Shown piece after piece: positions 1-64,000 of a stretch of 64,000 bases of DNA. The DNA lies in contig JAAFJX010000001.1 of the NCBI GenBank assembly GCA_013299045.1, positions 62,001 to 126,000 of the forward strand, in the 5' to 3' direction. The stretch is from Cytophagales bacterium (GTDB lineage Bacteria; Bacteroidota; Bacteroidia; Cytophagales; Bernardetiaceae). The position numbers and the translations under genes were made by a program. Within the stretch, counting starts at the first letter, position 1, and every line of letters starts with the position of its first letter. The notes below the pieces were generated by a model. That model was given only the letters and a program-made list of their open reading frames with translations. It had not been told where the DNA came from and did not search any database.

Positions 1-103
1 GTTTTTGAAGTTCTTTATGAACTTTCTGAATCTTTCTCAGCAAACTATTTAGCTCTGCTTCTTTAGCCTCCCAAATGCTACTTTTAGCTAATTCTGTTTT
101 CAT
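1..103 (-). CDS. Hypothetical protein, N-terminal end only
   Basis: An open frame runs off the left edge of the window. It begins with ATG at 103 and gives 34 residues rich in Lys, Glu and Ala (starting MKTELAKSSIW), which suggests a cytoplasmic alpha-helical or coiled-coil protein. An in-frame TAG lies 45 bases upstream with no other ATG between, so this start is favoured. No family was recognised and most of the gene is outside the window. It lies downstream of the M1 peptidase on the same strand, but a terminator hairpin separates them. Confidence 0.5.
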   Translation of the reverse strand, partial: MKTELAKSSIWEAKEAELNSLLRKIQKVHKELQK

Positions 104-161
104 TTTGTTTTCTGATAAAAATAACGTGCTGAATTTTACATCATTCTAAAGACTACCCATA

Positions 162-210
162 GGAAAAAACTGAGTACCTAAGCCAATTCAGACTTCTTAG
201 ATACTCAGTT
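162..210 (-). terminator. Intrinsic terminator of the M1 peptidase gene
   Basis: A 15-base inverted repeat with one mismatch (168-182 against 196-210) forms a stem whose minus-strand transcript runs straight into a run of six U (164-169). It starts 8 bases after the stop codon of the minus-strand peptidase gene. Confidence 0.75.
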
Positions 211-217
211 GTATGGC

Positions 218-2530
218 TTATCGCCCAGTTGTAGAGCGCCTCATAGGGTTCTCGCCTCCGCCGCGCTGCTGCTTAAACAACTGAAAGCGGCTTGGCTGGT
301 TCTTTTTAGGATAATGATTGTTAGACACATCAACGTCAGCGGTTTCAAGATAAGGGTCTAGCGCAATCGTCTTGACTTTTTTCTGAAAGACAAATACCTT
401 CTTGAGCTGCTCGTTATCCATACGCCACACTTCAGCCGGAATACGCTGCAACTCCTTAGTGCCGTCCTCAAACTCAAACTCTAGAATGATTGGCATAACA
501 ACTCCGCCTACGTTTTTAAAGCTCAGTTCATAAAATAAATTATTGGTAGTGAGCAAGCTGCGTTCGTCAGCAGAAAGAGACTTCATCAGGTAGTCATAGA
601 GTTCTTTATCGGCTTCCGTTACCTTGAGCGGATTGTAATTGTTATAAAAGTCCTTGAGCTGTGGTTTCATATCCACTATGGTTTTGGAAATTGCGGTATC
701 GTTTTTAATGTCTGTTATATAACGATTTTTTGCTTTTTCGGCAGCTATCAGGCTTTCTTCTATCTTGGGTTCCATGCTTTGCAGCGTATAGAATTTAACC
801 TCCTCAAGCGCAATGTCCACCGGCTCAATGCCGTAGAACCAAGCACGCCAGAACCAATCCAAATCCACTGCGGAGGCATCTTCCATAGTGCGAAAAAAAT
901 CGGCTGGTTCAGGGTGTTTGAAAGCCCAGCGGCGCGCATACTCCTTGAAAGCATAGTCAAAAAGTGAACGCCCCATGATGGTCTCGCGCAGAATATTTAG
1001 GGCTGTTGCAGGTTTTCCATAAGCATTATTGCCAAACTGAGGAATAGACTCTGAATTTTGCATAATGGGCACCAGTGTTGAAGGGTCGCCTTTCATATAG
1101 TCCACAATATTTGGGGCGGGGCCGCGTCTAGACGGATAATCGCGTTGCCATTCTTGCTCAGAAAGATACTGGCAAAAAGAGTTCAAGCCCTCGTCCATCC
1201 ATGACCATTGGCGCTCGTCCGAATTGATTATCATTGGGAAAAAATTATGACCCACCTCATGTATGATAACCGAAATCATACCGTATTTGATGTTTTCGGG
1301 GTAAGTACCGTCCGAAAAAGGTCTGCCACCATTGAAGCTAATCATAGGATATTCCATACCCCAAACAGGCCCGTGTACTGAAATGGCTACCGGATAAGGG
1401 TAATCTATAGTATATTTTGAATACGTTTTGACGGTGTGGGCAATCACTTCTGTAGAGTATTGTCCCCAGAGCGGGTTGCCTTCTTTCGGATAAAAAGACA
1501 TACAAAGTACGTTTCGCTCACCCAAACGCACGTTCATTGCGTCCCAAATAAATTTGCGAGAAGTTGCAAAAGCAAAATCTCGGACGTTCTTAGCCTCAAA
1601 AGACCATGTTTTTTTCTTTTCAAGTTTATTTTTTTCGGCTTCTCTGGCTTCGTCTTCTGTAACAATCAGAACTGGTTTGTCGGCTGTTTTGGCTTGTTGT
1701 AAACGCTGCATTTGGCTAGGGCTGAGTACCTGTGCTGCATTTTTGAGTTCGCCTGATGCCCCCACAATGTGGTCGGCCGGTACGGTAATGTTCACTTTAT
1801 AGTCGCCAAAAGTGAGCGCAAATTCGCCTCTGCCCAAAAATTGCTTGTGCTGCCAGCCACCAAAGTCGCTATAAACGGCCATTCTAGGAAAAAACTGCGC
1901 AATTTCATAGAGACAGTTGTCATCTTTTTCAAAATATTCGTAGCCCGAGCGCCCGCCCTGCTTGAGTTGGTCGTTGATGTTATAGTTCCAACCTACTTGA
2001 AAACTGAAAGCTTCGCCTTTCTTGAGCATAGTAGGCAGCTCTATACGCATCATGGTCTTATTAATGGTATAAATAAGGCCTCTTCCTGTTCTATCCTTTA
2101 CAAACTCAATTTTGAAACCTCCATCAAATGTGGGTGGCAGCATACCGTTAATCTGCCCTAAAGTAAGTTGTGGCTCTATTTCAGCGGTTTCTGTCAAATT
2201 AGCATCGGAGCTTTTTTCAAAAATGTTTTGGTCTAGCTGAAGCCATAAATAACGGAGCGGGTCTGGGGAATTATTGAAGTAAGTGATGGTTTCATTGCCC
2301 GTTAAGCGGCGGTTCTTATCGTCAATTTCTACATTAATGACGTAGTCTGCACGCTGCTGCCAATACTCGTGTCCTGGCGCACCAGAGGCAGTTCGGTAGG
2401 TGTTGGGCGTGGGTAAAAGCTCTTCAAGCTGCTCGAATTTGGAAATTTTGGGGTTGTTTTGCTGTGCAAAAACTTGCGTTTGGAGCAGCCAAAGCAAGAA
2501 ACACAGAAACATAGCATGAAAACGACTCAT
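218..2530 (-). CDS. M1-family zinc metallopeptidase, secreted
   Basis: Zinc-dependent aminopeptidase-like protein of 770 residues, exported by an N-terminal signal peptide (hydrophobic stretch 7-22 ending FAQ). The zinc site is complete: HEVGH at 424-428 followed by WMDEG with Glu447, exactly the HEXXH-X18-E spacing of clan MA family M1. The exopeptidase motif normally written GxMEN reads GMEYP at 391-395, so the alpha-amino recognition site is altered; this variant occurs in large secreted Bacteroidota M1 proteins. The C-terminal 200 residues are helical and basic (end RRSTTGR) and unassigned. Likely role is periplasmic or surface peptide degradation. Monocistronic: own terminator downstream, and a -7 box candidate at 2625-2632. 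Confidence 0.88.
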   Translation of the reverse strand: MSRFHAMFLCFLLWLLQTQVFAQQNNPKISKFEQLEELLPTPNTYRTASGAPGHEYWQQRADYVINVEIDDKNRRLTGNETITYFNNSPDPLRYLWLQLDQNIFEKSSDANLTETAEIEPQLTLGQINGMLPPTFDGGFKIEFVKDRTGRGLIYTINKTMMRIELPTMLKKGEAFSFQVGWNYNINDQLKQGGRSGYEYFEKDDNCLYEIAQFFPRMAVYSDFGGWQHKQFLGRGEFALTFGDYKVNITVPADHIVGASGELKNAAQVLSPSQMQRLQQAKTADKPVLIVTEDEAREAEKNKLEKKKTWSFEAKNVRDFAFATSRKFIWDAMNVRLGERNVLCMSFYPKEGNPLWGQYSTEVIAHTVKTYSKYTIDYPYPVAISVHGPVWGMEYPMISFNGGRPFSDGTYPENIKYGMISVIIHEVGHNFFPMIINSDERQWSWMDEGLNSFCQYLSEQEWQRDYPSRRGPAPNIVDYMKGDPSTLVPIMQNSESIPQFGNNAYGKPATALNILRETIMGRSLFDYAFKEYARRWAFKHPEPADFFRTMEDASAVDLDWFWRAWFYGIEPVDIALEEVKFYTLQSMEPKIEESLIAAEKAKNRYITDIKNDTAISKTIVDMKPQLKDFYNNYNPLKVTEADKELYDYLMKSLSADERSLLTTNNLFYELSFKNVGGVVMPIILEFEFEDGTKELQRIPAEVWRMDNEQLKKVFVFQKKVKTIALDPYLETADVDVSNNHYPKKNQPSRFQLFKQQRGGGENPMRRSTTGR

Positions 2531-2624
2531 TTTCGTGTTGTAGTGTGTGAATAAGGGAATACAGATAAGTTAGGTTTTGATTCCGCGCTGTTATTATTTA
2601 TTATTAGAGCCAACTGCGTAGCAG

Positions 2625-2632
2625 CAAATATA
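2625..2632 (-). promoter_or_regulatory. Possible -7 box (TAnnTTTG) of the M1 peptidase
   Basis: Minus-strand TATATTTG, matching the Bacteroidota -7 consensus TAnnTTTG, lies 95 bases upstream of the peptidase ATG. No well-placed TTG is seen at -33 (nearest at a spacing of 13 or 23), so this is a weak call. Confidence 0.35.
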
Positions 2633-2770
2633 CGGGCATCTTTAACAAAATGATGCAATTTTGTATAAAAAAAATCTATTTTGCATTAGATTATGCTCTC
2701 AAAAAATAACTCATAAGGCAAATATTCAAAAGCGTTTGGAAGCATGAGTGTCTTGCTTGCTATAATTTTC

Positions 2771-2794
2771 AGAAGCCCCCTTTCAGGAGCTTCT
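2771..2794. repeat. Short hairpin downstream of the PadR operon
   Basis: Inverted repeat AGAAGCCCC / GGAGCTTCT with one mismatch and a 6-base loop, 22 bases beyond the stop of the membrane-protein gene. It lacks a U run on the minus strand, so it is only a weak terminator candidate. Confidence 0.35.
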
Positions 2795-2815
2795 AAAAAG
2801 TTTAAAATACAGATT

Positions 2816-3433
2816 TTAAGCTGTTTGGGCTGCTCGTTTATAGAGTTGGTAAAATAAAATAGGCACAAAACCCAGCGTAAAAAATAACATACCGAGCAGA
2901 AAACTCATGTTTGCAGTAGGCCAGTGCATGACTTTAAAAAACTGACCTACACCTACCAAAAAGGCAGCCAACAACCCAAATACAAAGCGCCATTTATCCA
3001 AAGACGCAAACCTGTCGCGGCTGTGATAAGCCACCATAATGCCAGTAGGAACAACACCAAGTATAAGTGCTGCACAGGCCGACAGTGAAACTACATTGGC
3101 ACCAGGCCAGTGTAACTGCCTGAAAACAAATGTTAAAGAGATGAGAACAGAGGCTAAAAAGCCAAAGAAATACAATTTTTTGTTCATTTTGATTGTTTTT
3201 TGAAAGTAAAGTAATTTAATAGTTTCATTTTCAATTTGTTGGGGGCCACTTGGGCATAACTTAATTTTAGCAATCTGGTAAGCCTCTTCAAACATCAGTT
3301 GTTTGTTAGAGCGCATGAGGTCTTCTACACTACAACAAAGATGGTCTAGGAGTTCATGGTGTAAAGCCTTCATTTGCAGGCTATTTGCCAGCAAATCTGC
3401 CTCAATTCTCTCAAATTCTGCATCAGACAGCAT
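2816..3433 (-). CDS. PadR-associated four-helix membrane protein
   Basis: Protein of 205 residues with a soluble N-terminal half and about four membrane helices in residues 85-198. Residues 1-60 are helical with HHELLDHL and a central FEEAY, resembling the permease-prefix/HAAS-like domains found next to PadR regulators. The membrane part carries two FRQLHWPGA/FKVMHWPTA-type repeats, a motif also seen in GldL-like Bacteroidota membrane proteins. Its start overlaps the end of the padR-like gene by 11 bases, so the two are translationally coupled and probably functionally linked. By analogy to other PadR pairs it may sense or relay an envelope signal; this is inference. No enzymatic motif was found. 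Confidence 0.75.
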   Translation of the reverse strand: MLSDAEFERIEADLLANSLQMKALHHELLDHLCCSVEDLMRSNKQLMFEEAYQIAKIKLCPSGPQQIENETIKLLYFQKTIKMNKKLYFFGFLASVLISLTFVFRQLHWPGANVVSLSACAALILGVVPTGIMVAYHSRDRFASLDKWRFVFGLLAAFLVGVGQFFKVMHWPTANMSFLLGMLFFTLGFVPILFYQLYKRAAQTA

Positions 3434-3773
3434 GAAGCTCAGGGTTTAAAGGCGTTAGCATACGTTGCAGGGTATCCAGAAAGCCCAAAAGGTTCTGAAT
3501 CTGAAGGATAGATTCTTGCTTGCCTTTGGTACTCAACATATAATAGCGGCGAATACGTTTGCCCACCACTACGTCATGCGCCACAATGAGGCCATCGGCT
3601 TCTAACTTGTGCAAGGCCGGATAAAGCGAACCTTCTTTGAGTAGAATTTTCTCTTCGGACTGCTCTTGCACCCGTTTTGTCATTTCGTAGCCATACATCT
3701 TGTCGTGTTTACTGAGTAAGTATAAGATAATGGTAGAAAGCGTCCCGCGTAAAAGTTGTTCGTTTGATTGCAT
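3423..3773 (-). CDS. PadR-family transcriptional regulator
   Basis: Compact winged-helix repressor of 116 residues, typical length for PadR subfamily 2. The N-terminal core LLRGTLSTIILYLL, then YGYEMTKRV and the wing region GSLYPALHKLE are characteristic of the family, followed by a C-terminal dimerisation helix (residues 80-110). PadR proteins bind palindromes in their own promoter and are released by small molecules or drugs. Directly upstream lie two CTAG-centred inverted repeats (3778-3812 and 3814-3834) that are good autoregulatory operator candidates. It forms an operon with the overlapping membrane-protein gene. Confidence 0.88.
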   Translation of the reverse strand: MQSNEQLLRGTLSTIILYLLSKHDKMYGYEMTKRVQEQSEEKILLKEGSLYPALHKLEADGLIVAHDVVVGKRIRRYYMLSTKGKQESILQIQNLLGFLDTLQRMLTPLNPELHAV

Positions 3774-3777
3774 AGAT

Positions 3778-3834
3778 TTTCTAGGTATATTGACTTATAC
3801 GATACCTAGAAACTCTAGGTTTCAATAAAACTAG
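3778..3834. promoter_or_regulatory. Tandem CTAG palindromes, candidate PadR operators
   Basis: A perfect 11-base inverted repeat TTTCTAGGTAT (3778-3788) / ATACCTAGAAA (3802-3812) with a 13-base spacer lies 5 bases upstream of the padR-like start. A second, imperfect repeat TCTAGGTTT / AAACTAGAA follows at 3814-3834. Their position over the likely promoter suggests autoregulation. Confidence 0.5.
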
Positions 3835-3965
3835 AAAAAACTTAGATTCAACAGATAAATGCCAGGTTTTGCATAAGGCAATAAAGAGGTGTGTATCTGT
3901 GTGTTTCACCTTTTGTGCTGATGTTCAATAAAAAAGCGAAGTGCCGCGATTAACAAAAAGCAGTA

Positions 3966-4472
3966 TTATTTTCTTTGCCAGGTAGTAAAAATCATATCAA
4001 AGGCATTTTTTTCGTCTTGGGGGTATTTGTTTCTTTCCAAACAAACAAAATCAGCTTTGGGGAACTCAAAAAAAGCATCACCTTCCACAGTTGTCAGCAC
4101 TTCTGTTATCAATAACTGCTGCGCTAATGGTAGAAATTGCTTATAGACGTTTGCCCCACCTATTACAAAAGGTGGACGTTCAGGAGTTCTCGAAGCGGCT
4201 AGTTCTAGTGCGCTCTCTGTGTTGTTACAAACTACCAAGTCAGGGTATTGGAGTGCCCAAGTGGTATCGCGGCTTAGAACAATGTTCAAGCGATTAGGCA
4301 AAGGTTTGCCGATGGACTCAAATGTTTTTCGCCCCATGATGACCGCATGATTCAAAGTGGTTTGCTTAAAAAAGCGAAGGTCTGCTGGCAAGCGCCACGG
4401 CAACTGACCAGACGCACCAATACAGGCGTTTTCTGAAACTGCCACAATCAAAATTGGCGATAAATAGCTCAT
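3966..4472 (-). CDS. folA: Dihydrofolate reductase
   Basis: Reduces dihydrofolate to tetrahydrofolate with NADPH in the cytoplasm, feeding thymidylate, purine and Met synthesis. Length 168 is standard for bacterial DHFR. Visible landmarks: the Met20-loop region with LPWRLPADLRFFK (residues 24-36), where Asp31 corresponds to the substrate-binding acid; the NADPH motif MGRKTFESIG at 46-55; and FVIGGANVYKQFL, the GG pair before the cofactor helix. It starts 12 bases after the transketolase C-half stop on the same strand, so the two are probably co-transcribed. Confidence 0.96.
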   Translation of the reverse strand: MSYLSPILIVAVSENACIGASGQLPWRLPADLRFFKQTTLNHAVIMGRKTFESIGKPLPNRLNIVLSRDTTWALQYPDLVVCNNTESALELAASRTPERPPFVIGGANVYKQFLPLAQQLLITEVLTTVEGDAFFEFPKADFVCLERNKYPQDEKNAFDMIFTTWQRK

Positions 4473-4484
4473 TCTATCTCTCTG

Positions 4485-5447
4485 CTAAGCATTTTTGCGC
4501 GCAATAGCTCTTTTGGCAGCCTCATAAATAGCTTGAGCAGTGAGGCCATATTTTTGGAGCAAATCTTCGGGAGTGCCGCTTTCACCAAAAGTATCTTGAA
4601 CTCCCACCATTTCCAATGGGCGCGGATTGTGTCTTGCCAAAACACCCGCTATACTTTCGCCAAGCCCACCAAAAATTTGGTGTTCTTCGGCCGTAACAGC
4701 ACAGCCCGTTTTTTGGACAGAGGCTAAAATGGCATCATTGTCCAAAGGCTTGATTGTATGAATATTAATGAGTTCAGCGTTGATGCCTTCAGAGGCTAGG
4801 CGGTCTGCTGCCTGTACTGCTTCCCAAACCATGTGTCCTGTTGCAAAGAGACTAACTGCCGTCCCTTCGTAAAGGGTTATTGCCTTTCCTATGACAAATG
4901 GCTCGTTATCTGGCATAAAAATAGGCCATTTAGGGCGGCCAAAGCGCAAATAAACAGGGCCTTCGTAGTCAGCAATGGCAATAGTGGCGGCTTTGGTTTG
5001 GTTATAGTCGCACGGATTAATGACGACCATGTTGGGCAGCATTTTCATCAGTCCCAAATCTTCCAGTATTTGGTGCGTAGCGCCATCTTCACCGAGCGTA
5101 AGGCCAGCGTGCGAGGCGCAAATTTTAACGTTTTTATGCGAGTAGGCTATAGACTGACGGATTTGGTCATAAACTCGGCCTGTAGAAAAGTTTGCAAAAG
5201 TGCCCGTATAGGGAATAAGCCCACCTATGGTCATGCCTGCTGCCAAGCCCATCATATTGGCCTCCGCAATGCCTACTTGAAAGAATCTTTCGGGAAACTC
5301 TTTCTGAAAAGTGTCCATTTTGAGCGAACCTGTGAGGTCTGCACAAAGGCCAACTACACGAGAGTTGTTTTTTGCTACTTCTAAGAGGCCGTCGCCAAAA
5401 CCCGAACGGGTATCTTTTGCGCCTTTTGATACGATGGGTTTCCGCAT
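4485..5447 (-). CDS. Transketolase, C-terminal subunit
   Basis: The C-terminal half of a split transketolase (320 residues): the pyrimidine-binding domain followed by the transketolase C domain. The catalytic Glu that activates thiamine diphosphate is in VGIAEANMMGLAAG (Glu62), and the HAGLTLGEDGATHQ segment is the conserved substrate/cofactor region. It needs the N-terminal diphosphate-binding subunit to act in the non-oxidative pentose phosphate pathway or in DXP-like reactions; no such gene lies next to it here. Probably co-transcribed with folA. A TACTTTTG -7 candidate lies at 5481-5488. Confidence 0.92.
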   Translation of the reverse strand: MRKPIVSKGAKDTRSGFGDGLLEVAKNNSRVVGLCADLTGSLKMDTFQKEFPERFFQVGIAEANMMGLAAGMTIGGLIPYTGTFANFSTGRVYDQIRQSIAYSHKNVKICASHAGLTLGEDGATHQILEDLGLMKMLPNMVVINPCDYNQTKAATIAIADYEGPVYLRFGRPKWPIFMPDNEPFVIGKAITLYEGTAVSLFATGHMVWEAVQAADRLASEGINAELINIHTIKPLDNDAILASVQKTGCAVTAEEHQIFGGLGESIAGVLARHNPRPLEMVGVQDTFGESGTPEDLLQKYGLTAQAIYEAAKRAIARKNA

Positions 5448-5480
5448 ATCGCTGGTGTTTATTACTGACTAAATGCGTCG

Positions 5481-5488
5481 CAAAAGTA
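5481..5488 (-). promoter_or_regulatory. Possible -7 box of the transketolase-folA operon
   Basis: Minus-strand TACTTTTG fits TAnnTTTG and lies 34 bases upstream of the transketolase ATG. No TTG stands at the expected -33 distance, so it is tentative. Confidence 0.35.
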
Positions 5489-5571
5489 ATGTTTTTGGTG
5501 TACACTTTAGGAATGTAGCCCAAAAATATTTAGCACAGGCGCTGTTTGTTATGCCCATGCAAAAGAGAAAA

Positions 5572-6372
5572 CTATTTGCTGGCACTAGGTGCGTCCATCA
5601 CCAAACGAAAACCGATTAAACTACTGCCATAATTAGGCGAGTGGTAATAGCGATTGGCTACGCGCAAAGTCCCGCGCTGGCTAGACCAGCAGCCCCCTCT
5701 TGTTACGCGATTGACACCAACAGTGGGACCCTGCGGGTTTTCTTCTTTTCTTTCGTTATAGAGCGCATAATAATCGGAACACCATTCCCAAACATTGCCA
5801 CTCATATCAAAAACACCAATTTCATTGGGTTGTCGCCTACCTACTGCTTGCGGGCTGCCTTGCGTGGTTTGGTCAAACCAAGCGGCCACTTCAGGATAGT
5901 TGGCTCCTGAATAAATAAATCCTTGCGCTTTAGCACCACCGCGTGCGGCATATTCCCACTCTGCTTCTGTTGGCAGCCTCTTGCCTTTCCATTCTGCATA
6001 AGCCTTGGCATCATTCCATGTAACGTGTACCATAGGCATTGCGTCCTGCCAGCCCCATTCAGGCTCTTTGGGCATATCGCGGTTGGTGGCTTCGCAAAAA
6101 GAACGATATTGTCCCACAGTTACTTCCGTTTTATCAATATAAAAATCTTTCAAAACAACATCGTGGACGGGCATTTCATTGGCAAACGACATACTCCCCA
6201 TTTGGAAAGTCCCCCCCTTCACCAAAACCATGCCGGCGGTGTCTAAGGCATTGGTTGACAAGGCTTGAGGTACGCATACAGGCGCATTGGGCACAGGCAC
6301 CGGGCTGGCCAAGAAGGCGGAAGAACTACTGATTAGGACGGCGACCAAAAAGTTGATTAACGGCGTTTGCAT
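5572..6372 (-). CDS. Secreted SUMF1/FGE-fold protein
   Basis: Formylglycine-generating-enzyme (SUMF1) fold protein of 266 residues. The ATG at 6372 is preferred over the longer frame because it places a hydrophobic signal sequence (LINFLVAVLISSSSAFLA) directly at the N-terminus. SUMF1 landmarks in order: GGTFQMGS, DKTEVTVGQY, WNDAKAYAEWKGKRLPTEAEW, GNVWEWCSDYY, RVTRGGCWSS and GFRLV. The paired catalytic Cys residues expected near the C-terminal RVANRYYHSPNYGSSLIGFR are absent, so sulfatase-activating activity is unlikely. A structural or binding role in the envelope, as for GldJ/GldK-type proteins, is possible, but no lipobox is seen. Confidence 0.82.
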   Translation of the reverse strand: MQTPLINFLVAVLISSSSAFLASPVPVPNAPVCVPQALSTNALDTAGMVLVKGGTFQMGSMSFANEMPVHDVVLKDFYIDKTEVTVGQYRSFCEATNRDMPKEPEWGWQDAMPMVHVTWNDAKAYAEWKGKRLPTEAEWEYAARGGAKAQGFIYSGANYPEVAAWFDQTTQGSPQAVGRRQPNEIGVFDMSGNVWEWCSDYYALYNERKEENPQGPTVGVNRVTRGGCWSSQRGTLRVANRYYHSPNYGSSLIGFRLVMDAPSASK

Positions 6373-6543
6373 GAGAAAGGAAGAATAAATCAAAATACAT
6401 TTATGCAACAATAACAGCAAAACATTTGCCGAAATTGCGTTTGCAAAGCAAATGAAATGTTAAACCAAAGCAAAAAATTGCATAATCAGCCGTATTTGAG
6501 GCCAATTTCAACAGCGCGAGTCTAAAAAAACAAAATTTCACCT

Positions 6544-7740
6544 CTACCTCAGCATCTTGATTTCCACGCGCCGATTGAGTTCGGGCTTGGTGGAAACAGG
6601 CTTTTCAGAGCCGTAGGCACGTAAGTAAAAGAGTTCTGTAGCCAAGCCCTTGCTTACCAGATAGTTTTGTACGGCTTTGGCGCGAGCCTGTGCGAGGCTT
6701 TTGTTATAGTCTGGGCTGCCTGCCTTGTCGGTATGGCCGTCCAGCACGAGTTTTTGGAAAGGCGGCTCTTTTTTGAGTGCGGTGGCCAGCGAGTCTAGTT
6801 TCTTTTTGCCGAGCGGACTCAAGGCGCTTTTGTTGTATTCAAAGCCCAGCGCACCAAGTTCCAAGAGTTTTAACAACTGCTTGTTGGCCTCTAGGCTGTC
6901 GTAGTGCTGGGTAGTTTCGGTGTCCGTCATGGCGCGAAGGCTTACGCTGTCGATAGAAACTGATGCACATTGATAAAAGGAAGACTTACTAGAAAAGTAA
7001 GACTTACTAGGTACTTTTTTGCATTCACGCGCGCCAAGCCAAAGATAACGGGCGCTATCGCTGGCCACAAAACGGCAAGTCCAGGTTTCCCAGCCCAAGG
7101 AATCGCGCTGGCGTTGCTCAAAAAAGCGGGACTGAGAGAGAGTATCAAAGCTGGCCTTAGAAGTAATAGCGTCTCTAGCTTTGATATTTTTGGGACGTGC
7201 CACCGTTGTCAAAAAGACAAAATCTTCAAAGACAGTATCCATTCCAAATTCAAATTCGCTACACCAAAGGCCGGAGCGGAGTCTCATTTTCATTTCATAA
7301 GTTTGTCCTTTTTTGAGAGGTTTGCGCAGCAGAGTAGCTATTGGTTTTAAATAGCATAGAGACACCAAGAAACCATCATTAAGGGGTAATTTATACAAAT
7401 CCTGTCTATTGTTTCCATGTTCATGGCCATCATATCCGTACTCTAAATTTGTCATCATTTTATTACGAACTTTAGGATGGTAGCGTACATAATTAGCGAA
7501 ATCGTATTCGCGTTTATTAGGATACAAGTATAAAAATGAACAGTAATTAACTGCTTCTGAGCGTGTTAAAGGTATCTCGTTCCAGTGTGCAGTAAATTGC
7601 ATAGCTACAGTAAACCAATCTCTCGCATTGTAGTCTATATAAAACTCCGCAAACTGCGGATTGCGGACGAGGTTATCCTGTGCTTTTAACGTAAGCGGAA
7701 AGAGGCAGATGAAAATGGCTAAAATCTTGATGAGGGGCAT
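6544..7740 (-). CDS. OmpA-family outer-membrane/peptidoglycan-associated protein
   Basis: Secreted protein of 398 residues; the ATG at 7740 gives a clean signal peptide (MPLIKILAIFICLFPLTLKA), whereas the longer frame has an uninformative 36-residue extension. The N-terminal two thirds contains a beta-rich, family-unassigned module (NLVRNPQFAEF... typical of lectin/CBM-like starts) and several Cys residues. The last 115 residues form an OmpA C-terminal domain: FEYNKSALSPLGKKKLDSL, LVLDGHTDKAGSPDYN, LAQARAKAVQNYL, and NRRVEIK at the end, the diaminopimelate-binding elements that anchor proteins to peptidoglycan. Architecture of this kind is common in Bacteroidota. It appears monocistronic. Confidence 0.85.
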   Translation of the reverse strand: MPLIKILAIFICLFPLTLKAQDNLVRNPQFAEFYIDYNARDWFTVAMQFTAHWNEIPLTRSEAVNYCSFLYLYPNKREYDFANYVRYHPKVRNKMMTNLEYGYDGHEHGNNRQDLYKLPLNDGFLVSLCYLKPIATLLRKPLKKGQTYEMKMRLRSGLWCSEFEFGMDTVFEDFVFLTTVARPKNIKARDAITSKASFDTLSQSRFFEQRQRDSLGWETWTCRFVASDSARYLWLGARECKKVPSKSYFSSKSSFYQCASVSIDSVSLRAMTDTETTQHYDSLEANKQLLKLLELGALGFEYNKSALSPLGKKKLDSLATALKKEPPFQKLVLDGHTDKAGSPDYNKSLAQARAKAVQNYLVSKGLATELFYLRAYGSEKPVSTKPELNRRVEIKMLR

Positions 7741-8214
7741 ATTGCGGCGTATTTGGGGTTTCAAGATAAACGCGCAGGCGCTTTGAAAATTATTACTGCT
7801 GACAAGACTATTGGTTTTTGAAAAAGCCCCCAAACGCCCAACTAGCACAATCTATACGCTAGGTACTTGTGCTACAAACGACAAAAAAATTCAGAAAAGA
7901 GAAAAGGGAGTCTCGTGAGTAAATTGTCGTTTTTTTTTGAGATGCTGAATAGGTATTTCTTAAATCTCTAAAATAGTTCATTTTCTGTCCTGATAACAAC
8001 TTTTATCAATGGGTTTTAAGTTTTGTTGGTTAGTGGTAATTTTAGGCTCAAAATTTGTTATTTTTATGGTAATGTTTAGAAAAGAGTCCTAAAACATTTG
8101 TTTTTCCAAAAACAAATTTGAACATTTGACAAAAGTTACACGAAGCCTCCGCTTGTGTGCTTCAATCATCATCATCATATCATACATTTTACCTAGTATA
8201 AGCTAAACGGCGCA
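7741..8214. other. 474-bp divergent intergenic region
   Basis: AT-rich spacer between the divergent OmpA-like and conserved-unknown genes. It contains a perfect 10-base inverted repeat ATTTGTTTTT / AAAAACAAAT separated by CC (8096-8117), followed by a repeated ACATTTG. This symmetric site could be an operator. No TAnnTTTG box and no convincing ORF were found. Confidence 0.5.
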
Positions 8215-9702
8215 ATGGACGATTTGGAATTAATGAGTGAAGGCCAAAGCCTCACGACCCGACAAAAAGCTCTTAGAATTAATCTTGACCCCAAAAACTA
8301 CGGCACTTTTGCTGAAATTGGTGCAGGCCAAGAAGTTGCTGAATGGTTTTTTAAGGCAGGTGCATCTTCTGGCACTATTGCCAAGACGATGTCTGCTTAT
8401 GATATGACTATCAGTGATGCCATCTATGGCCCTGAAGCAAGTAAACGTTATGTTTGTGAACCGCGCTGCGTCAAAATGCTTAGCCAAGAGTTTACTTTGC
8501 TAAAAAAACGCTTGTCTGAAAAACGGCCTGATACCAACTTTTTTGCCTTTGCAAATACTGTAGAAGTTATCAACTTCAAAAAAACGAATCGTGGACAGGG
8601 CTGGCTCGGCATTCGTTTTCAGCTTACACCAGGCGGCAAGCACAACGAACTGGTCATACACGTTTGGATGAAGGATTCTGATAAAATTCTACAGAGCCAA
8701 GCCATCGGTATTGTTGGCGTAAACATGATTTATGCCTGCTATTACTACAAAGATAGCCCCGAAAAAATGATGCAGTCATTGATGGATAACCTCTCAACAG
8801 ACCGCATTGAAATAGATATGTTTAGGCTTAGCGGGCCAGACTTCAGCGAGGTAGATAACCGAATTTTTAGCCTGAAGTTGGTTAAATTAGGTTTTACGAA
8901 TGCTACCATATTCGGCCCAGACGGTGCCGTTATGCAGCCAGCAGATGTTCTTTACAAAAAAAATATTCTCGCTTTCAGGGGGCGTTTTAGGCCAGTTACA
9001 CACGTCAATATGGACATGGTGCGTTGTGGTAAAGATATGTTTATCAACGAGCCAGACGTGGAGGCCGATAAACTGATTGTTCTCTCTGAGCTGACACTGG
9101 CCAACCTTCGAGGCCAGGAGGGTACTATTGACGAGCGCGATTTTCTCGACCGCGTGGACATTCTCTGCTCATTGGGGCAACACGTTATGATTTCGAATTA
9201 CCATGAGTATTATCGTCTCATTGATTACCTCTCCCGCTTCACTCGCGGCAAAAAAATAGGTGTTGTATTGGGTGTATTTAATCTTACGGATATTTTTCAA
9301 GAGAAATTTTACACCAATTTAAATGGCGGTATTCTTGAAGCTTTTGGCAAACTCTTTGGCCAGAATGTAAAAATGTACCTCTATCCAGCCATCATACCAG
9401 GCACAACAGACCTCATGACCTGCCAGAACTTCCAAACACCTAAGCACCTGGAAGACCTCTACAAATACTTGCTTTCAAACCAAAGACTTGCAGACATTAA
9501 AACTTACAACAAAAGTATTCTGCATATTTTTTCGGACAATATCCTTTCCATGATTACACAAGGCGAAAAAGGCTGGGAGAAGTCCGTTCCTAAAGAAGTT
9601 GAAAAAGCCATTAAAGACAAATGCCTCTTTGGTTATCCTTGTTCGCCTGGTGAACTCAAAAAAGCCAAAGAAAAAACAAAAAAGACAAGCGGAGGCGAAT
9701 AA
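8215..9702 (+). CDS. Conserved bacterial protein of unknown function
   Basis: Cytoplasmic protein of 495 residues without signal peptide or membrane helices. I recognise it as a widely conserved family whose members begin with a segment like TTRKALRINLD..YGTFAEIGAGQEV and carry VCEPRCVKML, VNMIYACYYY, RIEIDMFRLSGPDF, FGPDGAVMQPADVLYKKNI and FRPVTHVN. Database entries often call it TonB-dependent receptor or nicotinate-nucleotide adenylyltransferase; neither fits, since there is no barrel signature and no HxGH nucleotidyltransferase motif. The Lys-rich tail (KKAKEKTKKTSGGE) is probably disordered. Convergent with the next gene, sharing a bidirectional terminator. Confidence 0.85.
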   Translation: MDDLELMSEGQSLTTRQKALRINLDPKNYGTFAEIGAGQEVAEWFFKAGASSGTIAKTMSAYDMTISDAIYGPEASKRYVCEPRCVKMLSQEFTLLKKRLSEKRPDTNFFAFANTVEVINFKKTNRGQGWLGIRFQLTPGGKHNELVIHVWMKDSDKILQSQAIGIVGVNMIYACYYYKDSPEKMMQSLMDNLSTDRIEIDMFRLSGPDFSEVDNRIFSLKLVKLGFTNATIFGPDGAVMQPADVLYKKNILAFRGRFRPVTHVNMDMVRCGKDMFINEPDVEADKLIVLSELTLANLRGQEGTIDERDFLDRVDILCSLGQHVMISNYHEYYRLIDYLSRFTRGKKIGVVLGVFNLTDIFQEKFYTNLNGGILEAFGKLFGQNVKMYLYPAIIPGTTDLMTCQNFQTPKHLEDLYKYLLSNQRLADIKTYNKSILHIFSDNILSMITQGEKGWEKSVPKEVEKAIKDKCLFGYPCSPGELKKAKEKTKKTSGGE

Positions 9703-9850
9703 AATAAAACGGCTTCGGTATGTTTTACTTGCTGATTTATAAATAGTCGTCCCTTAAGAAATATATAAGATATTTTGAAGTTGAAATTCTTGTTTAATGC
9801 ACTGATAATAAATACCTTAGGTGTATTTTAAGAAGCTACTAGCCAAACCT

Positions 9851-9899
9851 TTACCAATGTAAAAAAGGCATCTATACAACGCCTTTTTTACATTGGTAA
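9851..9899. terminator. Bidirectional terminator, perfect 19-bp inverted repeat
   Basis: Arms 9851-9869 and 9881-9899 are exact complements with an 11-base loop. The stem core A6-GGC ... GCC-T6 gives a U tract in either direction, and it lies between two convergent genes. Confidence 0.85.
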
Positions 9900-9957
9900 A
9901 AAATTTTAGCTTCAAGTAAAGCGCAATAACATTTTGACAAATTTGACAAAGAGGAAG

Positions 9958-10899
9958 TTACTTCAACTTTGAAACGAAAGCCTCAGGCAGCAAGGCTTTT
10001 ATATCCGCGTCATTGGCAAAGCCCTTGTTACTTTGTGCATAAACCTCAATGACATAAGGGATAATCGTTTTTTCATAAAGTTCCTTGGGCGCTACATTAG
10101 GGGCAGCATTTTGTACGATGAGCGCTAAGTCTTCGCGAACCTGTTTTTCTGAGGTCATGATAGGCTTCATATAACATATCAAATGTGAACGCTTAAAATC
10201 TTTCAGCTTATCAGTCATATTTGTATTCTTAGCTGTTTGCACGTAGTGTAGCTCAACCAAAGAGTCGGCTGGCATGGCTAAAACTGCATTGTTACGAGTT
10301 AGAAGAGCGTCGCTTAAAGTAATGGTGTTATTCTTAGAAGATATTTTTTGAATAACGGTGTCTGTACCGCTCAAAAAGCGCCAGCAAAAGAAATTTTGCT
10401 CATTGACAATAAATGCTTTATCGCTGATAGTATAACTAGACTTACCAATAATGTAAAAATCATTGGCTTTGCCTTTGGTCATATTACCACCACGCGAGAA
10501 AAAAAAGCGTAAGTCTTCTATGTTATTTTTACTTGGATTTGTAAAATTAAACACGCAACTCTTACACAATACGTCATTATCCCCCCTGACAGCCGTCATG
10601 CTGTAAGATTTGGCTGGTGCTATCATTTCTTTAACTAAAGCTACAAATTCATTGTCTTTAGCATATTTAGCGCTAGGCGATATAGTAAAGCGCCCTTTAC
10701 TTGGGGCCAGAACGTCCACTTTGTCCTTGATAGTTTTAAAGGATAATTTGTTGGTTGCCAGAATTTTATCACCTTTCTTTAAAACCAATTTACTATCTTT
10801 ATTCGTAACCGTCCCCACTACATTGATGACAACGTATTTTTCTGGCTCCTGAAAAGCCATAAACACAACAAGCAAACTTACAAGCAGATAATTTAGCAT
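9958..10899 (-). CDS. Secreted/periplasmic protein next to CHASE2 gene, unknown function
   Basis: Protein of 313 residues with a hydrophobic N-terminus (MLNYLLVSLLVVFMAF) acting as signal peptide or anchor. Residues 20-75 form a beta-rich module (VVGTVTNKDSKLVLKKGDKI..LSFKTIKDKVDVLAPSKGRFTIS) that looks like a FecR/carbohydrate-sensor-type segment, followed by a CKSC pair and a helical C-terminal half. No enzyme motif was found. It is the next gene downstream of the CHASE2 membrane protein, 284 bases away on the same strand; pairs of this type recur in Cytophagales, as far as I recall, so a shared sensing role is plausible but unproven. Confidence 0.6.
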   Translation of the reverse strand: MLNYLLVSLLVVFMAFQEPEKYVVINVVGTVTNKDSKLVLKKGDKILATNKLSFKTIKDKVDVLAPSKGRFTISPSAKYAKDNEFVALVKEMIAPAKSYSMTAVRGDNDVLCKSCVFNFTNPSKNNIEDLRFFFSRGGNMTKGKANDFYIIGKSSYTISDKAFIVNEQNFFCWRFLSGTDTVIQKISSKNNTITLSDALLTRNNAVLAMPADSLVELHYVQTAKNTNMTDKLKDFKRSHLICYMKPIMTSEKQVREDLALIVQNAAPNVAPKELYEKTIIPYVIEVYAQSNKGFANDADIKALLPEAFVSKLK

Positions 10900-11183
10900 A
10901 AGCCTTTGATATTTAAGATTTGAACAACTCTATTTGGTTTAGCTCTCATAAACTGAAACATCATAGATTCTTGTTGATGAGAGATGAATAATATACTACA
11001 AATTGTATGCACTTTTAGAACATTGTCATTTTAATACTATTTTTTGACAAAATAATATCAAAGTTTGGGTGCTTTTTATTTTTTAGCCCACCCAATTATT
11101 CTAAAGTTACGAAAGAGTTATGATAAGTTGGGCGTAAAGATACAAAAAAAACAGCTATGACTTGTTTCTTTTGGTTAGTATTC

Positions 11184-12461
11184 CTAAAAGGTATCGGATA
11201 GGCGATTTGTTTCTGCCTCTATCTTGCGCTGTTCGTAGCGCTTTTTCAGGGTTCTAATAATGCGTTCGATGATAGCAAAATAGATAGCAAAGAGTAGAAT
11301 ACTTAGGTGCAAACCAAAAATAAAATAGGAAAGCAAAGTAGTTAATACAAGCATCATAGGTACACCCAAAACACGGTTTATTGTACTGCCAAGCGAGCCT
11401 TTTTGCAAATTGGCCAACCATAGAGGCCGCGTAAAGGTCATACCAACAAAACCCACATAACTAACCCCTGTAAAAGCAATAACCAAATAAAGCAGCCAGA
11501 GCCATGAAATGATATTGGTGCGGTCTAGCAAGGAAAGATACGCATTGAGCATAATCAAAACACCAGGCTGCCTACCTGCCGCTGTATCATGTGTATCTAT
11601 TTCGCCACCCATATCTGCAATGACAATAATTTTATCTTTGAAATAAGATTTCATAAAAGCAGCGTCGTTGTCCTCTGCTAGCCTGCCAAAGAGCATCTCG
11701 CCTAGAGTGGCTTTAGGATAACCATCTGTGCCACCAATATCGCGACTCAGAATTTTAAAGTCTAGAATGGAGGCGTTCAAACTAAGTTGGTCATCGCAAT
11801 AATAAAACCCATTTTTTTCTTCAAACTTGCCATTATGCAGGTTCTCATACATCACGGTAGGCAACAACTTGAGCGAGTCAATCTTGAGACGGTATTTAAA
11901 AAAGCCATTTTTAGAGTTTCGGTAAACAGCCAAAGCAGAGGGTACATCAAAGATTGGCCGCACAAACTGTAAATTGCCAGTACTGTCAGGAAAATATACG
12001 GCAGACATAATTGTTTTTTTCTTGGGCATTTTAGCCAAAGAGGCCGCCAAAAGGGAGTCTTGTGGGGACTTTAAGTCAAAAATAATGTCGCAGACGACAA
12101 AGTCATAAACGTCTGGAAAACGACTCAGAAGGTCAAATAGTTCGCCAAGTTTGGTTCTGTCTGTTATGGCTATTGTACCCAAGCCGTCGTTTACCTCCAA
12201 TAACTGCTTGTCCTGGCTAACATCAATAAAAAAGAAATTTTCTTTGGGTGGTCTTTCACCAAGCAGCGTTTTGTTAAACAAGGATTGCTTAAAGATAAAT
12301 GACCAGCGAATGAGTTGTGCCTCGTCAAAACTAGTGCGGTTCATGTTTAACAAATAAAGCGAAGCCCAAAGCATCAACAGGCCATGTAGCAATGAAATAG
12401 ACCATATAAGCGGTTTTTTTTCCCACCAAGGCGGCTTTGTTGGTTCTGTAGATGCTGTCAT
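11184..12461 (-). CDS. CHASE2-domain membrane protein without output domain
   Basis: Protein of 425 residues. One N-terminal membrane helix (about 19-38) is followed by an extracytoplasmic CHASE2 sensor domain (about 70-315), recognisable from FFFIDVSQ, FDLLSRF..VVCDIIFD, TLGEMLF and DKIIVIADMGGEIDTHDTA..GVLIMLNAYLSL. Three or so helices follow (about 318-410), and the protein ends in a short basic/acidic tail (KKRYEQRKIEAETNRLSDTF). CHASE2 normally feeds a kinase, cyclase or GGDEF module; none is present, so any signal must pass to a partner. The secreted protein downstream is the obvious candidate partner. Confidence 0.85.
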   Translation of the reverse strand: MTASTEPTKPPWWEKKPLIWSISLLHGLLMLWASLYLLNMNRTSFDEAQLIRWSFIFKQSLFNKTLLGERPPKENFFFIDVSQDKQLLEVNDGLGTIAITDRTKLGELFDLLSRFPDVYDFVVCDIIFDLKSPQDSLLAASLAKMPKKKTIMSAVYFPDSTGNLQFVRPIFDVPSALAVYRNSKNGFFKYRLKIDSLKLLPTVMYENLHNGKFEEKNGFYYCDDQLSLNASILDFKILSRDIGGTDGYPKATLGEMLFGRLAEDNDAAFMKSYFKDKIIVIADMGGEIDTHDTAAGRQPGVLIMLNAYLSLLDRTNIISWLWLLYLVIAFTGVSYVGFVGMTFTRPLWLANLQKGSLGSTINRVLGVPMMLVLTTLLSYFIFGLHLSILLFAIYFAIIERIIRTLKKRYEQRKIEAETNRLSDTF

Positions 12462-12522
12462 TCAATCAAATATTTGCAAAGCAAGCCACAAGAGCCAGCA
12501 TTTCAGTTAGGAATAGTCAAAA

Positions 12523-13863
12523 TTACACTCCAATAGCGGCACCCTGATACACAGCGCCTTTGGCTGTGGCTTCTTTGGGGTGCTTGATGTGCCATTCAAA
12601 CTCGTCGCGGAAATGCCTGATAGCACTGGCCACTGGCCAAGCGGCAGCATCACCTAGCGGGCAAATTGTGTTGCCCTCTATTTTTTTGGAAATATCCACC
12701 AACAAGTCTATATCGTGCATTTTGCCATGCCCAAACTCTATGCGGTGCAAAATACGCTCCATCCAGCCTGTACCTTCACGGCATGGGCTGCACTGGCCGC
12801 AGGATTCATGATGATAGAAGCGGGCAAAATTCCATGTATTGCGCACAATACAAGTGCTTTCGTCCATCGCAATAAAGCCGCCAGAGCCGAGCATAGTGCC
12901 AGATACAAAGCCGCCATCTGCAAGTGATTCATAGGTCATCAATCGGTCTTCGCCCTTCACATTCTTGAGTATCAAACTGGCCGGAAGAATAGGCACAGAC
13001 GAGCCTCCCGCAACTACTGCCTTGAGTTTTTTGCCATTTTTGATGCCACCGCAATATTGGTCCGAAAACATAAATTCTTCTACCGATACGCCAAGCTCAA
13101 TTTCATAAACGCCTGGTTTGTTCAAATGCCCGCAGGCAGAAATCAGTTTAGTGCCGGTGCTGCGTCCTATACCAATTTTAGCATATTCTGCACCGCCATT
13201 GACAACTATCCAAGAAACTGCTGCAATGGTTTCTACATTATTAACTACTGTAGGGCAGCCATAAAGCCCCCAAACTGCAGGAAAGGGTGGTTTGTTGCGC
13301 GGATTGCCGCGTTTGCCTTCCAAAGATTCTAGGAGGGCTGTTTCCTCGCCACAAATGTATGCACCACCACCAGGATGTACGTAAAGGTCTAAGGAATAGT
13401 CTGAACCCAATATATTTTTGCCTAAATAGCCTTTGGCATAGGCTTCTTTGATGGCTTTTTCTAAAATCTTTACTACGTAAAGCATTTCACCACGCACATA
13501 GATGTAAGAAGTCTTTGCGCCCAACGCATAACTTGCCGTAATCATGCCTTCGATAAGGGCATGCGGATTGTACTGCATCAAATAACGGTCTTTGAATGTA
13601 CCTGGTTCGCTTTCGTCCGCATTGCAAACTAAATAACGCGGCTTCTCGGACTTTTTGTCCAAAAAACTCCATTTCATACCAGTAGGAAAACCTGCACCAC
13701 CTCTGCCGCGCAAACCAGATGTTTTGACCTCCTCAACCACCTGGTCAGGACTCATGGTTCTTACAGCTTTTTCTACTGAGGCATAACCGCCAAATTTACG
13801 GTAAACATCAATAGTGTGTAAATCAGGTACGTTGATATGTTCGGTGAGTATTTTGAGTCCCAT
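12523..13863 (-). CDS. nuoF: NADH-quinone oxidoreductase subunit F (51 kDa)
   Basis: NADH-oxidising flavoprotein subunit of respiratory complex I, peripheral arm, 446 residues. The ATG at 13863 starts MGLKILTEH; the longer frame adds an unlikely 24-residue extension. Landmarks: FMN/NADH glycine-rich loop GLRGRGGAGFPTG (53-62), YVHPGGGAYICGEETALLES, and the N3 [4Fe-4S] ligands SCGQCSPCREG with the fourth Cys in NTICPLGD near the C-terminus. All are intact, so it should be functional. It stands alone: no nuoE, nuoG or other nuo gene lies within this window, unlike the usual nuo cluster. Confidence 0.95.
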   Translation of the reverse strand: MGLKILTEHINVPDLHTIDVYRKFGGYASVEKAVRTMSPDQVVEEVKTSGLRGRGGAGFPTGMKWSFLDKKSEKPRYLVCNADESEPGTFKDRYLMQYNPHALIEGMITASYALGAKTSYIYVRGEMLYVVKILEKAIKEAYAKGYLGKNILGSDYSLDLYVHPGGGAYICGEETALLESLEGKRGNPRNKPPFPAVWGLYGCPTVVNNVETIAAVSWIVVNGGAEYAKIGIGRSTGTKLISACGHLNKPGVYEIELGVSVEEFMFSDQYCGGIKNGKKLKAVVAGGSSVPILPASLILKNVKGEDRLMTYESLADGGFVSGTMLGSGGFIAMDESTCIVRNTWNFARFYHHESCGQCSPCREGTGWMERILHRIEFGHGKMHDIDLLVDISKKIEGNTICPLGDAAAWPVASAIRHFRDEFEWHIKHPKEATAKGAVYQGAAIGV

Positions 13864-14031
13864 GTTCTTTTGCGTATGGTGTATTAGGTGCAATTTTTTA
13901 CAATACAAATAAATTAACAGATTTGTTGTATACAAAGTTTTTTGCTAAATTTATTTTCAAACTACTATCTCAATAGCAGATAGACTCTATGATTTTTCTG
14001 CTTAAAGCCTTTGTTTAAAGGACTATAAGCA

Positions 14032-15139
14032 TTATACAACTGATGAGCCTTGAAAAGCCGACGGCACCGTATGCGCTTGCTGCCCCATCACTTTCAGAAA
14101 TCTAAAATGAGAGGCTAGCGCTTTAGTATAAGGCATCTCCATATAGTCCAGACCATGTTTTTGGGAAAGCGCTCGGAATATAGGCAATATTTTGAGATAG
14201 TGAACATGACTAACTTGCGGCAATAGGTGGTGTAAGGCATGTGCATTGAACCCTCCAAGAACCCAATTAAGAAAGACGCTATTGGCATTATAGTCCACGG
14301 AAGTTTTCATTTGTAGCATAGGCCAACTCATGCTCACAAAGCCCGAATCGTCTGCTTTGGGGTGCTCCACATAATCGGAAAGATGGGAAACGCCCAAAAC
14401 TGCCGTAAAAATGATGGATACCATAAAATGATTCAATAAAAACGCCAAAAGGACGTGTGTAACCAAAAGGAAGCCAAAAAACGGGCAGAACAATCATATA
14501 GCCAATATAGGCCAACTTACAAATAACGAGCTTGAAAGCTTCAGCAGGCGGCATCTCAACGCGAATGGTGCGGCTACTAATGTTAAAAACCATGAGCGTT
14601 TCTCTGAAAAAAAACCAGTTAAGAGAGTACAGCAAATATAGAAATGGAGCATAGAGGTGCTGAAAACGATGAAATGGGCGTAACGCCTGGGTGTCTGTCA
14701 TACGAATAAGCGGATTGTGCAACACATCAATGTCGCTACCTTCAATATTCGTGTAAAGATGATGAGATTCATTGTGGTACTTGCCCCAAACGTAAGCGTT
14801 GTTCCCTTGCAAATGAAAACTCAGTTCAAAAAGCACCTTGTTCCAAAACTTACTCTTAACAGCCACACCATGTGCAGCATCATGCGATACATTAAAGGCC
14901 GTTAATAAAACCGCCAAGCCCATCGATAAGTAACAGAGGTAAAACCCACCCAAACTATTAACTTTCAGCATCAAAACGTAAAAAAACAAGACGCTCGCAA
15001 AGTATAGAGCTATCTTGAAGGTCATCAAGCCACTGCCTGCTCTACTCAAATTATTCTGCTCAAAATAGTTCTGTACAGCTGCTTGCAATTCTTTGTAAAA
15101 AGCATTTCCTTGGTCTTGGCCAAATTTAAGGTCGCGCAT
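14032..15139 (-). pseudogene. Fatty-acid desaturase interrupted by a one-base frameshift
   Basis: Membrane-bound (acyl-lipid/acyl-CoA, front-end type) fatty-acid desaturase in two frames. The first frame, from ATG 15139 (MRDLKFG), holds His boxes HDAAHG and HNESHH; the second holds HALHHLLPQVSH and the C-terminus. The frames join at a run of six A on the plus strand (14476-14481, TTTTTT in the gene): five T would give one continuous protein of about 368 residues, the normal length, reading LPVFGFLLVTHVLLAF across the joint. Possible causes are a sequencing error in the homopolymer, a recent mutation, or slippage on the T tract. The TTG at 15172 is an alternative but less likely start. Such enzymes introduce double bonds for membrane fluidity. 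Confidence 0.85.
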
Positions 15140-15510
15140 AGTTGTATGGTTTAGTGTGCCCTCAATGGACAAAAATACAATTTATATCTGACAACTCACG
15201 CTATAACGGTGAATTATAATCTAAATAGCACTCAAAGTAATAACTGTATTGATTACAGCAGCACGATTCTTGATAGCAGCGACACAAAGATTTTTTGCCA
15301 AATGAACACAAATAATTTTGATGGCTCGCGTTCTACCAACATTTTTATATATCTTTGCAATATGACAATCCAACCTTTTGTTTCTATCTTTAGCTGCACA
15401 CAAGGCAAAAGCAAACCTTTTAGTGATTTTTGAAACCTATCATACTTTAAAACTACACCATAAACATTTTTTTTTATTATTCTAGTGCGTTTTTCTATCA
15501 CCAAAAAGTC
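15140..15510. other. 371-bp divergent intergenic region
   Basis: Separates the desaturase from tsaE. On the plus strand TATCTTTG (15350-15357) fits the -7 consensus and could drive tsaE-ald with a leader of about 145 bases; no TTG lies at -33. On the minus strand TATTTTTG (15170-15177) sits 31 bases before the desaturase ATG. A plus-strand ORF of 23 codons at 15362 is not convincing. Confidence 0.45.
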
Positions 15511-15936
15511 ATGCAAATTCTTTGCCCTAGCCCTCAGGACTTAGCCGAAGTAGCTCAAAAAATTATTGCCTTTGCGCAGCCCTGCCGCGTCTGGACTTTC
15601 AGAGGGCAGTTAGGAGCAGGTAAAACGACCCTCATCAAGGCCATTTGCAGAGAACTAGGCGTTGATGATTCTATGAGCAGCCCCAGTTTTTCATTAGTGA
15701 ATGAATACCAAAGCCCTCGTAATGAAAGCATTTACCACTTGGATTTGTACAGGCTCAAAAGCGAACAAGAAGCCGCCGATATTGGTGTTGAAGATTATAT
15801 TTTTTCAAATAAATATTGTTTTATTGAATGGCCAGAAGTAGCATTTGGATTATTGGATTCTTTTTTAGATATTAGCATTTCTATTGCAAACAATCAGGCA
15901 AGAACCATTGAACTGAACTTTTATGAGCGACGCTAA
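15511..15936 (+). CDS. tsaE: tRNA t6A-modification ATPase TsaE
   Basis: Small P-loop ATPase (141 residues) that regenerates the TsaB-TsaD complex making N6-threonylcarbamoyladenosine at A37 of ANN-decoding tRNAs. Walker A GQLGAGKTT at 32-40; SPSFSLVNEY (switch region) and the YHLDLYRL motif follow, then IGVEDYIF and FIEWPE, all standard for the family and in order. It overlaps the ald gene by 14 bases, indicating translational coupling. Confidence 0.95.
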   Translation: MQILCPSPQDLAEVAQKIIAFAQPCRVWTFRGQLGAGKTTLIKAICRELGVDDSMSSPSFSLVNEYQSPRNESIYHLDLYRLKSEQEAADIGVEDYIFSNKYCFIEWPEVAFGLLDSFLDISISIANNQARTIELNFYERR

Positions 15937-17164
15937 GGACGAAATACGCAAAATTGTGCAAGCCTATTACGCACAACCTCAGGAGTCTATGGCCAAGGTA
16001 AGCGATAAAACGCAAAAACTTAGCATAGGAGTTCCGCGTGAAATTGCGCCAGACGAAAACCGTGTGGGCTTAAGGCCAGAAGCCGTTAAAATTTTGGTAA
16101 ACAGAGGCGTAAACGTGGTGGTGGAAACTGGAGCTGGCGACCGCGCCAAATATACAGACCATCAGTACAGCGATGCCGGTGCACAAATCGTTTATTCTGC
16201 CAAGGAAGTTTATGAAGGCTCAGAAATTATCCTCAAAATTTTGCCCCCAACCCTTGAAGAACTGAAAGATGTTCCGCCGCGCAAAACCCTTATTTCTGCT
16301 TTGCAAATTGTTACCCTAGAACGCGAATACATCAAGATAATGAAAGAAAAGCGTTTAACAGGGGTTGCCTTTGAACTCATGCAAGACCGCTACGGTAGCC
16401 TTCCGTTAGTGCGCGGTATGAGCGAAATAGCAGGGAGTACCAGTTTGCTGATTGCCGCTGAGCTACTCAGTAGTACTAACAACGGTAAGGGAATCATTTT
16501 GGGTGGAGTAACGGGTGTGCCTCCTAGTAATGTGGTTATTCTGGGTGGTGGTACGGTGGCCGAATTTGCGGCACGAACCGCCTCAGGGCTTGGAGCCAAT
16601 GTTAAAATTTTTGACAACAGCCATTATAAACTGCGCCGTTTAAAGTACAATCTCAACAATCCACACCTCTACACTTCCATCATCGATGCCGAAACCCTCA
16701 GCGATGCACTCAAAGAAGCGGATATTGTTATTGGTGCAATGCGCCCCGAAAATGGCCGAACACCTTGCCTAGTTACCGAAGAAATGGTTAGCCAAATGCC
16801 CGACAATTCAGTCATCATTGATGTCAGCATAGACCACGGTGGTTGTATTGAAACCTCCGAACCTACCACTTTGCGCAAACCCACTTTTGTCAAATATGGC
16901 GTTATTCACTACTGCGTGCCTAATATTGCATCGCGAGTAGCACATACAGCATCTACAGCCATCAGCAATATTTTTACGCCTCTGCTGTCGCGCATAGCAG
17001 CGGCTGGTGGCATATCCGAGTATATTTTTTCGGACAACCGCTTTTCAAGAGGGGTTTATTGCTTTGAGGGCGAGGTTACGAATGAAGCCATAGGCCGCAA
17101 GTTTGATTTCCGATACAAAAATTTGGCTTTGTTAATAGCTGCCCGCTCTGGCTCAAATCTTTGA
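15923..17164 (+). CDS. ald: Alanine dehydrogenase / AlaDH-PNT family enzyme
   Basis: NAD-dependent L-alanine dehydrogenase (pyruvate + ammonia to alanine, reversible), 413 residues with a 30-residue N-terminal extension relative to the classical enzyme. Features: GVPREIAPDENRVGLRPEAV at the N-terminal substrate domain, GVAFELMQD, and the Rossmann fingerprint VVILGGGTVAEFAARTASGLG followed by IFDNS. The pattern HYCVPNIASRVAHTAS is typical of AlaDH rather than transhydrogenase. The C-terminal 60 residues diverge from Bacillus-type Ald, as in other Bacteroidota. Overlap with tsaE by 14 bases implies an operon. Confidence 0.9.
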   Translation: MSDAKDEIRKIVQAYYAQPQESMAKVSDKTQKLSIGVPREIAPDENRVGLRPEAVKILVNRGVNVVVETGAGDRAKYTDHQYSDAGAQIVYSAKEVYEGSEIILKILPPTLEELKDVPPRKTLISALQIVTLEREYIKIMKEKRLTGVAFELMQDRYGSLPLVRGMSEIAGSTSLLIAAELLSSTNNGKGIILGGVTGVPPSNVVILGGGTVAEFAARTASGLGANVKIFDNSHYKLRRLKYNLNNPHLYTSIIDAETLSDALKEADIVIGAMRPENGRTPCLVTEEMVSQMPDNSVIIDVSIDHGGCIETSEPTTLRKPTFVKYGVIHYCVPNIASRVAHTASTAISNIFTPLLSRIAAAGGISEYIFSDNRFSRGVYCFEGEVTNEAIGRKFDFRYKNLALLIAARSGSNL

Positions 17165-17313
17165 CAAACTTTTTTGCTTTAAAAGCCCAAAAGCAAATAG
17201 AAATTCTGAAACAAAAACCTACAAGATTTTTGAAGTTCTGTGAGCTTTAAGAATGAAAAACCAAACTGCTTCTGCCCATTCAGGAGTGTATTGCTACCTT
17301 TGTACCATCATCA
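17165..17313. other. Spacer downstream of ald
   Basis: Contains a short stem TTTGCTTT / AAAGCAAA just after the ald stop (a possible terminator without a U run) and an isolated TACCTTTG (17295-17302) that fits the -7 consensus but has no -33 TTG and no obvious plus-strand gene behind it. Confidence 0.3.
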
Positions 17314-17601
17314 TCAGCAAAAAGCCAAACACGCACAAGAATTTTGATACCAAGTAAAGTCTGCTACCGTATCGCCAGGATTGCAACGACGTGTCCTAAC
17401 CCCTTTGTTATCATGCTCCTTAGCGAGTGAGTCCAGCAAGTCGTACAAAAATTGATTGTTACCATACCAAGGCAGGCGTTGAAGCATAGCGACATCTAGG
17501 CAGATTTCAGTACCACATTCTTTAGTTCCTTGCTGCCATGGAGAAAGAGTGCTTGTCAGCAGCAAAAGCAGATAAGACAAACATTTCAATTCTTTTCTCA
17601 C
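17314..17601 (-). CDS. Small putative secreted protein, possibly a gene remnant
   Basis: 95-codon ORF beginning MRKELKCLSYLLLLLTSTLSP, which would be a good signal peptide, followed by a Cys-bearing segment (KECGTEICLDVAML) and ending NSCACLAFC. No family was recognised. Immediately upstream, in another frame, lies a 45-codon coding-like fragment (17616-17750). Both could be what is left of decayed genes, or this could be a genuine small exported protein. Confidence 0.4.
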   Translation of the reverse strand: MRKELKCLSYLLLLLTSTLSPWQQGTKECGTEICLDVAMLQRLPWYGNNQFLYDLLDSLAKEHDNKGVRTRRCNPGDTVADFTWYQNSCACLAFC

Positions 17602-17615
17602 GACTTCTACGGTTT

Positions 17616-17750
17616 CTAGCGTTCTACCTCTATGCGAAGGGTGTCGGTTTTGCCGTCGCCTCTGTAGAGCTGTTTAGTAAATGGCTTGTTAGGTGGATTT
17701 GGCACAATATGGCCATAAAGTGTTTTTTTAAGGTGGGGGATTGGCAGTTT
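17616..17750 (-). pseudogene. Coding-like fragment without start codon
   Basis: An open stretch of 44 codons between in-frame stops, reading ...LYGHIVPNPPNKPF then TKQLYRGDGKTDTLRIEVER and a TAG. The composition looks like the C-terminus of a real protein, yet no ATG, GTG or TTG start occurs and no upstream body is present. Interpreted as the 3' remnant of a deleted gene; unassigned. Confidence 0.35.
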
Positions 17751-17907
17751 TTATCTTAGGTGAATTCAACTAAAAAAATGCACGGTTACTAGACGCGCCA
17801 AAGACTTTTTGTTCGGGAATTTCAAAAACAAAGTCCTATTTTTGCGCAATACGCTTTTTTTTTGTTGATTGCAGCCACTTTGGGCGTTTACGTAGCCGCA
17901 GAACATT

Positions 17908-19845
17908 ATGTTGAAAATTAGACTAAGCATTTGGCAAAAAATATTTGGTAGCTTTTTGTTATTGTTGATTGTGATGGTCATCAACAGCGTCATTGCTTTA
18001 GTTACACTAAGCCGAAACGAAGACCTCATTGCCAAAGAAAACATGGTATTGCGCCCTTCTTTTGAGGCGCTTCAGAAACTAGAAATACTGCTCTCACAAG
18101 CACAAAAAATGACTACCACTTGGCTCTATGAAGCCAATAATGAAGATAATAAACTCGCTTTGAGGCATTTGCACAACGAAGAGTATCCCAAATTAAAACG
18201 AGAAATAGACAAACTAGCCAAAGAGTGGCCTAATAGTGCAGATTTGGAGCTTTTGGATAGCGTTTTCATGGAATTTGATGCGCTTATTGCTGTGGAATTG
18301 GTTATCATGAAGCGTTTGGGTAACCCACAAGCCTATACCGATACCACCAGTCGCGATTTTTTGAGCACTCAGAACGAACGGCATCAGCTTATTTACGACA
18401 AACTAAAAACATATCTCACTGGTTTGGCCGAAGCCAAAGAGGCTGAAAGCCAAAGCCTACAGATGGAAATTGGGGCTTCTTTTGGGCAAATCAGGCAACA
18501 AATTCTGCTCGTTAGTTTAGTGTCTATTCTGGTTAGCTTGGTCTTTGCCTATCTGATGGGTAAGTCCATCACAGAACCTATTCATTACATCAAAGCGCTT
18601 ATAACAATGCTTAGCGAAGGCGAACTACCCAAAAACGCCAATCAGATTTTTCAAGACGATGAAATTGGCGAAATGGCGCAGTCGGTCAATACTTTTGTAG
18701 ATGGTATGCGTAGAACTTCTGTCTTTGCGCAAGACATTGGAAGTGGCCTGTATGATGCTAATTTTGCGCCACTAAGCGACCGCGATATGCTCGGCAATGC
18801 ACTTTTGGGTATGCGAGAGAACCTTCGCAAGAGCCAGATTGAAAGCACAGAGCGCAAATGGATTAACGAAGGACTTGTGCTCATACAAGATGTTATTCGC
18901 AGTCATCAACACGAACTCAATGAGCTAGCAGACCGCATCATGCACTGCATTGTCAAATACTTTGGGGCAAATCAAGGCGGTATTTTTATTCTCACCGAAG
19001 ACGAAATTGGGATTCCCTGCCTCGAGCTTGAGGCTTGTTACGCATGGGGCAAGAAAAAGCATCTCAAAAAGCGGGTCTATAAAGGAGAGGGGCTTACTGG
19101 TCAATGTTGGCACGAAGGCGAACTCAAGTACTTGAGCGAAGTCCCTAGCGACTATATTGAAATTACGTCGGGCTTGGGGCAGGCCTTGCCCAACTACGTT
19201 ATCATTGTGCCGCTTATGCTCAACGATATCGTTATGGGCATGATAGAACTTGCCAGTTTTAAGCAGTTCGCGCCTTACCAAGTAGAGTTCCTACGCAAAC
19301 TGGGCGAGAGCGTAGCTTCTACTTTTTCTATTCTGAGCAACAACGCGCAGAGTAAACGACTTGTGCAGGAGTCCAACGACATGATGCAGCAGATTGCCGC
19401 CCAAGAAGAAGAAATGCGCCAGAATTTGGAAGAGCTTACTTCTACGCAAGAAGAAATGGCACGTACACAACACGGCTTACAGGCCAAAAATACCGCTTTT
19501 AGTCAATGCTTTATGACGCTAGAGTTAGATGAGGATAAGAACGTCATAGATGCCAACGACGCTTTCTATCAAACCCTGCGCTACTCCGCCTCCGAAGTGC
19601 TTGGCAGAACGGTTTACCTCCTCTTTGAGGACGAAGAAGATACAATTGATATGGGCATTAAGCACATTTTGAAAGGTGAAAAATGGTTTAATGTTTTCAA
19701 TGTCAAGAACCGCGCGGGACAATCTCAGTTAGTTAGCTTTACTGGCAGCGCACTCAAAAGCAAACGCGGTCAGATAGAGCGCTATCTCTTGATATTGGGG
19801 CACTTAGAATACAGCAAACAGGACATCAAGACAGCGCTCCGCTAA
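17908..19845 (+). CDS. Membrane receptor HAMP-GAF-coiled coil-PAS, no kinase
   Basis: Sensor protein of 645 residues. Order of parts: TM1 (13-33), an extracytoplasmic four-helix-bundle-like domain (34-195), TM2 (197-216), HAMP (217-270), a second linker, GAF (about 325-475), a coiled coil (490-525) with the repeat EEEMRQNLEELTSTQEEMART, and a C-terminal PAS fold (530-640). The Gln/Glu-rich coiled coil is a hallmark of Cytophagales receptors. No histidine-kinase, GGDEF or methyl-accepting signalling domain is present, so the output must come from a partner. The gene end overlaps the radical SAM gene by 4 bases, tail to tail. Confidence 0.87.
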   Translation: MLKIRLSIWQKIFGSFLLLLIVMVINSVIALVTLSRNEDLIAKENMVLRPSFEALQKLEILLSQAQKMTTTWLYEANNEDNKLALRHLHNEEYPKLKREIDKLAKEWPNSADLELLDSVFMEFDALIAVELVIMKRLGNPQAYTDTTSRDFLSTQNERHQLIYDKLKTYLTGLAEAKEAESQSLQMEIGASFGQIRQQILLVSLVSILVSLVFAYLMGKSITEPIHYIKALITMLSEGELPKNANQIFQDDEIGEMAQSVNTFVDGMRRTSVFAQDIGSGLYDANFAPLSDRDMLGNALLGMRENLRKSQIESTERKWINEGLVLIQDVIRSHQHELNELADRIMHCIVKYFGANQGGIFILTEDEIGIPCLELEACYAWGKKKHLKKRVYKGEGLTGQCWHEGELKYLSEVPSDYIEITSGLGQALPNYVIIVPLMLNDIVMGMIELASFKQFAPYQVEFLRKLGESVASTFSILSNNAQSKRLVQESNDMMQQIAAQEEEMRQNLEELTSTQEEMARTQHGLQAKNTAFSQCFMTLELDEDKNVIDANDAFYQTLRYSASEVLGRTVYLLFEDEEDTIDMGIKHILKGEKWFNVFNVKNRAGQSQLVSFTGSALKSKRGQIERYLLILGHLEYSKQDIKTALR

Positions 19846-20870
19846 GCCCATACGCGAGTACCTTCCGTACAGTTGGTGCAAATGTCTATCCCTTTTCTGG
19901 ACTCTAAAAGTTTGGCTCTAAATGCTTTATAAGAATCTCCTAACCAAATGTCCTTAAATGACTTATCGGTTGTTATCTGCCCCAGCTGATGGCTGGCATC
20001 TTTGTCAAAACAACACGGCACCACACGCCCGTCCTGCGTCAGAACGCAAGAATGCCACATCTTCCAGCAGGAGTTTTCTAAGCTATTCTTAAAAACAAAG
20101 TTGCCTTGTTCATTTCTTTTGTAGCGTGCATAACGCTCCTGGGCAGGAATCAAATGCTCGGCCTGCTCATAGTCATAAATCTGTGCTGTTTTGATGGCTA
20201 CGTAATCAATACCAAGCGCCTTGCCTAAAGCACGCACAGCTTCTATTTCGTGTTCATTGTGCTTAAAAACAATGAATTGCAGAATGATAAAAGGCCGACG
20301 GCTCTTTAATTTTTTCTTCCAAGCAACTAAATTCCTGACCCCCTTCAACACTTTCTCCAAAGTACCACCCACTCTGTAGTGCGCGTAAGAATTTTGCTCT
20401 ACGCCATCTAGCGAAATAATAAGCCTATCAAGCCCAGCTTGTATAGTCTTTTGGCAGTTCTCGTCGGTCAGATAGTGTGCATTGGTTGATGTGGCAGTAT
20501 AAACATTCCTTTTTGAGGCCATTTCTATCCACTTAAACAAATCTTTGTGTAGATAGGGCTCCCCCTGAAAATAGAAAATAAGATAGAGGAGCGTCTGCTC
20601 TAACTCGTTCAAAATCAATTGAAAAGTGCTTGTATCTGCAAAGCCAGTGGGGCGTGAAAACTGCCTGAGACCGCTCGGGCACTGCGGACACTTGAGGTTA
20701 CACTGCGTTGTTGGCTCAAAGGATATGCTAAGCGGCATTCCTTTTATATAATTGATTTTTAGATACTTAGAAAACCAATAACTTACAAGAATACACAAAC
20801 CATTCCAAAAGCGTTTCAGATTAACCTTACCCAAAAAATTGAGGGCATCATAAAATTGAGGGTTTAGCAT
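19842..20870 (-). CDS. Radical SAM/SPASM domain protein
   Basis: 342 residues. The radical SAM cluster motif CNLKCPQC (Cys57, Cys61, Cys64) follows a hydrophobic N-terminal region, and a C-terminal SPASM domain supplies further Fe-S ligands (CWKMWHSC, VVPCCFD, ICTNC). LIISLDGVEQNSYAHYRVGG is the usual SAM-binding strand region. Such proteins modify peptides or carry out sugar/cofactor chemistry; the substrate cannot be told. No precursor peptide gene was identified nearby, though a 42-codon ORF lies 94 bases upstream on the opposite strand. Similar stand-alone proteins occur widely in Bacteroidota. Confidence 0.88.
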   Translation of the reverse strand: MLNPQFYDALNFLGKVNLKRFWNGLCILVSYWFSKYLKINYIKGMPLSISFEPTTQCNLKCPQCPSGLRQFSRPTGFADTSTFQLILNELEQTLLYLIFYFQGEPYLHKDLFKWIEMASKRNVYTATSTNAHYLTDENCQKTIQAGLDRLIISLDGVEQNSYAHYRVGGTLEKVLKGVRNLVAWKKKLKSRRPFIILQFIVFKHNEHEIEAVRALGKALGIDYVAIKTAQIYDYEQAEHLIPAQERYARYKRNEQGNFVFKNSLENSCWKMWHSCVLTQDGRVVPCCFDKDASHQLGQITTDKSFKDIWLGDSYKAFRAKLLESRKGIDICTNCTEGTRVWA

Positions 20871-20964
20871 GACGCAAAGTTATGGATAGAGGCGCATTTT
20901 ATAAATATTTGAGCCAGATGTTTCATCAAATTTGCCATTTGTATAAAAACGAATGCTTTAAATT

Positions 20965-21093
20965 ATGAAGGAGGCTATTTTGCCAACTGCCTCAAAGAAA
21001 ACCCAAAAGCGCTTTCGTGATGGCGGGCTGATAGCACAAAGAAAAATCATGCCCTACCGCTCTGCTAAGTATATTTTAGGTATCAAACCTTGA
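20965..21093 (+). CDS. Possible 42-residue basic small protein
   Basis: ATG-initiated ORF between the radical SAM and methyltransferase genes, encoding MKEAILPTASKKTQKRF, then RDGGLIAQRKIMPYRSAKYI and LGIKP. An in-frame TAA precedes the ATG by one codon. Composition is protein-like and strongly basic. It overlaps the methyltransferase stop by 11 bases on the opposite strand. No homologue is recognised; it could equally be chance. Confidence 0.3.
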   Translation: MKEAILPTASKKTQKRFRDGGLIAQRKIMPYRSAKYILGIKP

Positions 21094-21730
21094 GTTCATA
21101 CATCACGCGGCGCAGGCCAGTAGGAGTGGTGTAAGGTATGACCTCGCAAGCCGAAAAACCACAGCCTTTGCTGATGTTGATAATCTCGTCTTGGGACGGC
21201 AAATAGGCTTCCAAAGAACCCCAGTCAGTTTCTACACGTATGATGTGGTCGTCTAGCTTGGTGCCAAAAACCTTTAGCTCACTATGAGGTGTATCAATAA
21301 AAAGGCTGCCGCTCTTGTTCAAAAAGGTTTTGATGCGCGCTACGTATAGGTGTTGTTCGGCTTTACTTTGCTCTAAAATACCAGACCAGAGCCAGAGAAT
21401 CGCATCAACGCGCTCAGGTAAACGTAAATCGCAAATATCCTGGTGGAAAATTTCTACTCTGTCGGTGGGCGCAGTGATGCTTTCCTGCATATACTTCACC
21501 ATAGAAGCAGCGCGTTCTATGCAATAAATAGTGCCTTTATAACCACTCTGAAGCAGATATTGCACGCATCGCCCATAGCCGCCACCTAGCTCCGCCAAGC
21601 TTCTTGTATCCTTAATGCGCTCAAAGATAAGCTCCATGTCTGGACAGGTATCAAAACCAGATTGGTGGGCAATGTCTAAAAATGTAGACATTTTAATGTT
21701 TTGATAAAAACTGACGTTGCGGTGTGGCAT
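21083..21730 (-). CDS. Class I SAM-dependent methyltransferase
   Basis: 215 residues with the SAM-binding motif I as AELGGGYGRCVQYLL (46-60), acidic end of strand 2 in IYCIERA, motif II/III IFHQDICDLRLPERVDAILWLWSG and LFIDTP at strand 5. Fits the Methyltransf_11/25 type. Met14 (MSTFLDIAHQ) is an alternative start. The substrate is unknown; no neighbouring pathway gene gives a clue. A TACCTTTG -7 candidate on the minus strand lies at 21775-21782, 45 bases upstream. Confidence 0.8.
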   Translation of the reverse strand: MPHRNVSFYQNIKMSTFLDIAHQSGFDTCPDMELIFERIKDTRSLAELGGGYGRCVQYLLQSGYKGTIYCIERAASMVKYMQESITAPTDRVEIFHQDICDLRLPERVDAILWLWSGILEQSKAEQHLYVARIKTFLNKSGSLFIDTPHSELKVFGTKLDDHIIRVETDWGSLEAYLPSQDEIINISKGCGFSACEVIPYTTPTGLRRVMYELKV

Positions 21731-21872
21731 AGCGTAAAATCAATCGATTGTTCGAGGGCAGAGTGTTGGTGGCGCAAAGGTAAAACAACTCTCCCAACAA
21801 TGGAAATATCATGCCGTCTTTTCAAATTTATGGGCAAAACACCCTAAAATAACGATAAAAACCACAAAACGC

Positions 21873-22259
21873 CTACTCCTCCGCCGGGAAAGGCAAAAAG
21901 ACAAAATGATTGACTTTGTCATTAATCACCAACAAACAGGCTTGCTCTGCTGCTTGTTTATAAACAGACTTGAAGGTATCAAGTGCCTCATGCACAATAA
22001 TCTGACGTGCCAAAAATTCCTCCACAGACGAAGCAGCTACGTGCCAATACTCTAAACCCTTTTCATTCGGCTTAAAAAATGGCGTGCCAATTTTAGTGGG
22101 CATTTCAGAAAAAATAAAGATGGGAAAGTCTGTCATCTTGCGCTGGCGCAACTCGTGGGCGGCTTCTAGGAGCACATCTGCAATTTTGACAAAATCGGAG
22201 GTAATGCGCCCCAGGAGTTGTGGGTCGTAATCTAGGTCGGTGTGGTCAAGTACGCTCAT
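21873..22259 (-). CDS. Conserved Bacteroidota hypothetical protein
   Basis: Soluble 128-residue protein, acidic N-terminus (MSVLDHTDLDYDP), predicted alpha/beta: helix RITSDFVKIADVLLEAAHELRQ, strand FPIFIFSE, then YWHVAASSVEEFLARQIIV, helix and strands ACLLVINDKVNHFVFLPF. No signal peptide or catalytic motif. I believe related short proteins occur in Cytophagales but cannot name a function. A TAATTTTG box (22289-22296, minus strand) is a possible -7 element. Confidence 0.65.
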   Translation of the reverse strand: MSVLDHTDLDYDPQLLGRITSDFVKIADVLLEAAHELRQRKMTDFPIFIFSEMPTKIGTPFFKPNEKGLEYWHVAASSVEEFLARQIIVHEALDTFKSVYKQAAEQACLLVINDKVNHFVFLPFPAEE

Positions 22260-22391
22260 GGTCAGTATTTGGGCTGGCTTTTGAGCAACAAAATTAGTAA
22301 TTTTTTGAAGTTTTTGTGCCCAAGTAGATAGGATTTTAAAGAAAAACCAACGTTTTTTGCCTTTACTAAACCCCTAAAGAACCTCTGAACA

Positions 22392-22937
22392 ATGAACAAG
22401 GTAGATTTTTTTGAGTTAGGTTATATCTTGCGCCCACATGGTACGCAGGGCGATATGGTCGTGGTACTGGATACTGAAAATCCTGAGGCTTACTTCAAAA
22501 TCAAGCATATTTTTATTGAGCAGAAGCAAACCTATTTGCCTTTTGGTGTAACTGCCCTCAAAAAACAACAAAGCCAGCTTATCCTGAGCCTAGAGGACGT
22601 GAAAACCGAACAACGCGCTCGCGAACTGAAAGGCAGCGCACTTTTTTTGCCTCTCAAGGACTTGCCAAAACCCAAAGATGACGAATACTACTTGCACGAT
22701 TTGGTGGGTTTGTTGGTGGTAGATGCCACACACGGCGAACTAGGCCTAGTAGAATCGGTTTATGAAGCACCACAATACAATTTACTGGCCATCAATCATA
22801 AAGGGCACGAGTTGCTTGTACCGCTCACAAAAGTTTTTGTGCCAGAACTGGATTTTGAGCGCAAGCAGATAAAAACCTCCCTCCCCGAGGGCTTCTTGGA
22901 AGTCTATCTTACGGAGGACGAGGAGGAGGAAGACTAA
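22392..22937 (+). CDS. rimM: Ribosome maturation factor RimM
   Basis: 16S rRNA-processing/30S maturation factor that binds ribosomal protein uS19; 181 residues, two beta-barrel domains. The N-terminal signature is FFELGYILRPHGTQGDMVV and the PRC-barrel begins at DDEYYLHDLVGLLV, with LGLVESVYEAPQYNLLAI and LLVPLTKVFVPELD. The tail is very acidic (TEDEEEED). The usual partners rpsP and trmD are not adjacent here. Confidence 0.95.
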   Translation: MNKVDFFELGYILRPHGTQGDMVVVLDTENPEAYFKIKHIFIEQKQTYLPFGVTALKKQQSQLILSLEDVKTEQRARELKGSALFLPLKDLPKPKDDEYYLHDLVGLLVVDATHGELGLVESVYEAPQYNLLAINHKGHELLVPLTKVFVPELDFERKQIKTSLPEGFLEVYLTEDEEEED

Positions 22938-23026
22938 CCTTATTCATATTTTCTTACTCATTTATTTGCAATTTGGCATATCATTGAGCTAATTTGGACT
23001 GTTGCAACCAGTATTGACACATACCA

Positions 23027-23461
23027 ATGATTCTAAGTATTACAACGACGCATTATCCCGCTACGGATTTGGGCTTTTTGCTCCACAAACACCCCGATAA
23101 GTTTCAGACAGTGGAACTCTCTGTGGGCAAGGCGCACATTTTTTATCCCGAAAAAAGTGACGAAAAAACCACCATCAGTCTTTTGCTTGATATAGACCCC
23201 GTGGACATGGTGCGCAACGGTAAAAATTTGAGTGGAGATGGTTTTACGCTTGGCCACTACGTGAATGACAGACCTTATGTGGCTTCATCGTTTATGAGTG
23301 TGGCTTTATCTAAGGCATTTTCTTCGGCCATGAACGGAAAATGCAAAGACAAGCCCGAATTGGTTGAAATGAAACTCCCTTTTGAAGTGAGTATTGCGGT
23401 CATTCCTGCACCACTACCGAAAAAAACAACAGAATTTTTTAAGTATTGTTTGGGAAATTAA
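23027..23461 (+). CDS. Isolated N-terminal domain of RNA-repair protein Hen1
   Basis: 144 residues matching the start of bacterial 3'-terminal RNA ribose 2'-O-methyltransferase Hen1: ITTTHYPATDLGFLLHKHPD, GKAHIFYPE, LLLDIDPVDMVR, HYVNDRPYVASSFMSVALS, KCKDKPELVE and an AVIPAP segment. In full-length Hen1 (about 460 residues) this region belongs to the N-terminal half that contacts the Pnkp ligase; the methyltransferase half follows. Here the frame stops after FFKYCLGN and the ssb promoter begins 13 bases later, so the rest is absent, not merely frameshifted. No Pnkp gene is in the window. Either a stand-alone domain protein or a truncated relic; the intact reading frame favours function. Confidence 0.75.
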   Translation: MILSITTTHYPATDLGFLLHKHPDKFQTVELSVGKAHIFYPEKSDEKTTISLLLDIDPVDMVRNGKNLSGDGFTLGHYVNDRPYVASSFMSVALSKAFSSAMNGKCKDKPELVEMKLPFEVSIAVIPAPLPKKTTEFFKYCLGN

Positions 23462-23481
23462 AATCTTGTTCTTTACCTTTG
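23449..23481 (+). promoter_or_regulatory. Promoter of ssb (TTTG-N21-TACCTTTG)
   Basis: TTTG at 23449-23452 and TACCTTTG at 23474-23481 match the Bacteroidota -33/-7 pattern with 21-base spacing. The -33 element overlaps the last codons of the Hen1-like gene; ssb starts 45 bases after the -7 box. Confidence 0.6.
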
Positions 23482-23526
23482 TCAATAGTCAAGATAATTT
23501 CTTAACAAGTTTTTACAGAAAGCAAT

Positions 23527-23991
23527 ATGGCATCAGCAATCAATAAAGTCATTCTCATTGGCAATTTGGGTCGTGACCCAGAGGTACGTGAAACAGGTAA
23601 CGGCATCAAAGTTGCCTCTTTAAATTTAGCCACTACCCTCACATACTTTGACAAAGAAGCAAACGAACGCAAAGAAATTACAGATTGGCATCGCATCGTT
23701 CTCTGGCGCGGTTTGGCCGATTTGGCCGAAAAATATCTCCGTAAAGGCAGCAAAGTGTATGTTGAAGGACGCTTGAGTACGCGCTCCTACGAACAAAATG
23801 GTGAAATGCGTTATATTACCGAAGTAATTGGTTCGGACATTGTGCTGCTTGGCGGGCGTACTGATGGCGGCCCCGTGAGTGTGGATAACGTAGTGGGCGA
23901 AGAAGACATGAGTGCCATATCGCGCAATTCTGCTCCCAAGGCCGTGCCTAGCATAGAGGCCGAAGGCCCAACAGATGACTTGCCTTTCTAA
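23527..23991 (+). CDS. ssb: Single-stranded DNA-binding protein
   Basis: Essential ssDNA-binding OB-fold protein for replication, repair and recombination; 154 residues. The OB core runs INKVILIGNLGRDPEVR, ASLNLATTL, TDWHRIVLWRGLADLAEKYL, GSKVYVEGRL and RSYEQNGEMRYITEV. A disordered linker leads to the acidic partner-binding tip DDLPF, the classical C-terminal peptide. Lies between the Hen1-like gene and dnaX, with its own promoter, possibly co-transcribed with dnaX (57-base gap). Confidence 0.97.
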   Translation: MASAINKVILIGNLGRDPEVRETGNGIKVASLNLATTLTYFDKEANERKEITDWHRIVLWRGLADLAEKYLRKGSKVYVEGRLSTRSYEQNGEMRYITEVIGSDIVLLGGRTDGGPVSVDNVVGEEDMSAISRNSAPKAVPSIEAEGPTDDLPF

Positions 23992-24048
23992 AAAAATAGC
24001 CTTTTAAACCACTGAACGGTACTTTACTGCAACAAAGGCAGGTTTTCT

Positions 24049-25728
24049 ATGGATAATTTTGTTGTTTCGGCACGAAAGTACAGACCCTCAGAGTTTGACT
24101 CTGTGGTGGGGCAGTCCCACATTACCACCACCCTCAAGAATGCTATCAAAAGCGGGCATTTGGCTCAGGCTTTTTTGTTCTGCGGGCCTAGAGGGGTGGG
24201 CAAAACGACCTGTGCCCGTATCTTGGCCAAAACAATCAACTGCGAAAATCTAAGCCCAGAGGTAGAACCCTGTAATGCCTGCGCTTCTTGCACAGCTTTT
24301 AATGCACAAGGCGCGCTCAATATTACCGAGCTAGATGCGGCCTCCAACAACTCCGTAGAGGACATTCGTAATCTGATAGAGCAAGTTCGCTATCCACCTC
24401 AGCACGGCAAAAGGAAGGTTTACATCATTGATGAGGTGCATATGCTCTCTAATCAGGCTTTCAATGCTTTTTTGAAAACCCTTGAGGAGCCACCCGCTTA
24501 CGCCATTTTTATTTTGGCTACTACCGAAAAGCACAAAATCATTCCCACGATTCTGTCGCGCTGCCAAATTTTTGACTTCAACCGAATTCAGGTCAAGGAT
24601 ATTGCTGTTCAGTTGCAATACATAGCCTCTCGCGAGGGTATTGAGGCCGAGCCCGATGCTTTGCACCTCATTGCACAAAAAGCAGACGGAGCACTGCGCG
24701 ATGCTCTCTCTATATTTGACCTCATGGTTACCTTTGCTCCAGACCGCATCCTGCGCTACAAGAGCGTGGTGCAGAACTTACACGTTCTAGACCATGACTA
24801 TTACTTTAGGCTAACAGACTCTTTTTTGGCCGAAGACCGCTCGGCAGTCATGTTGCTTTTTGATGACGTACTGCGGCTCGGTTTTGATGCGCAAAACTTT
24901 CTCATTGGGCTTAGCGACCATTTTCGCAACCTGCTTATGTGCAAAGAATCTGCTACGGTGCATCTTTTGGAGGTGTCGGACGGTGTGCGTGCATCTTACA
25001 TACAACAGTGCAAAATGCTCTCAGCCTCTTTTTTGCTTTCGGCCATGTCGCTGACCAACGACTGCGAGCAGCAATACAAAAGCAGCAAGCACCAGCGTTT
25101 TTTGGTAGAAATCTGTTTGCTTAAAATCACACATCTGCCTTCTGCTTTTCAGGTTCGGAACAGCATAGAAGAATTAAAAAAAAAAGTTGAGTTAAGCACG
25201 CACAGTACGCCTAGCACACCCGCGCAGAAAGCGCCAAACTCTTCGGCCAACACAGAAGGGGCTGCCCTTAAAAGCACAGGAGGCAAGCTACTGAAACCAG
25301 GCGACTACAGCGAAATACTAAAAAGTTTACCCGATAAGCCCAGCACTATTGCAGAACCCATTGAAGCTCCCCCTCTTAGCCCAGAAAATTTGTGCAGGCT
25401 TTGGGAAGAGTTTATGAAGGAGAATAATACAAGCCCTGGCGCTATGAACTTTGTGCCGCCATTCAATGTAGAAAGCCCGCAAAGTGTTATCATAGAACTA
25501 AAATCGCTGGGCGAAGAAAACGTCTATAACCAACATAAAAATAAATTACTGCCCGCGTTCCGCAACAAATTCAGGCTTCCAAAGCTAGAGTTGCGTATAG
25601 AAATCAAAGCCCAAGCACCCATACAGACAGCTCGCCCCTACACTCAAACAGACAAGATAAACTTTTTGAGCGACAAATACCCAGACTTTAAAGCATTTAT
25701 AGACCGTTTTGACTTAAAGGGAGAGTGA
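24049..25728 (+). CDS. dnaX: DNA polymerase III subunit gamma/tau
   Basis: Clamp-loader ATPase, 559 residues. Walker A GPRGVGKTT (46-54), zinc module Cys65/75/78/81, Walker B IIDEVHML (126-133), SRC sensor in TILSRC, and domain III up to about residue 375. The remaining region is a Pro/Ser/Thr-rich linker and a tau-type C-terminal part for helicase/polymerase contact. Codons 376-379 contain ten consecutive A (25176-25185); a slip in either direction stops within two codons, yielding a gamma-like product of 380-381 residues ending right after domain III, as known for Thermus dnaX slippage. Confidence 0.97.
   Translation: MDNFVVSARKYRPSEFDSVVGQSHITTTLKNAIKSGHLAQAFLFCGPRGVGKTTCARILAKTINCENLSPEVEPCNACASCTAFNAQGALNITELDAASNNSVEDIRNLIEQVRYPPQHGKRKVYIIDEVHMLSNQAFNAFLKTLEEPPAYAIFILATTEKHKIIPTILSRCQIFDFNRIQVKDIAVQLQYIASREGIEAEPDALHLIAQKADGALRDALSIFDLMVTFAPDRILRYKSVVQNLHVLDHDYYFRLTDSFLAEDRSAVMLLFDDVLRLGFDAQNFLIGLSDHFRNLLMCKESATVHLLEVSDGVRASYIQQCKMLSASFLLSAMSLTNDCEQQYKSSKHQRFLVEICLLKITHLPSAFQVRNSIEELKKKVELSTHSTPSTPAQKAPNSSANTEGAALKSTGGKLLKPGDYSEILKSLPDKPSTIAEPIEAPPLSPENLCRLWEEFMKENNTSPGAMNFVPPFNVESPQSVIIELKSLGEENVYNQHKNKLLPAFRNKFRLPKLELRIEIKAQAPIQTARPYTQTDKINFLSDKYPDFKAFIDRFDLKGE
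25176..25185 (+). promoter_or_regulatory. A10 candidate slippage site in dnaX
   Basis: TTA-AAA-AAA-AAA-GTT in frame. One extra A (or a -1 ribosomal slip) gives AGT-TGA; one fewer gives AAG-TTG-AGT-TAA. Both lead to immediate stops at the boundary between the clamp-loader core and the tau-specific region. Confidence 0.5.
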
Positions 25729-25761
25729 TTAATCTTCCCTGAAAGTGTACCTAAAGATATT

Positions 25762-26856
25762 TTAAGGGACGACTAACTCAACCATTTGTTTTTGCTGCCA
25801 TTCATCTAAGCGTTTGTCCATAATTCTAAACCAAGCTGGCGGCAAAAGGCTCAACAATATCATGCCTGTATAGCCAGTTGGAAGCTGCGGACTCTCGTCA
25901 AAATGCCTTAAAACTTGATAAGGACGGAGCGCTGACTCGTGGTGGTCGGAATGGCGTTGCAACTGAAAAAGGAAAAAATTACTCACCAAATGGCTCGCAT
26001 TCCATGAGTGCAAATGCGTTACACGTTCATAGTGCCCGCTGGGCAGCAAACGCCGTTGCAAACCATAATGTTCTATGTAATTGACCATTTCTAACAGAGA
26101 AAATGCCAAGACGCTTTGCAAGAGCCAAAAATAAAGGACTTTGAAAAGCCAAACTTCGGCGTACCATGACAAGCCCAGAAATAAACAAAGCATAAAAACA
26201 AAAGGTAAAATAGCATACCAAATCATAGCATTTTTATAATGAAAAGCCCCTAAGCCCATGCGTTCCAAGCGCTTGTTCTCAATGCGCCATGCACTCAAGT
26301 AGCTACCCACAACAGAACGCAACCAAAAGCGGTAAAAACTTTCCCCGCGACGGCTTGTGGCTGGGTCTTGCGGCGTACTGACATACACGTGATGCCCCTT
26401 GTTGTGTTCAATGTAAAAGTGCATATAATGAACGCTGAGCAAAATGAGTTGAGAGTAGAAGCGTTTTACTGGTTCTTTTTTATGCCCCAGTTCGTGCGCC
26501 ACGGTAATGCCTATGCCGCCTGTTACGAGGGCAGAAGTAACTGCAAAGAGCACAAATTCAGCTCCGTTCAACGGCATAGTGGCAGCAACATAACAAGCCC
26601 AAACAATATAAATCAGTTGTAAATAAGCCCATACGTAAAGCACGAAACTGTAAAAAAAAGCTGTCCACAACTTTGGTTCTTTCTCGGCACTTACGTTGCT
26701 TGTATCCGTGCTTACGAGCCAGTCTAGGACAGGAATAAGCCCAAAAACAAAAAGCAACGTACTAAATTGCCAAAAAGAACCCATATACAAGCCCAAAACA
26801 GCCAAACCAGGAATGATAAAAGCTGCAAAAAAACCAAGTGTTTTGCCTATGCTCAT
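25762..26856 (-). CDS. alkB: Alkane 1-monooxygenase (AlkB-type)
   Basis: Integral-membrane di-iron hydroxylase of 364 residues that oxidises terminal methyl groups of n-alkanes or related chains. The full set of His boxes is present: HELGHK (121-126), HNKGHH (151-156), NYIEHYG (259-265) and LQRHSDHH (299-306), separated by about six membrane helices. The NYxEHYG box is diagnostic for AlkB as opposed to fatty-acid desaturases. Rubredoxin and rubredoxin reductase, needed for electron delivery, are not encoded next to it. A well-formed promoter lies directly upstream (26901-26932). Confidence 0.93.
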   Translation of the reverse strand: MSIGKTLGFFAAFIIPGLAVLGLYMGSFWQFSTLLFVFGLIPVLDWLVSTDTSNVSAEKEPKLWTAFFYSFVLYVWAYLQLIYIVWACYVAATMPLNGAEFVLFAVTSALVTGGIGITVAHELGHKKEPVKRFYSQLILLSVHYMHFYIEHNKGHHVYVSTPQDPATSRRGESFYRFWLRSVVGSYLSAWRIENKRLERMGLGAFHYKNAMIWYAILPFVFMLCLFLGLSWYAEVWLFKVLYFWLLQSVLAFSLLEMVNYIEHYGLQRRLLPSGHYERVTHLHSWNASHLVSNFFLFQLQRHSDHHESALRPYQVLRHFDESPQLPTGYTGMILLSLLPPAWFRIMDKRLDEWQQKQMVELVVP

Positions 26857-26900
26857 AATACGTAACGGACTAGTGTTTCAATTTTGTGGTAAAGTCAATA

Positions 26901-26932
26901 CAAAGATAAATTTTGTTTGATGAAACACACAA
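26901..26932 (-). promoter_or_regulatory. Promoter of alkB (TTG-N21-TATCTTTG)
   Basis: On the minus strand TTG (26930-26932) and TATCTTTG (26901-26908) fit the -33/-7 consensus at 21-base spacing, 45 bases before the alkB ATG and within the 82-base gap to the upstream gene. Confidence 0.6.
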
Positions 26933-26938
26933 GAGCAG

Positions 26939-27925
26939 CTAGTCTGTCATAAGCAAAGACCAGTACTTACCCATACGGGCTGCTCCTATGTTTTTTATAC
27001 TGGCGCTGCGCATCTTTACGCAATGTGGATAAATGCTCTGCCAACCAAAGAAGGCTTGTTTGGGCAGCTCAAAACCATAGGAAATATTCTCAAAAGCACG
27101 GCTAGGATAAAGCCCTAACTCATTCAAACGCTTTATTGAGCCTTTCAAATCCGAATCTAAGGTCATTTCATCAGTTTCGTAGAGCTTGAGTGCAAAACGC
27201 TTGGAGGCCATCGCAACCGTATCATTCCAAACAACAGGCTCTACAGGCGGAAAGTATTTATCCCCACAATAACATTCCTTAGAACGAAAATCGTTGATTA
27301 ATACGAGTAGCTCCTTTGCAAGTGAGGCTTCCTGTTGCATATTAAATATCTCTACTCTGGTTTTCATATCATTTTCTTTACCCAACGTGGGGTCGTCCCA
27401 TGTTTTAAGCCTTATGTCAAAACAATTAAAGTGGTTTTCATTTTTATCCTGTCCCTTACCTTCTATCAAATCCACAACTTTAACGGTGTTGGGCAGGCGG
27501 TCAAAATGAACTTCGCAGGTAAAAATATCCTTCGCTTTGGCATCATACCGTCTTTCACTTGCGTCAGAAAGGCTATCTAATACCAATTTGCCATTTATTT
27601 TTATATTGCGGATTTCTTTGAGCGTGAAAGACTCAGAGCGATTTGCGGTGTTCGTCAAGAGCCAGTCATGAATAGCACCAGGCCCATAAAACACAGCATA
27701 ACCACCATCTTTATCAATAAACCGAAAATGAAAGATGGTTCTTGTTTCCGTGTAAACGACTCTGTCAAGGATATACACTTCCTTCCAGTTTCTGAACTCA
27801 GGCTTATAATCCGTATATGGAAAAGTAGCATAAGCTTCCGGCACGAATACAAAAGTGTTTAAGAAGCCAATAAGCAAGCATATTTTGAAAAGCCAATGAA
27901 CTTTTCTTAATACGGATAAAAGCAT
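26939..27925 (-). CDS. Secreted CAP-domain (SCP/TAPS) protein
   Basis: 328 residues with an N-terminal signal sequence (hydrophobic 12-32, ending EAYA). Residues 40-200 are beta-rich and unassigned (DYKPEFRNWKEVYILDRVVY...), with two Cys pairs later (CYCGD). The C-terminal 130 residues form a CAP domain: ELLVLINDFRSKE, PVVWNDTVAMASKRFA, AFENISYG, and IYPHCVKMRSASIKNIGAARMGKYWSLLM. The Cys-variant CAP cavity keeps the Asn/Glu pair in ENI but PHC replaces the usual SxxH, so the metal-binding site is altered. Such proteins act outside the cell; the role is unknown. Confidence 0.75.
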   Translation of the reverse strand: MLLSVLRKVHWLFKICLLIGFLNTFVFVPEAYATFPYTDYKPEFRNWKEVYILDRVVYTETRTIFHFRFIDKDGGYAVFYGPGAIHDWLLTNTANRSESFTLKEIRNIKINGKLVLDSLSDASERRYDAKAKDIFTCEVHFDRLPNTVKVVDLIEGKGQDKNENHFNCFDIRLKTWDDPTLGKENDMKTRVEIFNMQQEASLAKELLVLINDFRSKECYCGDKYFPPVEPVVWNDTVAMASKRFALKLYETDEMTLDSDLKGSIKRLNELGLYPSRAFENISYGFELPKQAFFGWQSIYPHCVKMRSASIKNIGAARMGKYWSLLMTD

Positions 27926-27966
27926 AGTCTATTCGGTTTGTGTGTTGTGATACTTCGTTTAATCAT

Positions 27967-29214
27967 TTATAAAGTGGGTAGCACTTTGGCGCTGGCTTCG
28001 CCAAAACCAATTCGGAGACCATCTTTTTCGGCAAAAGCGCGCATAATAACGGTGTCGTTATCTTGCAAGAAGCTACGCTGCGTGCCGTCAGCCAGTGTGA
28101 GAGGTTTTGTACCGCGCCAGGCAAGCTCCAGCATAGAGCCAAAGGCATTGGGCGTGGGGCCACTAATAGTGCCAGAGGCATATAAATCGCCAACTTTCAG
28201 GTTACAACCATTGATGGTGTGGTGAGCGAGCTGCTGATGGAAAGTCCAATACAAATATTTGTAATTGGACGTACAAACCTTGTTTTCAGCACCATTTTCA
28301 GGCTTGATGAATACTTCAAGTTGGATATCAAAGGTTTTTTGATTTGTGCGTTCTAAGTAGGGCAATACCTGCACGTCTTGCATTGGCGCATTTGTTCTAA
28401 AAGGCTCGAGAGCTTCCATTGTAACCACCCAAGGCGAAACCGTAGAGGCAAAGTTTTTGCCTAAAAAAGGGCCTAGAGGCACATATTCCCACTTTTGCAA
28501 GTCCCGTGCAGACCAATCATTGAACACAAGAAAACCAAAAATATACTCTTCTGCTCTTTCCACGCTCACGGACTCGCCTAAGGCAGTTTCCTTACCAATA
28601 ACAAAGCCCATTTCTAACTCAAAATCCATTTGTTTAGACGCACCAAAAAGAGGCATGGCAGCATCATCGGGCTTGAACTGTCCTTTAGGGCGATGGAAAT
28701 TTTGCCCCGAAACCACAATAGAAGATGCGCGACCATGATAGCCAACTGGTAGATGCTTCCAGTTAGGCATAAGCGGATTGTCGGGGCGTAGCATTTTGCC
28801 TACATTCATCGCGTGCTCAAGGCTAGAATAAAAGTCGGTATAGTTGCCAATCTGTATAGGCATCAGCATCTGAACATGGCTGATAGGCAGCATAATAGAC
28901 GATTCGTGCTCGGCAATTGCTGAATCTTCCGCCAAAAGTTCTATAAGCCGCATACGGAGCTGCTGGTGAGCTTTTTTGCCGCAAGCAATTAGCGCATTAA
29001 GTGTGCTTTGCGCAAACACATCGGCATCTATCCCCAAGCCTTCCAAAAAGCCAAGTTCACTGAGTGCGTGCAAATCTACGACGCTGTTGCCTATGCGCGT
29101 GCATACAAAAGGAGGTATGTCTGCCGTCTGGCCAATGCCAAATGGGATGTTTTGAATAGGGAAATCGCTATTGGACGGCACTTGTATCCAAGATTTGGTA
29201 ATATGAGCAGTCAT
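27967..29214 (-). CDS. fahA: Fumarylacetoacetase
   Basis: Last step of tyrosine/phenylalanine catabolism: fumarylacetoacetate to fumarate and acetoacetate. 415 residues, typical length. Signatures: DFYSSLEHAMNVGKMLRPDNPLMPNWKH, PVGYHGRASSIVVSG (catalytic His region), FELEMGFVIGKET (metal ligands Glu), FNDWSARDLQKWEYVPLGPFLGKNF and SGTISGP. No other tyrosine-catabolism gene is adjacent. TACTTTTG on the minus strand (29232-29239) is a plausible -7 box 17 bases upstream. Confidence 0.96.
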   Translation of the reverse strand: MTAHITKSWIQVPSNSDFPIQNIPFGIGQTADIPPFVCTRIGNSVVDLHALSELGFLEGLGIDADVFAQSTLNALIACGKKAHQQLRMRLIELLAEDSAIAEHESSIMLPISHVQMLMPIQIGNYTDFYSSLEHAMNVGKMLRPDNPLMPNWKHLPVGYHGRASSIVVSGQNFHRPKGQFKPDDAAMPLFGASKQMDFELEMGFVIGKETALGESVSVERAEEYIFGFLVFNDWSARDLQKWEYVPLGPFLGKNFASTVSPWVVTMEALEPFRTNAPMQDVQVLPYLERTNQKTFDIQLEVFIKPENGAENKVCTSNYKYLYWTFHQQLAHHTINGCNLKVGDLYASGTISGPTPNAFGSMLELAWRGTKPLTLADGTQRSFLQDNDTVIMRAFAEKDGLRIGFGEASAKVLPTL

Positions 29215-29231
29215 TTTAGTTATTTTTTTAG

Positions 29232-29239
29232 CAAAAGTA
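29232..29239 (-). promoter_or_regulatory. Possible -7 box of fahA
   Basis: Minus-strand TACTTTTG, 17 bases before the ATG; no -33 TTG at the usual distance. Confidence 0.35.
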
Positions 29240-29305
29240 GTACTTTTTTGTTTAACGTCTGTACTGTTTGCAAATTTTAACAGTTGGTTGGTAAACTTCG
29301 TTTTA

Positions 29306-30685
29306 TCAGGGCTGTTGGATACTTTCGTTCACTCTTTCGTAGTCTGCGCTCGCCCTTTGTAATTCGGCAATAATTTGTGAGCGGAGCGCCAAAAGCTCAG
29401 TAATGAGTGTATTTTTGGAATAAAATAAAGAAAGAAGCGTAACTTTTTTGCGAATGCCCTGCCAGCGCGCAGTATAACGCAAAGCCCAGAATGCACTTAA
29501 AGGCAATAAAAGCGCATAAATAGCTGTATAAAGGCCATTTTGAAACAGCCAGTGAAAACCAGAAATTTGCAAAGCATAACAAATAGAAAAAGTAAAGATA
29601 CCGCTGCTCATCATAATTGGTGCTACATATTCTTTTTCTTTCGTTAGCCAATGCGCTATCTTTGAGGGTAGAATGTAAGCTGGGTAATTGTTCATAAGGC
29701 CAAAGAGGTATAGGGGAAAGCCTAGTAGCAAGAAAAAAAGACTTTTAAGGCTATCCAACCAAAGGTTATTTCGTTCTTGGCTATCGGCCAGAGCTGAATC
29801 TTTGAGCGCGAGGCGGTTTAGGGTGCTAAAGTAGCGTTGTATGTGCTGTGCAAGCTGCCATACACGTTCTGGTTCAGTGCCTTTAAAATAATGATAGGCT
29901 TTTACAATCTCCTGCGTCATTTCAAAGTTTTGTAGCCCCATGCTCTTTTGGGCTTCAGTAGCAAAATTTGCCTTGAATATTTGTTCTATGCGTTTAATGA
30001 GCAGGTCGTCTTCGTCTGTTTCGATGATAATCATTTCGCCCTTGAGTGCCTCTTCAATATCGTGAGTCAATTTTTTAATGGCCTCTTGCGGACTTCTAAG
30101 ATAAAGGGCTTGGTAGTCTTTAACCAAAATAGGTGCAGCACAACTCGCAAACACACGGCTTCTGAAACGCTGACTGTTTGTGTAATTCAATCCAACCGCC
30201 TGTATTTGTAGGTTCAAGGAAAAATCTGCGCTGGCTTCCGCTCCTAAAGCTATGCGCGCCGCTCCTGATTTAATTTGTCGCAAACGCCGTTCGGCTACGC
30301 TGGTTCCTTCAGGAAAGATAAGCAAAGACCCTTGCTTTTTCATAAAGTCAAAACATTGCTTAAAAGCGGCCTCGTTGCGCTCACGCATCTGCTCAGGGCT
30401 GCTTTCTAATTCTTGGTTATCCTGCGCCCTAAAAATCGGAATCATATTCATTTGTCCCAAAAACCAACGGTTAAAGGCTGATTTAAACAAAGCACCCTTG
30501 GCCAAAAAATAGAGCGGCTGCTTGAAGATACTGCCCACAATGAAAGGATCCATGAATGTATTGGGGTGATTCGCCACAACAATAGTACTATGCGTAGGCA
30601 AATCGCTCTTTTGGGCATGGTTCATTTCCCTAAAAAAAACCTTGAGCGCGGTTTTTATGAGTAATTTTAACAAAAGATAAAACAT
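29306..30685 (-). CDS. Membrane acyltransferase of the PlsC/GPAT-like superfamily
   Basis: 459 residues. The acyltransferase block has NHPNTFMDP (39-47), FLAKGALF, the FPEGTS motif (124-129) and IQAVGLNY; the His-to-Asp spacing of five residues resembles yeast Gat/Gpt-type glycerol-3-phosphate acyltransferases rather than E. coli PlsC. After a helical middle part come about four membrane helices (320-420). Likely acylates a lysophospholipid or glycerol-3-phosphate at the inner membrane. Neighbours give no pathway context. Confidence 0.85.
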   Translation of the reverse strand: MFYLLLKLLIKTALKVFFREMNHAQKSDLPTHSTIVVANHPNTFMDPFIVGSIFKQPLYFLAKGALFKSAFNRWFLGQMNMIPIFRAQDNQELESSPEQMRERNEAAFKQCFDFMKKQGSLLIFPEGTSVAERRLRQIKSGAARIALGAEASADFSLNLQIQAVGLNYTNSQRFRSRVFASCAAPILVKDYQALYLRSPQEAIKKLTHDIEEALKGEMIIIETDEDDLLIKRIEQIFKANFATEAQKSMGLQNFEMTQEIVKAYHYFKGTEPERVWQLAQHIQRYFSTLNRLALKDSALADSQERNNLWLDSLKSLFFLLLGFPLYLFGLMNNYPAYILPSKIAHWLTKEKEYVAPIMMSSGIFTFSICYALQISGFHWLFQNGLYTAIYALLLPLSAFWALRYTARWQGIRKKVTLLSLFYSKNTLITELLALRSQIIAELQRASADYERVNESIQQP

Positions 30686-30777
30686 GGTTTTCTTCTATTT
30701 TTAGCAAGTTAGTCAGTAAAAAAATAAATGCAAGACCTCATACAAAAAAAGTTTTAGGCCAAAGAAGAGGACTATAC

Positions 30778-30815
30778 AAAAAAAAGGCCGCCTTGTGTCT
30801 AAAGCAGCCTTTTTT
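30778..30815. terminator. Terminator of the PorE-like gene
   Basis: Stem A6-GGCCGC (30780-30791) / GCAGCC-T6 (30804-30815) with one mismatch. On the minus strand it ends in eight U and lies 21 bases after the stop codon of the lipoprotein gene; structure also permits use in the other direction. Confidence 0.82.
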
Positions 30816-30835
30816 GTAGGTGGTAAGGTACTATC

Positions 30836-32839
30836 TTACTTGCCACTAGTTTTAGCCACCACTTTGGGTTTGTACTCAGAGCGCTTGAAAACTTTAACCG
30901 TTGTGCGGCGGTTTTCTTGGTGCTGTTCTTCTGTTTTGGCTTTTTTTACTTTCAATTCATACTCACCATAACCCTTTGCCGCAATATTTGCCGTGTTTAC
31001 GCCTTTTGCAATGAGATAGTCCACCGCCGACTTGGCACGCCCGTCCGCGAGCTTTTCATTGTACTTGGCAGAACCGCGCTCGTCGGTATGTGAGCCTAGC
31101 TCTATAATAACGTCGGGATAAACTGTTAAAAATTCATTCAAGAAGCCCACGAATTGGTCAAGGAGTGTTGTTGATTCAGGTGTAAGGCGCGTTTTGTTAA
31201 ACTCATACAAAATCTCAATTTCTGGCGGCAGTTTATCGTTAGTGGGTTTCAAAAAGTTTAACGTGAGTGTGAGGTCGGTATCAAAGGTAATGGTATTGTA
31301 CTTTTTGGGCAAAGTACGCACATCTACGGCTTTTCCTACTGTAGAGAAAGACTCTGATTTGGGCAGGTAGCCATCTTTTTCGGCCTCTATGCTATAAACC
31401 ATTTTCATATTCAGGGCTGTATCAAACTTGAACTTGCCTTGTTCGTTTGAAGTGGCCGTAGCCAGCAGATTTTTATTGCTATCTTTGAAGCGGAGCGTGG
31501 TGTTTGTAAGTGGTTTTTTGGACTTATCCTCAAAGGTATTGAAGTAAGTAATGCCTTGCAAATAGTAGTTCACGTACTTAAAATTGACTGAATCATTGAT
31601 GAAATAATAAATGTCATCATCGCCAACCGCGGGTGCATTTGGTCTGTTGGACGTAAAATAGCCCACCGAGTCGTTCTTGTAAAGCAGGCCAAAATCATCG
31701 GCAGAGGAGTTGATGGGCGTGCCTACATTGCGGATTTTAGTCTGTTCCTTAACGAATATATCCAAACCACCCAAACCATAATGACCGTCAGAGGCAAAAA
31801 AGAATTTGCCGTTTGCAGCCATATATGGGAACATTTCATTGGCTGCTGTGTTGATGTCTTTCGGCATGGGGGTAGCAGCGCCAAAAGTGCCGTCAGGATT
31901 AACCGTAGCAGTAAATATATCTAAATCGCCGTCGCGATTTGAAGCAAAATAGAGCGTCTTCCCGTCTGGCGCAAACGAAGGACAACCGTCCCATTTTTCA
32001 GAATTGATGTTTTCTATGGCTTGGGCTTCTGTCCAGACGGTGCCATCAAAACGAGAAACGTAGAGGCTTACCTCAGGGTCAGATTCTTTCTTGCCGTTGC
32101 CGCTTCGCGCAAAAACCATTGTTTTTCCGTCTGGCGAAAACGTAGCAGAGGCTTCATGCGCGCCGTCGGTGTTGATAACCAAACCTGCAGACGTAATGTT
32201 TGCAAGTGTCTTGTCATTCGCGAAATCCGCATAGTAAATATCCTGGAAGCCTTTTCCTGTGCCTTCATAAACTTTTTCAAGGCGGCGTGCGCTGCTCACT
32301 ACAAGTTGCTGATTGACAAGCGATGAGGTAAAGTCGGAAGCATTGGTATTGACACCTGCACAATGCTCTACACGTGTATGCGTAACCATTTTTTTGATGT
32401 CTTCAGCTTGTTTGAGCGACTCCATTTCGCCTTTGGCCATTTCTTGAAGACGGGGCTTAGTGCCACTTGCTACATATTCAGCAAACTGGTCTGTGGCTTC
32501 TGCATATTTGGCATTGGCAGCCAGCGCAAAACCATAGTGAAACTTGAGCTTGTCTTGGCTGTCTGCATCAAGTGGTTCACCCGTTTTGCTCGTAAGGGCT
32601 GCAGCGTAGTAAGGTTCCGCTAAATGAGCACGATTAGAGAGCCTGTAACACTCTGCAATTTTGAAGTTGATGCCCTTTGCTAGCTTCGGGTTTTTGACCA
32701 TAGCCTCTTTAAAAAGCGGAATGGCGGCATCATAGGCAGCAGCCTGAAACTTCATTTCGGCTTTGTCGTAAACTGCTACGCAGGCACTTATTTGCCAACA
32801 AAAAGCCAATATGGAGCAGTAGATAAGAATTTTTTTCAT
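30836..32839 (-). CDS. PorE-like TPR / beta-propeller / CRD / OmpA lipoprotein
   Basis: 667 residues from ATG 32839, chosen because it gives a lipoprotein signal (MKKILIYCSILAFCWQISAC) with Cys20 in the lipobox. Domain order: TPR repeats (25-125), PD40/WD40-type propeller (about 175-420; SPDGKTMVFAR, APDGKTLYFASNRDGDLDIF), carboxypeptidase-regulatory-like beta sandwich (about 445-520), and OmpA C-terminal peptidoglycan-binding domain (about 540-645; HTDERGSAKYN, RRTTVKVF). This is the architecture of PorE, the T9SS subunit that tethers the trans-envelope complex to peptidoglycan, although paralogues with other jobs exist in Bacteroidota. Followed by a strong terminator. Confidence 0.85.
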   Translation of the reverse strand: MKKILIYCSILAFCWQISACVAVYDKAEMKFQAAAYDAAIPLFKEAMVKNPKLAKGINFKIAECYRLSNRAHLAEPYYAAALTSKTGEPLDADSQDKLKFHYGFALAANAKYAEATDQFAEYVASGTKPRLQEMAKGEMESLKQAEDIKKMVTHTRVEHCAGVNTNASDFTSSLVNQQLVVSSARRLEKVYEGTGKGFQDIYYADFANDKTLANITSAGLVINTDGAHEASATFSPDGKTMVFARSGNGKKESDPEVSLYVSRFDGTVWTEAQAIENINSEKWDGCPSFAPDGKTLYFASNRDGDLDIFTATVNPDGTFGAATPMPKDINTAANEMFPYMAANGKFFFASDGHYGLGGLDIFVKEQTKIRNVGTPINSSADDFGLLYKNDSVGYFTSNRPNAPAVGDDDIYYFINDSVNFKYVNYYLQGITYFNTFEDKSKKPLTNTTLRFKDSNKNLLATATSNEQGKFKFDTALNMKMVYSIEAEKDGYLPKSESFSTVGKAVDVRTLPKKYNTITFDTDLTLTLNFLKPTNDKLPPEIEILYEFNKTRLTPESTTLLDQFVGFLNEFLTVYPDVIIELGSHTDERGSAKYNEKLADGRAKSAVDYLIAKGVNTANIAAKGYGEYELKVKKAKTEEQHQENRRTTVKVFKRSEYKPKVVAKTSGK

Positions 32840-33064
32840 GGCACAATTCGGTAATTCAAGGAAATGAAGGCAGTTTTTAAACATCAGAATACTCATGTTT
32901 TGTCATAAACATTTTGCAAATTTGAAAAAAACTTTGTTAATATGCTAAAAAAAGTCTAAAAATTAAGCAGTTTTAATAGCCAGTTTCGTTTGTTTTGCGT
33001 TGTATAGCGAACATAAAGTCTTGGTATTTTCTTTTCTTTCATAACATGATTCAGCGACAAATTT

Positions 33065-33916
33065 ATGCAAAATACGCTTAAAAATAATGATTTTCAGGCT
33101 GATATGCAGTTTGAGCGCATTGCGGCTTATCGCTTTGACAAAAACTTTATTCTGCGCCTTTGTCGTGAGCAAAAGTGGACAGAATCTTTCGCAAAGGCCA
33201 CCATTCAAGAATACTTCAAATTTATGTATTTGGCTACCAGACAAAGAGTGGTGCCTTCTTTGGCAGTAGATGAGGTTTGGCATTTGCATTTGATTCATAC
33301 CCGCTCTTATTGGGAAGACTTCGTACCTAACTATTTGGGGAAGGCCATTCACCATGAGCCGACTTATGACAATAAGAGCCAAGATGAAAACGGCTACGCC
33401 CTTACTTTAGCCGCCTATAAGGCTATTTTTGGGCCTTACCCTGAAGCTATTTGGCATTATAAAGGGTCAGTTGTAACGCAACCTCCTAAAATGCCCAATT
33501 TTATACAACGCCTGGCTGCCCAATTGGGTAAATCGGTTTGGCTACCGCTTTTATTTTTTTTGGCTCTCTTTAATGTTCAGGCCGCTGGTCTCTTTTTGGG
33601 TTTTGCGCTTTTTGCGGTTCTACTCATAGTCATCGTGATACGAACCGTGTTTGCACTCAGGAAAAAGCGGCAAGTACCTACCAGAGTTGGCCGAGTGGCT
33701 GTAAAGAAGGGCGGCAGTTCTGGCTATGAAACGGGTGCAGCAGCTTTTGTGGTTTCAGATGGAATAGATGATTATTCGGACGATGGCGGCAGCTATGATG
33801 GGGGAGGGGTTGATAGTGGCTCAGATAGTGGCGGTTCGTCTGACTCCGGTGGCTCGTCGTGTAGCTCTGGTAGCAGTTGTGGTAGCAGTTGCGGCGGCGG
33901 TTGTAGCAGTAGCTAA
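33065..33916 (+). CDS. GRDP-like membrane protein with Cys/Ser/Gly tail
   Basis: 283 residues. Residues 15-135 form a helical domain with DEVWHLHLIHTRSYW (69-83) and HHEPTYDNK, the signature of the glycine-rich-domain-protein (GRDP/DUF1399) family. One long or two short membrane helices follow (158-197), then a basic stretch and an 80-residue low-complexity tail of Gly, Ser, Asp and finally Cys (Cys266, 272, 276, 280; last residues CGGGCSSS). Proteins with this design exist in several phyla without known function; the tail might bind metal or be modified. It looks monocistronic. Confidence 0.75.
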   Translation: MQNTLKNNDFQADMQFERIAAYRFDKNFILRLCREQKWTESFAKATIQEYFKFMYLATRQRVVPSLAVDEVWHLHLIHTRSYWEDFVPNYLGKAIHHEPTYDNKSQDENGYALTLAAYKAIFGPYPEAIWHYKGSVVTQPPKMPNFIQRLAAQLGKSVWLPLLFFLALFNVQAAGLFLGFALFAVLLIVIVIRTVFALRKKRQVPTRVGRVAVKKGGSSGYETGAAAFVVSDGIDDYSDDGGSYDGGGVDSGSDSGGSSDSGGSSCSSGSSCGSSCGGGCSSS

Positions 33917-33998
33917 TTGTCCTTAAAATATACCTAAAATATTAATTTTCAATAAATTAAATAAGTATTTATTTTAAAATTTCTCAACTCTAAAGACA

Positions 33999-34862
33999 AT
34001 GTACGACTACCTTGCGCCAGCGCTTATTCAAGACTTTATTCAGCGCGCTTTGAATGAAGATATTGCAGATGGTGACCACTCTGCTCTGTCCGCTATCCCT
34101 GCTGAGGCGCGAAACAAAGCCCATTTGCTCATTAAGGGCGAAGGTATTTTGGCAGGTGTAGCACTTGCCGAGATGATTTTTAAAAAAGTAGATGCCGCAC
34201 TTAACGTGGAAGTTAAAATTCCTGATGGCAGCCCTGTTAAGTTTGGCGATGTAGGGCTTTTGGTGGAAGGCCCCGCACGTTCCATTCTTATGGCGGAGCG
34301 CCTCGTGCTTAACTGTATGCAGCGCATGAGCGGCATTGCTACCTTAACGTCGCAAATGGTGCAACTAGTTGCTGGCACTAAAGCCCGCATTTTGGACACC
34401 CGCAAAACAAGCCCCAATTCTAGATTGATTGAAAAATGGGCTGTTAGAATTGGTGGTGGCCAGAACCATCGCTTTGGCCTTTTTGATATGATTATGCTCA
34501 AAGATAACCATGTTGATTTTGCTGGTGGCATAGAACAGGCTGTTTTGGCAGCGCAGACCTACCTCAAAGAAAAAAGTATGCAACTGGCTGTTGAAGTAGA
34601 AACGCGAAACCTCAAAGAGGTTGAAGAGGCTACTAAAATGGCAGAGCGCGGCTTTGTGCAACGCATTATGTTTGATAACATGAGCCTTGAGACACTTGCA
34701 GCGGCTGTCCGTTTAGTCAATGGCATTTGTGAAACAGAAGCCTCTGGTGGTATTACCGAGCGTACCATTGGCCTAATTGCGCGCACGGGTGTAGATTTTG
34801 TTTCGGTAGGTGCACTCACGCACTCTTACAAAAGCATGGATATTAGCCTAAAGGCTTATTAG
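33999..34862 (+). CDS. nadC: Nicotinate-nucleotide pyrophosphorylase (carboxylating)
   Basis: Quinolinate phosphoribosyltransferase of de novo NAD synthesis: quinolinate + PRPP to nicotinate mononucleotide. 287 residues. Landmarks: EDIADGDHSALSAIP, GILAGVALAEMIF, RLVLNCMQRMSGIAT, DTRKTSPNSRLIEKWAVRIGGGQNHRFGLFDMIMLKDNH (binding-site Arg, Lys and His), VEVETRNLKE, IMFDNMS, and EASGGIT...GVDFVSVGALTHS. nadA/nadB are not adjacent. Confidence 0.97.
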   Translation: MYDYLAPALIQDFIQRALNEDIADGDHSALSAIPAEARNKAHLLIKGEGILAGVALAEMIFKKVDAALNVEVKIPDGSPVKFGDVGLLVEGPARSILMAERLVLNCMQRMSGIATLTSQMVQLVAGTKARILDTRKTSPNSRLIEKWAVRIGGGQNHRFGLFDMIMLKDNHVDFAGGIEQAVLAAQTYLKEKSMQLAVEVETRNLKEVEEATKMAERGFVQRIMFDNMSLETLAAAVRLVNGICETEASGGITERTIGLIARTGVDFVSVGALTHSYKSMDISLKAY

Positions 34863-34877
34863 CAAAGCGAATATTTT

Positions 34878-34908
34878 TTTGACTTTCAGAATCAAAGTGC
34901 TACCTTTG
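34878..34908 (+). promoter_or_regulatory. Promoter of the TPR gene (TTTG-N19-TACCTTTG)
   Basis: TTTG 34878-34881 and TACCTTTG 34901-34908 with exactly 19 bases between, an essentially ideal Bacteroidota promoter. It predicts a leader of about 70 bases before the ATG at 34985. Confidence 0.7.
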
Positions 34909-34984
34909 CAGTCCTAGCCGAAATCATTGAGCGCTTTGGGGCTGCTTGCTGCGTGGCGAGCTACAACATAAATCATTCTGAAAC

Positions 34985-35512
34985 ATGGAAAATGTTATTT
35001 TAGAACATCAGGCGGACGATTTGTTTTTTCAGGCAGACCGTCTCATCAAAGAGAACAAAATAGGCGAAGCCAAGGAAGTACTTTTAAACGTTGTGCGGCA
35101 CTTGCCCAAGTACGGACGCGCTTACAATCATTTAGGCTGGCTTTTTGAAAACAAATACCAAGACTACATCAAAGCAGAGTATTATTACGAGCAGGCGCTT
35201 TTGAATTCTCCGGAATACCTGCCAATTTATTACAACTATCCTGTTTTGCTTTCCAACCTCAAGAAGTTTGAAGAGCTTGAAGCGCTCTTAACAAAAGCCC
35301 TTGAAGTACCTGGTATTAACTTGGCTACAATTTATAACGAATTTGGCATTATGCACGAGCTCAAAGGCAATATGCACAAAGCGATAGAGGCCTATCAGAT
35401 AAGCATCAAGTATCTTTTAGATGCTGGTGCTGTGGATATTCGCCTCAAAGGCATTGAAAGATGTCGTCAAAAATTAAATTTCTTTGCGGGCGGACACAAA
35501 ACTGACGCATAA
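34985..35512 (+). CDS. TPR-repeat protein
   Basis: 175-residue cytoplasmic protein built from about four tetratricopeptide-like helix pairs (LFFQADRLIKENKIGEAKEVL, GRAYNHLGWLFENKYQDYIKAEYYYEQAL, YNEFGIMHELKGNMHKAIEAYQISI). No signal peptide. TPR proteins serve as adaptors; no partner is identifiable from the context. Transcribed from a strong promoter and followed by a composite hairpin terminator. Confidence 0.8.
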   Translation: MENVILEHQADDLFFQADRLIKENKIGEAKEVLLNVVRHLPKYGRAYNHLGWLFENKYQDYIKAEYYYEQALLNSPEYLPIYYNYPVLLSNLKKFEELEALLTKALEVPGINLATIYNEFGIMHELKGNMHKAIEAYQISIKYLLDAGAVDIRLKGIERCRQKLNFFAGGHKTDA

Positions 35513-35573
35513 AGTACACAAGATAGCAAGTGTTTTTAGCAGTTAGTGCAAACAATTTGTCGTACAAACAATT

Positions 35574-35625
35574 TAAAGTGCTGCAACCCTTGTATTAATC
35601 ATACAAATTATTTAGCAGCACTTTA
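35574..35625 (+). terminator. Composite hairpin terminator after the TPR gene
   Basis: Outer perfect 11-base stem TAAAGTGCTGC (35574-35584) / GCAGCACTTTA (35615-35625) enclosing an inner stem TTGTAT/ATACAA (35590-35606); followed by CTTTTTAAAA, 15 bases before the next ATG. The proximity could also allow control of the NfeD-like gene. Confidence 0.6.
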
Positions 35626-35640
35626 CTTTTTAAAACAGAT

Positions 35641-36111
35641 ATGGAACTATTACTCGTACTTGGACTAGTTAGCATTGGCCTTATATTGGTGCTTATTGAA
35701 GCCCTTTTTGTGCCAGGTAGTACGTGGTTAGGCATTTTAGGCTGCCTGACAAGCCTTTTGGGCATAGTCGTCGCATATAATTGTTTTGGCGGGTTTATTG
35801 GAACGCTTACGCTTGCCGCAACTAGCATGGCGGGTGCTGTAACGGTTTATTATAGCTTCAAAACAAAAACGTGGAATAAATGGGCTCTGAACCATCGTAT
35901 AGACGGTAAGGCTCAAAATATATCCGTACTGACTAGCCAAATGAGCGTAGGCGATGTAGGCAGAACGCTCTCTGCACTTCGCCCTATGGGTACGGTTGAT
36001 TTTGGGCAGTTCCAGTTGGAAGTACGCACTACTAGCCACTATGTGGAGTCTGGCAGGCTTGTCCATGTTACCAAAATTGAGGGTACAAAAATTTATGTAG
36101 AGCCTTTTTAG
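35641..36111 (+). CDS. NfeD-like membrane protein
   Basis: 156 residues. Two or three N-terminal membrane helices (1-75; ELLLVLGLVSIGLILVLIEA, FVPGSTWLGILGCLTSLLGI, FIGTLTLAATSMAGAVTVYY) and a C-terminal soluble OB-fold of about 60 residues with GDVGRTLSALRPMGTVDF and VTKIEGTKIYVEPF, the NfeD pattern. NfeD proteins work with SPFH/flotillin partners or membrane proteases; none is adjacent here. Confidence 0.8.
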   Translation: MELLLVLGLVSIGLILVLIEALFVPGSTWLGILGCLTSLLGIVVAYNCFGGFIGTLTLAATSMAGAVTVYYSFKTKTWNKWALNHRIDGKAQNISVLTSQMSVGDVGRTLSALRPMGTVDFGQFQLEVRTTSHYVESGRLVHVTKIEGTKIYVEPF

Positions 36112-36257
36112 TACTGATAGCGCTTTGGCTATGTTTTTTTATGAATTAACCCTTGCTCAACGTCTTTATCATCTATCGCGCCGTATAGTATGAAATTTGA
36201 ATCAATAACAGTCCTTTTAAAGGCCAGTAGCCTGGTTATAACATAAACTACCCCCTA

Positions 36258-37352
36258 ATGAGAATTTTCTTTTTGCTTACCTATCTGGCCCTATTCTTTT
36301 TTGTTGGTCATGCCAAAGCACAAAGTCCTGTTTTAGAGTTTAAGGAAAGTGTTTTTGACTTCGGGAAAGTGAGCTATGCCGATACACTAACTGCCCTTTT
36401 CAAGTACAGCATAAAGGGAGAGGGTAGTTTAAGTATCAAAAATATTAAATCTGAATGCGCCTGTCTAAGTGGGCAAATTCAGCCCAATGAACAAGGCAAG
36501 GATTTGAATATCTTAGAAATTTTTTATATGCCATATAAGTATGGAAGTTTTGAGAAGAGCATTGAAGTCATTTATTCAGCCACAGGAAGCACCGACGAGA
36601 AAGTAAAAAAACTGATAGTAAAGGGCCATGTAAGCGCGCCCACTGCCATCACAGAGCGTTTTTTGCATCATTTGGGGCCGCTCATGACCAAGAATCGCAT
36701 CTTAACTTATGGCAATATAACGACTCGGCAGCCGCTCACAAAGAAGTTTGAACTGCATAATCCAACCAATAAGCCTTTTACCTTCAAGGCTGCCGTCAAA
36801 ACACCACCACACATTAAGGTTCAGTTTGACAATAGCCTCAAGATTGAACCATCAGGCAACCTAGACCTATTCGTTACTTATTGGGCAGACGAGAAAAAGG
36901 ATTATGGCAATGTTTTAGATACATTTTGGATTTATCCAACGGCTGATATGAATACCAAAGGGCTACCTATTGTTGTTTCAGCAAATATAGAGGAGTATTT
37001 TCCTAGTGCGGAAGAATCAAACAATTATGCCGATTTTCCTGCACTTTCAATGGTGGACTCCATTATGGATATGGGAGATGTTTATAGCCAAGATTCCATC
37101 GTTGCTAAGTTTGTTATTTACAACAAAAGCCAAAAAGATTTGAAAATATATAAAATAGTGGCTGGCTATGGTTGTAAGGTCTATTCAATTTTTAAAGCGC
37201 CTTATCATTTAGCGCCCAATGAAAGTTCTGTTTTGGAGGTACACGTGCTTAAAGACAAAATGAAAGGCAAACTCTCACGCTCCCTAACGCTCTACTGCAA
37301 TGACCCGCGCAATCATGTAAAGTTGCTCAAAGTTTATGCTAATTTGAAATGA
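36258..37352 (+). CDS. Secreted DUF1573-type protein
   Basis: 364 residues with a signal peptide (MRIFFLLTYLALFFFVGHAKA). At least two DUF1573 / Ig-like beta-sandwich modules: VFDFGKVSYADTLTALFKYSIKGEGSLSIKNIKSEC at 32-67 and a second one near 270-360 (MDMGDVYSQDSIVAKFVIYNK...). A third, more divergent module lies between. Envelope or surface-located; function unknown. The stop codon overlaps the start of the next gene (ATGA), so the two are translationally coupled. Confidence 0.78.
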   Translation: MRIFFLLTYLALFFFVGHAKAQSPVLEFKESVFDFGKVSYADTLTALFKYSIKGEGSLSIKNIKSECACLSGQIQPNEQGKDLNILEIFYMPYKYGSFEKSIEVIYSATGSTDEKVKKLIVKGHVSAPTAITERFLHHLGPLMTKNRILTYGNITTRQPLTKKFELHNPTNKPFTFKAAVKTPPHIKVQFDNSLKIEPSGNLDLFVTYWADEKKDYGNVLDTFWIYPTADMNTKGLPIVVSANIEEYFPSAEESNNYADFPALSMVDSIMDMGDVYSQDSIVAKFVIYNKSQKDLKIYKIVAGYGCKVYSIFKAPYHLAPNESSVLEVHVLKDKMKGKLSRSLTLYCNDPRNHVKLLKVYANLK

Positions 37353-38335
37353 CAAAGCCGAGTACAAACTTGTCTATAAGTGTTTTTGAGCCTTCCAACC
37401 AAGCTGAGTGGGATAGCTTCATTGTCAATAACTTAACGAGCCATTTCATGTTTTCCAGAGCCTACATGGAGCACCATGCAGCTCGTTTTAAAGACTTATC
37501 GTTTCTGTTTTGGCAAAAAAACAGCTTGGTGGGCGTATTACCACTTTGTGTGCAGTCTGAGGCACGTGTAGTATCTCATTCAGGTCTCAGCTTTGGTGAA
37601 ATCATCTGGAAAGGCGGTTTAGGATTGTTACAAAAGGGTGCTTTTTGGCGTTTGCTGCTCACGTTTTTGGCCGAGAGAGGGTATAGTGAAATGTATTTGA
37701 AACCGCTCTCTAACTATCAAAAAAGCACCTTTGATGACAGCAATTCATTTTTTTTAGCCTGCCTAGAAGCCAAAATAGTCTTGCAAGAAGCTTCCCTCGT
37801 CATTGATGAACAAGCTCACTTGCAATTACACAAACGCAAACAGCGCAATCTCAAAAAAGCAATTCGTTCTTCTTTAATGTGGCAGTTTGAGGATAACTAT
37901 ACTGCATTCTGGGCTTTGCTTACGCAAAATCTACAGAGCAAACACAAGATTCAGCCTACCCATAGTTTGGCCGAAATTCAATTTTTAGCCAATACTTTGC
38001 CAGCGAATATTCGATTGGCGTGCGCATATAATGATGGCACGTTGGCAGCAGGTATAGTTGTTTTCTTAAATCAAAAAACTGTTCACTGTCAATACATTGC
38101 GGCAAGTTTGGAAGGGAAAAAAAATGCCGTTTTGGACTGGCTCGTTCAGGAGTTACGTGCTTTTTACAAATCTTTCCGTTATTTTAGTTTTGGTGTAAGT
38201 TCTCTGAGGGCGCAGCAAGCTGTTAATAGCAACTTGCATAAGTGGAAAGAAGAGTTTGGTGCACAAACAGCCTTGCATAGCCATCTTTTGCTAGATATAC
38301 ACGCCAGCTATAGATTGGACTCTATTTGGCGATGA
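37349..38335 (+). CDS. FemAB/BioF2-like acyltransferase (GNAT fold)
   Basis: 328-residue soluble protein with the double-GNAT arrangement of FemAB-like (CelD/BioF2-like) enzymes: LSFLFWQKNSLVGVLPLCV in the first lobe, the basic helix HLQLHKRKQRNLKKAIRSS around residue 160, and RLACAYNDGTLAAGIVVFLNQKTVHCQYIAAS in the second. Family members attach amino acids to peptidoglycan or acyl groups to sugars; the substrate here is unknown. ATGA overlap with the DUF1573 gene implies coupled synthesis. Confidence 0.78.
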   Translation: MTKPSTNLSISVFEPSNQAEWDSFIVNNLTSHFMFSRAYMEHHAARFKDLSFLFWQKNSLVGVLPLCVQSEARVVSHSGLSFGEIIWKGGLGLLQKGAFWRLLLTFLAERGYSEMYLKPLSNYQKSTFDDSNSFFLACLEAKIVLQEASLVIDEQAHLQLHKRKQRNLKKAIRSSLMWQFEDNYTAFWALLTQNLQSKHKIQPTHSLAEIQFLANTLPANIRLACAYNDGTLAAGIVVFLNQKTVHCQYIAASLEGKKNAVLDWLVQELRAFYKSFRYFSFGVSSLRAQQAVNSNLHKWKEEFGAQTALHSHLLLDIHASYRLDSIWR

Positions 38336-38494
38336 CTGTGTGGCTATTCGGCACAACTACCCGCCTAACACCCCAAAAGGCGCTTCTGTGTTGAAAAAAA
38401 TGCCAATAAGAGCAAAAAATATAAGGCTTTTTAGTCTTATAAGTTTGATTATCAACACAAAAGCACCGCGAATCTACAAAATAGAATTTTAAAC

Positions 38495-38917
38495 TTAATG
38501 CAGCAAAGCTCTGTTGTACTGCGCATCACCAAAAGCCAGAATAGGGAAAAAGGCAATACTAAATAGAGCAAGTCCTAAAGTAAAACCCATGCCTTTGCCA
38601 AAAGCCGTGGAGAGCCTGTGTAGAATTATAAGCCCAATAACAATATTCAGCATGGGGATACACAGCAATAATAACCACCACCAAGGCTTGCCAACAATGT
38701 CTAGAAAGACAATAAACACGTAAATTGGAACAATAGAAGCCCAACTAGGGCGGCCTGCCTTACCGTAAATCTTCCATAAAGACACTACGATAATCAAGGT
38801 AAATATCAGGGCAATAACCCCAACAACAACCATAAAAAAAGGGCCTAAAACCTCCAAAAATTCTAAATCAGTTGAAGTAGCCCCACCACTAGAGCTGTAG
38901 TCATCAAAATCGTACAT
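38495..38917 (-). CDS. DUF5684-type four-helix membrane protein
   Basis: 140 residues. After an acidic/Ser-rich N-terminus come about four membrane helices with the conserved core SLWKIYGKAGRPSWASIVPIYVFIVFLDIVGKPWWW and HRLSTAFGKGMGFTLGL, typical of the family that often precedes signal-peptidase-like proteins. Function unknown. TAAATTTG on the minus strand (39026-39033) is a weak -7 candidate about 110 bases upstream. Confidence 0.78.
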   Translation of the reverse strand: MYDFDDYSSSGGATSTDLEFLEVLGPFFMVVVGVIALIFTLIIVVSLWKIYGKAGRPSWASIVPIYVFIVFLDIVGKPWWWLLLLCIPMLNIVIGLIILHRLSTAFGKGMGFTLGLALFSIAFFPILAFGDAQYNRALLH

Positions 38918-39131
38918 AATGTTATAAAGAATAAAATTTTCCTACTCGTCTGGCTTTTCGGTACGCCCCGTTTCTTGAGTGGTTTCTGGCCTCCACGAAC
39001 GCATAGAGTCTGTTCAGCGATGTGGCAAATTTATAAATAAAAATACTACTAACCGATAAAAATATTACACTAAATTGATTTCCCCTTTCCTTTTGGTGAA
39101 TTCAACCTTGTGAGCCTTACAAATAATCGGA
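38918..39131. other. Spacer upstream of the DUF5684 gene
   Basis: AT-rich, no gene seen apart from the weak minus-strand -7 candidate TAAATTTG at 39026-39033. The whole gap to the next confident gene is 575 bases and contains one low-confidence ORF at 39132. Confidence 0.4.
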
Positions 39132-39344
39132 ATGATTCCAAGCAAAAAACAGAAAGTTCGCTTGATGCTGGGCTTGTTGATGCTCAAACAGTTTCGCAAT
39201 GCATCTGATGAAAGTGCCATAAAGCAGTGGCTGAGAACATTGACTACCCCTATTTTTGTAGAGCATGATAAACAAATGGAAAGCATCTTTTTGGCGCTTA
39301 TTCCCAAAAAATTATTTCTGCTTTACCAAACACTTCTCGAATAG
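39132..39344 (+). CDS. Possible 70-residue basic protein
   Basis: ORF starting MIPSKKQKVRLMLGLLMLKQF, amphipathic and Lys-rich, ending LFLLYQTLLE. Composition is plausible for a small helical protein, but no family, promoter or conserved neighbour supports it, and an equally long frame exists on the other strand (39065-39307). Confidence 0.3.
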   Translation: MIPSKKQKVRLMLGLLMLKQFRNASDESAIKQWLRTLTTPIFVEHDKQMESIFLALIPKKLFLLYQTLLE

Positions 39345-39425
39345 TTGATTCATTTTCTCCACCGCTAAGCCGCGTTTTTAAGGAGCGACTAAGCCACTTT
39401 TAGAACACAGACTGCACTCAGGAGC

Positions 39426-39466
39426 AAAAAAAATGGCTTGCTGGGCATACCAAACAAACCATTTTT
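39426..39466 (-). terminator. Terminator of the T9SS cargo gene
   Basis: Stem AAAAATGG (39429-39436) / CCATTTTT (39459-39466); the minus-strand transcript ends in eight U. It begins 27 bases after the stop codon at 39493. Confidence 0.6.
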
Positions 39467-39492
39467 GGGTAAATAGAAAAACAATTAGCTGC

Positions 39493-42400
39493 CTACATTT
39501 TTTCAAACTTCACGGTGCGTCGGCTAGCGCCTTGTGTGATAGTAATGAAATACAAGCCTTTAGCAAATTGGCTAATATTCAATTCTTGAATGCGGCCACC
39601 GAGCATTAAATCTACTTCTTTTTGTAGTAACTTAACTCCCAGCACGTTGTAAATTTCCAAAATGGCTATTTTGCTATCTGCATTCATGTTCAGGCCAGAG
39701 AAATCCACCGTCAAGTTATCAGTAGCTGGAATTGGATAAACTGCTACATCTTCAAGATTATTCAGCTCTGTTTGAGCGGCAATAATTTGCGCATTAACGA
39801 TTTTGCTCAAGAGTGGTGTGCCATCAAAGTTTACTTGCTTGATGCGGTAATAATAAATTTTATTGGCTACCACTTGCTTATCTTCAAGGTTATACTGGTT
39901 GCTAGAACCTCCTTTGGGTTGAATAAAACCTATAGCTGTGAAGTTTTTGCCATCTTCAGAGCGCATCACCTCAAAGCCTTTGCTTGGTGTTTCGTTGGCA
40001 GTACCCCAGCGGACATTAATGCTGTTTTTTTGTGGTTCAGCTTTTACAAAAAGGAAATCCACTGGCAAGATGACAACATCTGCACTTTGCGCAATGCTAA
40101 AGTCTGAGAAACCAGACATTCCACCTCTGATAATTTCAGGAATTGCGTTGCTAATACAAAAACCTGTAGGAATCAACCAAGGGTCAAGGCCTGTGTTGCG
40201 CTTCTGTACAGTGCCTGTGCCCATCATGTTTGTATAGTTGGTAGGGCGCAAGGTGGTCATGTAAGTTCCATCACCAGTAATCTTAGTGCCTGCTGCATTA
40301 TGTGCGTTGATAGTCCAAAAGCCGTTATTCAAGCCCGGATTAACGTTCCAGTTAGCACCACAGATACCTGTTTGGCCAGTAGGTGCAGGTGCAGCATGGG
40401 TTGTAAAGAAAGCTAAAAGGTTGTTGATAGTAGTTGGTGCGCCAGGATTAAAAGTAATGTTAGCGAATTGATAAGAAAGCGTAGGCGAAGGGCAAGTCCA
40501 GCGTTTGTGGATAATAACACCGCTACCAGTCCCTTCTTGGAAGTCGTACTCGGCCATCAAAGAGGCTGGTGCAAGATTAGAGCAGTCGAATGGGCGGCAA
40601 ATATCCGAAAGAATAGCGCCACCTGTGCGTGCTATGTTCCAAATGCGGAATTGGTCTATTCTGCCATCCAAACTATTGCCATTCCAGCGGCCTATTGTTC
40701 TCTCAACAGGGTTGGTATTAAGCGCTACGGTATAAGTGGCAGCTAATGCACCATCATAGTAAAGCATAGCGGTTGCGCCGTCATATACAAGGGCGTAGTG
40801 ATGCCATGCGTTCAGGCTGCCTGGGAGGGTTACGTCAAGGTCAGAACCCCAAAACTGCATCTTCCAAACGTTGTCAGTAGATGTTGTCCTTAAAGAGAAG
40901 TCCTCGCGGGTATTGGTATTACCAAATTGGAAAAGACCACCGTCGTTAAAGTCGCGAACAAAAGCCCAACATTCAATAGTTCGGGCAGCAGCGCCAGAGA
41001 TTGCAACCGAGGCTGGCATAGCTACGCGGTCGTTGTTACCGTCAAAATCTAAAACCGTGGTATTGCCAATGCTGGCACAATAGTTTTCTGTTACCCAATC
41101 GCTGGCAGCGTTCATACTTGTTAGTGTGCCATTGTTACCCGCTACTGCATTCTGTGTTGGTGGAACAGATACAGTCAAGCCTACAGGGAGGTCATAGCCA
41201 CCAGTAGGATTTAAGCTACGGCGTATTCTACCAGCCACAAAGCGGTTGTTGGCATGACCAGAGACAGAGGCTGAGGCTGGGTTTTTAACAACCAATTCAC
41301 GATTGTTGTTTGTAACCATCATGCCATTTTGGAAAGTAAAACTACCTCTTGAGCCAACGACCAAGTTACCGTTACTGGTGTTATCCACCACCAAAAAAGG
41401 CCAGATGCCACCACTTGTGTTGGGAGTGGTGTTGTTGAGAATCACGTTTTGAAATTCGCCAGAACCAGTAGCTGCAATCGCATATTCCTGAGGCATAGTT
41501 CCTCCAAACTCAACTGTAGAATTGAGGTGGTTAGTCATCATACCATTGTGAACATAGTCGCCACAAATTCTCAAACGACCCGCCGTAGCAATACTCATAC
41601 GTGCAGCAGTGAGCAAATTAAGATTACGGCAAGCTGCATTGTTGGTGGTAACTGTGGGGTAGCGTACTACACCAGTAGGAATGACGACATCAATACTGCA
41701 ATCAGGCAGAGCCGTTGCATTACATGGTTTGCTCCAATTATTGATGTTGTGCCAGAGTGTGTCCTGATAACCCTGCCACACATACTCAAATGTGCCTACA
41801 CAGACAGTATCGCGCAGCACACAGCCGCCCAAATCCACTTGCACCCAATATTGCCCCCAAACCCCTACATTGACAGTTTGTGTGGTTTCGCCAGTGCTCC
41901 AGAGGTAAGCGATGCCCGCAGAAGTCCCTGCATCAAGAGTGGTTGTTCCACCATAATTGATGTTGATGTCTGGCCCAATGTTCACAGCATTAAAGTTAGA
42001 AAAATAGCCATAACGGCAACCAGAACCAGCTCCACCATTGATGACTCCCATGCTGAACAAACCCTCAGTGTTTTCTACATCACTGGCAGAGCCAACGGGC
42101 ACATCGGCTGTAGTAAAAGTTACCTGTGCAGATACATAACCAGGCAGGCTAGGTATTGAGCTAAACATAGCAGCTGTAATCTTGGTAGCGTCGCCATTCA
42201 AACGGAAAGCATCTTGGTTGCCATCTTTGCAAATAAGTGTCATACCAAAGTGTTCATCAGTAGAGCGCGTAAAGAAAACGCGGCGTGAGCCAGTGCAATC
42301 AAAGGGAGGCAAAATAGCCGCACCGGTTTCGCAGCCATAACCCGAAAAGTGCATCGCGTAAATAGGTTTATTGGCCGAAACATAGGTTCGTACTGATGCC

Positions 42401-43314
42401 GCAGGGAGGTTCACAATATGAGACTGACCCGCACCGATGGTGGCAACCAAAACGCCGTTTACCAAAATGTTTGTGGCGGGTTGCGTGGCAGTAACATAGA
42501 GCTTTTCATCATTGCCTAAAAAACCACGAACAACCAAATAATCTTTACCCAAAATATTGGTTGGCACAATTTGGTCGCCGGCCAAATCATAACAGCCACC
42601 AGCGCCGCTATTGATTGAGTCTTGAGCGAGTGTTACAGCAATGGGCTTATTGGCGATAATGCGCGTACCAGCAGCAATATTAGCCCCAGAAGGCTGTTCG
42701 TGAGAAAGGGAGTATGACTGACCTCTGTTGAGAGTAATCGAAAAAGGAACTCCTGCTGTGTGTATGGTAGCTCCACCAAAAACAATGTTCTTGGTAGGTT
42801 CAATGGTTACAGTAGTATTGTCTTCAGTAGCAACCACAATGGCCATGGTATGACCCATTGGGCTAAGGCCAGTTTGGTGATTCCATGCAGTCTGAAAAGG
42901 CATATAAAAATTTGTGCCTAAGGCGTTACGGCCTTTCAAAGCAAAAATATCAGTATTGTTGCCACGCGCTACCTCATAATAAGCTGTAATATCAGCAGTG
43001 GATTCTACCAAAATGCCAGTGTTTGCAATAACATTGTGTGCTGTTTCTACAGCAGCCAAACGTGCTGTCAAATCGATACGAGTGGCCGAGTTTGCTGGCA
43101 AGGCAACTGCAATCGGGATAAAGCCCGGATTGGCTGGCTGGCTGATGGTTACTGTAGCTGGTGAAGTAGATGAAGCCAACTGCATATAGATAGGTGAGTC
43201 GCCATGCCCAACAGTAATTTCAGGAGCAGCGAACCAGAACTTTCTATCGGTTTGTGCCTTAGCGGCAGAACAAAATACTAGAAAAATAGCTAAAAGCGTA
43301 AATATTTTTTTCAT
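39493..43314 (-). CDS. Large secreted protein with T9SS sorting domain
   Basis: 1273 residues. Signal peptide MKKIFTLLAIFLVFCSAAKA, then an IgGFc-binding-like region (about 22-420; KFWFAAPEITVGHGDSPIYM, NNTDIFALKGRNALGTNFYMPFQ), an Ig/PKD-like segment (about 450-485; YLWSTGETTQTVNV), a beta-rich middle part, a LamG/concanavalin domain (about 755-895; VLDFDGNNDRVAMPAS, WHHYALVYDGATAMLYYDG, DQFRIWN), a fibronectin-III-like module (about 1085-1175; FEVMRSEDGKNFTAIG) and a type-A T9SS C-terminal domain (VAVYPIPATDNLTVDF, IYNVLGVKLLQKEV, LYFITITQG, KFEKM). Exported across the outer membrane by T9SS; probably an adhesin or matrix protein. Confidence 0.88.
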   Translation of the reverse strand: MKKIFTLLAIFLVFCSAAKAQTDRKFWFAAPEITVGHGDSPIYMQLASSTSPATVTISQPANPGFIPIAVALPANSATRIDLTARLAAVETAHNVIANTGILVESTADITAYYEVARGNNTDIFALKGRNALGTNFYMPFQTAWNHQTGLSPMGHTMAIVVATEDNTTVTIEPTKNIVFGGATIHTAGVPFSITLNRGQSYSLSHEQPSGANIAAGTRIIANKPIAVTLAQDSINSGAGGCYDLAGDQIVPTNILGKDYLVVRGFLGNDEKLYVTATQPATNILVNGVLVATIGAGQSHIVNLPAASVRTYVSANKPIYAMHFSGYGCETGAAILPPFDCTGSRRVFFTRSTDEHFGMTLICKDGNQDAFRLNGDATKITAAMFSSIPSLPGYVSAQVTFTTADVPVGSASDVENTEGLFSMGVINGGAGSGCRYGYFSNFNAVNIGPDININYGGTTTLDAGTSAGIAYLWSTGETTQTVNVGVWGQYWVQVDLGGCVLRDTVCVGTFEYVWQGYQDTLWHNINNWSKPCNATALPDCSIDVVIPTGVVRYPTVTTNNAACRNLNLLTAARMSIATAGRLRICGDYVHNGMMTNHLNSTVEFGGTMPQEYAIAATGSGEFQNVILNNTTPNTSGGIWPFLVVDNTSNGNLVVGSRGSFTFQNGMMVTNNNRELVVKNPASASVSGHANNRFVAGRIRRSLNPTGGYDLPVGLTVSVPPTQNAVAGNNGTLTSMNAASDWVTENYCASIGNTTVLDFDGNNDRVAMPASVAISGAAARTIECWAFVRDFNDGGLFQFGNTNTREDFSLRTTSTDNVWKMQFWGSDLDVTLPGSLNAWHHYALVYDGATAMLYYDGALAATYTVALNTNPVERTIGRWNGNSLDGRIDQFRIWNIARTGGAILSDICRPFDCSNLAPASLMAEYDFQEGTGSGVIIHKRWTCPSPTLSYQFANITFNPGAPTTINNLLAFFTTHAAPAPTGQTGICGANWNVNPGLNNGFWTINAHNAAGTKITGDGTYMTTLRPTNYTNMMGTGTVQKRNTGLDPWLIPTGFCISNAIPEIIRGGMSGFSDFSIAQSADVVILPVDFLFVKAEPQKNSINVRWGTANETPSKGFEVMRSEDGKNFTAIGFIQPKGGSSNQYNLEDKQVVANKIYYYRIKQVNFDGTPLLSKIVNAQIIAAQTELNNLEDVAVYPIPATDNLTVDFSGLNMNADSKIAILEIYNVLGVKLLQKEVDLMLGGRIQELNISQFAKGLYFITITQGASRRTVKFEKM

Positions 43315-43790
43315 AAGCGTAGTTTTTAAAGAATAATTTATTGTTTTAGTTCAATTTAGGTTTGATAGCGTCTTGTTAGAATATTACACGCAAAGCAACA
43401 GTAAAGGTTTCTTTACAGCAACGTAAAAGCATTTTAGGTGTATATAGTTCTTAGAAAAGTACAAATAAATTATTTATAAAAAAAATACCATTTCTTGAAT
43501 AAGTACAATTTTATTATTAATTTTATGCTATTGTATGGCGCAGTTTATTGTATAAGTTTCTGATAATCAGTATTTTAATTTCATGTGTTTTAATTTCAAT
43601 TTTTTGCTAACTTCTTTTGTGGTGTTATGACCCAAAGCACTCTGTATCTCATCATTTTTTTTTATGGAGTTCAAGAACTATTTGCATCAGAATTACGTAA
43701 TGTATAGTATAAAAGACACCCTTCATTTCTAGCATCTTACTCTTTAATATTACAATTACTTTTACTAAGAACACACCTACCAAAGTTGAT
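43315..43790. other. 476-bp AT-rich divergent intergenic region
   Basis: Very AT-rich spacer between the T9SS cargo gene and the small OB-like gene. It holds a small hairpin GTAAAG-GTTT-CTTTAC (43401-43416). No TAnnTTTG box on either strand, no ORF over 25 codons worth calling, and no RNA gene recognised. Confidence 0.5.
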
Positions 43791-44018
43791 ATGGCATCTT
43801 TAGAAATCATTGGGCAAGTGGCCTACCAAAGCATTGAAACTGGTTTTTGGAGCATTTTAGGCACTGATAATCGCAAGTTCAGACCTCTCAATATGCCTTC
43901 TGCTTTGCAGCAAGAGGGCTTGCAAGTGAAAGTGGTGGCGGAACGCGCCGCAGACGGTACGGTATCCGTCTTTAACTGGGGAATTCCTATCAAGGTTTCT
44001 AGTTATGAATTACTTTAG
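43791..44018 (+). CDS. Small conserved OB-like protein
   Basis: 75 residues, entirely beta-rich: MASLEIIGQVAYQSIETGFW, SILGTDNRKFRPLNMPSALQ, QEGLQVKVVAERAADGTVSV and FNWGIPIKVSSYELL. The pattern 'GFW.I..DNRKF.P.N.P..LQQEGL.V' matches a family of short bacterial proteins of unknown function that I recall having an OB-like fold. No signal peptide. It precedes the subtilase gene by 80 bases but that gene has its own promoter. Confidence 0.7.
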   Translation: MASLEIIGQVAYQSIETGFWSILGTDNRKFRPLNMPSALQQEGLQVKVVAERAADGTVSVFNWGIPIKVSSYELL

Positions 44019-44045
44019 GATTTGGATAAAAAAAATATCTAATTG

Positions 44046-44076
44046 TTTGTTTTTCAATAATTTTGAACTAACTTTG
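44046..44076 (+). promoter_or_regulatory. Promoter of the subtilase gene (TTTG-N19-TAACTTTG)
   Basis: TTTG 44046-44049 and TAACTTTG 44069-44076 with 19-base spacing; the predicted start of transcription leaves a leader of only about 15 bases before ATG 44099. Confidence 0.68.
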
Positions 44077-44098
44077 ACTCCTTTAAAACCACAAAAAC

Positions 44099-45658
44099 AT
44101 GATGAGTACCATTTATAGTTTAAGTGTCATTGGCATTCTGGCATCGCTGCTGCTCATTTATAGAGCTTCTGCCACCACACAAAGCACCAAGGCGGGTAAG
44201 TATCTGCTTGGAGGCTCTTTATTTATTTTCTTATTTTCCTTATTCTTTAAGGATGGTGGCCTCTTGAGTATGGCTTTTTCAGCAGGACGCGACCTTGCCA
44301 TTATTGGTGTGGCCGCCCTTGTTTTGAACCGAGCCGTTCGCAAAGTTTGGACTATGGTTGTAGCGGCTATTTTGCTCTATGGCGTTACGCACGTACTGCA
44401 TTTCAGTATTCCGTCTTTTTTTGAAGACCTTTTCAACTTTGATAGCAAGCAGACTGAAGAGTGTTGTGAGGTGAACTCTAAATGGGACGCTGACGCTGAA
44501 ATTCTGGTGGATATTAAAAGTGGCTACTCGGCTAGCGACTTAGAAGCGCATTTGGCTGATTACAACGTGAGCCTTCGCCCAGCTTTTACAAAACCTAAGA
44601 ATGCAGAGTACAGCGAAATTGATGACTACTTTGCTGTTGATGTGCCACAGGAAAAACTTGCCTACGTAGAAGACATCATTGGTTCTATACGCAACTCTGG
44701 TATGGCCGAAGGAGTGGAAATGAACGAAATGCTTTCTGCCACACCCATTATTGAAGAAAACCCTACTGCCAACTTTAAAACAGGCATTAATACAAACGAC
44801 CCCGATGTCAGCAAGCAATGGGGCATGGAAACCATGAAAGTAGCAGCTCTTTACGAGTGGTTGAAAGGTAAAAAGCCCGTTAAGAAAGCAAAAATTGCTA
44901 TTTTAGATACAGGGGTAGAAGCAGACCACGAAGACCTTGCCGACAATTTTGTATCTATTGATTCTGACCATGATAGCGACAAATTAGGGCACGGCACACA
45001 TTGCGCTGGTATTGCAGCAGCAGTTTCTGGTAACGGCAAAGGCATTGCGTCTTTGGCACCCAATACTGGTTTTGTGGAAGTTACAAGCATCAAAGTACTG
45101 TCTGATGAAGGCTCTGGCACTCAGCAAGGTATCATTGATGGCATCATTCAGGCCGCCGATGAAGGCGCTGATGTTATTTCGCTCTCATTAGGCGGTATGT
45201 CCACAGACGATAGCCAACGTGCTTATTCAGAAGCAGTTAAGTATGCAAATAAAGCGGGCGCTATTGTGGTGGCTGCTGCTGGTAACTCTAGCGACGATAC
45301 GCATTACTACGCGCCAGCAAACTCAGATGGCATCATCGCGGTTACGGCTGTAGGCCCAGACATGAAACTTGCCAGTTTCTCTAACTATTTTGAGGGGACT
45401 ATTGAAATGGGTTTGGCTGCCCCTGGTGTAGAAATTTATGCCACTTATCCAAACAATGGCTACCGCTTTCTGTCTGGCACTTCTATGGCAACGCCTTACG
45501 TAGCTGGTCTGCTCGGTATGATGAAAGCCTTTAATCCTGACATTACGACTCAGGAAGCCTACAAAATTTTGAACGAAACAGGCTTAGAAACACCATCGAA
45601 GGCATCTAGCGGCGCATTCATACAACCTCTGGCAGCTATACAAGCAGCAGCAAAGTAA
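44099..45658 (+). CDS. Membrane-anchored subtilisin-like serine protease (S8)
   Basis: 519 residues. The N-terminus has four predicted membrane helices (about 6-22, 35-50, 60-78, 84-102), then a vicinal Cys pair (ECC, 121-123), a propeptide/I9-like domain (130-215), and a complete S8 domain: Asp270 in AILDTGVEADHEDL, His298 in GHGTHCAGI, oxyanion Asn396 in AAAGNSS, and Ser462 in SGTSMATPYVAG. All catalytic residues are intact. A polytopic anchor in front of a subtilase is unusual; most are secreted with a cleavable signal. Own promoter and terminator. Confidence 0.9.
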   Translation: MMSTIYSLSVIGILASLLLIYRASATTQSTKAGKYLLGGSLFIFLFSLFFKDGGLLSMAFSAGRDLAIIGVAALVLNRAVRKVWTMVVAAILLYGVTHVLHFSIPSFFEDLFNFDSKQTEECCEVNSKWDADAEILVDIKSGYSASDLEAHLADYNVSLRPAFTKPKNAEYSEIDDYFAVDVPQEKLAYVEDIIGSIRNSGMAEGVEMNEMLSATPIIEENPTANFKTGINTNDPDVSKQWGMETMKVAALYEWLKGKKPVKKAKIAILDTGVEADHEDLADNFVSIDSDHDSDKLGHGTHCAGIAAAVSGNGKGIASLAPNTGFVEVTSIKVLSDEGSGTQQGIIDGIIQAADEGADVISLSLGGMSTDDSQRAYSEAVKYANKAGAIVVAAAGNSSDDTHYYAPANSDGIIAVTAVGPDMKLASFSNYFEGTIEMGLAAPGVEIYATYPNNGYRFLSGTSMATPYVAGLLGMMKAFNPDITTQEAYKILNETGLETPSKASSGAFIQPLAAIQAAAK

Positions 45659-45683
45659 ATTTTTGCTTTCCAATTTTACATTT

Positions 45684-45726
45684 CAAACGGATTTTTGCGT
45701 TGAAAGCAAAAGTCCGTTTGCTTTTT
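45684..45726 (+). terminator. Terminator of the subtilase gene
   Basis: 15-base stem with one mismatch: CAAACGGATTTTTGC (45684-45698) / GCAAAAGTCCGTTTG (45706-45720), loop of 7, followed by CTTTTT. It lies 26 bases after the stop codon. Confidence 0.78.
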
Positions 45727-45743
45727 AGGGCTAATACTTACAT

Positions 45744-46487
45744 ATGAAAAAAATTCTTGCTGTTATCCCTGCGCGCTATGCCTCAACGCGCTTTCCTGCC
45801 AAAATGCTCGCTGATATTATGGGCAAAACTCTCATTCAGCGTGTTTACGAGCAGGTTGCTCAAGTGCCTAACTTACACAAGGTTGTCATTGCCACTGACC
45901 ATCCGCTCATAGAAGCTGAAAGCAAGCGTTTTGGGGCTGAAGTCCTGATGACTGCGGAGCATCACCCTAGCGGGACAGACCGCATTCAGGAGGCTTACAC
46001 ACTACTAGCAGAACATTTTGACTACATCATCAACATACAGGGCGACGAGCCTTTTATTAAGCCAGAGCAAATTGCGATGCTCGTTCAGCTTATCGTAGAG
46101 AGCCATGCGCCCATTGCCACACTCGTACACGCCATAAAACACGAAACAGATTTAACAAACCCCAATGTTGTAAAAGTGGTTTTTGACAAGGAACATTTTG
46201 CACTCTATTTTTCACGTAACTGCTTGCCTTATCTGCGCGGACATGAAAGCGGCGAATGGCTCAAAAAGCATCATTTTTATAGACACATAGGCCTTTATGC
46301 CTACCGCACCGATACTTTGGCACAAATTACAAAACTAAAAACCTCCTACTTGGAGCAAGCAGAGCAACTAGAGCAACTCCGCTGGCTAGAAAATGGCTTC
46401 CGAATCAAAGTTGGCGTTACCCCACATAGCAGCCAAGGGATTGATACACCCGAAGACTTAGAAATGGTGCTGAAAACTCACTTGTAA
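45744..46487 (+). CDS. kdsB: CMP-KDO synthetase
   Basis: 3-deoxy-manno-octulosonate cytidylyltransferase: CTP + KDO to CMP-KDO for the inner core of lipopolysaccharide. 247 residues. Signature AVIPARYASTRFPAKML at the nucleotide-binding N-terminus, then IATDHPLIEAE, MTAEHHPSGTDRIQEA, INIQGDEPFIKPEQI, FSRNCLPYLR and HIGLYAYR. It indicates a Gram-negative cell with KDO-containing LPS. Convergent with rfbD. Confidence 0.96.
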   Translation: MKKILAVIPARYASTRFPAKMLADIMGKTLIQRVYEQVAQVPNLHKVVIATDHPLIEAESKRFGAEVLMTAEHHPSGTDRIQEAYTLLAEHFDYIINIQGDEPFIKPEQIAMLVQLIVESHAPIATLVHAIKHETDLTNPNVVKVVFDKEHFALYFSRNCLPYLRGHESGEWLKKHHFYRHIGLYAYRTDTLAQITKLKTSYLEQAEQLEQLRWLENGFRIKVGVTPHSSQGIDTPEDLEMVLKTHL

Positions 46488-46508
46488 TTCCTCTTGTTAA
46501 AGCCCTGC

Positions 46509-47366
46509 TTATTCGCTATCTATCGTCTCCCTGATACATTTTTCTAAGCTGTCCTGCCAATGCGGAATGACGATGCCCAAAGCAGCCTTTATCTTGCTTT
46601 TGTCTAATACACTGTAAGCTGGGCGCTTGGCCGGAGTGGGGTAATCTTTGGTTAAAATAGGTTTGACTGTACATTGAAGGCTCTCTAGCTTCATAATGGC
46701 CACAGCAAAGTCATACCAAGATACTGCACCTTCATTAGAATAATGATAAATACCACCGTTCATATCAGCTCTTTGTGCCATGATTAGCAGAACCTGGGCG
46801 AGGTCTGGCGCACAGGTAGGAGTTCCTATTTGGTCATAGACTACGCCTATTTCAGAACGCTCACGCCCTAAGCGGCGCATGGTGGTCAAGAAATTTTTGC
46901 CTACAAGAGAATAAAGCCAAGAGGTACGTACAACTATAGCCTCAGGATAGGTTTGGAGCAACAGTTCCTCCCCTCTTCTCTTACTTTGCCCATAAATGCT
47001 GCCGGGTGTAGTTGTGTGGGTTTCTTGGAGGGGTGTATTGGCGTAGCCATCAAACACAAAATCTGTAGAGCAATGAATAAGCCTTACTCCATGTTGCTTA
47101 CAAATGCGTGCTAATAAGTTTGGAACGCAGCAATTCAACAGAAAAGACTGATAAACATCATTTTCAGCAGCATCTACTGCTGTGTAAGCCGAGGTGTTGA
47201 TGCACACCTTTATCTGTTGCTGCTCTATGAATTGAACAATGCGCTCCTCGTCAGTAAGTGGTAGTTCGCTGGAGCTAGTCCAAACAAACTTGGTTTTTTG
47301 TGTTTTAGCAATCTGCTGCAAGCATTGCCCCAACTGCCCCTTAGCGCCAGTAACCCAAATGACCAT
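46509..47366 (-). CDS. rfbD: dTDP-4-dehydrorhamnose reductase
   Basis: Last step of dTDP-L-rhamnose synthesis. 285 residues from ATG 47366 (MVIWVTGAKGQLGQCLQ); the longer frame would put 20 extra residues ahead of the Rossmann motif. Features: TGAKGQLG nucleotide loop, INTSAYTAVDAAE, STDFVFDGYANTPLQE, catalytic YGQSKRRGEELL and RTSWLYS. The other rml/rfb genes are not adjacent. Function in surface polysaccharide synthesis. Confidence 0.93.
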   Translation of the reverse strand: MVIWVTGAKGQLGQCLQQIAKTQKTKFVWTSSSELPLTDEERIVQFIEQQQIKVCINTSAYTAVDAAENDVYQSFLLNCCVPNLLARICKQHGVRLIHCSTDFVFDGYANTPLQETHTTTPGSIYGQSKRRGEELLLQTYPEAIVVRTSWLYSLVGKNFLTTMRRLGRERSEIGVVYDQIGTPTCAPDLAQVLLIMAQRADMNGGIYHYSNEGAVSWYDFAVAIMKLESLQCTVKPILTKDYPTPAKRPAYSVLDKSKIKAALGIVIPHWQDSLEKCIRETIDSE

Positions 47367-47719
47367 AGTGTTATGATTTACAATTTTAATAAGAAACCTG
47401 CCATATAAAAAACGGAAAATAAACAAGTTTATTCCTTAAACTGAATACTAAATGCAACAAAGAATACAGACCAACGCTGCCGTTCGAACTATCCCTGTTT
47501 CTTATTGACAATAAACCAACGAATCAAACGTATTAGAAAACAGAAAATGGTAGCTTTTTTGAAAGATATACGCTCCAAGCGGATATTTTAAGGCTTCCGC
47601 GTATCATTTTACCAAATAAACACTATTTTTGCGGATTATATAATAACAGGAGGTATAACTGTTCGGCTATTTATGCCTTGCGTTTTGCTCTATTACCCTA
47701 TCCTATAGCCGTTTGTAGT
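47367..47719. other. 353-bp divergent intergenic region
   Basis: Lies between rfbD and corA. TATTTTTG at 47624-47631 is a possible -7 box for corA. An imperfect inverted repeat built on GATATACGC ... GCGTATC (about 47565-47606) precedes it. An AGGAGGT at 47648 is too far from the start to serve translation. No gene seen. Confidence 0.4.
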
Positions 47720-48631
47720 ATGATAAAGCATATTTCTGATGCCGCTGCTGGCTTTCAATGGGTGGATATTATTACTTTCTCTCCAGACGAATTGCGCGAA
47801 GTGGCCAGAGAGTATCGCCTGCCAGTAGGTGTTGTTAAAGACTGCCTATCACCCAGCCACTTGCCTAAGGCAGAGCGAATAGGAGAAGTTGTATTCATTG
47901 TAACACGTTATGCAGACACTTCCTCACACGAGGAGGCTGAAACCATACAGTCTCTTACCAACAAAATAGCCATTTTTGTAACAGATACACACGTGGTGAG
48001 CATTCACCGAGCCGAAGCCAGTTATTTGAACATTCTGAAGTCAGACTGGGAGAAAGGGAAACAGTACAAGTATCAGTCCCAAGAACATCTCGTTAATAAA
48101 ATTATAGATGAAACGCTCCGAACTTACGTACAAATTCTCAAGTCGCTTGAAGAAAAAATAGACAAGTACGAGCAACTAATGTTTGACGACAAGAAAACCA
48201 ATACAGTCATTCGCAGGCTCTACTCTCTAAAAAGGCGCGCCTCAGTTTTCAAAAGACTACTTTCACATACCAAAGATTTGATTCGTTCCTACAACAAAAT
48301 TGCGGGTGATGGCGACTTGTACGGCCACGACCTCATTGGTGTAGCGGAGTCTATACATGAGTTTGCAGACGAACTTAGTGAAAATATTTCCAATTTGCTG
48401 AACTTACAGCTGGGCTTGGCCTCTAACCGTACGAACGATATTATGAACGTCTTAACGTTGTACTCGGCCTTTTTTATGCCTATGACCTTTATTACAGGCA
48501 TCTATGGGATGAACTTTGAAAATATGCCCGAACTCAAAACAAGTTATGGATATTTCGTGGCGCTGATGGTAATGGCCTCGGTAGCTTCGGGTATTTTCTT
48601 CTGGTTCAAGAAAAAAGGCTGGATTCGCTAA
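47720..48631 (+). CDS. corA: CorA-family divalent cation transporter
   Basis: Magnesium/cobalt channel of 303 residues, starting at ATG 47720 (MIKHISDAAAGFQWVDI); the upstream TTG extension is unlikely. A long cytoplasmic alpha/beta funnel and stalk helices (KSLEEKIDKYEQLMF...) are followed by two C-terminal membrane helices, with the selectivity motif YGMNFENMPE between them. The basic end (WFKKKGWIR) matches the cytosolic basic ring. Monocistronic. Confidence 0.92.
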   Translation: MIKHISDAAAGFQWVDIITFSPDELREVAREYRLPVGVVKDCLSPSHLPKAERIGEVVFIVTRYADTSSHEEAETIQSLTNKIAIFVTDTHVVSIHRAEASYLNILKSDWEKGKQYKYQSQEHLVNKIIDETLRTYVQILKSLEEKIDKYEQLMFDDKKTNTVIRRLYSLKRRASVFKRLLSHTKDLIRSYNKIAGDGDLYGHDLIGVAESIHEFADELSENISNLLNLQLGLASNRTNDIMNVLTLYSAFFMPMTFITGIYGMNFENMPELKTSYGYFVALMVMASVASGIFFWFKKKGWIR

Positions 48632-48716
48632 AAAGTAGTTTTGTATCGCTCTTGACTCAAACCAAGAACTACAACTTGAGCTGGTACTGGATAGTCCGCT
48701 CTGCACACAAAGGCTA

Positions 48717-49238
48717 CTAATCAAGCACTTTAAGGAATATAGCATCAAAGTTAGGATACCTATTGAGTACTGGTTTTCCCTCTACCCACGCGCAGTTTTT
48801 TTGCATCAAAAGTATCAGCTCTCTGGCATCAGAGTGTTTATTCAAGGCCAAAAGTGCTTCAGCGCGCTTAAACCATGCCAAAAATAAAACGATGCGAAAG
48901 GGCAACAACTCGGCCTCTGTGAATGTAGAAAAGTGGTTTATTACAAAAAGTGCATACTGGCTGGCTATGTCTGGCCTGCCGCGTTGTAAAAACAAGGTAG
49001 AAAAGTGTAGCTGACAAAAAATACGCAAAGAATCGCTGTTTTCGGTTTCGTCTTTGGCAAAAAGGACGAGCGTTTGGCTGAGGGCTTCCTCATGCGCTTG
49101 TATCTGTACGAGCGAGTCTATCTGACGCACAAGCTGTGAAATAGCCCTTTTTTTGACAGTTGCTGCCCCTTCTTGCGCCCAAGCCTTGCCGAACCCAAGA
49201 GCAAAGATAAAAACCAAGACTATGCGTATTAAAAACAC
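48717..49238 (-). CDS. Secreted helical protein of unknown function
   Basis: 173 residues with a signal peptide (MFLIRIVLVFIFALGFGKAWA). The mature part is alpha-helical with TPR-like pairs (LVQIQAHEEALSQTLVLF, GRPDIASQYALFVI, WFKRAEALLALNKHSDARELILLM). It begins 13 bases after the mnmG stop on the same strand, so it is probably in that operon, without an evident functional link. Confidence 0.65.
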   Translation of the reverse strand: MFLIRIVLVFIFALGFGKAWAQEGAATVKKRAISQLVRQIDSLVQIQAHEEALSQTLVLFAKDETENSDSLRIFCQLHFSTLFLQRGRPDIASQYALFVINHFSTFTEAELLPFRIVLFLAWFKRAEALLALNKHSDARELILLMQKNCAWVEGKPVLNRYPNFDAIFLKVLD

Positions 49239-49251
49239 AGGTTACAAGGGG

Positions 49252-51120
49252 TTATTTATCCAAATATACCATCAAAATAGCAATGTCGGCGGGGCTTATA
49301 CCACTGATACGTGAGGCTTGGCCTAGCGTGCGGGGCTGTATCTGGATGAGCTTGGAGCGGGCTTCATTTGAAAGCGCTTTGATGGCCTCATAGTCCAATC
49401 GGTTTTGAATATGCACGTGTTCCAGCTTTTTCATTTTATCTACCATAGCCCTTTCTTTTTCCAAATAATGACCGTATTTCAGATTAATTTCGGCTTGCTC
49501 AAGCGCTTCGTGGCTAAATGAACTTAATGCGTCAGTGAGGGCAGCGCTGGTCTGGAGCAAGTGTTTTACGTCCATCTGTGGGCGACGGAGAAGCTCGCTC
49601 GCTTTATTTTTTTGTTTCATATCCGCAGAGCCTACTTTTTGCAAGATAGCATTGGCTTCGTGTGGGTCTATACTGACCTCCTCGAGTATCTTGGTGGCCT
49701 TCTCAATTTGCACTTGCTTAATAAGCACATCGTTGAGGCGCTGGCTACTGGCCAAACCAATGGCGTGGCCTTTTTCCGTCAGGCGCAAATCGGCGTTGTC
49801 TTGGCGCAACATGAGCCTGAACTCTGCTCGCGACGTAAACATACGGTAAGGCTCGTCTGTGCCTTTGTGCACCAAATCGTCAATCAGAACGCCAATATAG
49901 GCTTCAGACCTGTCCAAAACAAAGGCTTCTCGTTCGTGGTTTTTGAGGTGGGCATTGATGCCAGCCATCAAACCTTGGCAAGCAGCTTCTTCATAACCCG
50001 TAGTGCCGTTGATTTGCCCTGCAAAATACAGGTTCTCAATGAGCTTAGTTTCTAGGGTTTCTTTGAGCTGGGTGGGCGGGAAATAATCGTATTCAATGGC
50101 GTAGCCTGGGCGGAACATTTTGGCCTTTTCAAAGCCAGGAATGAGCCTAAGAGCCTTGTACTGAATGCCCTCTGGCAGAGATGTAGAGAAGCCATTGACG
50201 TAAATTTCTACGGTGTTCCAGCCCTCTGGCTCTACAAAAATTTGGTGGCGGTCGCGGTCAGAAAATCGGCTTATTTTATCTTCAATAGAAGGGCAATAAC
50301 GCGGCCCCAGCCCTTGTATGCGCCCTGCATACATAGGCGATTTATCAAACCCTTCTTTGAGCAGTTCGTGTACAGCAGTGTTGGTGTAAGTAATAAAACA
50401 ACTTTTTTGTTCTTTGAGAGGCTGGGTTTCGGCAGAATAGGAGAACTTAGACGGATTTTCGTCCCCTGCTTGCTCTTGCATAGCTTCGTAGTTGAGCGTG
50501 CGGCCATCAATACGCGGAGGTGTACCTGTTTTCATGCGTCCGCTTTCAAAACCTAGGCTCTCAAGCTGTGCGGTTAGACCAAGCGAAGCACGTTCCCCCG
50601 CACGTCCTCCCCCAAAATTTTTTTCGCCGATGTGAATGAGACCGTTCAAGAAAGTACCATTGGTCAGAATAACTGATTTGCCAAAAAACTCTACGCCCAT
50701 TTGAGTACGAATGCCCAAAACTCGGCCATCTTTTACCAAAAGAGCCTCTACAGTTTCTTGCCACATATCCACAAACTGGTTGCGCTCCAAAGCCAAGCGC
50801 CACTCTTCGGCAAAACGCATCCGGTCGCTCTGGCAGCGTGGACTCCACATGGCAGCGCCTTTGGAGCGGTTCAGCATACGGAACTGTATCATGGTTTTGT
50901 CCGAAAGAATGCCCGAAAGACCTCCCAGCGCATCAATCTCGCGCACAATCTGTCCTTTAGCCACGCCACCCATAGCAGGATTACAGCTCATTTGCCCTAT
51001 GGTTTGCATATTCATTGTAACCAAAAGCACACGCGAACCCATTTGTGCAGCCGCATGAGCCGCTTCGCAGCCAGCATGACCAGCCCCCACCACAATCACA
51101 TCATATTCCTGTACCATCAT
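49252..51120 (-). CDS. mnmG: tRNA uridine-5-carboxymethylaminomethyl modification enzyme MnmG
   Basis: FAD/NADH-dependent subunit of the MnmE-MnmG complex that modifies U34 of tRNAs reading NNA/NNG codons. 622 residues, standard. FAD fingerprint VVGAGHAGCEAAHAAA, then SCNPAMGGVAKGQIVREIDALGG, the MnmG signature LKTGTPPR (as MKTGTPPRIDGR), and GINGTTGYEEAACQGLMAGINA near the centre. Expressed from its own upstream region, where TACCTTTG (51214-51221, minus strand) is a -7 candidate. Confidence 0.97.
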   Translation of the reverse strand: MMVQEYDVIVVGAGHAGCEAAHAAAQMGSRVLLVTMNMQTIGQMSCNPAMGGVAKGQIVREIDALGGLSGILSDKTMIQFRMLNRSKGAAMWSPRCQSDRMRFAEEWRLALERNQFVDMWQETVEALLVKDGRVLGIRTQMGVEFFGKSVILTNGTFLNGLIHIGEKNFGGGRAGERASLGLTAQLESLGFESGRMKTGTPPRIDGRTLNYEAMQEQAGDENPSKFSYSAETQPLKEQKSCFITYTNTAVHELLKEGFDKSPMYAGRIQGLGPRYCPSIEDKISRFSDRDRHQIFVEPEGWNTVEIYVNGFSTSLPEGIQYKALRLIPGFEKAKMFRPGYAIEYDYFPPTQLKETLETKLIENLYFAGQINGTTGYEEAACQGLMAGINAHLKNHEREAFVLDRSEAYIGVLIDDLVHKGTDEPYRMFTSRAEFRLMLRQDNADLRLTEKGHAIGLASSQRLNDVLIKQVQIEKATKILEEVSIDPHEANAILQKVGSADMKQKNKASELLRRPQMDVKHLLQTSAALTDALSSFSHEALEQAEINLKYGHYLEKERAMVDKMKKLEHVHIQNRLDYEAIKALSNEARSKLIQIQPRTLGQASRISGISPADIAILMVYLDK

Positions 51121-51518
51121 TTCTGCTTCAGTTGTTGTATGTTGTTTTTATTCTTTTGGGCTACTCTTACACACCCTACACTTTTTAAGTTCCGACCTTC
51201 CTGTTTTTCAGCACAAAGGTACGAAAAAATAAGCTAACTGGATAAACATAAATTATTTCAGAGTAAGATAAGCATTGAGAAAGGCCCATAGCAAGGACAT
51301 AAAAAGCAAATGAAGTGCGTCTTCTAAACAAACCAACACAGGTTTAACAAATATTAATAATCATCTTTCATAACGGATTGCTAACTTTGCGCGTTTAAAT
51401 AACAAAGTGCATTGTAAGTATGAGGTTCTTAGAGCTGTGCTGCCATGCGCAACGTTTTGATTTTTTTTTGGTCTTTGATACACAACGTTTATGAACCATT
51501 GATTTAAATGCTAATGCC
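51121..51518. other. 398-bp divergent intergenic region with two -7 candidates
   Basis: Minus-strand TACCTTTG (51214-51221) would serve mnmG and plus-strand TAACTTTG (51382-51389) the DUF3108 gene; neither has a TTG at the preferred -33 distance. No ORF or RNA gene recognised in between. Confidence 0.45.
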
Positions 51519-52319
51519 ATGAGACGGATAACGGCTTTACTCCCTTTAATTTTACTACTCTCCTCTGCTTTTGTTATGGTTGGCGACGACTACCGCGTAC
51601 TAAAATACAACAAATTTGAGTTAGGCGAAACCATGAAATATAGTTGCCACTACGGGTTCATCAGTGCCGCCGAAGCAACTATTACCCTGGATAAACAACT
51701 CCATACTATTAACAACCGCCCTTGTTATAAAGTGGATATTCTTGGTAAAACTACCGGCGCTTTTCGGCTGGGTATGAAGGTGGACGACCTTTGGCAATCT
51801 TATGTGGATTGTGAGGCTGTGGTGCCGCATCGTTTTTATCGCAGCGTCAAAGAAAATAAGTACCGCAAAGTGGAAACCGTTTACTTTGACCAATTGTCTG
51901 GCAAAACCGTTGTAAAATCTACCACCAACCAGAACCCAGAAAAAACAGAGTACTTTACTGCCCCAAAGAATGCGCAGGACATGGTGAGCGGCTACTATTA
52001 CCTACGTACCATAGACTATAATTCTATGGCTAAAGGAACAATGATTACTGTACCGGCCTTTTTTGAAAATGAAAGCTACTCTTTTAAAGTGCGTTACTTG
52101 GGTAAGGAAAAAATAAAAACAAAAGTAGGGACATTCACTGCCATTGTTCTACAACCATCTATGCCTGAAAATGACCTTTTTGACGGTAAAGATGCTATCA
52201 AATGCTGGATTTCGGACGACCTCTACCGCGTGCCGCTTAAAGTGCGCGCTGAAATGCTTATAGGCGGCATAGAGCTAGAAATTACCAGCTATAAAAACAA
52301 CAGAGTTGTTTGGAAGTAG
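51519..52319 (+). CDS. DUF3108 family secreted protein
   Basis: 266 residues with an N-terminal hydrophobic export signal (ITALLPLILLLSSAFVMV). Typical DUF3108 beta-barrel-like sequence: FELGETMKYSCHYGFISAAEATITL, CYKVDILGKTTG, VDDLWQSYVDCEAVVPHRFYRSVKE, QDMVSGYYYLRTIDYNSMAKG, FKVRYLGKEKIKTKVGTFTAIVLQP, AIKCWISDDLYRVPLKVRAEMLIGGIELEI. Periplasmic, function unknown, probably lipid or outer-membrane related by fold. The next gene is fabH, 149 bases away. Confidence 0.82.
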   Translation: MRRITALLPLILLLSSAFVMVGDDYRVLKYNKFELGETMKYSCHYGFISAAEATITLDKQLHTINNRPCYKVDILGKTTGAFRLGMKVDDLWQSYVDCEAVVPHRFYRSVKENKYRKVETVYFDQLSGKTVVKSTTNQNPEKTEYFTAPKNAQDMVSGYYYLRTIDYNSMAKGTMITVPAFFENESYSFKVRYLGKEKIKTKVGTFTAIVLQPSMPENDLFDGKDAIKCWISDDLYRVPLKVRAEMLIGGIELEITSYKNNRVVWK

Positions 52320-52468
52320 GCATTGCGGCAAAGCAAGCATGGCATTTGGGGTGATTGTTTGGGCTGCAACACCTGACTTTATTTTTTGATTGACTCAGCA
52401 CTTTGTTTGGGTATTCAAAGATGTTTGCTACATTGCAGCCTTATATCTCAAAATATTTTCAGCATACT

Positions 52469-53476
52469 ATGAGTAAGGTCAGAGCCGCTATTACGGGCAT
52501 ACACGCCTATGTTCCCGAATATGTACTTACTAACAAAGAGCTAGAGGTCATGGTGGACACCACCGACGAATGGATACTTGAACGAACAGGCATCAAAGAG
52601 CGGCGCATACTCAAAGGTGAAGGGCTAGGGACATCCTTTATGGCCATTAAAGCGGCTCAAGGACTTTTAGAAAAGACTAACACCGACCCCAAAGACATTG
52701 GTTTGGTCATTATGGCCACCACCACACCCGATATGCTCTTTCCCGCTACGGCCAATCTGGTATCGCATGGTATAGGCGCAACAAACGCATTTGGGTTTGA
52801 CTTGCAAGCAGCGTGTTCAGGGTTTATTTTTGCACTCACAACTGGCTCACAGTACATAGAAAATGGCTTTGCAAAAAAAGTGTTGGTACTGGGCGGAGAT
52901 AAAATGTCCTCTATTTTGGACTACCAAGACCGCAGCACTTGCGTCATTTTTGGCGATGGTGTAGGAGCTATTTTACTTGAACCCAACACTGAGGGCTTAG
53001 GTTTGCAAGATGCGCTCCTATGCTCAGACGGTTCTGGGCAAGAATATTTGTACATGAAAGCAGGAGGAAGTCGCTATCCGCCCACAGCAGAAACAGTGGC
53101 CAAACGTGAACATTTTGTTACACAGCACGGTGCAGCTGTTTTCAAACACGCTGTTCAGAATATGTCGGACGTGGCACAAAAAGTGATGACACGCAACAAT
53201 CTAACTCACAGCGACATTGCCTATTTGGTGCCGCATCAAGCCAATAAGAGAATCATTGAGTCCACTGCTGGCCGTTTGGGTCTCAGTATGGAAAAGGTAC
53301 TTGTTAATATTCATAAATTCGGCAATACTACTAGTGGTACTATTCCGCTTTGCTTGTGGGAACATCGGAATTTGTTTAAACCCAACGATAATTTGCTTTT
53401 GGTTGCTTTTGGTGGGGGCTTTACTTGGGGTGCTATTTACCTGAAGTGGGCAATTACAGAAAAGGACGAAAACTAA
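52469..53476 (+). CDS. fabH: 3-oxoacyl-ACP synthase III (KAS III)
   Basis: Starts fatty-acid synthesis by condensing acetyl-CoA with malonyl-ACP. 335 residues from ATG 52469 (MSKVRAAITGIHAYVPE); the longer frame is not needed. The catalytic triad is in place: Cys116 in QAACSGF, His256 in VPHQANKRI, Asn286 in KFGNTTSG. TTDEWILERTGIKERR is the KAS III N-terminal signature. plsX and acpP are not adjacent, so it may be one of several paralogues. Confidence 0.94.
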   Translation: MSKVRAAITGIHAYVPEYVLTNKELEVMVDTTDEWILERTGIKERRILKGEGLGTSFMAIKAAQGLLEKTNTDPKDIGLVIMATTTPDMLFPATANLVSHGIGATNAFGFDLQAACSGFIFALTTGSQYIENGFAKKVLVLGGDKMSSILDYQDRSTCVIFGDGVGAILLEPNTEGLGLQDALLCSDGSGQEYLYMKAGGSRYPPTAETVAKREHFVTQHGAAVFKHAVQNMSDVAQKVMTRNNLTHSDIAYLVPHQANKRIIESTAGRLGLSMEKVLVNIHKFGNTTSGTIPLCLWEHRNLFKPNDNLLLVAFGGGFTWGAIYLKWAITEKDEN

Positions 53477-53504
53477 CCCATTTTTTTAAAGTGCAAGCAC
53501 AACG

Positions 53505-53550
53505 AAAAATAACATTTGAAAGCCTCAATAATCTTCCAAATGTTATTTTT
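53505..53550. terminator. Bidirectional terminator between fabH and the dehydrogenase
   Basis: Perfect 14-base inverted repeat AAAAATAACATTTG (53505-53518) / CAAATGTTATTTTT (53537-53550) lying between two convergent genes and ending in U runs in both directions. Confidence 0.8.
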
Positions 53551-53576
53551 TGTTTGTTATACCTAAGTCCCTAATT

Positions 53577-54350
53577 CTATTGAATAGTCCAACCGCCGTC
53601 AATAGGTAAAGCTACGCCTGTTATTAAAGAAGCATCTTCAGAGGCTAAGAAAAGGGCTGTTTTGCCTAAGAATTCAGCAGTTACAAAATCCTTAACAGCG
53701 TGCTTTTTGAGCATGATTTTTTGAATGACCTCGTCTTCAGAAATATTAAAGGCTTTGGCCTGGTCTTTTATCTGCCCTTCTACCAAAGGTGTTAGAACAT
53801 AGCCTGGGCATATCGCATTAGCCGTAATGTTTACGCCTGCACCCTCCAGAGCCAATACTTTTGTAAGCCCTAAAATGCCGTGCTTGGCTGCTACATAAGC
53901 AGATTTAAACTCTGATGCACGCAAACCATGCGCCGAGGCAATGTTGATAATCCGCCCAAATTTTCTTTGCTTCATACCCACCCAGGCGGCTTTGCTGGCA
54001 TGGAAGGCTGCCGTCAGATTGATGGCTATTATTGCGTCCCACTTCTCTTCCGGGAACTCTTCAATGGGTGAAACGTGCTGAATGCCAGCGTTATTTATCA
54101 AGACATCAACTTTTCCGAAATGCGACTCAGTGTCTGCTATCATTTGACGGATTTGAGCAGGTTCCATCATGTTGGCGTGTGCAAAAGCAACTTCGGTATC
54201 ATAACGGGTGCTCATTTCGCGAGCAGTAAATGTGCCTGAGGCTTCAATACCACTTAGCATGACATAATGCCCTTGTGCAGCAAAAGACTCAGCTATACTC
54301 AGGCCTATGCCGCGTGTGCTGCCTGTAACGAGAACTACTCTCTTTTCCAT
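53577..54350 (-). CDS. 3-hydroxybutyrate dehydrogenase-like SDR
   Basis: NAD-dependent short-chain dehydrogenase, 257 residues. Cofactor loop TGSTRGIG (9-16), NNAG (86-89), Ser139, and catalytic Tyr152/Lys156 in AYVAAKHG. The C-terminal segment with ISEDEVIQKIMLKKHAVKDF is characteristic of D-3-hydroxybutyrate dehydrogenases (3-hydroxybutyrate to acetoacetate). Together with fahA, which releases acetoacetate, it would fit ketone-body/PHB turnover, though they are distant. Follows the dioxygenase gene by 28 bases, so likely the same operon. Confidence 0.85.
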   Translation of the reverse strand: MEKRVVLVTGSTRGIGLSIAESFAAQGHYVMLSGIEASGTFTAREMSTRYDTEVAFAHANMMEPAQIRQMIADTESHFGKVDVLINNAGIQHVSPIEEFPEEKWDAIIAINLTAAFHASKAAWVGMKQRKFGRIINIASAHGLRASEFKSAYVAAKHGILGLTKVLALEGAGVNITANAICPGYVLTPLVEGQIKDQAKAFNISEDEVIQKIMLKKHAVKDFVTAEFLGKTALFLASEDASLITGVALPIDGGWTIQ

Positions 54351-54378
54351 ATTCTGTGGCTAGTTTTTTAGGGTAAAA

Positions 54379-55365
54379 TCATTTTTTACTTAGGCCAATT
54401 TCTGCTAAGCGCTGATGTAAAAACTCACCAGCCGTAATGTCTTCATAGCGCTTGGGGTTGTTTTCGTCTATACAACTGGCTAAACAAGTCAAATCCATTT
54501 CTGAACGCGGGTGCATAAAAAATGGAATAGAGTAGCGCGAAGAATTCATTTTTTCGCGTGGGGGATTCACTACGCGGTGTATCGTGGACTTGAGTTTGTT
54601 GTTGGTGTGGCGCGAGAGCATATCGCCCACATTCACGACCACCTGCTCGGGTAGGGCTGTAACCGAAATCCATTTACCGTCGCGACGCAACACTTGTAGG
54701 CCGTCTGCACTCGCGCCCATGAGTAAGGTAATGAGGTTGATGTCGCCGTGTGCAGCAGCACGAACAGCATCAGGAGCCAGGAGCTCGGGTTGTGTGATGG
54801 GGTAGTAGTGGATAGGCCGCAAGATGCTGTTGCCGCGCACTACTTTAGGCTCAAAATAATCTTCTGAAAAACCCAGATAAAGGGCAATAGCGCGAAGCAA
54901 ATTTCTGCCAGCAGCTTCTAAAATACAGTAGGCATTTACACCAACCGTTTGCAAAGTAGGTAGCTCTTTTACCCAAACATTGGGCGGAAACTCCAACAAA
55001 GATTTATCTAGTTGTGCTTCGGCGGCATCAAACTCCTGACCTATGTGAAAGAACTCTTTGAGGTCTGGGACGGGATGGTCTTTGGCCTGTTCGCGTCCGT
55101 GCCCAATATAACCACGCTGAAAGGAGGTTTCGGGGCGCTCATATTGATATTTTATAGCGTCGGGCAGGGTAAAAAAATCAATAATGGTTTTATAAAGCTC
55201 GTCGCGCTGGGCATCACTAAAACCATGATTTTTGATGGCTACAAAACCAATATTTTCAAAGGCTGCGCCCAAATCTTGAACAAATTTCGCTTTTTGTTCG
55301 GCGGTTCCCTTCGTAAAGTGGTGCAAGTCCAAAGAGGGAATTTCGTCAAAGAGTATATCAGACAT
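54379..55365 (-). CDS. 2-oxoglutarate/Fe(II) dioxygenase, isopenicillin-N-synthase family
   Basis: 328 residues: a DIOX_N N-terminal region (1-130; IPSLDLHHF, FENIGFVAIKNHGF) and the jelly-roll catalytic domain with the Fe ligands His206, Asp208 (HGD) and His263 (IHRVVNPP), and the cosubstrate Arg277-x-Ser279 (RYS). All key residues are intact. Substrate unknown; family members hydroxylate, desaturate or close rings in small molecules. Its promoter is one of the best in the window and it is followed closely by the dehydrogenase gene. Confidence 0.88.
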   Translation of the reverse strand: MSDILFDEIPSLDLHHFTKGTAEQKAKFVQDLGAAFENIGFVAIKNHGFSDAQRDELYKTIIDFFTLPDAIKYQYERPETSFQRGYIGHGREQAKDHPVPDLKEFFHIGQEFDAAEAQLDKSLLEFPPNVWVKELPTLQTVGVNAYCILEAAGRNLLRAIALYLGFSEDYFEPKVVRGNSILRPIHYYPITQPELLAPDAVRAAAHGDINLITLLMGASADGLQVLRRDGKWISVTALPEQVVVNVGDMLSRHTNNKLKSTIHRVVNPPREKMNSSRYSIPFFMHPRSEMDLTCLASCIDENNPKRYEDITAGEFLHQRLAEIGLSKK

Positions 55366-55405
55366 AAACGTTACTGTTTAGCTTTAATAAAACAAATCTT
55401 TGCCT

Positions 55406-55435
55406 CAAATATACGAGCTAGTAAGCAATTTACAA
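55406..55435 (-). promoter_or_regulatory. Promoter of the dioxygenase-dehydrogenase operon
   Basis: Minus strand TTG (55433-55435), 19 bases, TATATTTG (55406-55413): an ideal -33/-7 match, 41 bases before the ATG. Confidence 0.68.
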
Positions 55436-55511
55436 CTTTTTTGATATTTGTTTTCTCTTAAAAATACGGTTAGCCCTTTATAGCTCAGAGCACTTCTGGC
55501 GGCTATAAAAA

Positions 55512-55981
55512 CAACCTCTTAATTAACCTCTCTGAGAGATGTAAGTTTTGGAAAGCGAATAATTGTACTTTTCTAAGATAGAGGCTTTACTTTTAAAGTA
55601 CGGCCAACTACGGCTATGATACGGCTATCCTATGGCTAAGGCAAAATAGGACAAAAGCAATTTTTAGGCATCAAGCGGGTTTGCGACTTTATTCTTTTTT
55701 TTGTTATTTAGTACGTCTATTGGCCTGTATTTGCGTTAGAGAGGCGGCGGGTTTAGTGCGTAGCACCGAAGCGAAGCGAAGCCCAAAGACGAACGACCGC
55801 GAAGCGGGAACGCCCAATAAATTGTAGAAAAACAATCATTAGTCAAAAAGTCAGATGTAAGTAATTTGACAAAAAGTTATTTGAAAACGCGAGAAAATGC
55901 CATCTACAAGGGGCAAAAGAGGGCAATTAGAACTCAAAAAAGGCTTTTTGACGACTCAAGAGAGGTTAATTTAAGAGCTTG
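55512..55981. repeat. 470-bp segment bounded by imperfect inverted repeats (MITE-like)
   Basis: Left arm at 55512-55536 (core CTCTTAATTAACCTCTCT) and right arm at 55955-55981, whose complement reads CTCTTAAATTAACCTCTCT. The match extends over about 25 positions with a one-base insertion and two or three mismatches. No transposase gene or clear target duplication is seen. Confidence 0.4.
55733..55815. repeat. GC-rich block with internal GAAGC repeats and GCGTT...AACGC ends
   Basis: About 80 bases, far richer in GC than the flanks, with GAAGCGAAGCGAAGC as tandem 5-mers, a stem CCGC-GAA-GCGG, and complementary ends GCGTT (55733) and AACGC (55809). Similar GC-rich blocks occur as dispersed repeats in other Bacteroidota as far as I recall; copy number cannot be judged here. 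Confidence 0.45.
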
Positions 55982-55990
55982 CTTTCGTTC

Positions 55991-56012
55991 AAAAACCCCC
56001 GCAACTCTGCGG
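55991..56012 (-). terminator. Possible terminator of the flippase gene
   Basis: Small stem CCGCA (55999-56003) / TGCGG (56008-56012); the minus-strand transcript continues GGG then five U. It is 64 bases after the stop codon. Confidence 0.42.
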
Positions 56013-56075
56013 AAAGCACGGTTTTAATAAATGACACCGTTTTTCTAACAAAGGCATCAGGTATTATTTCTTGGT

Positions 56076-57596
56076 TTATTCTTTAAGCAGAGTTTTTTGT
56101 ACACGCCCAAAATTTTTATATTCATAAAAACCAACCAGGAGCGCATAAAGCAGGCCAAGTCCATTGCCTATTGCCAAACGCCTATAAAGTTCTTGGATAG
56201 GGAGTTGTAGGCAAAACCAAACCAGGACAGAAGCAGATAATAAAACGAACAAAGCCGATTTTAAAAAGTAAGGTACAGGGAAATGCCGCTCACCCCATAC
56301 ATAGCAACAGACACACATTCCGCCGTAGCAGACCAAGGTGCTCCACGCACAGCCCCAATAACCCAGCAGCGGAATAAGGCAATAGTTACCTACCAAGGTT
56401 ATCAAGGAGCCAGCAAAACCCATGTAAGCGCCATAAATTGTCTTGTCGGTTAGTTTGAAGCAGACAGCCAAGTTGTAGTAAATTCCCAAGAAGATATTAG
56501 CCAGCAGCAGGATTGGCACGACCCCTATACCCTCCCAATAGTCTGGTTTACCTAAAAAGTGCTTGAAAATATCCAGATTTAAGCTCACCCCTACAAACAT
56601 CAGCGTACAGGCAATTACGAAGTAGCGCATAACAACAGCAAAAAGCTGAGGGGAGTTTTTGTCTGCGGCGCGCCCAAAAAAGAAGGGTTCTGCTGCATAT
56701 TTGAAAGCCTGAACCGCCAAGGTAATGAAAATAGAGAGTTTATAACAACCAGAAAATATACCTACTGCATCAATAGCCGAATACTGACCATAGTAACCAG
56801 CAGGTAGCCACCACTCCAGAAAATTGCGGTTGCCTACTTCATTGATGCAAAAAAACAAACCCATAAGCACAATGGGGTATCCGTAAGCCAGCATCTTCTT
56901 GTATAAATTTGTATTGAGCGCAAAAGTGTATCCCTTTAGTTCGGGTATCAAAAAGGGTAAAACAAAGGCATTGGCCACTAAATTTATCAAGAAGACATAA
57001 CTCATGGCTGCCTCTGGCTCATAAAAAAGGTGCGCAAAGTCTTGCAAAAATAAGAAGCCTTGCCCTGTGGCAGCCCAATGACACAAACCCAAAACTGCGT
57101 AGTTCAAGACCAAACTCATTAGGATATTGGTGAGGCGCACTGCTGCAAATTTTTTGGCTTTGTTTTCAATCCGTAAGCGCGCAAAAGGAATGATGACGAT
57201 GGCATCAATAAAAAAAATACCTGCAAACCAACGAATGAAAGGTATGTGTGAAGCATCGCCCACGTAATTCGCAATGGTGCTGGCGCTCAGCCAAAGCAAA
57301 CCTGAACCAACCAAGCCTATGCTTAGAATGACCGAAAAGGCGGTGTTGAAAACGGCCTGTCGCTCTGCTTTCTGCTCTGGCTTGTATTGCGCCGTAAAGC
57401 GAAAGAAGGCTGTTTCCATACCAAAAGTATAAAGCACATTGAAAAATGCCGCGTAAGCATAATATTGCGACACCTCTCCATAATGGTTCAAGGAAAGCAC
57501 CACCGTATGCAAAGGTACGAGCAGATAGTTCAGCAAGCGCCCCAAAACGCTGCTAAGTCCATAAAGTGCTGTATCAGAAAGAAGTTTTTTGAGCAC
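56076..57596 (-). CDS. Oligosaccharide flippase (Wzx/MATE-like)
   Basis: 506 residues and about 14 membrane helices, starting MLKKLLSDTALYGLSSVLGRLLNYLLVPL, the usual polysaccharide_synt start. FFRFTAQY and a Pro-rich GMETAFF segment in the first bundle support the family. It would flip lipid-linked sugar units across the inner membrane for surface polysaccharide assembly. It follows the arginine decarboxylase gene by 17 bases on the same strand, an odd functional pairing. The exact lipid-linked substrate is unknown. Confidence 0.88.
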   Translation of the reverse strand: MLKKLLSDTALYGLSSVLGRLLNYLLVPLHTVVLSLNHYGEVSQYYAYAAFFNVLYTFGMETAFFRFTAQYKPEQKAERQAVFNTAFSVILSIGLVGSGLLWLSASTIANYVGDASHIPFIRWFAGIFFIDAIVIIPFARLRIENKAKKFAAVRLTNILMSLVLNYAVLGLCHWAATGQGFLFLQDFAHLFYEPEAAMSYVFLINLVANAFVLPFLIPELKGYTFALNTNLYKKMLAYGYPIVLMGLFFCINEVGNRNFLEWWLPAGYYGQYSAIDAVGIFSGCYKLSIFITLAVQAFKYAAEPFFFGRAADKNSPQLFAVVMRYFVIACTLMFVGVSLNLDIFKHFLGKPDYWEGIGVVPILLLANIFLGIYYNLAVCFKLTDKTIYGAYMGFAGSLITLVGNYCLIPLLGYWGCAWSTLVCYGGMCVCCYVWGERHFPVPYFLKSALFVLLSASVLVWFCLQLPIQELYRRLAIGNGLGLLYALLVGFYEYKNFGRVQKTLLKE

Positions 57597-57613
57597 GCGC
57601 TATTTGTTTGCCT

Positions 57614-59008
57614 TTAGCCATAATAGCCCAATAATTTGAGCATGGAGTTGCTGCTTTGTTCGTCGCGGAAAAGACGACTGCGTAAATTGCCGTTGGCATC
57701 TCTGTCCACAATAACATGGCGCGGTGCTGGCACAAGACAATGCTGTATGCCGCCGTAACCTCCCAAGCTTTCCTGATAAGCGCCAATATTGAAGAAGCCA
57801 ATATATTGCTTGGCCCCTTTTTTGAATTTGGGCATGGTGAGTTTGGAAGCGTGGGACTCTGAGTTGTAATAATCCATGCTGTCGCAAGTGATGCCTCCCA
57901 GCAGGATTTGGTTAAACTCATTGCCCCAGTTGTTGATGGGCAGCATAATAAATTTTTGGTTCATGCCCCAAGTGTCGGGCAGTTGGGTTATCAAAGAGCC
58001 ATCAATGATATACCAAAGTTCTTTGTCGTTTTGCTTTTTCTGCTCCAGGACAGAATAAATCATAGCGCCACTTTCGCCTACAGTAAAGCTACCAAATTCT
58101 GTAAAAATATGAGGGACAGGCACTTCGTACTTTTCACAAACACCTTTTATCGTAGAAATAATCTCGTCCGTCATGTATTCATAGTCGTAAGAGAATGCCA
58201 AAGACTGTTTGATGGGGAAGCCACCTCCTATGTCCAAAATTTCAAGTGTGGGGCAAATTTTGCGAAGCTGGCAATACTTATGGACGAAGCGGTCTAGCTC
58301 CGACCAGAAATAAACAGTGTCTTTGATGCCCGAATTATTAAAAAAGTGAAGCAGTTTGAGCGATACTTTGGGGTTATTTTCAATGCGGTCTTTATAGAAC
58401 GGTACCACGTCTTTATAGCGCAAGCCTAGCCTTGAAGTATAAAAATCTACGCCAGGTTCTTCATCTGTAGAGAGCCTGATGCCTAGTTGAAAGGGTTTGT
58501 CCACCATTTTTTCGTAGTTTTTCATCTCTTCCATGTTGTCCAGAATAGGAATGCAGTTTTCAAAACCACTGTTGATGAGTTCTGCTACGCCCTTGCAATA
58601 TTCTGTGCGCTTGAAGCCATTGTTCAGAATATACGTTTTTTTGTCAATCCAGCCCTTTTGGTACGCATTTCTAACAATATCTATATCAAAAGTAGAGGAG
58701 GTTTCAATATGTGTATTATTTTTGAGCACCTCTTCTATCACAAAGCTAAAGTGAGAAGATTTTGTGCAATAGCAATATGTGTAAGTGCCCTCGTAGTTAT
58801 GCTTTTTGATGGCATCATTGAACAACTGATTGGCCTTTTGAATGTTATCACTGATTCGCGGCAGTACCGTCAGACGGAGAGGCGTACCAAACTGTTTGAT
58901 AAGGGGTAGAATAGGAACACCCTGATAGTGAAGCTCTAAGTTGTCCACCACGAAATCGGGGGTGTCAAAATCAAAGGTGTGTTTAATCAAGTTGAGGTAG
59001 TTTCTCAT
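57614..59008 (-). CDS. speA: Arginine decarboxylase, Bacteroidota type
   Basis: PLP-dependent fold-III decarboxylase of 464 residues, much shorter than E. coli SpeA. The PLP lysine is Lys83 in YCYCTKSSHFSF; the phosphate-binding GGG is in LDIGGGFPIK, and FTEFGSFTVGESGAMIYSV, GGITCDSMDYYN and IGFFNIGAYQESLGG are conserved in Bacteroidota arginine decarboxylases as I recall them. Makes agmatine for putrescine/spermidine synthesis. A carboxynorspermidine or diaminopimelate decarboxylase is a less likely alternative. First gene of a two-gene unit with the flippase. Confidence 0.85.
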   Translation of the reverse strand: MRNYLNLIKHTFDFDTPDFVVDNLELHYQGVPILPLIKQFGTPLRLTVLPRISDNIQKANQLFNDAIKKHNYEGTYTYCYCTKSSHFSFVIEEVLKNNTHIETSSTFDIDIVRNAYQKGWIDKKTYILNNGFKRTEYCKGVAELINSGFENCIPILDNMEEMKNYEKMVDKPFQLGIRLSTDEEPGVDFYTSRLGLRYKDVVPFYKDRIENNPKVSLKLLHFFNNSGIKDTVYFWSELDRFVHKYCQLRKICPTLEILDIGGGFPIKQSLAFSYDYEYMTDEIISTIKGVCEKYEVPVPHIFTEFGSFTVGESGAMIYSVLEQKKQNDKELWYIIDGSLITQLPDTWGMNQKFIMLPINNWGNEFNQILLGGITCDSMDYYNSESHASKLTMPKFKKGAKQYIGFFNIGAYQESLGGYGGIQHCLVPAPRHVIVDRDANGNLRSRLFRDEQSSNSMLKLLGYYG

Positions 59009-59166
59009 CGTTCGGGAAGCACCAAAAAAGCTAGAGGTTAATAATTCTGTTTAAAACAGCCACAAGACTGCCCAATTATGCGGTGCAAATATGCGCAATT
59101 AGAACGAATGATTCATTCTTAAAGTACAATATTCTGAAATCGCAACATAAAATTAACGAAAGGACT

Positions 59167-59691
59167 TTAGCCTAGCGGCAGTCCTAGAGTTTTTTTGGGT
59201 TTAATGATGGCTAAATTCATCAATACTTCATTAATAAGGCGGCGTGTTTTGCGTTTGGCCATGTAATAATTATCCAAGCGCTGGTCGCCTACCCACTTTG
59301 TTTTAGGCTTATTTTTAAGCATTTTGGGCTGGAAGGACTGACAAATGGCTTCGGCCATAAGCGGTGGGGCTGGTAGGAGTATGAGCTTCTCTTTCTTTTT
59401 CTTGGAAGGCATCTTGGCATAAAAAGGCATGAGTTCTATGCCATCTGTTAGCATCAAAAACCAAATTTTTTTCTGTTTAATAGCATAAATTTTATAAACA
59501 ACCTTCAGGCCTGGCGTAAGGTCTGTATAACTGAACTTAAATGCGCCCATTTTACTGATGCAGACCACACACTGCGCGGAGTCCATGAGGGTAGGAGCTG
59601 CCTGCTGAGCGAGGGACTGCCGAGCAAACAGACTGAGCAGGAGAATGAGGCTGCTGATTAAAAGGTTATTAATAAATTGGGCTAGTTGCAT
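59167..59691 (-). CDS. Secreted hypothetical protein
   Basis: 174 residues with a signal peptide (NNLLISSLILLLSLFARQSLA). The mature part is basic with a Cys pair (CVVC), PSKKKKEKLILLPAP in the middle and LINEVLMNLAIIKPKKTLGL at the end. No family recognised. It lies 13 bases downstream of another secreted protein gene, so the two probably form an operon. Confidence 0.6.
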   Translation of the reverse strand: MQLAQFINNLLISSLILLLSLFARQSLAQQAAPTLMDSAQCVVCISKMGAFKFSYTDLTPGLKVVYKIYAIKQKKIWFLMLTDGIELMPFYAKMPSKKKKEKLILLPAPPLMAEAICQSFQPKMLKNKPKTKWVGDQRLDNYYMAKRKTRRLINEVLMNLAIIKPKKTLGLPLG

Positions 59692-59704
59692 CGTTTACTG
59701 CTAA

Positions 59705-60553
59705 TCATTTGTAAGAAATATGAATCTGCGAACAGTTGGAAATAAAAACATCTTTTTGAAGAACGAGCTTCAGAAGTTCTTGATTGGTTTTGGCGTAGCC
59801 AATAAACTGCACGTCTGTTTGGCGTTCATTGACTGCCCACACGTCGTCGTTGGGCATCCAGCGATAAATACGGTCGTCTAGGCGCATAAAGCGGTCTTGG
59901 CCTGTTTGTAAAAAGCGTACTTTGTGTGAACTCTCCGTATAATTTTTGGCAGAGGGCATAATAGCTTGCAAAACAAATTCTTTTTGTGGGTCGCCAAATA
60001 TTTCACAGAAGCAAGCTCCTTTCAGGAAATTATCTTCGATGGCGAGCGTTGTAAAATGAATCACATACCAGTCGGTTCCTATGCGTTTGAGAGTCATCGT
60101 AACAATTTCGCTGCCTTTGCTCCATGCCGTTGTGTCGCGCTTAGCATCATATTCTGCCTCATAAACGATAACAGCAAGTGTGTCGTCATGGACGCGGAGC
60201 TGGTGAACCGTCGTAATGTTATATTTGATAGACAAGCCATCAGTTTGCACCATTTTGCCCAAATATTTTCTAAAACTCTCATAGTCGGAATGAATGACTT
60301 TGATATTTCCATTCAAGTCATGGTTTATTATCGTAGAAACCAGTTCTGGGGCCATGTATTGCACCACGGCAGGAATGTCCTTTGTAATAGAAAGGTCGTT
60401 GTAGGCTTTAGCAAAATTAAAGGCTTCTTGCTGAACGTTGGCCTCTATTTCGCTTAGCTTGTCTTGTGCATAGGCTTGCAAATACCAGAAAAAAAGGCCG
60501 AAGAGCAACACATACTTAGCCTCAGCCCGCAGAAAGTTCTTGATTACATTCAT
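59705..60553 (-). CDS. Secreted protein with NTF2/SnoaL-like fold
   Basis: 282 residues from ATG 60553, which starts MNVIKNFLRAEAKYVLLFGL and gives a signal sequence ending AYA; the longer frame adds 13 residues. Residues 30-160 look like an NTF2-like fold (EAFNFAKAYNDLSITKDIPAVVQYMAPELV, IVYEAEYDAKRDTTAWSKGSEIVTMTLKRIGTDWYVIHF). The C-terminal half is unassigned and contains FCEIFGDPQKEF. Function unknown. Confidence 0.68.
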   Translation of the reverse strand: MNVIKNFLRAEAKYVLLFGLFFWYLQAYAQDKLSEIEANVQQEAFNFAKAYNDLSITKDIPAVVQYMAPELVSTIINHDLNGNIKVIHSDYESFRKYLGKMVQTDGLSIKYNITTVHQLRVHDDTLAVIVYEAEYDAKRDTTAWSKGSEIVTMTLKRIGTDWYVIHFTTLAIEDNFLKGACFCEIFGDPQKEFVLQAIMPSAKNYTESSHKVRFLQTGQDRFMRLDDRIYRWMPNDDVWAVNERQTDVQFIGYAKTNQELLKLVLQKDVFISNCSQIHISYK

Positions 60554-60594
60554 TTTTGATACAAAGATTATAGCACAAACATATAAAAACACAA

Positions 60595-60735
60595 GTGAAC
60601 AAGCAAAATTTGCACCTAAAAAAATTAATAGCCAAAGCTATGAACCACCACTTAAAAGAAACAGGTTCAGATACTAACTTATTTTCAAGAGCCAAGCCTA
60701 AAGAACGTTGGACTAAAGCCCTCAAGCTATTCTAA
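60595..60735 (+). CDS. Small basic protein, 46 residues (31 if ATG start)
   Basis: ORF below usual size cut-offs. With the GTG at 60595 it reads VNKQNLHLKKLIAKA then MNHHLKETGSDTNLFSRAKP and KERWTKALKLF; the internal ATG at 60640 gives 31 residues. An in-frame TAG lies eight codons upstream of the GTG. The composition (Lys, Leu, hydrophilic, Trp) is clearly protein-like, and a perfect small hairpin follows. Divergent from the NTF2-like gene. No homologue recognised. Confidence 0.45.
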   Translation: MNKQNLHLKKLIAKAMNHHLKETGSDTNLFSRAKPKERWTKALKLF

Positions 60736-60747
60736 AATGCAAAAAAT

Positions 60748-60762
60748 GCCTTGCTGCAAGGC
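60748..60762. repeat. Perfect small hairpin GCCTTG-CTG-CAAGGC
   Basis: Six-base stem with a three-base loop, just after the 46-codon ORF. On the minus strand it is followed by ATTTTTT, resembling a terminator, but no minus-strand gene precedes it. It could end the small ORF or affect the MBOAT leader. Confidence 0.45.
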
Positions 60763-60790
60763 TTCTAAGCAGCTATTTCTGAAATATATT

Positions 60791-60798
60791 TACATTTG
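60791..60798 (+). promoter_or_regulatory. Possible -7 box of the MBOAT operon
   Basis: TACATTTG, 59 bases before the MBOAT ATG; no -33 TTG at proper distance. Confidence 0.4.
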
Positions 60799-60857
60799 CG
60801 CCTTAATAAGTATCAAACGGCAATGACTTTTGATTAAAACACTGTTAGAAAGATAAA

Positions 60858-62294
60858 ATGCTCTTTAATTCCATTCATTTTGCCATCTTTTTGCCTATAG
60901 TTTTTGTCCTTTACTGGTTGGTAACAAACAAAAACCTAAAGGTTCAAAATGTCTTTCTGCTGCTATCAAGCTATTTTTTTTATGCTTGCTGGGACTGGCG
61001 TTTTCTATTTCTACTCTTATTTTCTACTTTGTTGGACTTCTTTGCAGGCCTCAAAATGCAAAAAGCGAGAAGTAAAAATACGAAGAAGGTATTATTTTGG
61101 CTCAGCGTAGGTATCAATCTTGGTTTTTTGGGCCTGTTTAAGTATTATAATTTTTTTGCCGACTCTTTTGCTGAAAGCATGGCGCATATTGGTTTCAAGA
61201 TTGATGTTTGGACTTTAAAAGTAATACTCCCTGTAGGAATTTCTTTTTATACATTTCATGGTCTGTCTTACGTCATTGATATTTATAAAGATAGAATAAA
61301 GGCCGAGAACAGTTTTGTAGATTATGCCTTATTCGTTAGCTTTTTTCCGTTGCTCGTGGCTGGGCCTATAGAAAGAGCCACGCATTTGTTGCCTCAAATC
61401 AAAACCAAAAGGACTTTTGACTACCACAGGGCGGTTGATGGGCTTAGGCAAATACTTTGGGGACTCTTTAAAAAAGTTGTTATTGCAGATAATTGCGCCG
61501 AGTTTGCCAGTCAGATTTTTAATCATTCTGCCAGTTATTCGGGCAGTACGCTTGTTCTAGGCGCGGTTCTTTTCTCGTTTCAAATATATGGCGATTTCTC
61601 TGGCTATTCAGATATAGCCTTAGGAACTGCCCGTTTATTTGGAATAGACCTACTCAAGAACTTTGCCTTTCCTTACTTTTCAAGAGATATGGCTGAATTT
61701 TGGCGGCGCTGGCACATTTCACTCTCCTCCTGGTTTCGAGATTACCTATACCTTCCCTTAGGCGGAAGCAAAGGCGGAACATTCATGAAGGTAAGAAACA
61801 CCTTCATTATCTTTTTAGTCAGTGGCTTTTGGCATGGCGCAAACTGGACTTTTATAGCATGGGGAGCGCTGAACGCCGCTTACTTTCTGCCGCTCATGCT
61901 AACCGAACGTAACAGAAACAACCTGGAAACAGTGGCACAAGGCAAAATCCTTCCTACTTTTAAAGAGGTTATGTTGATGCTGCTTACGTTTGGCCTAACA
62001 ACATTGGCCTGGATATTTTTTAGAGCAGAAAGCATCAGTCATGCCATCAGCTACATAGCCTCTATCTTTTCCAGCTCTCTGCTTTTGCCACCCCAAATAA
62101 TGCCCTGCACAACCTTGATTCTTATTGCTTTATTTTTGCTCATTGAATGGGCAGGGCGTGAAAAACAATATGCTATTCAAACTTTGGGCTTGAGTTGGAA
62201 AAGCCCGTTCAGATATATGTTTTACTATGCCATTGTTTTTGCTATCATTTGGTTTGGTGGCAAAGAACAGCAGTTTATTTATTTCCAGTTTTAG
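60858..62294 (+). CDS. MBOAT-family O-acyltransferase (AlgI-like)
   Basis: 478 residues and about 11 membrane helices. Starts with the family's typical MLFNSIHFAIFLPIVFVLYW; further signatures are LPVGISFYTFHGLSYVIDIYK, FFPLLVAGPIERATHLLPQ, FSGYSDIALGTARLFGI, EFWRRWHISLSSWFRDYLYLPLGG and the catalytic His in FLVSGFWHGANWTFIAWG. Moves acetyl groups across the membrane for O-acetylation of a secreted polysaccharide or envelope component. Operon with the next gene (5-base gap). Confidence 0.95.
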   Translation: MLFNSIHFAIFLPIVFVLYWLVTNKNLKVQNVFLLLSSYFFYACWDWRFLFLLLFSTLLDFFAGLKMQKARSKNTKKVLFWLSVGINLGFLGLFKYYNFFADSFAESMAHIGFKIDVWTLKVILPVGISFYTFHGLSYVIDIYKDRIKAENSFVDYALFVSFFPLLVAGPIERATHLLPQIKTKRTFDYHRAVDGLRQILWGLFKKVVIADNCAEFASQIFNHSASYSGSTLVLGAVLFSFQIYGDFSGYSDIALGTARLFGIDLLKNFAFPYFSRDMAEFWRRWHISLSSWFRDYLYLPLGGSKGGTFMKVRNTFIIFLVSGFWHGANWTFIAWGALNAAYFLPLMLTERNRNNLETVAQGKILPTFKEVMLMLLTFGLTTLAWIFFRAESISHAISYIASIFSSSLLLPPQIMPCTTLILIALFLLIEWAGREKQYAIQTLGLSWKSPFRYMFYYAIVFAIIWFGGKEQQFIYFQF

Positions 62295-62299
62295 CCGAA

Positions 62300-63301
62300 A
62301 TGAAAAAATTTATCCTAAAAGTATCTTGGCTGGGCCTGCCGCTCATTGCCCCTTTTGTTTTTTTTGTAATAACAGACCCATTCATGTTGTTTTTTGGCAA
62401 CCAAGGCAACATCAATACGCATAACAGCTACAACATAGCTTTTAACAGAGATTTCCAAGCCACAGAGCTATTCTTAAAAAACCACAAAACTCAAAACTAC
62501 AATTCATTCATATTTGGCAACTCACGCGCCTCCTTCTACAAGGTCAAAGATTGGAAGAAACACATCCATGGAAACTGCTTTCATTTTAACAGCAATCTAG
62601 AAAGTTTGTTTGGCATAGAACGTAAAATAGCATTTCTAGATAAAAAAGAGGTGCATATCAAAAATGCTTTGATTGTATTAGATGCGAGCCTATTAAAGAA
62701 AATAGACAATAGCAAAGGGCATTTGTTCATAAAGCACCCTGCCATATCCGGTGAGTCTGTTCTAGATTTTTATACAGAAATGTTCTACGGCTACTTTCCC
62801 GAACCCATCTACGCCTATATGCACTTATTCTTGACGGGTAAGAGAAAAAATTATATGTCTGCCTATGGCATCACGGACAATATCTGGAAGATAGACCTTG
62901 TTACGAATGAACTAAACTATTTTAAATATGATTCAATATTGTCTAAAAACTCAGATTCCTATTATAAAAGCAGAAAAAAGCTATTCAAAACAAGAACAAG
63001 TATTCAGCAATATTCGCCTGCTACCATAGGCGCAAAGCAAAAAGAGTTACTCACTCATATCAAACGCACTTTGAACAGCCACCAAACAAACTGCAAGATA
63101 GTTATCAGTCCGCTTTATAACCAGTTAAAAATCAACAACAAAGATGTTAATTATTTAAATGAACTATTTGGAGCAGAAAACGTTTTTGATTTTTCGGGTA
63201 TCAATGAATTGACTAGCGACTATAAAAATTACTATGAAACCTCTCATTATCGCCCGCATATTGCCAAAGAGATTCTGTTACTTGTTTATGCAAAGCCATG
63301 A
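62300..63301 (+). CDS. SGNH-like accessory protein of the MBOAT system
   Basis: 333 residues from ATG 62300, 5 bases after the MBOAT stop; the longer frame overlapping the MBOAT gene is rejected because this start gives a signal-anchor (KKFILKVSWLGLPLIAPFVF). IFGNSRASFYK (71-81) carries the SGNH block-I Ser in the altered context GNSR, and the C-terminal SDYKNYYETSHYRPHIAKEIL provides the Asp/His block V. Expected to transfer or remove acetyl groups in the periplasm together with the MBOAT protein, as AlgJ/AlgX or DltD do. Confidence 0.8.
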   Translation: MKKFILKVSWLGLPLIAPFVFFVITDPFMLFFGNQGNINTHNSYNIAFNRDFQATELFLKNHKTQNYNSFIFGNSRASFYKVKDWKKHIHGNCFHFNSNLESLFGIERKIAFLDKKEVHIKNALIVLDASLLKKIDNSKGHLFIKHPAISGESVLDFYTEMFYGYFPEPIYAYMHLFLTGKRKNYMSAYGITDNIWKIDLVTNELNYFKYDSILSKNSDSYYKSRKKLFKTRTSIQQYSPATIGAKQKELLTHIKRTLNSHQTNCKIVISPLYNQLKINNKDVNYLNELFGAENVFDFSGINELTSDYKNYYETSHYRPHIAKEILLLVYAKP

Positions 63302-63411
63302 CGCGCTTTCAGTTTGTTTTATCTTCTCCGTAACTCTTGGGAGGTTCTGTAGTTTTGTGCATACTTTTTGGAGTATTCGCCTATCTCTTTAAAATATTTC
63401 TGAGCAAAGTG

Positions 63412-63441
63412 TTTGATATTCAAAAAAATAACTTACATTTG
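63412..63441 (+). promoter_or_regulatory. Promoter of the infA ribosomal operon (TTTG-N18-TACATTTG)
   Basis: TTTG 63412-63415 and TACATTTG 63434-63441, spacing 18; infA starts 67 bases after the -7 box. Confidence 0.65.
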
Positions 63442-63507
63442 CTGCTCAATTGGGTAAGCACGCATTGTGTGTGCCTGCCTTTGTGTTTAATAATCAAAAC
63501 GTTACGT

Positions 63508-63726
63508 ATGTCCAAACAGACCAATATTGAGCTAGACGGCACAGTTACAGAAGCACTTTCAAATGCAATGTTTCGCGTGGTGCTAGAAAACGGTCATGAA
63601 GTGATTGCTCACATCTCCGGTAAAATGCGCATGAATTACATCAAAATTTTGCCGGGCGACAAAGTCAAACTCGCCATGTCCCCTTATGATTTGGCCAAAG
63701 GGCGGATTGTGTATCGTTACAAGTAA
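63508..63726 (+). CDS. infA: Translation initiation factor IF-1
   Basis: 72-residue OB-fold protein that binds the ribosomal A site during initiation. The start at 63508 ([20 protein letters not shown]) is chosen over the longer frame because it gives exactly the standard length and N-terminus. Conserved: [51 protein letters not shown] in pieces across the protein. Heads the infA-rpmJ-rpsM operon. Confidence 0.98.
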
Positions 63727-63754
63727 ATGTTCAGTCTTATAAACAAAGTTTGCA

Positions 63755-63871
63755 ATGAAAGTAAGAGCCTCCGTAAAGAAAAGAAGCGTGGACTGTAAGG
63801 TGGTACGCAGAAAGGGTCGTCTTTACATCATTAACAAGAAAAACCCTAAGTTCAAACAAAGACAAGGCTAA
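63755..63871 (+). CDS. rpmJ: 50S ribosomal protein bL36
   Basis: 38 residues: [20 protein letters not shown] followed by [18 protein letters not shown]. Recognised by the family pattern. Of the four zinc ligands of C-type bL36 only Cys14 remains (Ser, Asn and Phe at the other positions), so this is a zinc-free (C-minus) version, as commonly seen in Bacteroidota. Lies 28 bases after infA. Confidence 0.97.
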
Positions 63872-63962
63872 ATTATTTGGCTTGATGTGAATTAAGCCGC
63901 TTAAAGTGTTGTTAAAAGTATTCTAGTTCAAATTTCTTTCATTTAACCCATTCATTAGCACT

Positions 63963-64000
63963 ATGCCAAGGATACAAGGTGTAGATATTCCAGACAAAAA
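63963..64000 (+). CDS. rpsM: 30S ribosomal protein uS13, N-terminus
   Basis: ATG at 63963 begins MPRIQGVDIPDK, the usual uS13 N-terminus (MARI.GVD.P..K); the gene continues beyond the window. Its position after infA and rpmJ is the conserved bacterial order (infA-rpmJ-rpsM-rpsK-rpsD-rpoA), which supports the call despite only 12 codons being visible. Confidence 0.93.
   Translation, partial: MPRIQGVDIPDK

Follow-up and report, generated by a model that had tools for sequence, protein, structure and literature searches.

The 144-residue open reading frame (ORF) between rimM and ssb in the studied window, a stretch of 64,000 nucleotides from a Cytophagales bacterium, is very probably a recently truncated remnant (i.e., a pseudogene) of hen1, left over from an RNA-repair operon (Hen1-Pnkp) that has spread horizontally. 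Most likely this is not a new protein but an ordinary gene remnant of fairly recent origin. Its identity as Hen1, the sharp end of the homology, the missing rest of Hen1 and missing Pnkp, a tail unlike Hen1, and an incomplete predicted fold were observed, and we infer that the loss came about through a deletion at this locus and that what remains has no function. The features of the locus are collected in Table 1.

Table 1. Coordinates of the hen1 fragment and its surroundings in the window
Feature	Position	Strand	Description or evidence
rimM, upstream neighbour	22392..22937	+	Pfam RimM / PRC_RimM
Truncated hen1 ORF	23027-23461	+	ATG to TAA, 144 aa
Probable 5' remnant of hen1, codons 1-129	23027..23413	+	First half of Hen1_L ligase-activating domain
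Non-Hen1 tail of the ORF, residues 130-144 (LPKKTTEFFKYCLGN), and stop codon	23414..23461	+	Overlaps the ssb promoter
Presumed Bacteroidota-type ssb promoter	23449..23481	+	TTTG (-33-like) and TACCTTTG (-7-like); sequence, alignment, and pattern match
ssb leader, conserved with a same-genus genome	23462..23526	+	Local alignment
ssb, downstream neighbour	23527..23991	+	Pfam SSB, E 6.2e-33
dnaX, gene after ssb	24049..25728	+	Pfam DNA_pol3_delta2 and DNAX_ATPase_lid

As the original prediction had it, the frame is free of internal stops from its ATG to its TAA at exactly these coordinates, and it begins with the N-terminus of Hen1. Residues 1-129 correspond to positions 1-128 of the 242 positions in the Pfam model Hen1_L (PF12623; 186 bits, E 6.6e-55), cover positions 1-126 of 462 in the NCBIfam Hen1 equivalog model TIGR04074 (193.6 bits), and match the solved Hen1 N-domain (PDB 4dqz; 162 bits over 1-128), a resemblance that by sequence comparison is far above chance. 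At the DNA level, this part is 74-77% identical to the closest full-length hen1 genes (blastn). The likeness to bacterial Hen1 (TIGR04074) thus extends over residues 1-129, which reach as much as 87% identity with full-length Hen1 proteins and retain the family-conserved residues, whereas the ORF differs in having neither Hen1_L positions 129-242, which are needed for a complete N-terminal ligase-activating domain, nor the methyltransferase domain (Hen1_L is the sole Pfam match in the 144-aa ORF), nor a pnkp partner gene; its score also stays below the curated whole-protein cut-off of TIGR04074 (193.6 vs 340 bits). The earlier label of an N-terminal domain therefore holds for the part of Hen1 concerned, but only about half of that domain is encoded, so it is not a whole unit.

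Similarity to full-length hen1 genes breaks off at 23412-23413 in the best blastn matches, confirming the proposed truncation. Within 23413-23526, none of the three forward frames resembles the remainder of Hen1, which agrees with the earlier statement that no downstream frame carries the rest and rules out a continuation hidden downstream by a frameshift. The last 15 codons of the ORF have a G+C content of 24.5% (0.245 vs 0.442 for the hen1 part), and their similarity to Hen1 codons 130-154 is not above that of shuffled sequences. A diverged Hen1 segment (the KGGE..FEPLGY region) was ruled out, with both nucleotide and amino-acid scores falling within those of shuffles, and comparison of the tail with the 3' ends of hen1 and pnkp gave no match beyond chance.

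The DNA in which the frame ends resembles the upstream region of ssb. Judged by the general Bacteroidota promoter consensus, the ssb promoter has its TTTG at about 23449, within the last codons of the ORF, and its TACCTTTG ends at about 23481; a -7-like element of the TAnnTTTG type is common to the window (TACCTTTG) and to the only same-genus genome compared (G001, 84% complete; TACTTTTG). The stop codon had been described as followed directly by this promoter, but the final codons in fact overlap the promoter. When aligned to the region upstream of ssb in G001, 23413-23526 reached a score of 35 (equalled by 3 of 1000 dinucleotide shuffles) and the ssb leader at 23462-23526 alone a score of 30 (0 of 1000 shuffles), while the ORF tail alone gave no significant match to that leader (98 of 1000 shuffles). 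On the simplest reading of these alignments, hen1 codon 129 would be joined to the native ssb leader.

The genes for Pnkp and Hen1 are stated to occur always in one operon (PMC4411300), and pnkp immediately follows hen1 in all nine of the closest full-length relatives inspected. Neither a second Hen1 nor a PNKP ligase (even at E<=1) was detected in the genome studied here, which is 99.8% complete, and no Pnkp remnant was found at the locus of the hen1 fragment; a Pnkp-Hen1 repair system, with pnkp in the operon or elsewhere in the genome, is thus missing. The sole genome match of the Pnkp model was a 25.7-bit metallophosphatase elsewhere, which we rejected as Pnkp since it is a calcineurin-like phosphatase beside a KptA/Tpt1 gene. 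Because the genome has no Pnkp, the fragment would be a ligase-activating module without a ligase of its kind to activate, and the solo ligase-interacting module that had been envisaged finds no support. As a separate observation, the calcineurin-like phosphatase gene lies directly before the gene for the KptA/Tpt1 RNA 2'-phosphotransferase (L002:1441-2818, on contig C32 of the same genome), and the two are possibly an RNA end-processing pair.

Structure prediction with the same 20 alignment sequences gave a mean pLDDT of 65.8 for the 144-residue product vs 86.4 for a full Hen1-N control (242 aa), in which most of residues 1-128, apart from a loop at 61-90, scored about 90 or higher. The cut at 129 takes away helix 132-143 and strands 146-153 and 163-175 of Hen1-N. 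Hen1-N was nevertheless the top Foldseek match of the product (4e6n; TM 0.61, rmsd 3.9), and the best sequence and Foldseek matches of the ORF were found among the structures of Hen1-N alone and with Pnkp-C (PDB 4dqz, 4drf, and 4e6n), although these constructs comprise the whole N-terminal domain and the ORF only its first half. The modelled product is likely an incomplete domain, though the prediction is no proof of misfolding.

With a codon model of 13 sequences, omega was 0.0287 on the ORF branch vs 0.0299 in the background, and omega 1 on that branch was rejected (2dlnL 11.9), these figures being approximate due to low tree support near the branch (30%) and saturated synonymous sites. Under a model in which a constrained past gives way to a neutral final period, that period could account for no more than about 0.11 substitutions per codon (95% limit, interpolated at the 3.84 threshold). 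The omega of 0.029 spans the whole long branch, the full-length past and the time since truncation together, and mostly reflects the former. Codons 1-129 are free of stops, frameshifts, and other signs of decay, and because they look fully constrained, the truncation would be young or, less likely, the fragment would still be in use.

Among genomes of the order, 88 of 390 contained Hen1_L matches, with frames nearly all about 440-600 codons in length. Besides the window, the short-frame exceptions comprised three copies that are seemingly cut by contig ends or located in fragmented assemblies (G299, G221, and G112) and five damaged ones, namely G117 (hen1 frameshift), G071 (Hen1 1-64 only), G323 (Hen1 1-32 only), G023 (Hen1 1-95, broken, close to a C-terminal piece of Pnkp), and G106, a Sporocytophaga MAG in which Hen1 1-146 precedes an overlapping ORF that encodes the C-terminal two thirds of the Pnkp ligase (L120:3727-4978), which is another internal operon deletion. 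Outside the order, a Leptospiraceae UBA2033 MAG (L053:3001-3777) carries Hen1 1-128 joined in frame with positions 219-345 of the Pnkp ligase domain, a fusion that apparently arose through an internal deletion in its hen1-pnkp operon; the end points of the Hen1 part in this fusion and in the window ORF differ by no more than one or two residues. The decayed operons (L053, L120/L073 of Sporocytophaga, G023, G071, and G323) are similar to the window locus in that the N-terminal part of hen1 is left and the 3' part lost, but they are situated at other genomic places and have mostly other end points, and several of them keep part of the Pnkp ligase whereas the window locus keeps none. Since such partial copies, including several with leftover Pnkp ligase, occur elsewhere, the hen1-pnkp operon decays repeatedly.

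The window ORF was the only short match among 395 genomes of the phylum, and the same short form was otherwise absent from these, from the 390 genomes of the order, and from the 80 closest named loci. A family of homologues of 130-160 residues, which the original prediction had proposed to collect, did not emerge, as the other partial copies are contig-edge, frameshifted, or differently deleted ones; the prediction had also taken a lack of similarly short homologues in related genomes as the mark of a decayed fragment, and such homologues are largely lacking, which speaks against a solo module. Nor is there support for the other suggestion, a new user of the fold in this neighbourhood, or for a conserved linkage to ssb and dnaX: in G001 the ssb-dnaX pair is present with a different upstream gene (aminopeptidase-like) and hen1 is missing from the genome (84% complete), and full-length hen1 relatives lie elsewhere and adjoin pnkp. 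A relative with a full-length hen1 at the same locus, which the prediction had named as the other mark of decay, was not found. Upstream of the ORF, whose start is kept, there is a promoter-like sequence at 22966. Full-length Hen1 makes up most of the closest named relatives, and these come from records assigned to several different phyla; this points to horizontal mobility of hen1, with the caveat that some source records are MAGs whose contigs may be misbinned.

Given the intact frame, the retained family-conserved residues 1-129, an omega equal to that of full-length genes, and a possible promoter upstream, we considered whether the ORF encodes a functional stand-alone Hen1 half-domain, i.e., a module binding a ligase or a new partner that was kept after the operon had been lost. 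We regard this as improbable: the genome offers no Pnkp ligase, the short form is unmatched in the order genomes, phylum genomes, and named loci above, its linkage to ssb is not seen elsewhere, the tail is unlike Hen1 and lies partly in promoter DNA, the cut passes through the predicted fold, and the constraint on the long branch is accounted for by a full-length history. For a retained half-domain with a new role, possible at a similarly low or slightly lower probability, the intact conserved frame is the only positive evidence. More doubtful still is the specific version in which the half-domain, having outlived its RNA-repair enzymes, would have become a domesticated 144-residue protein that is transcribed from a promoter of its own and binds a new partner. 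A functional fragment would count as a domesticated half-domain, but the data do not favour this reading. As the assembly consists of 79 contigs, reads from a full-length hen1-pnkp at its true or another locus might have been misjoined to the ssb leader, but the stretch is situated deep within a 277-kb contig, the assembly contains no further part of hen1 or of the pnkp ligase anywhere, and the gene order runs on normally into ssb-dnaX; an assembly error is accordingly very unlikely.

We thus favour a young hen1 remnant, for which a rearrangement or deletion would have taken out the 3' two thirds of hen1 together with all of pnkp and thereby joined hen1 codon 129 to the AT-rich ssb leader, after which the frame would run 15 codons into the ssb promoter until the first stop. 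The locus would then be one more case of a mobile Hen1-Pnkp repair operon that has been lost repeatedly, both within the order and outside it, often with the 5' part of hen1 left behind, and it cautions that even a half-gene that looks pristine and is highly conserved can be a remnant of very recent origin.

A phage origin was rejected, with no relative in phages or viral contigs, and the Hen1 relatives in plasmid records did not exceed 74% identity in the part that matched. In one plasmid, that of Hymenobacter sp. DG25B (L137:3001-3414), the Hen1-like sequence is located near the start of the record and most of it has no listed gene; its overlap with a short ORF, annotated as a ThuA domain protein, is confined to its first bases. 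In an Ignavibacteriota IGN3 record (L041:3001-4098), the hen1 frame stops after 365 codons and a pnkp frame follows, which may reflect a frameshift, a sequencing error, or decay.
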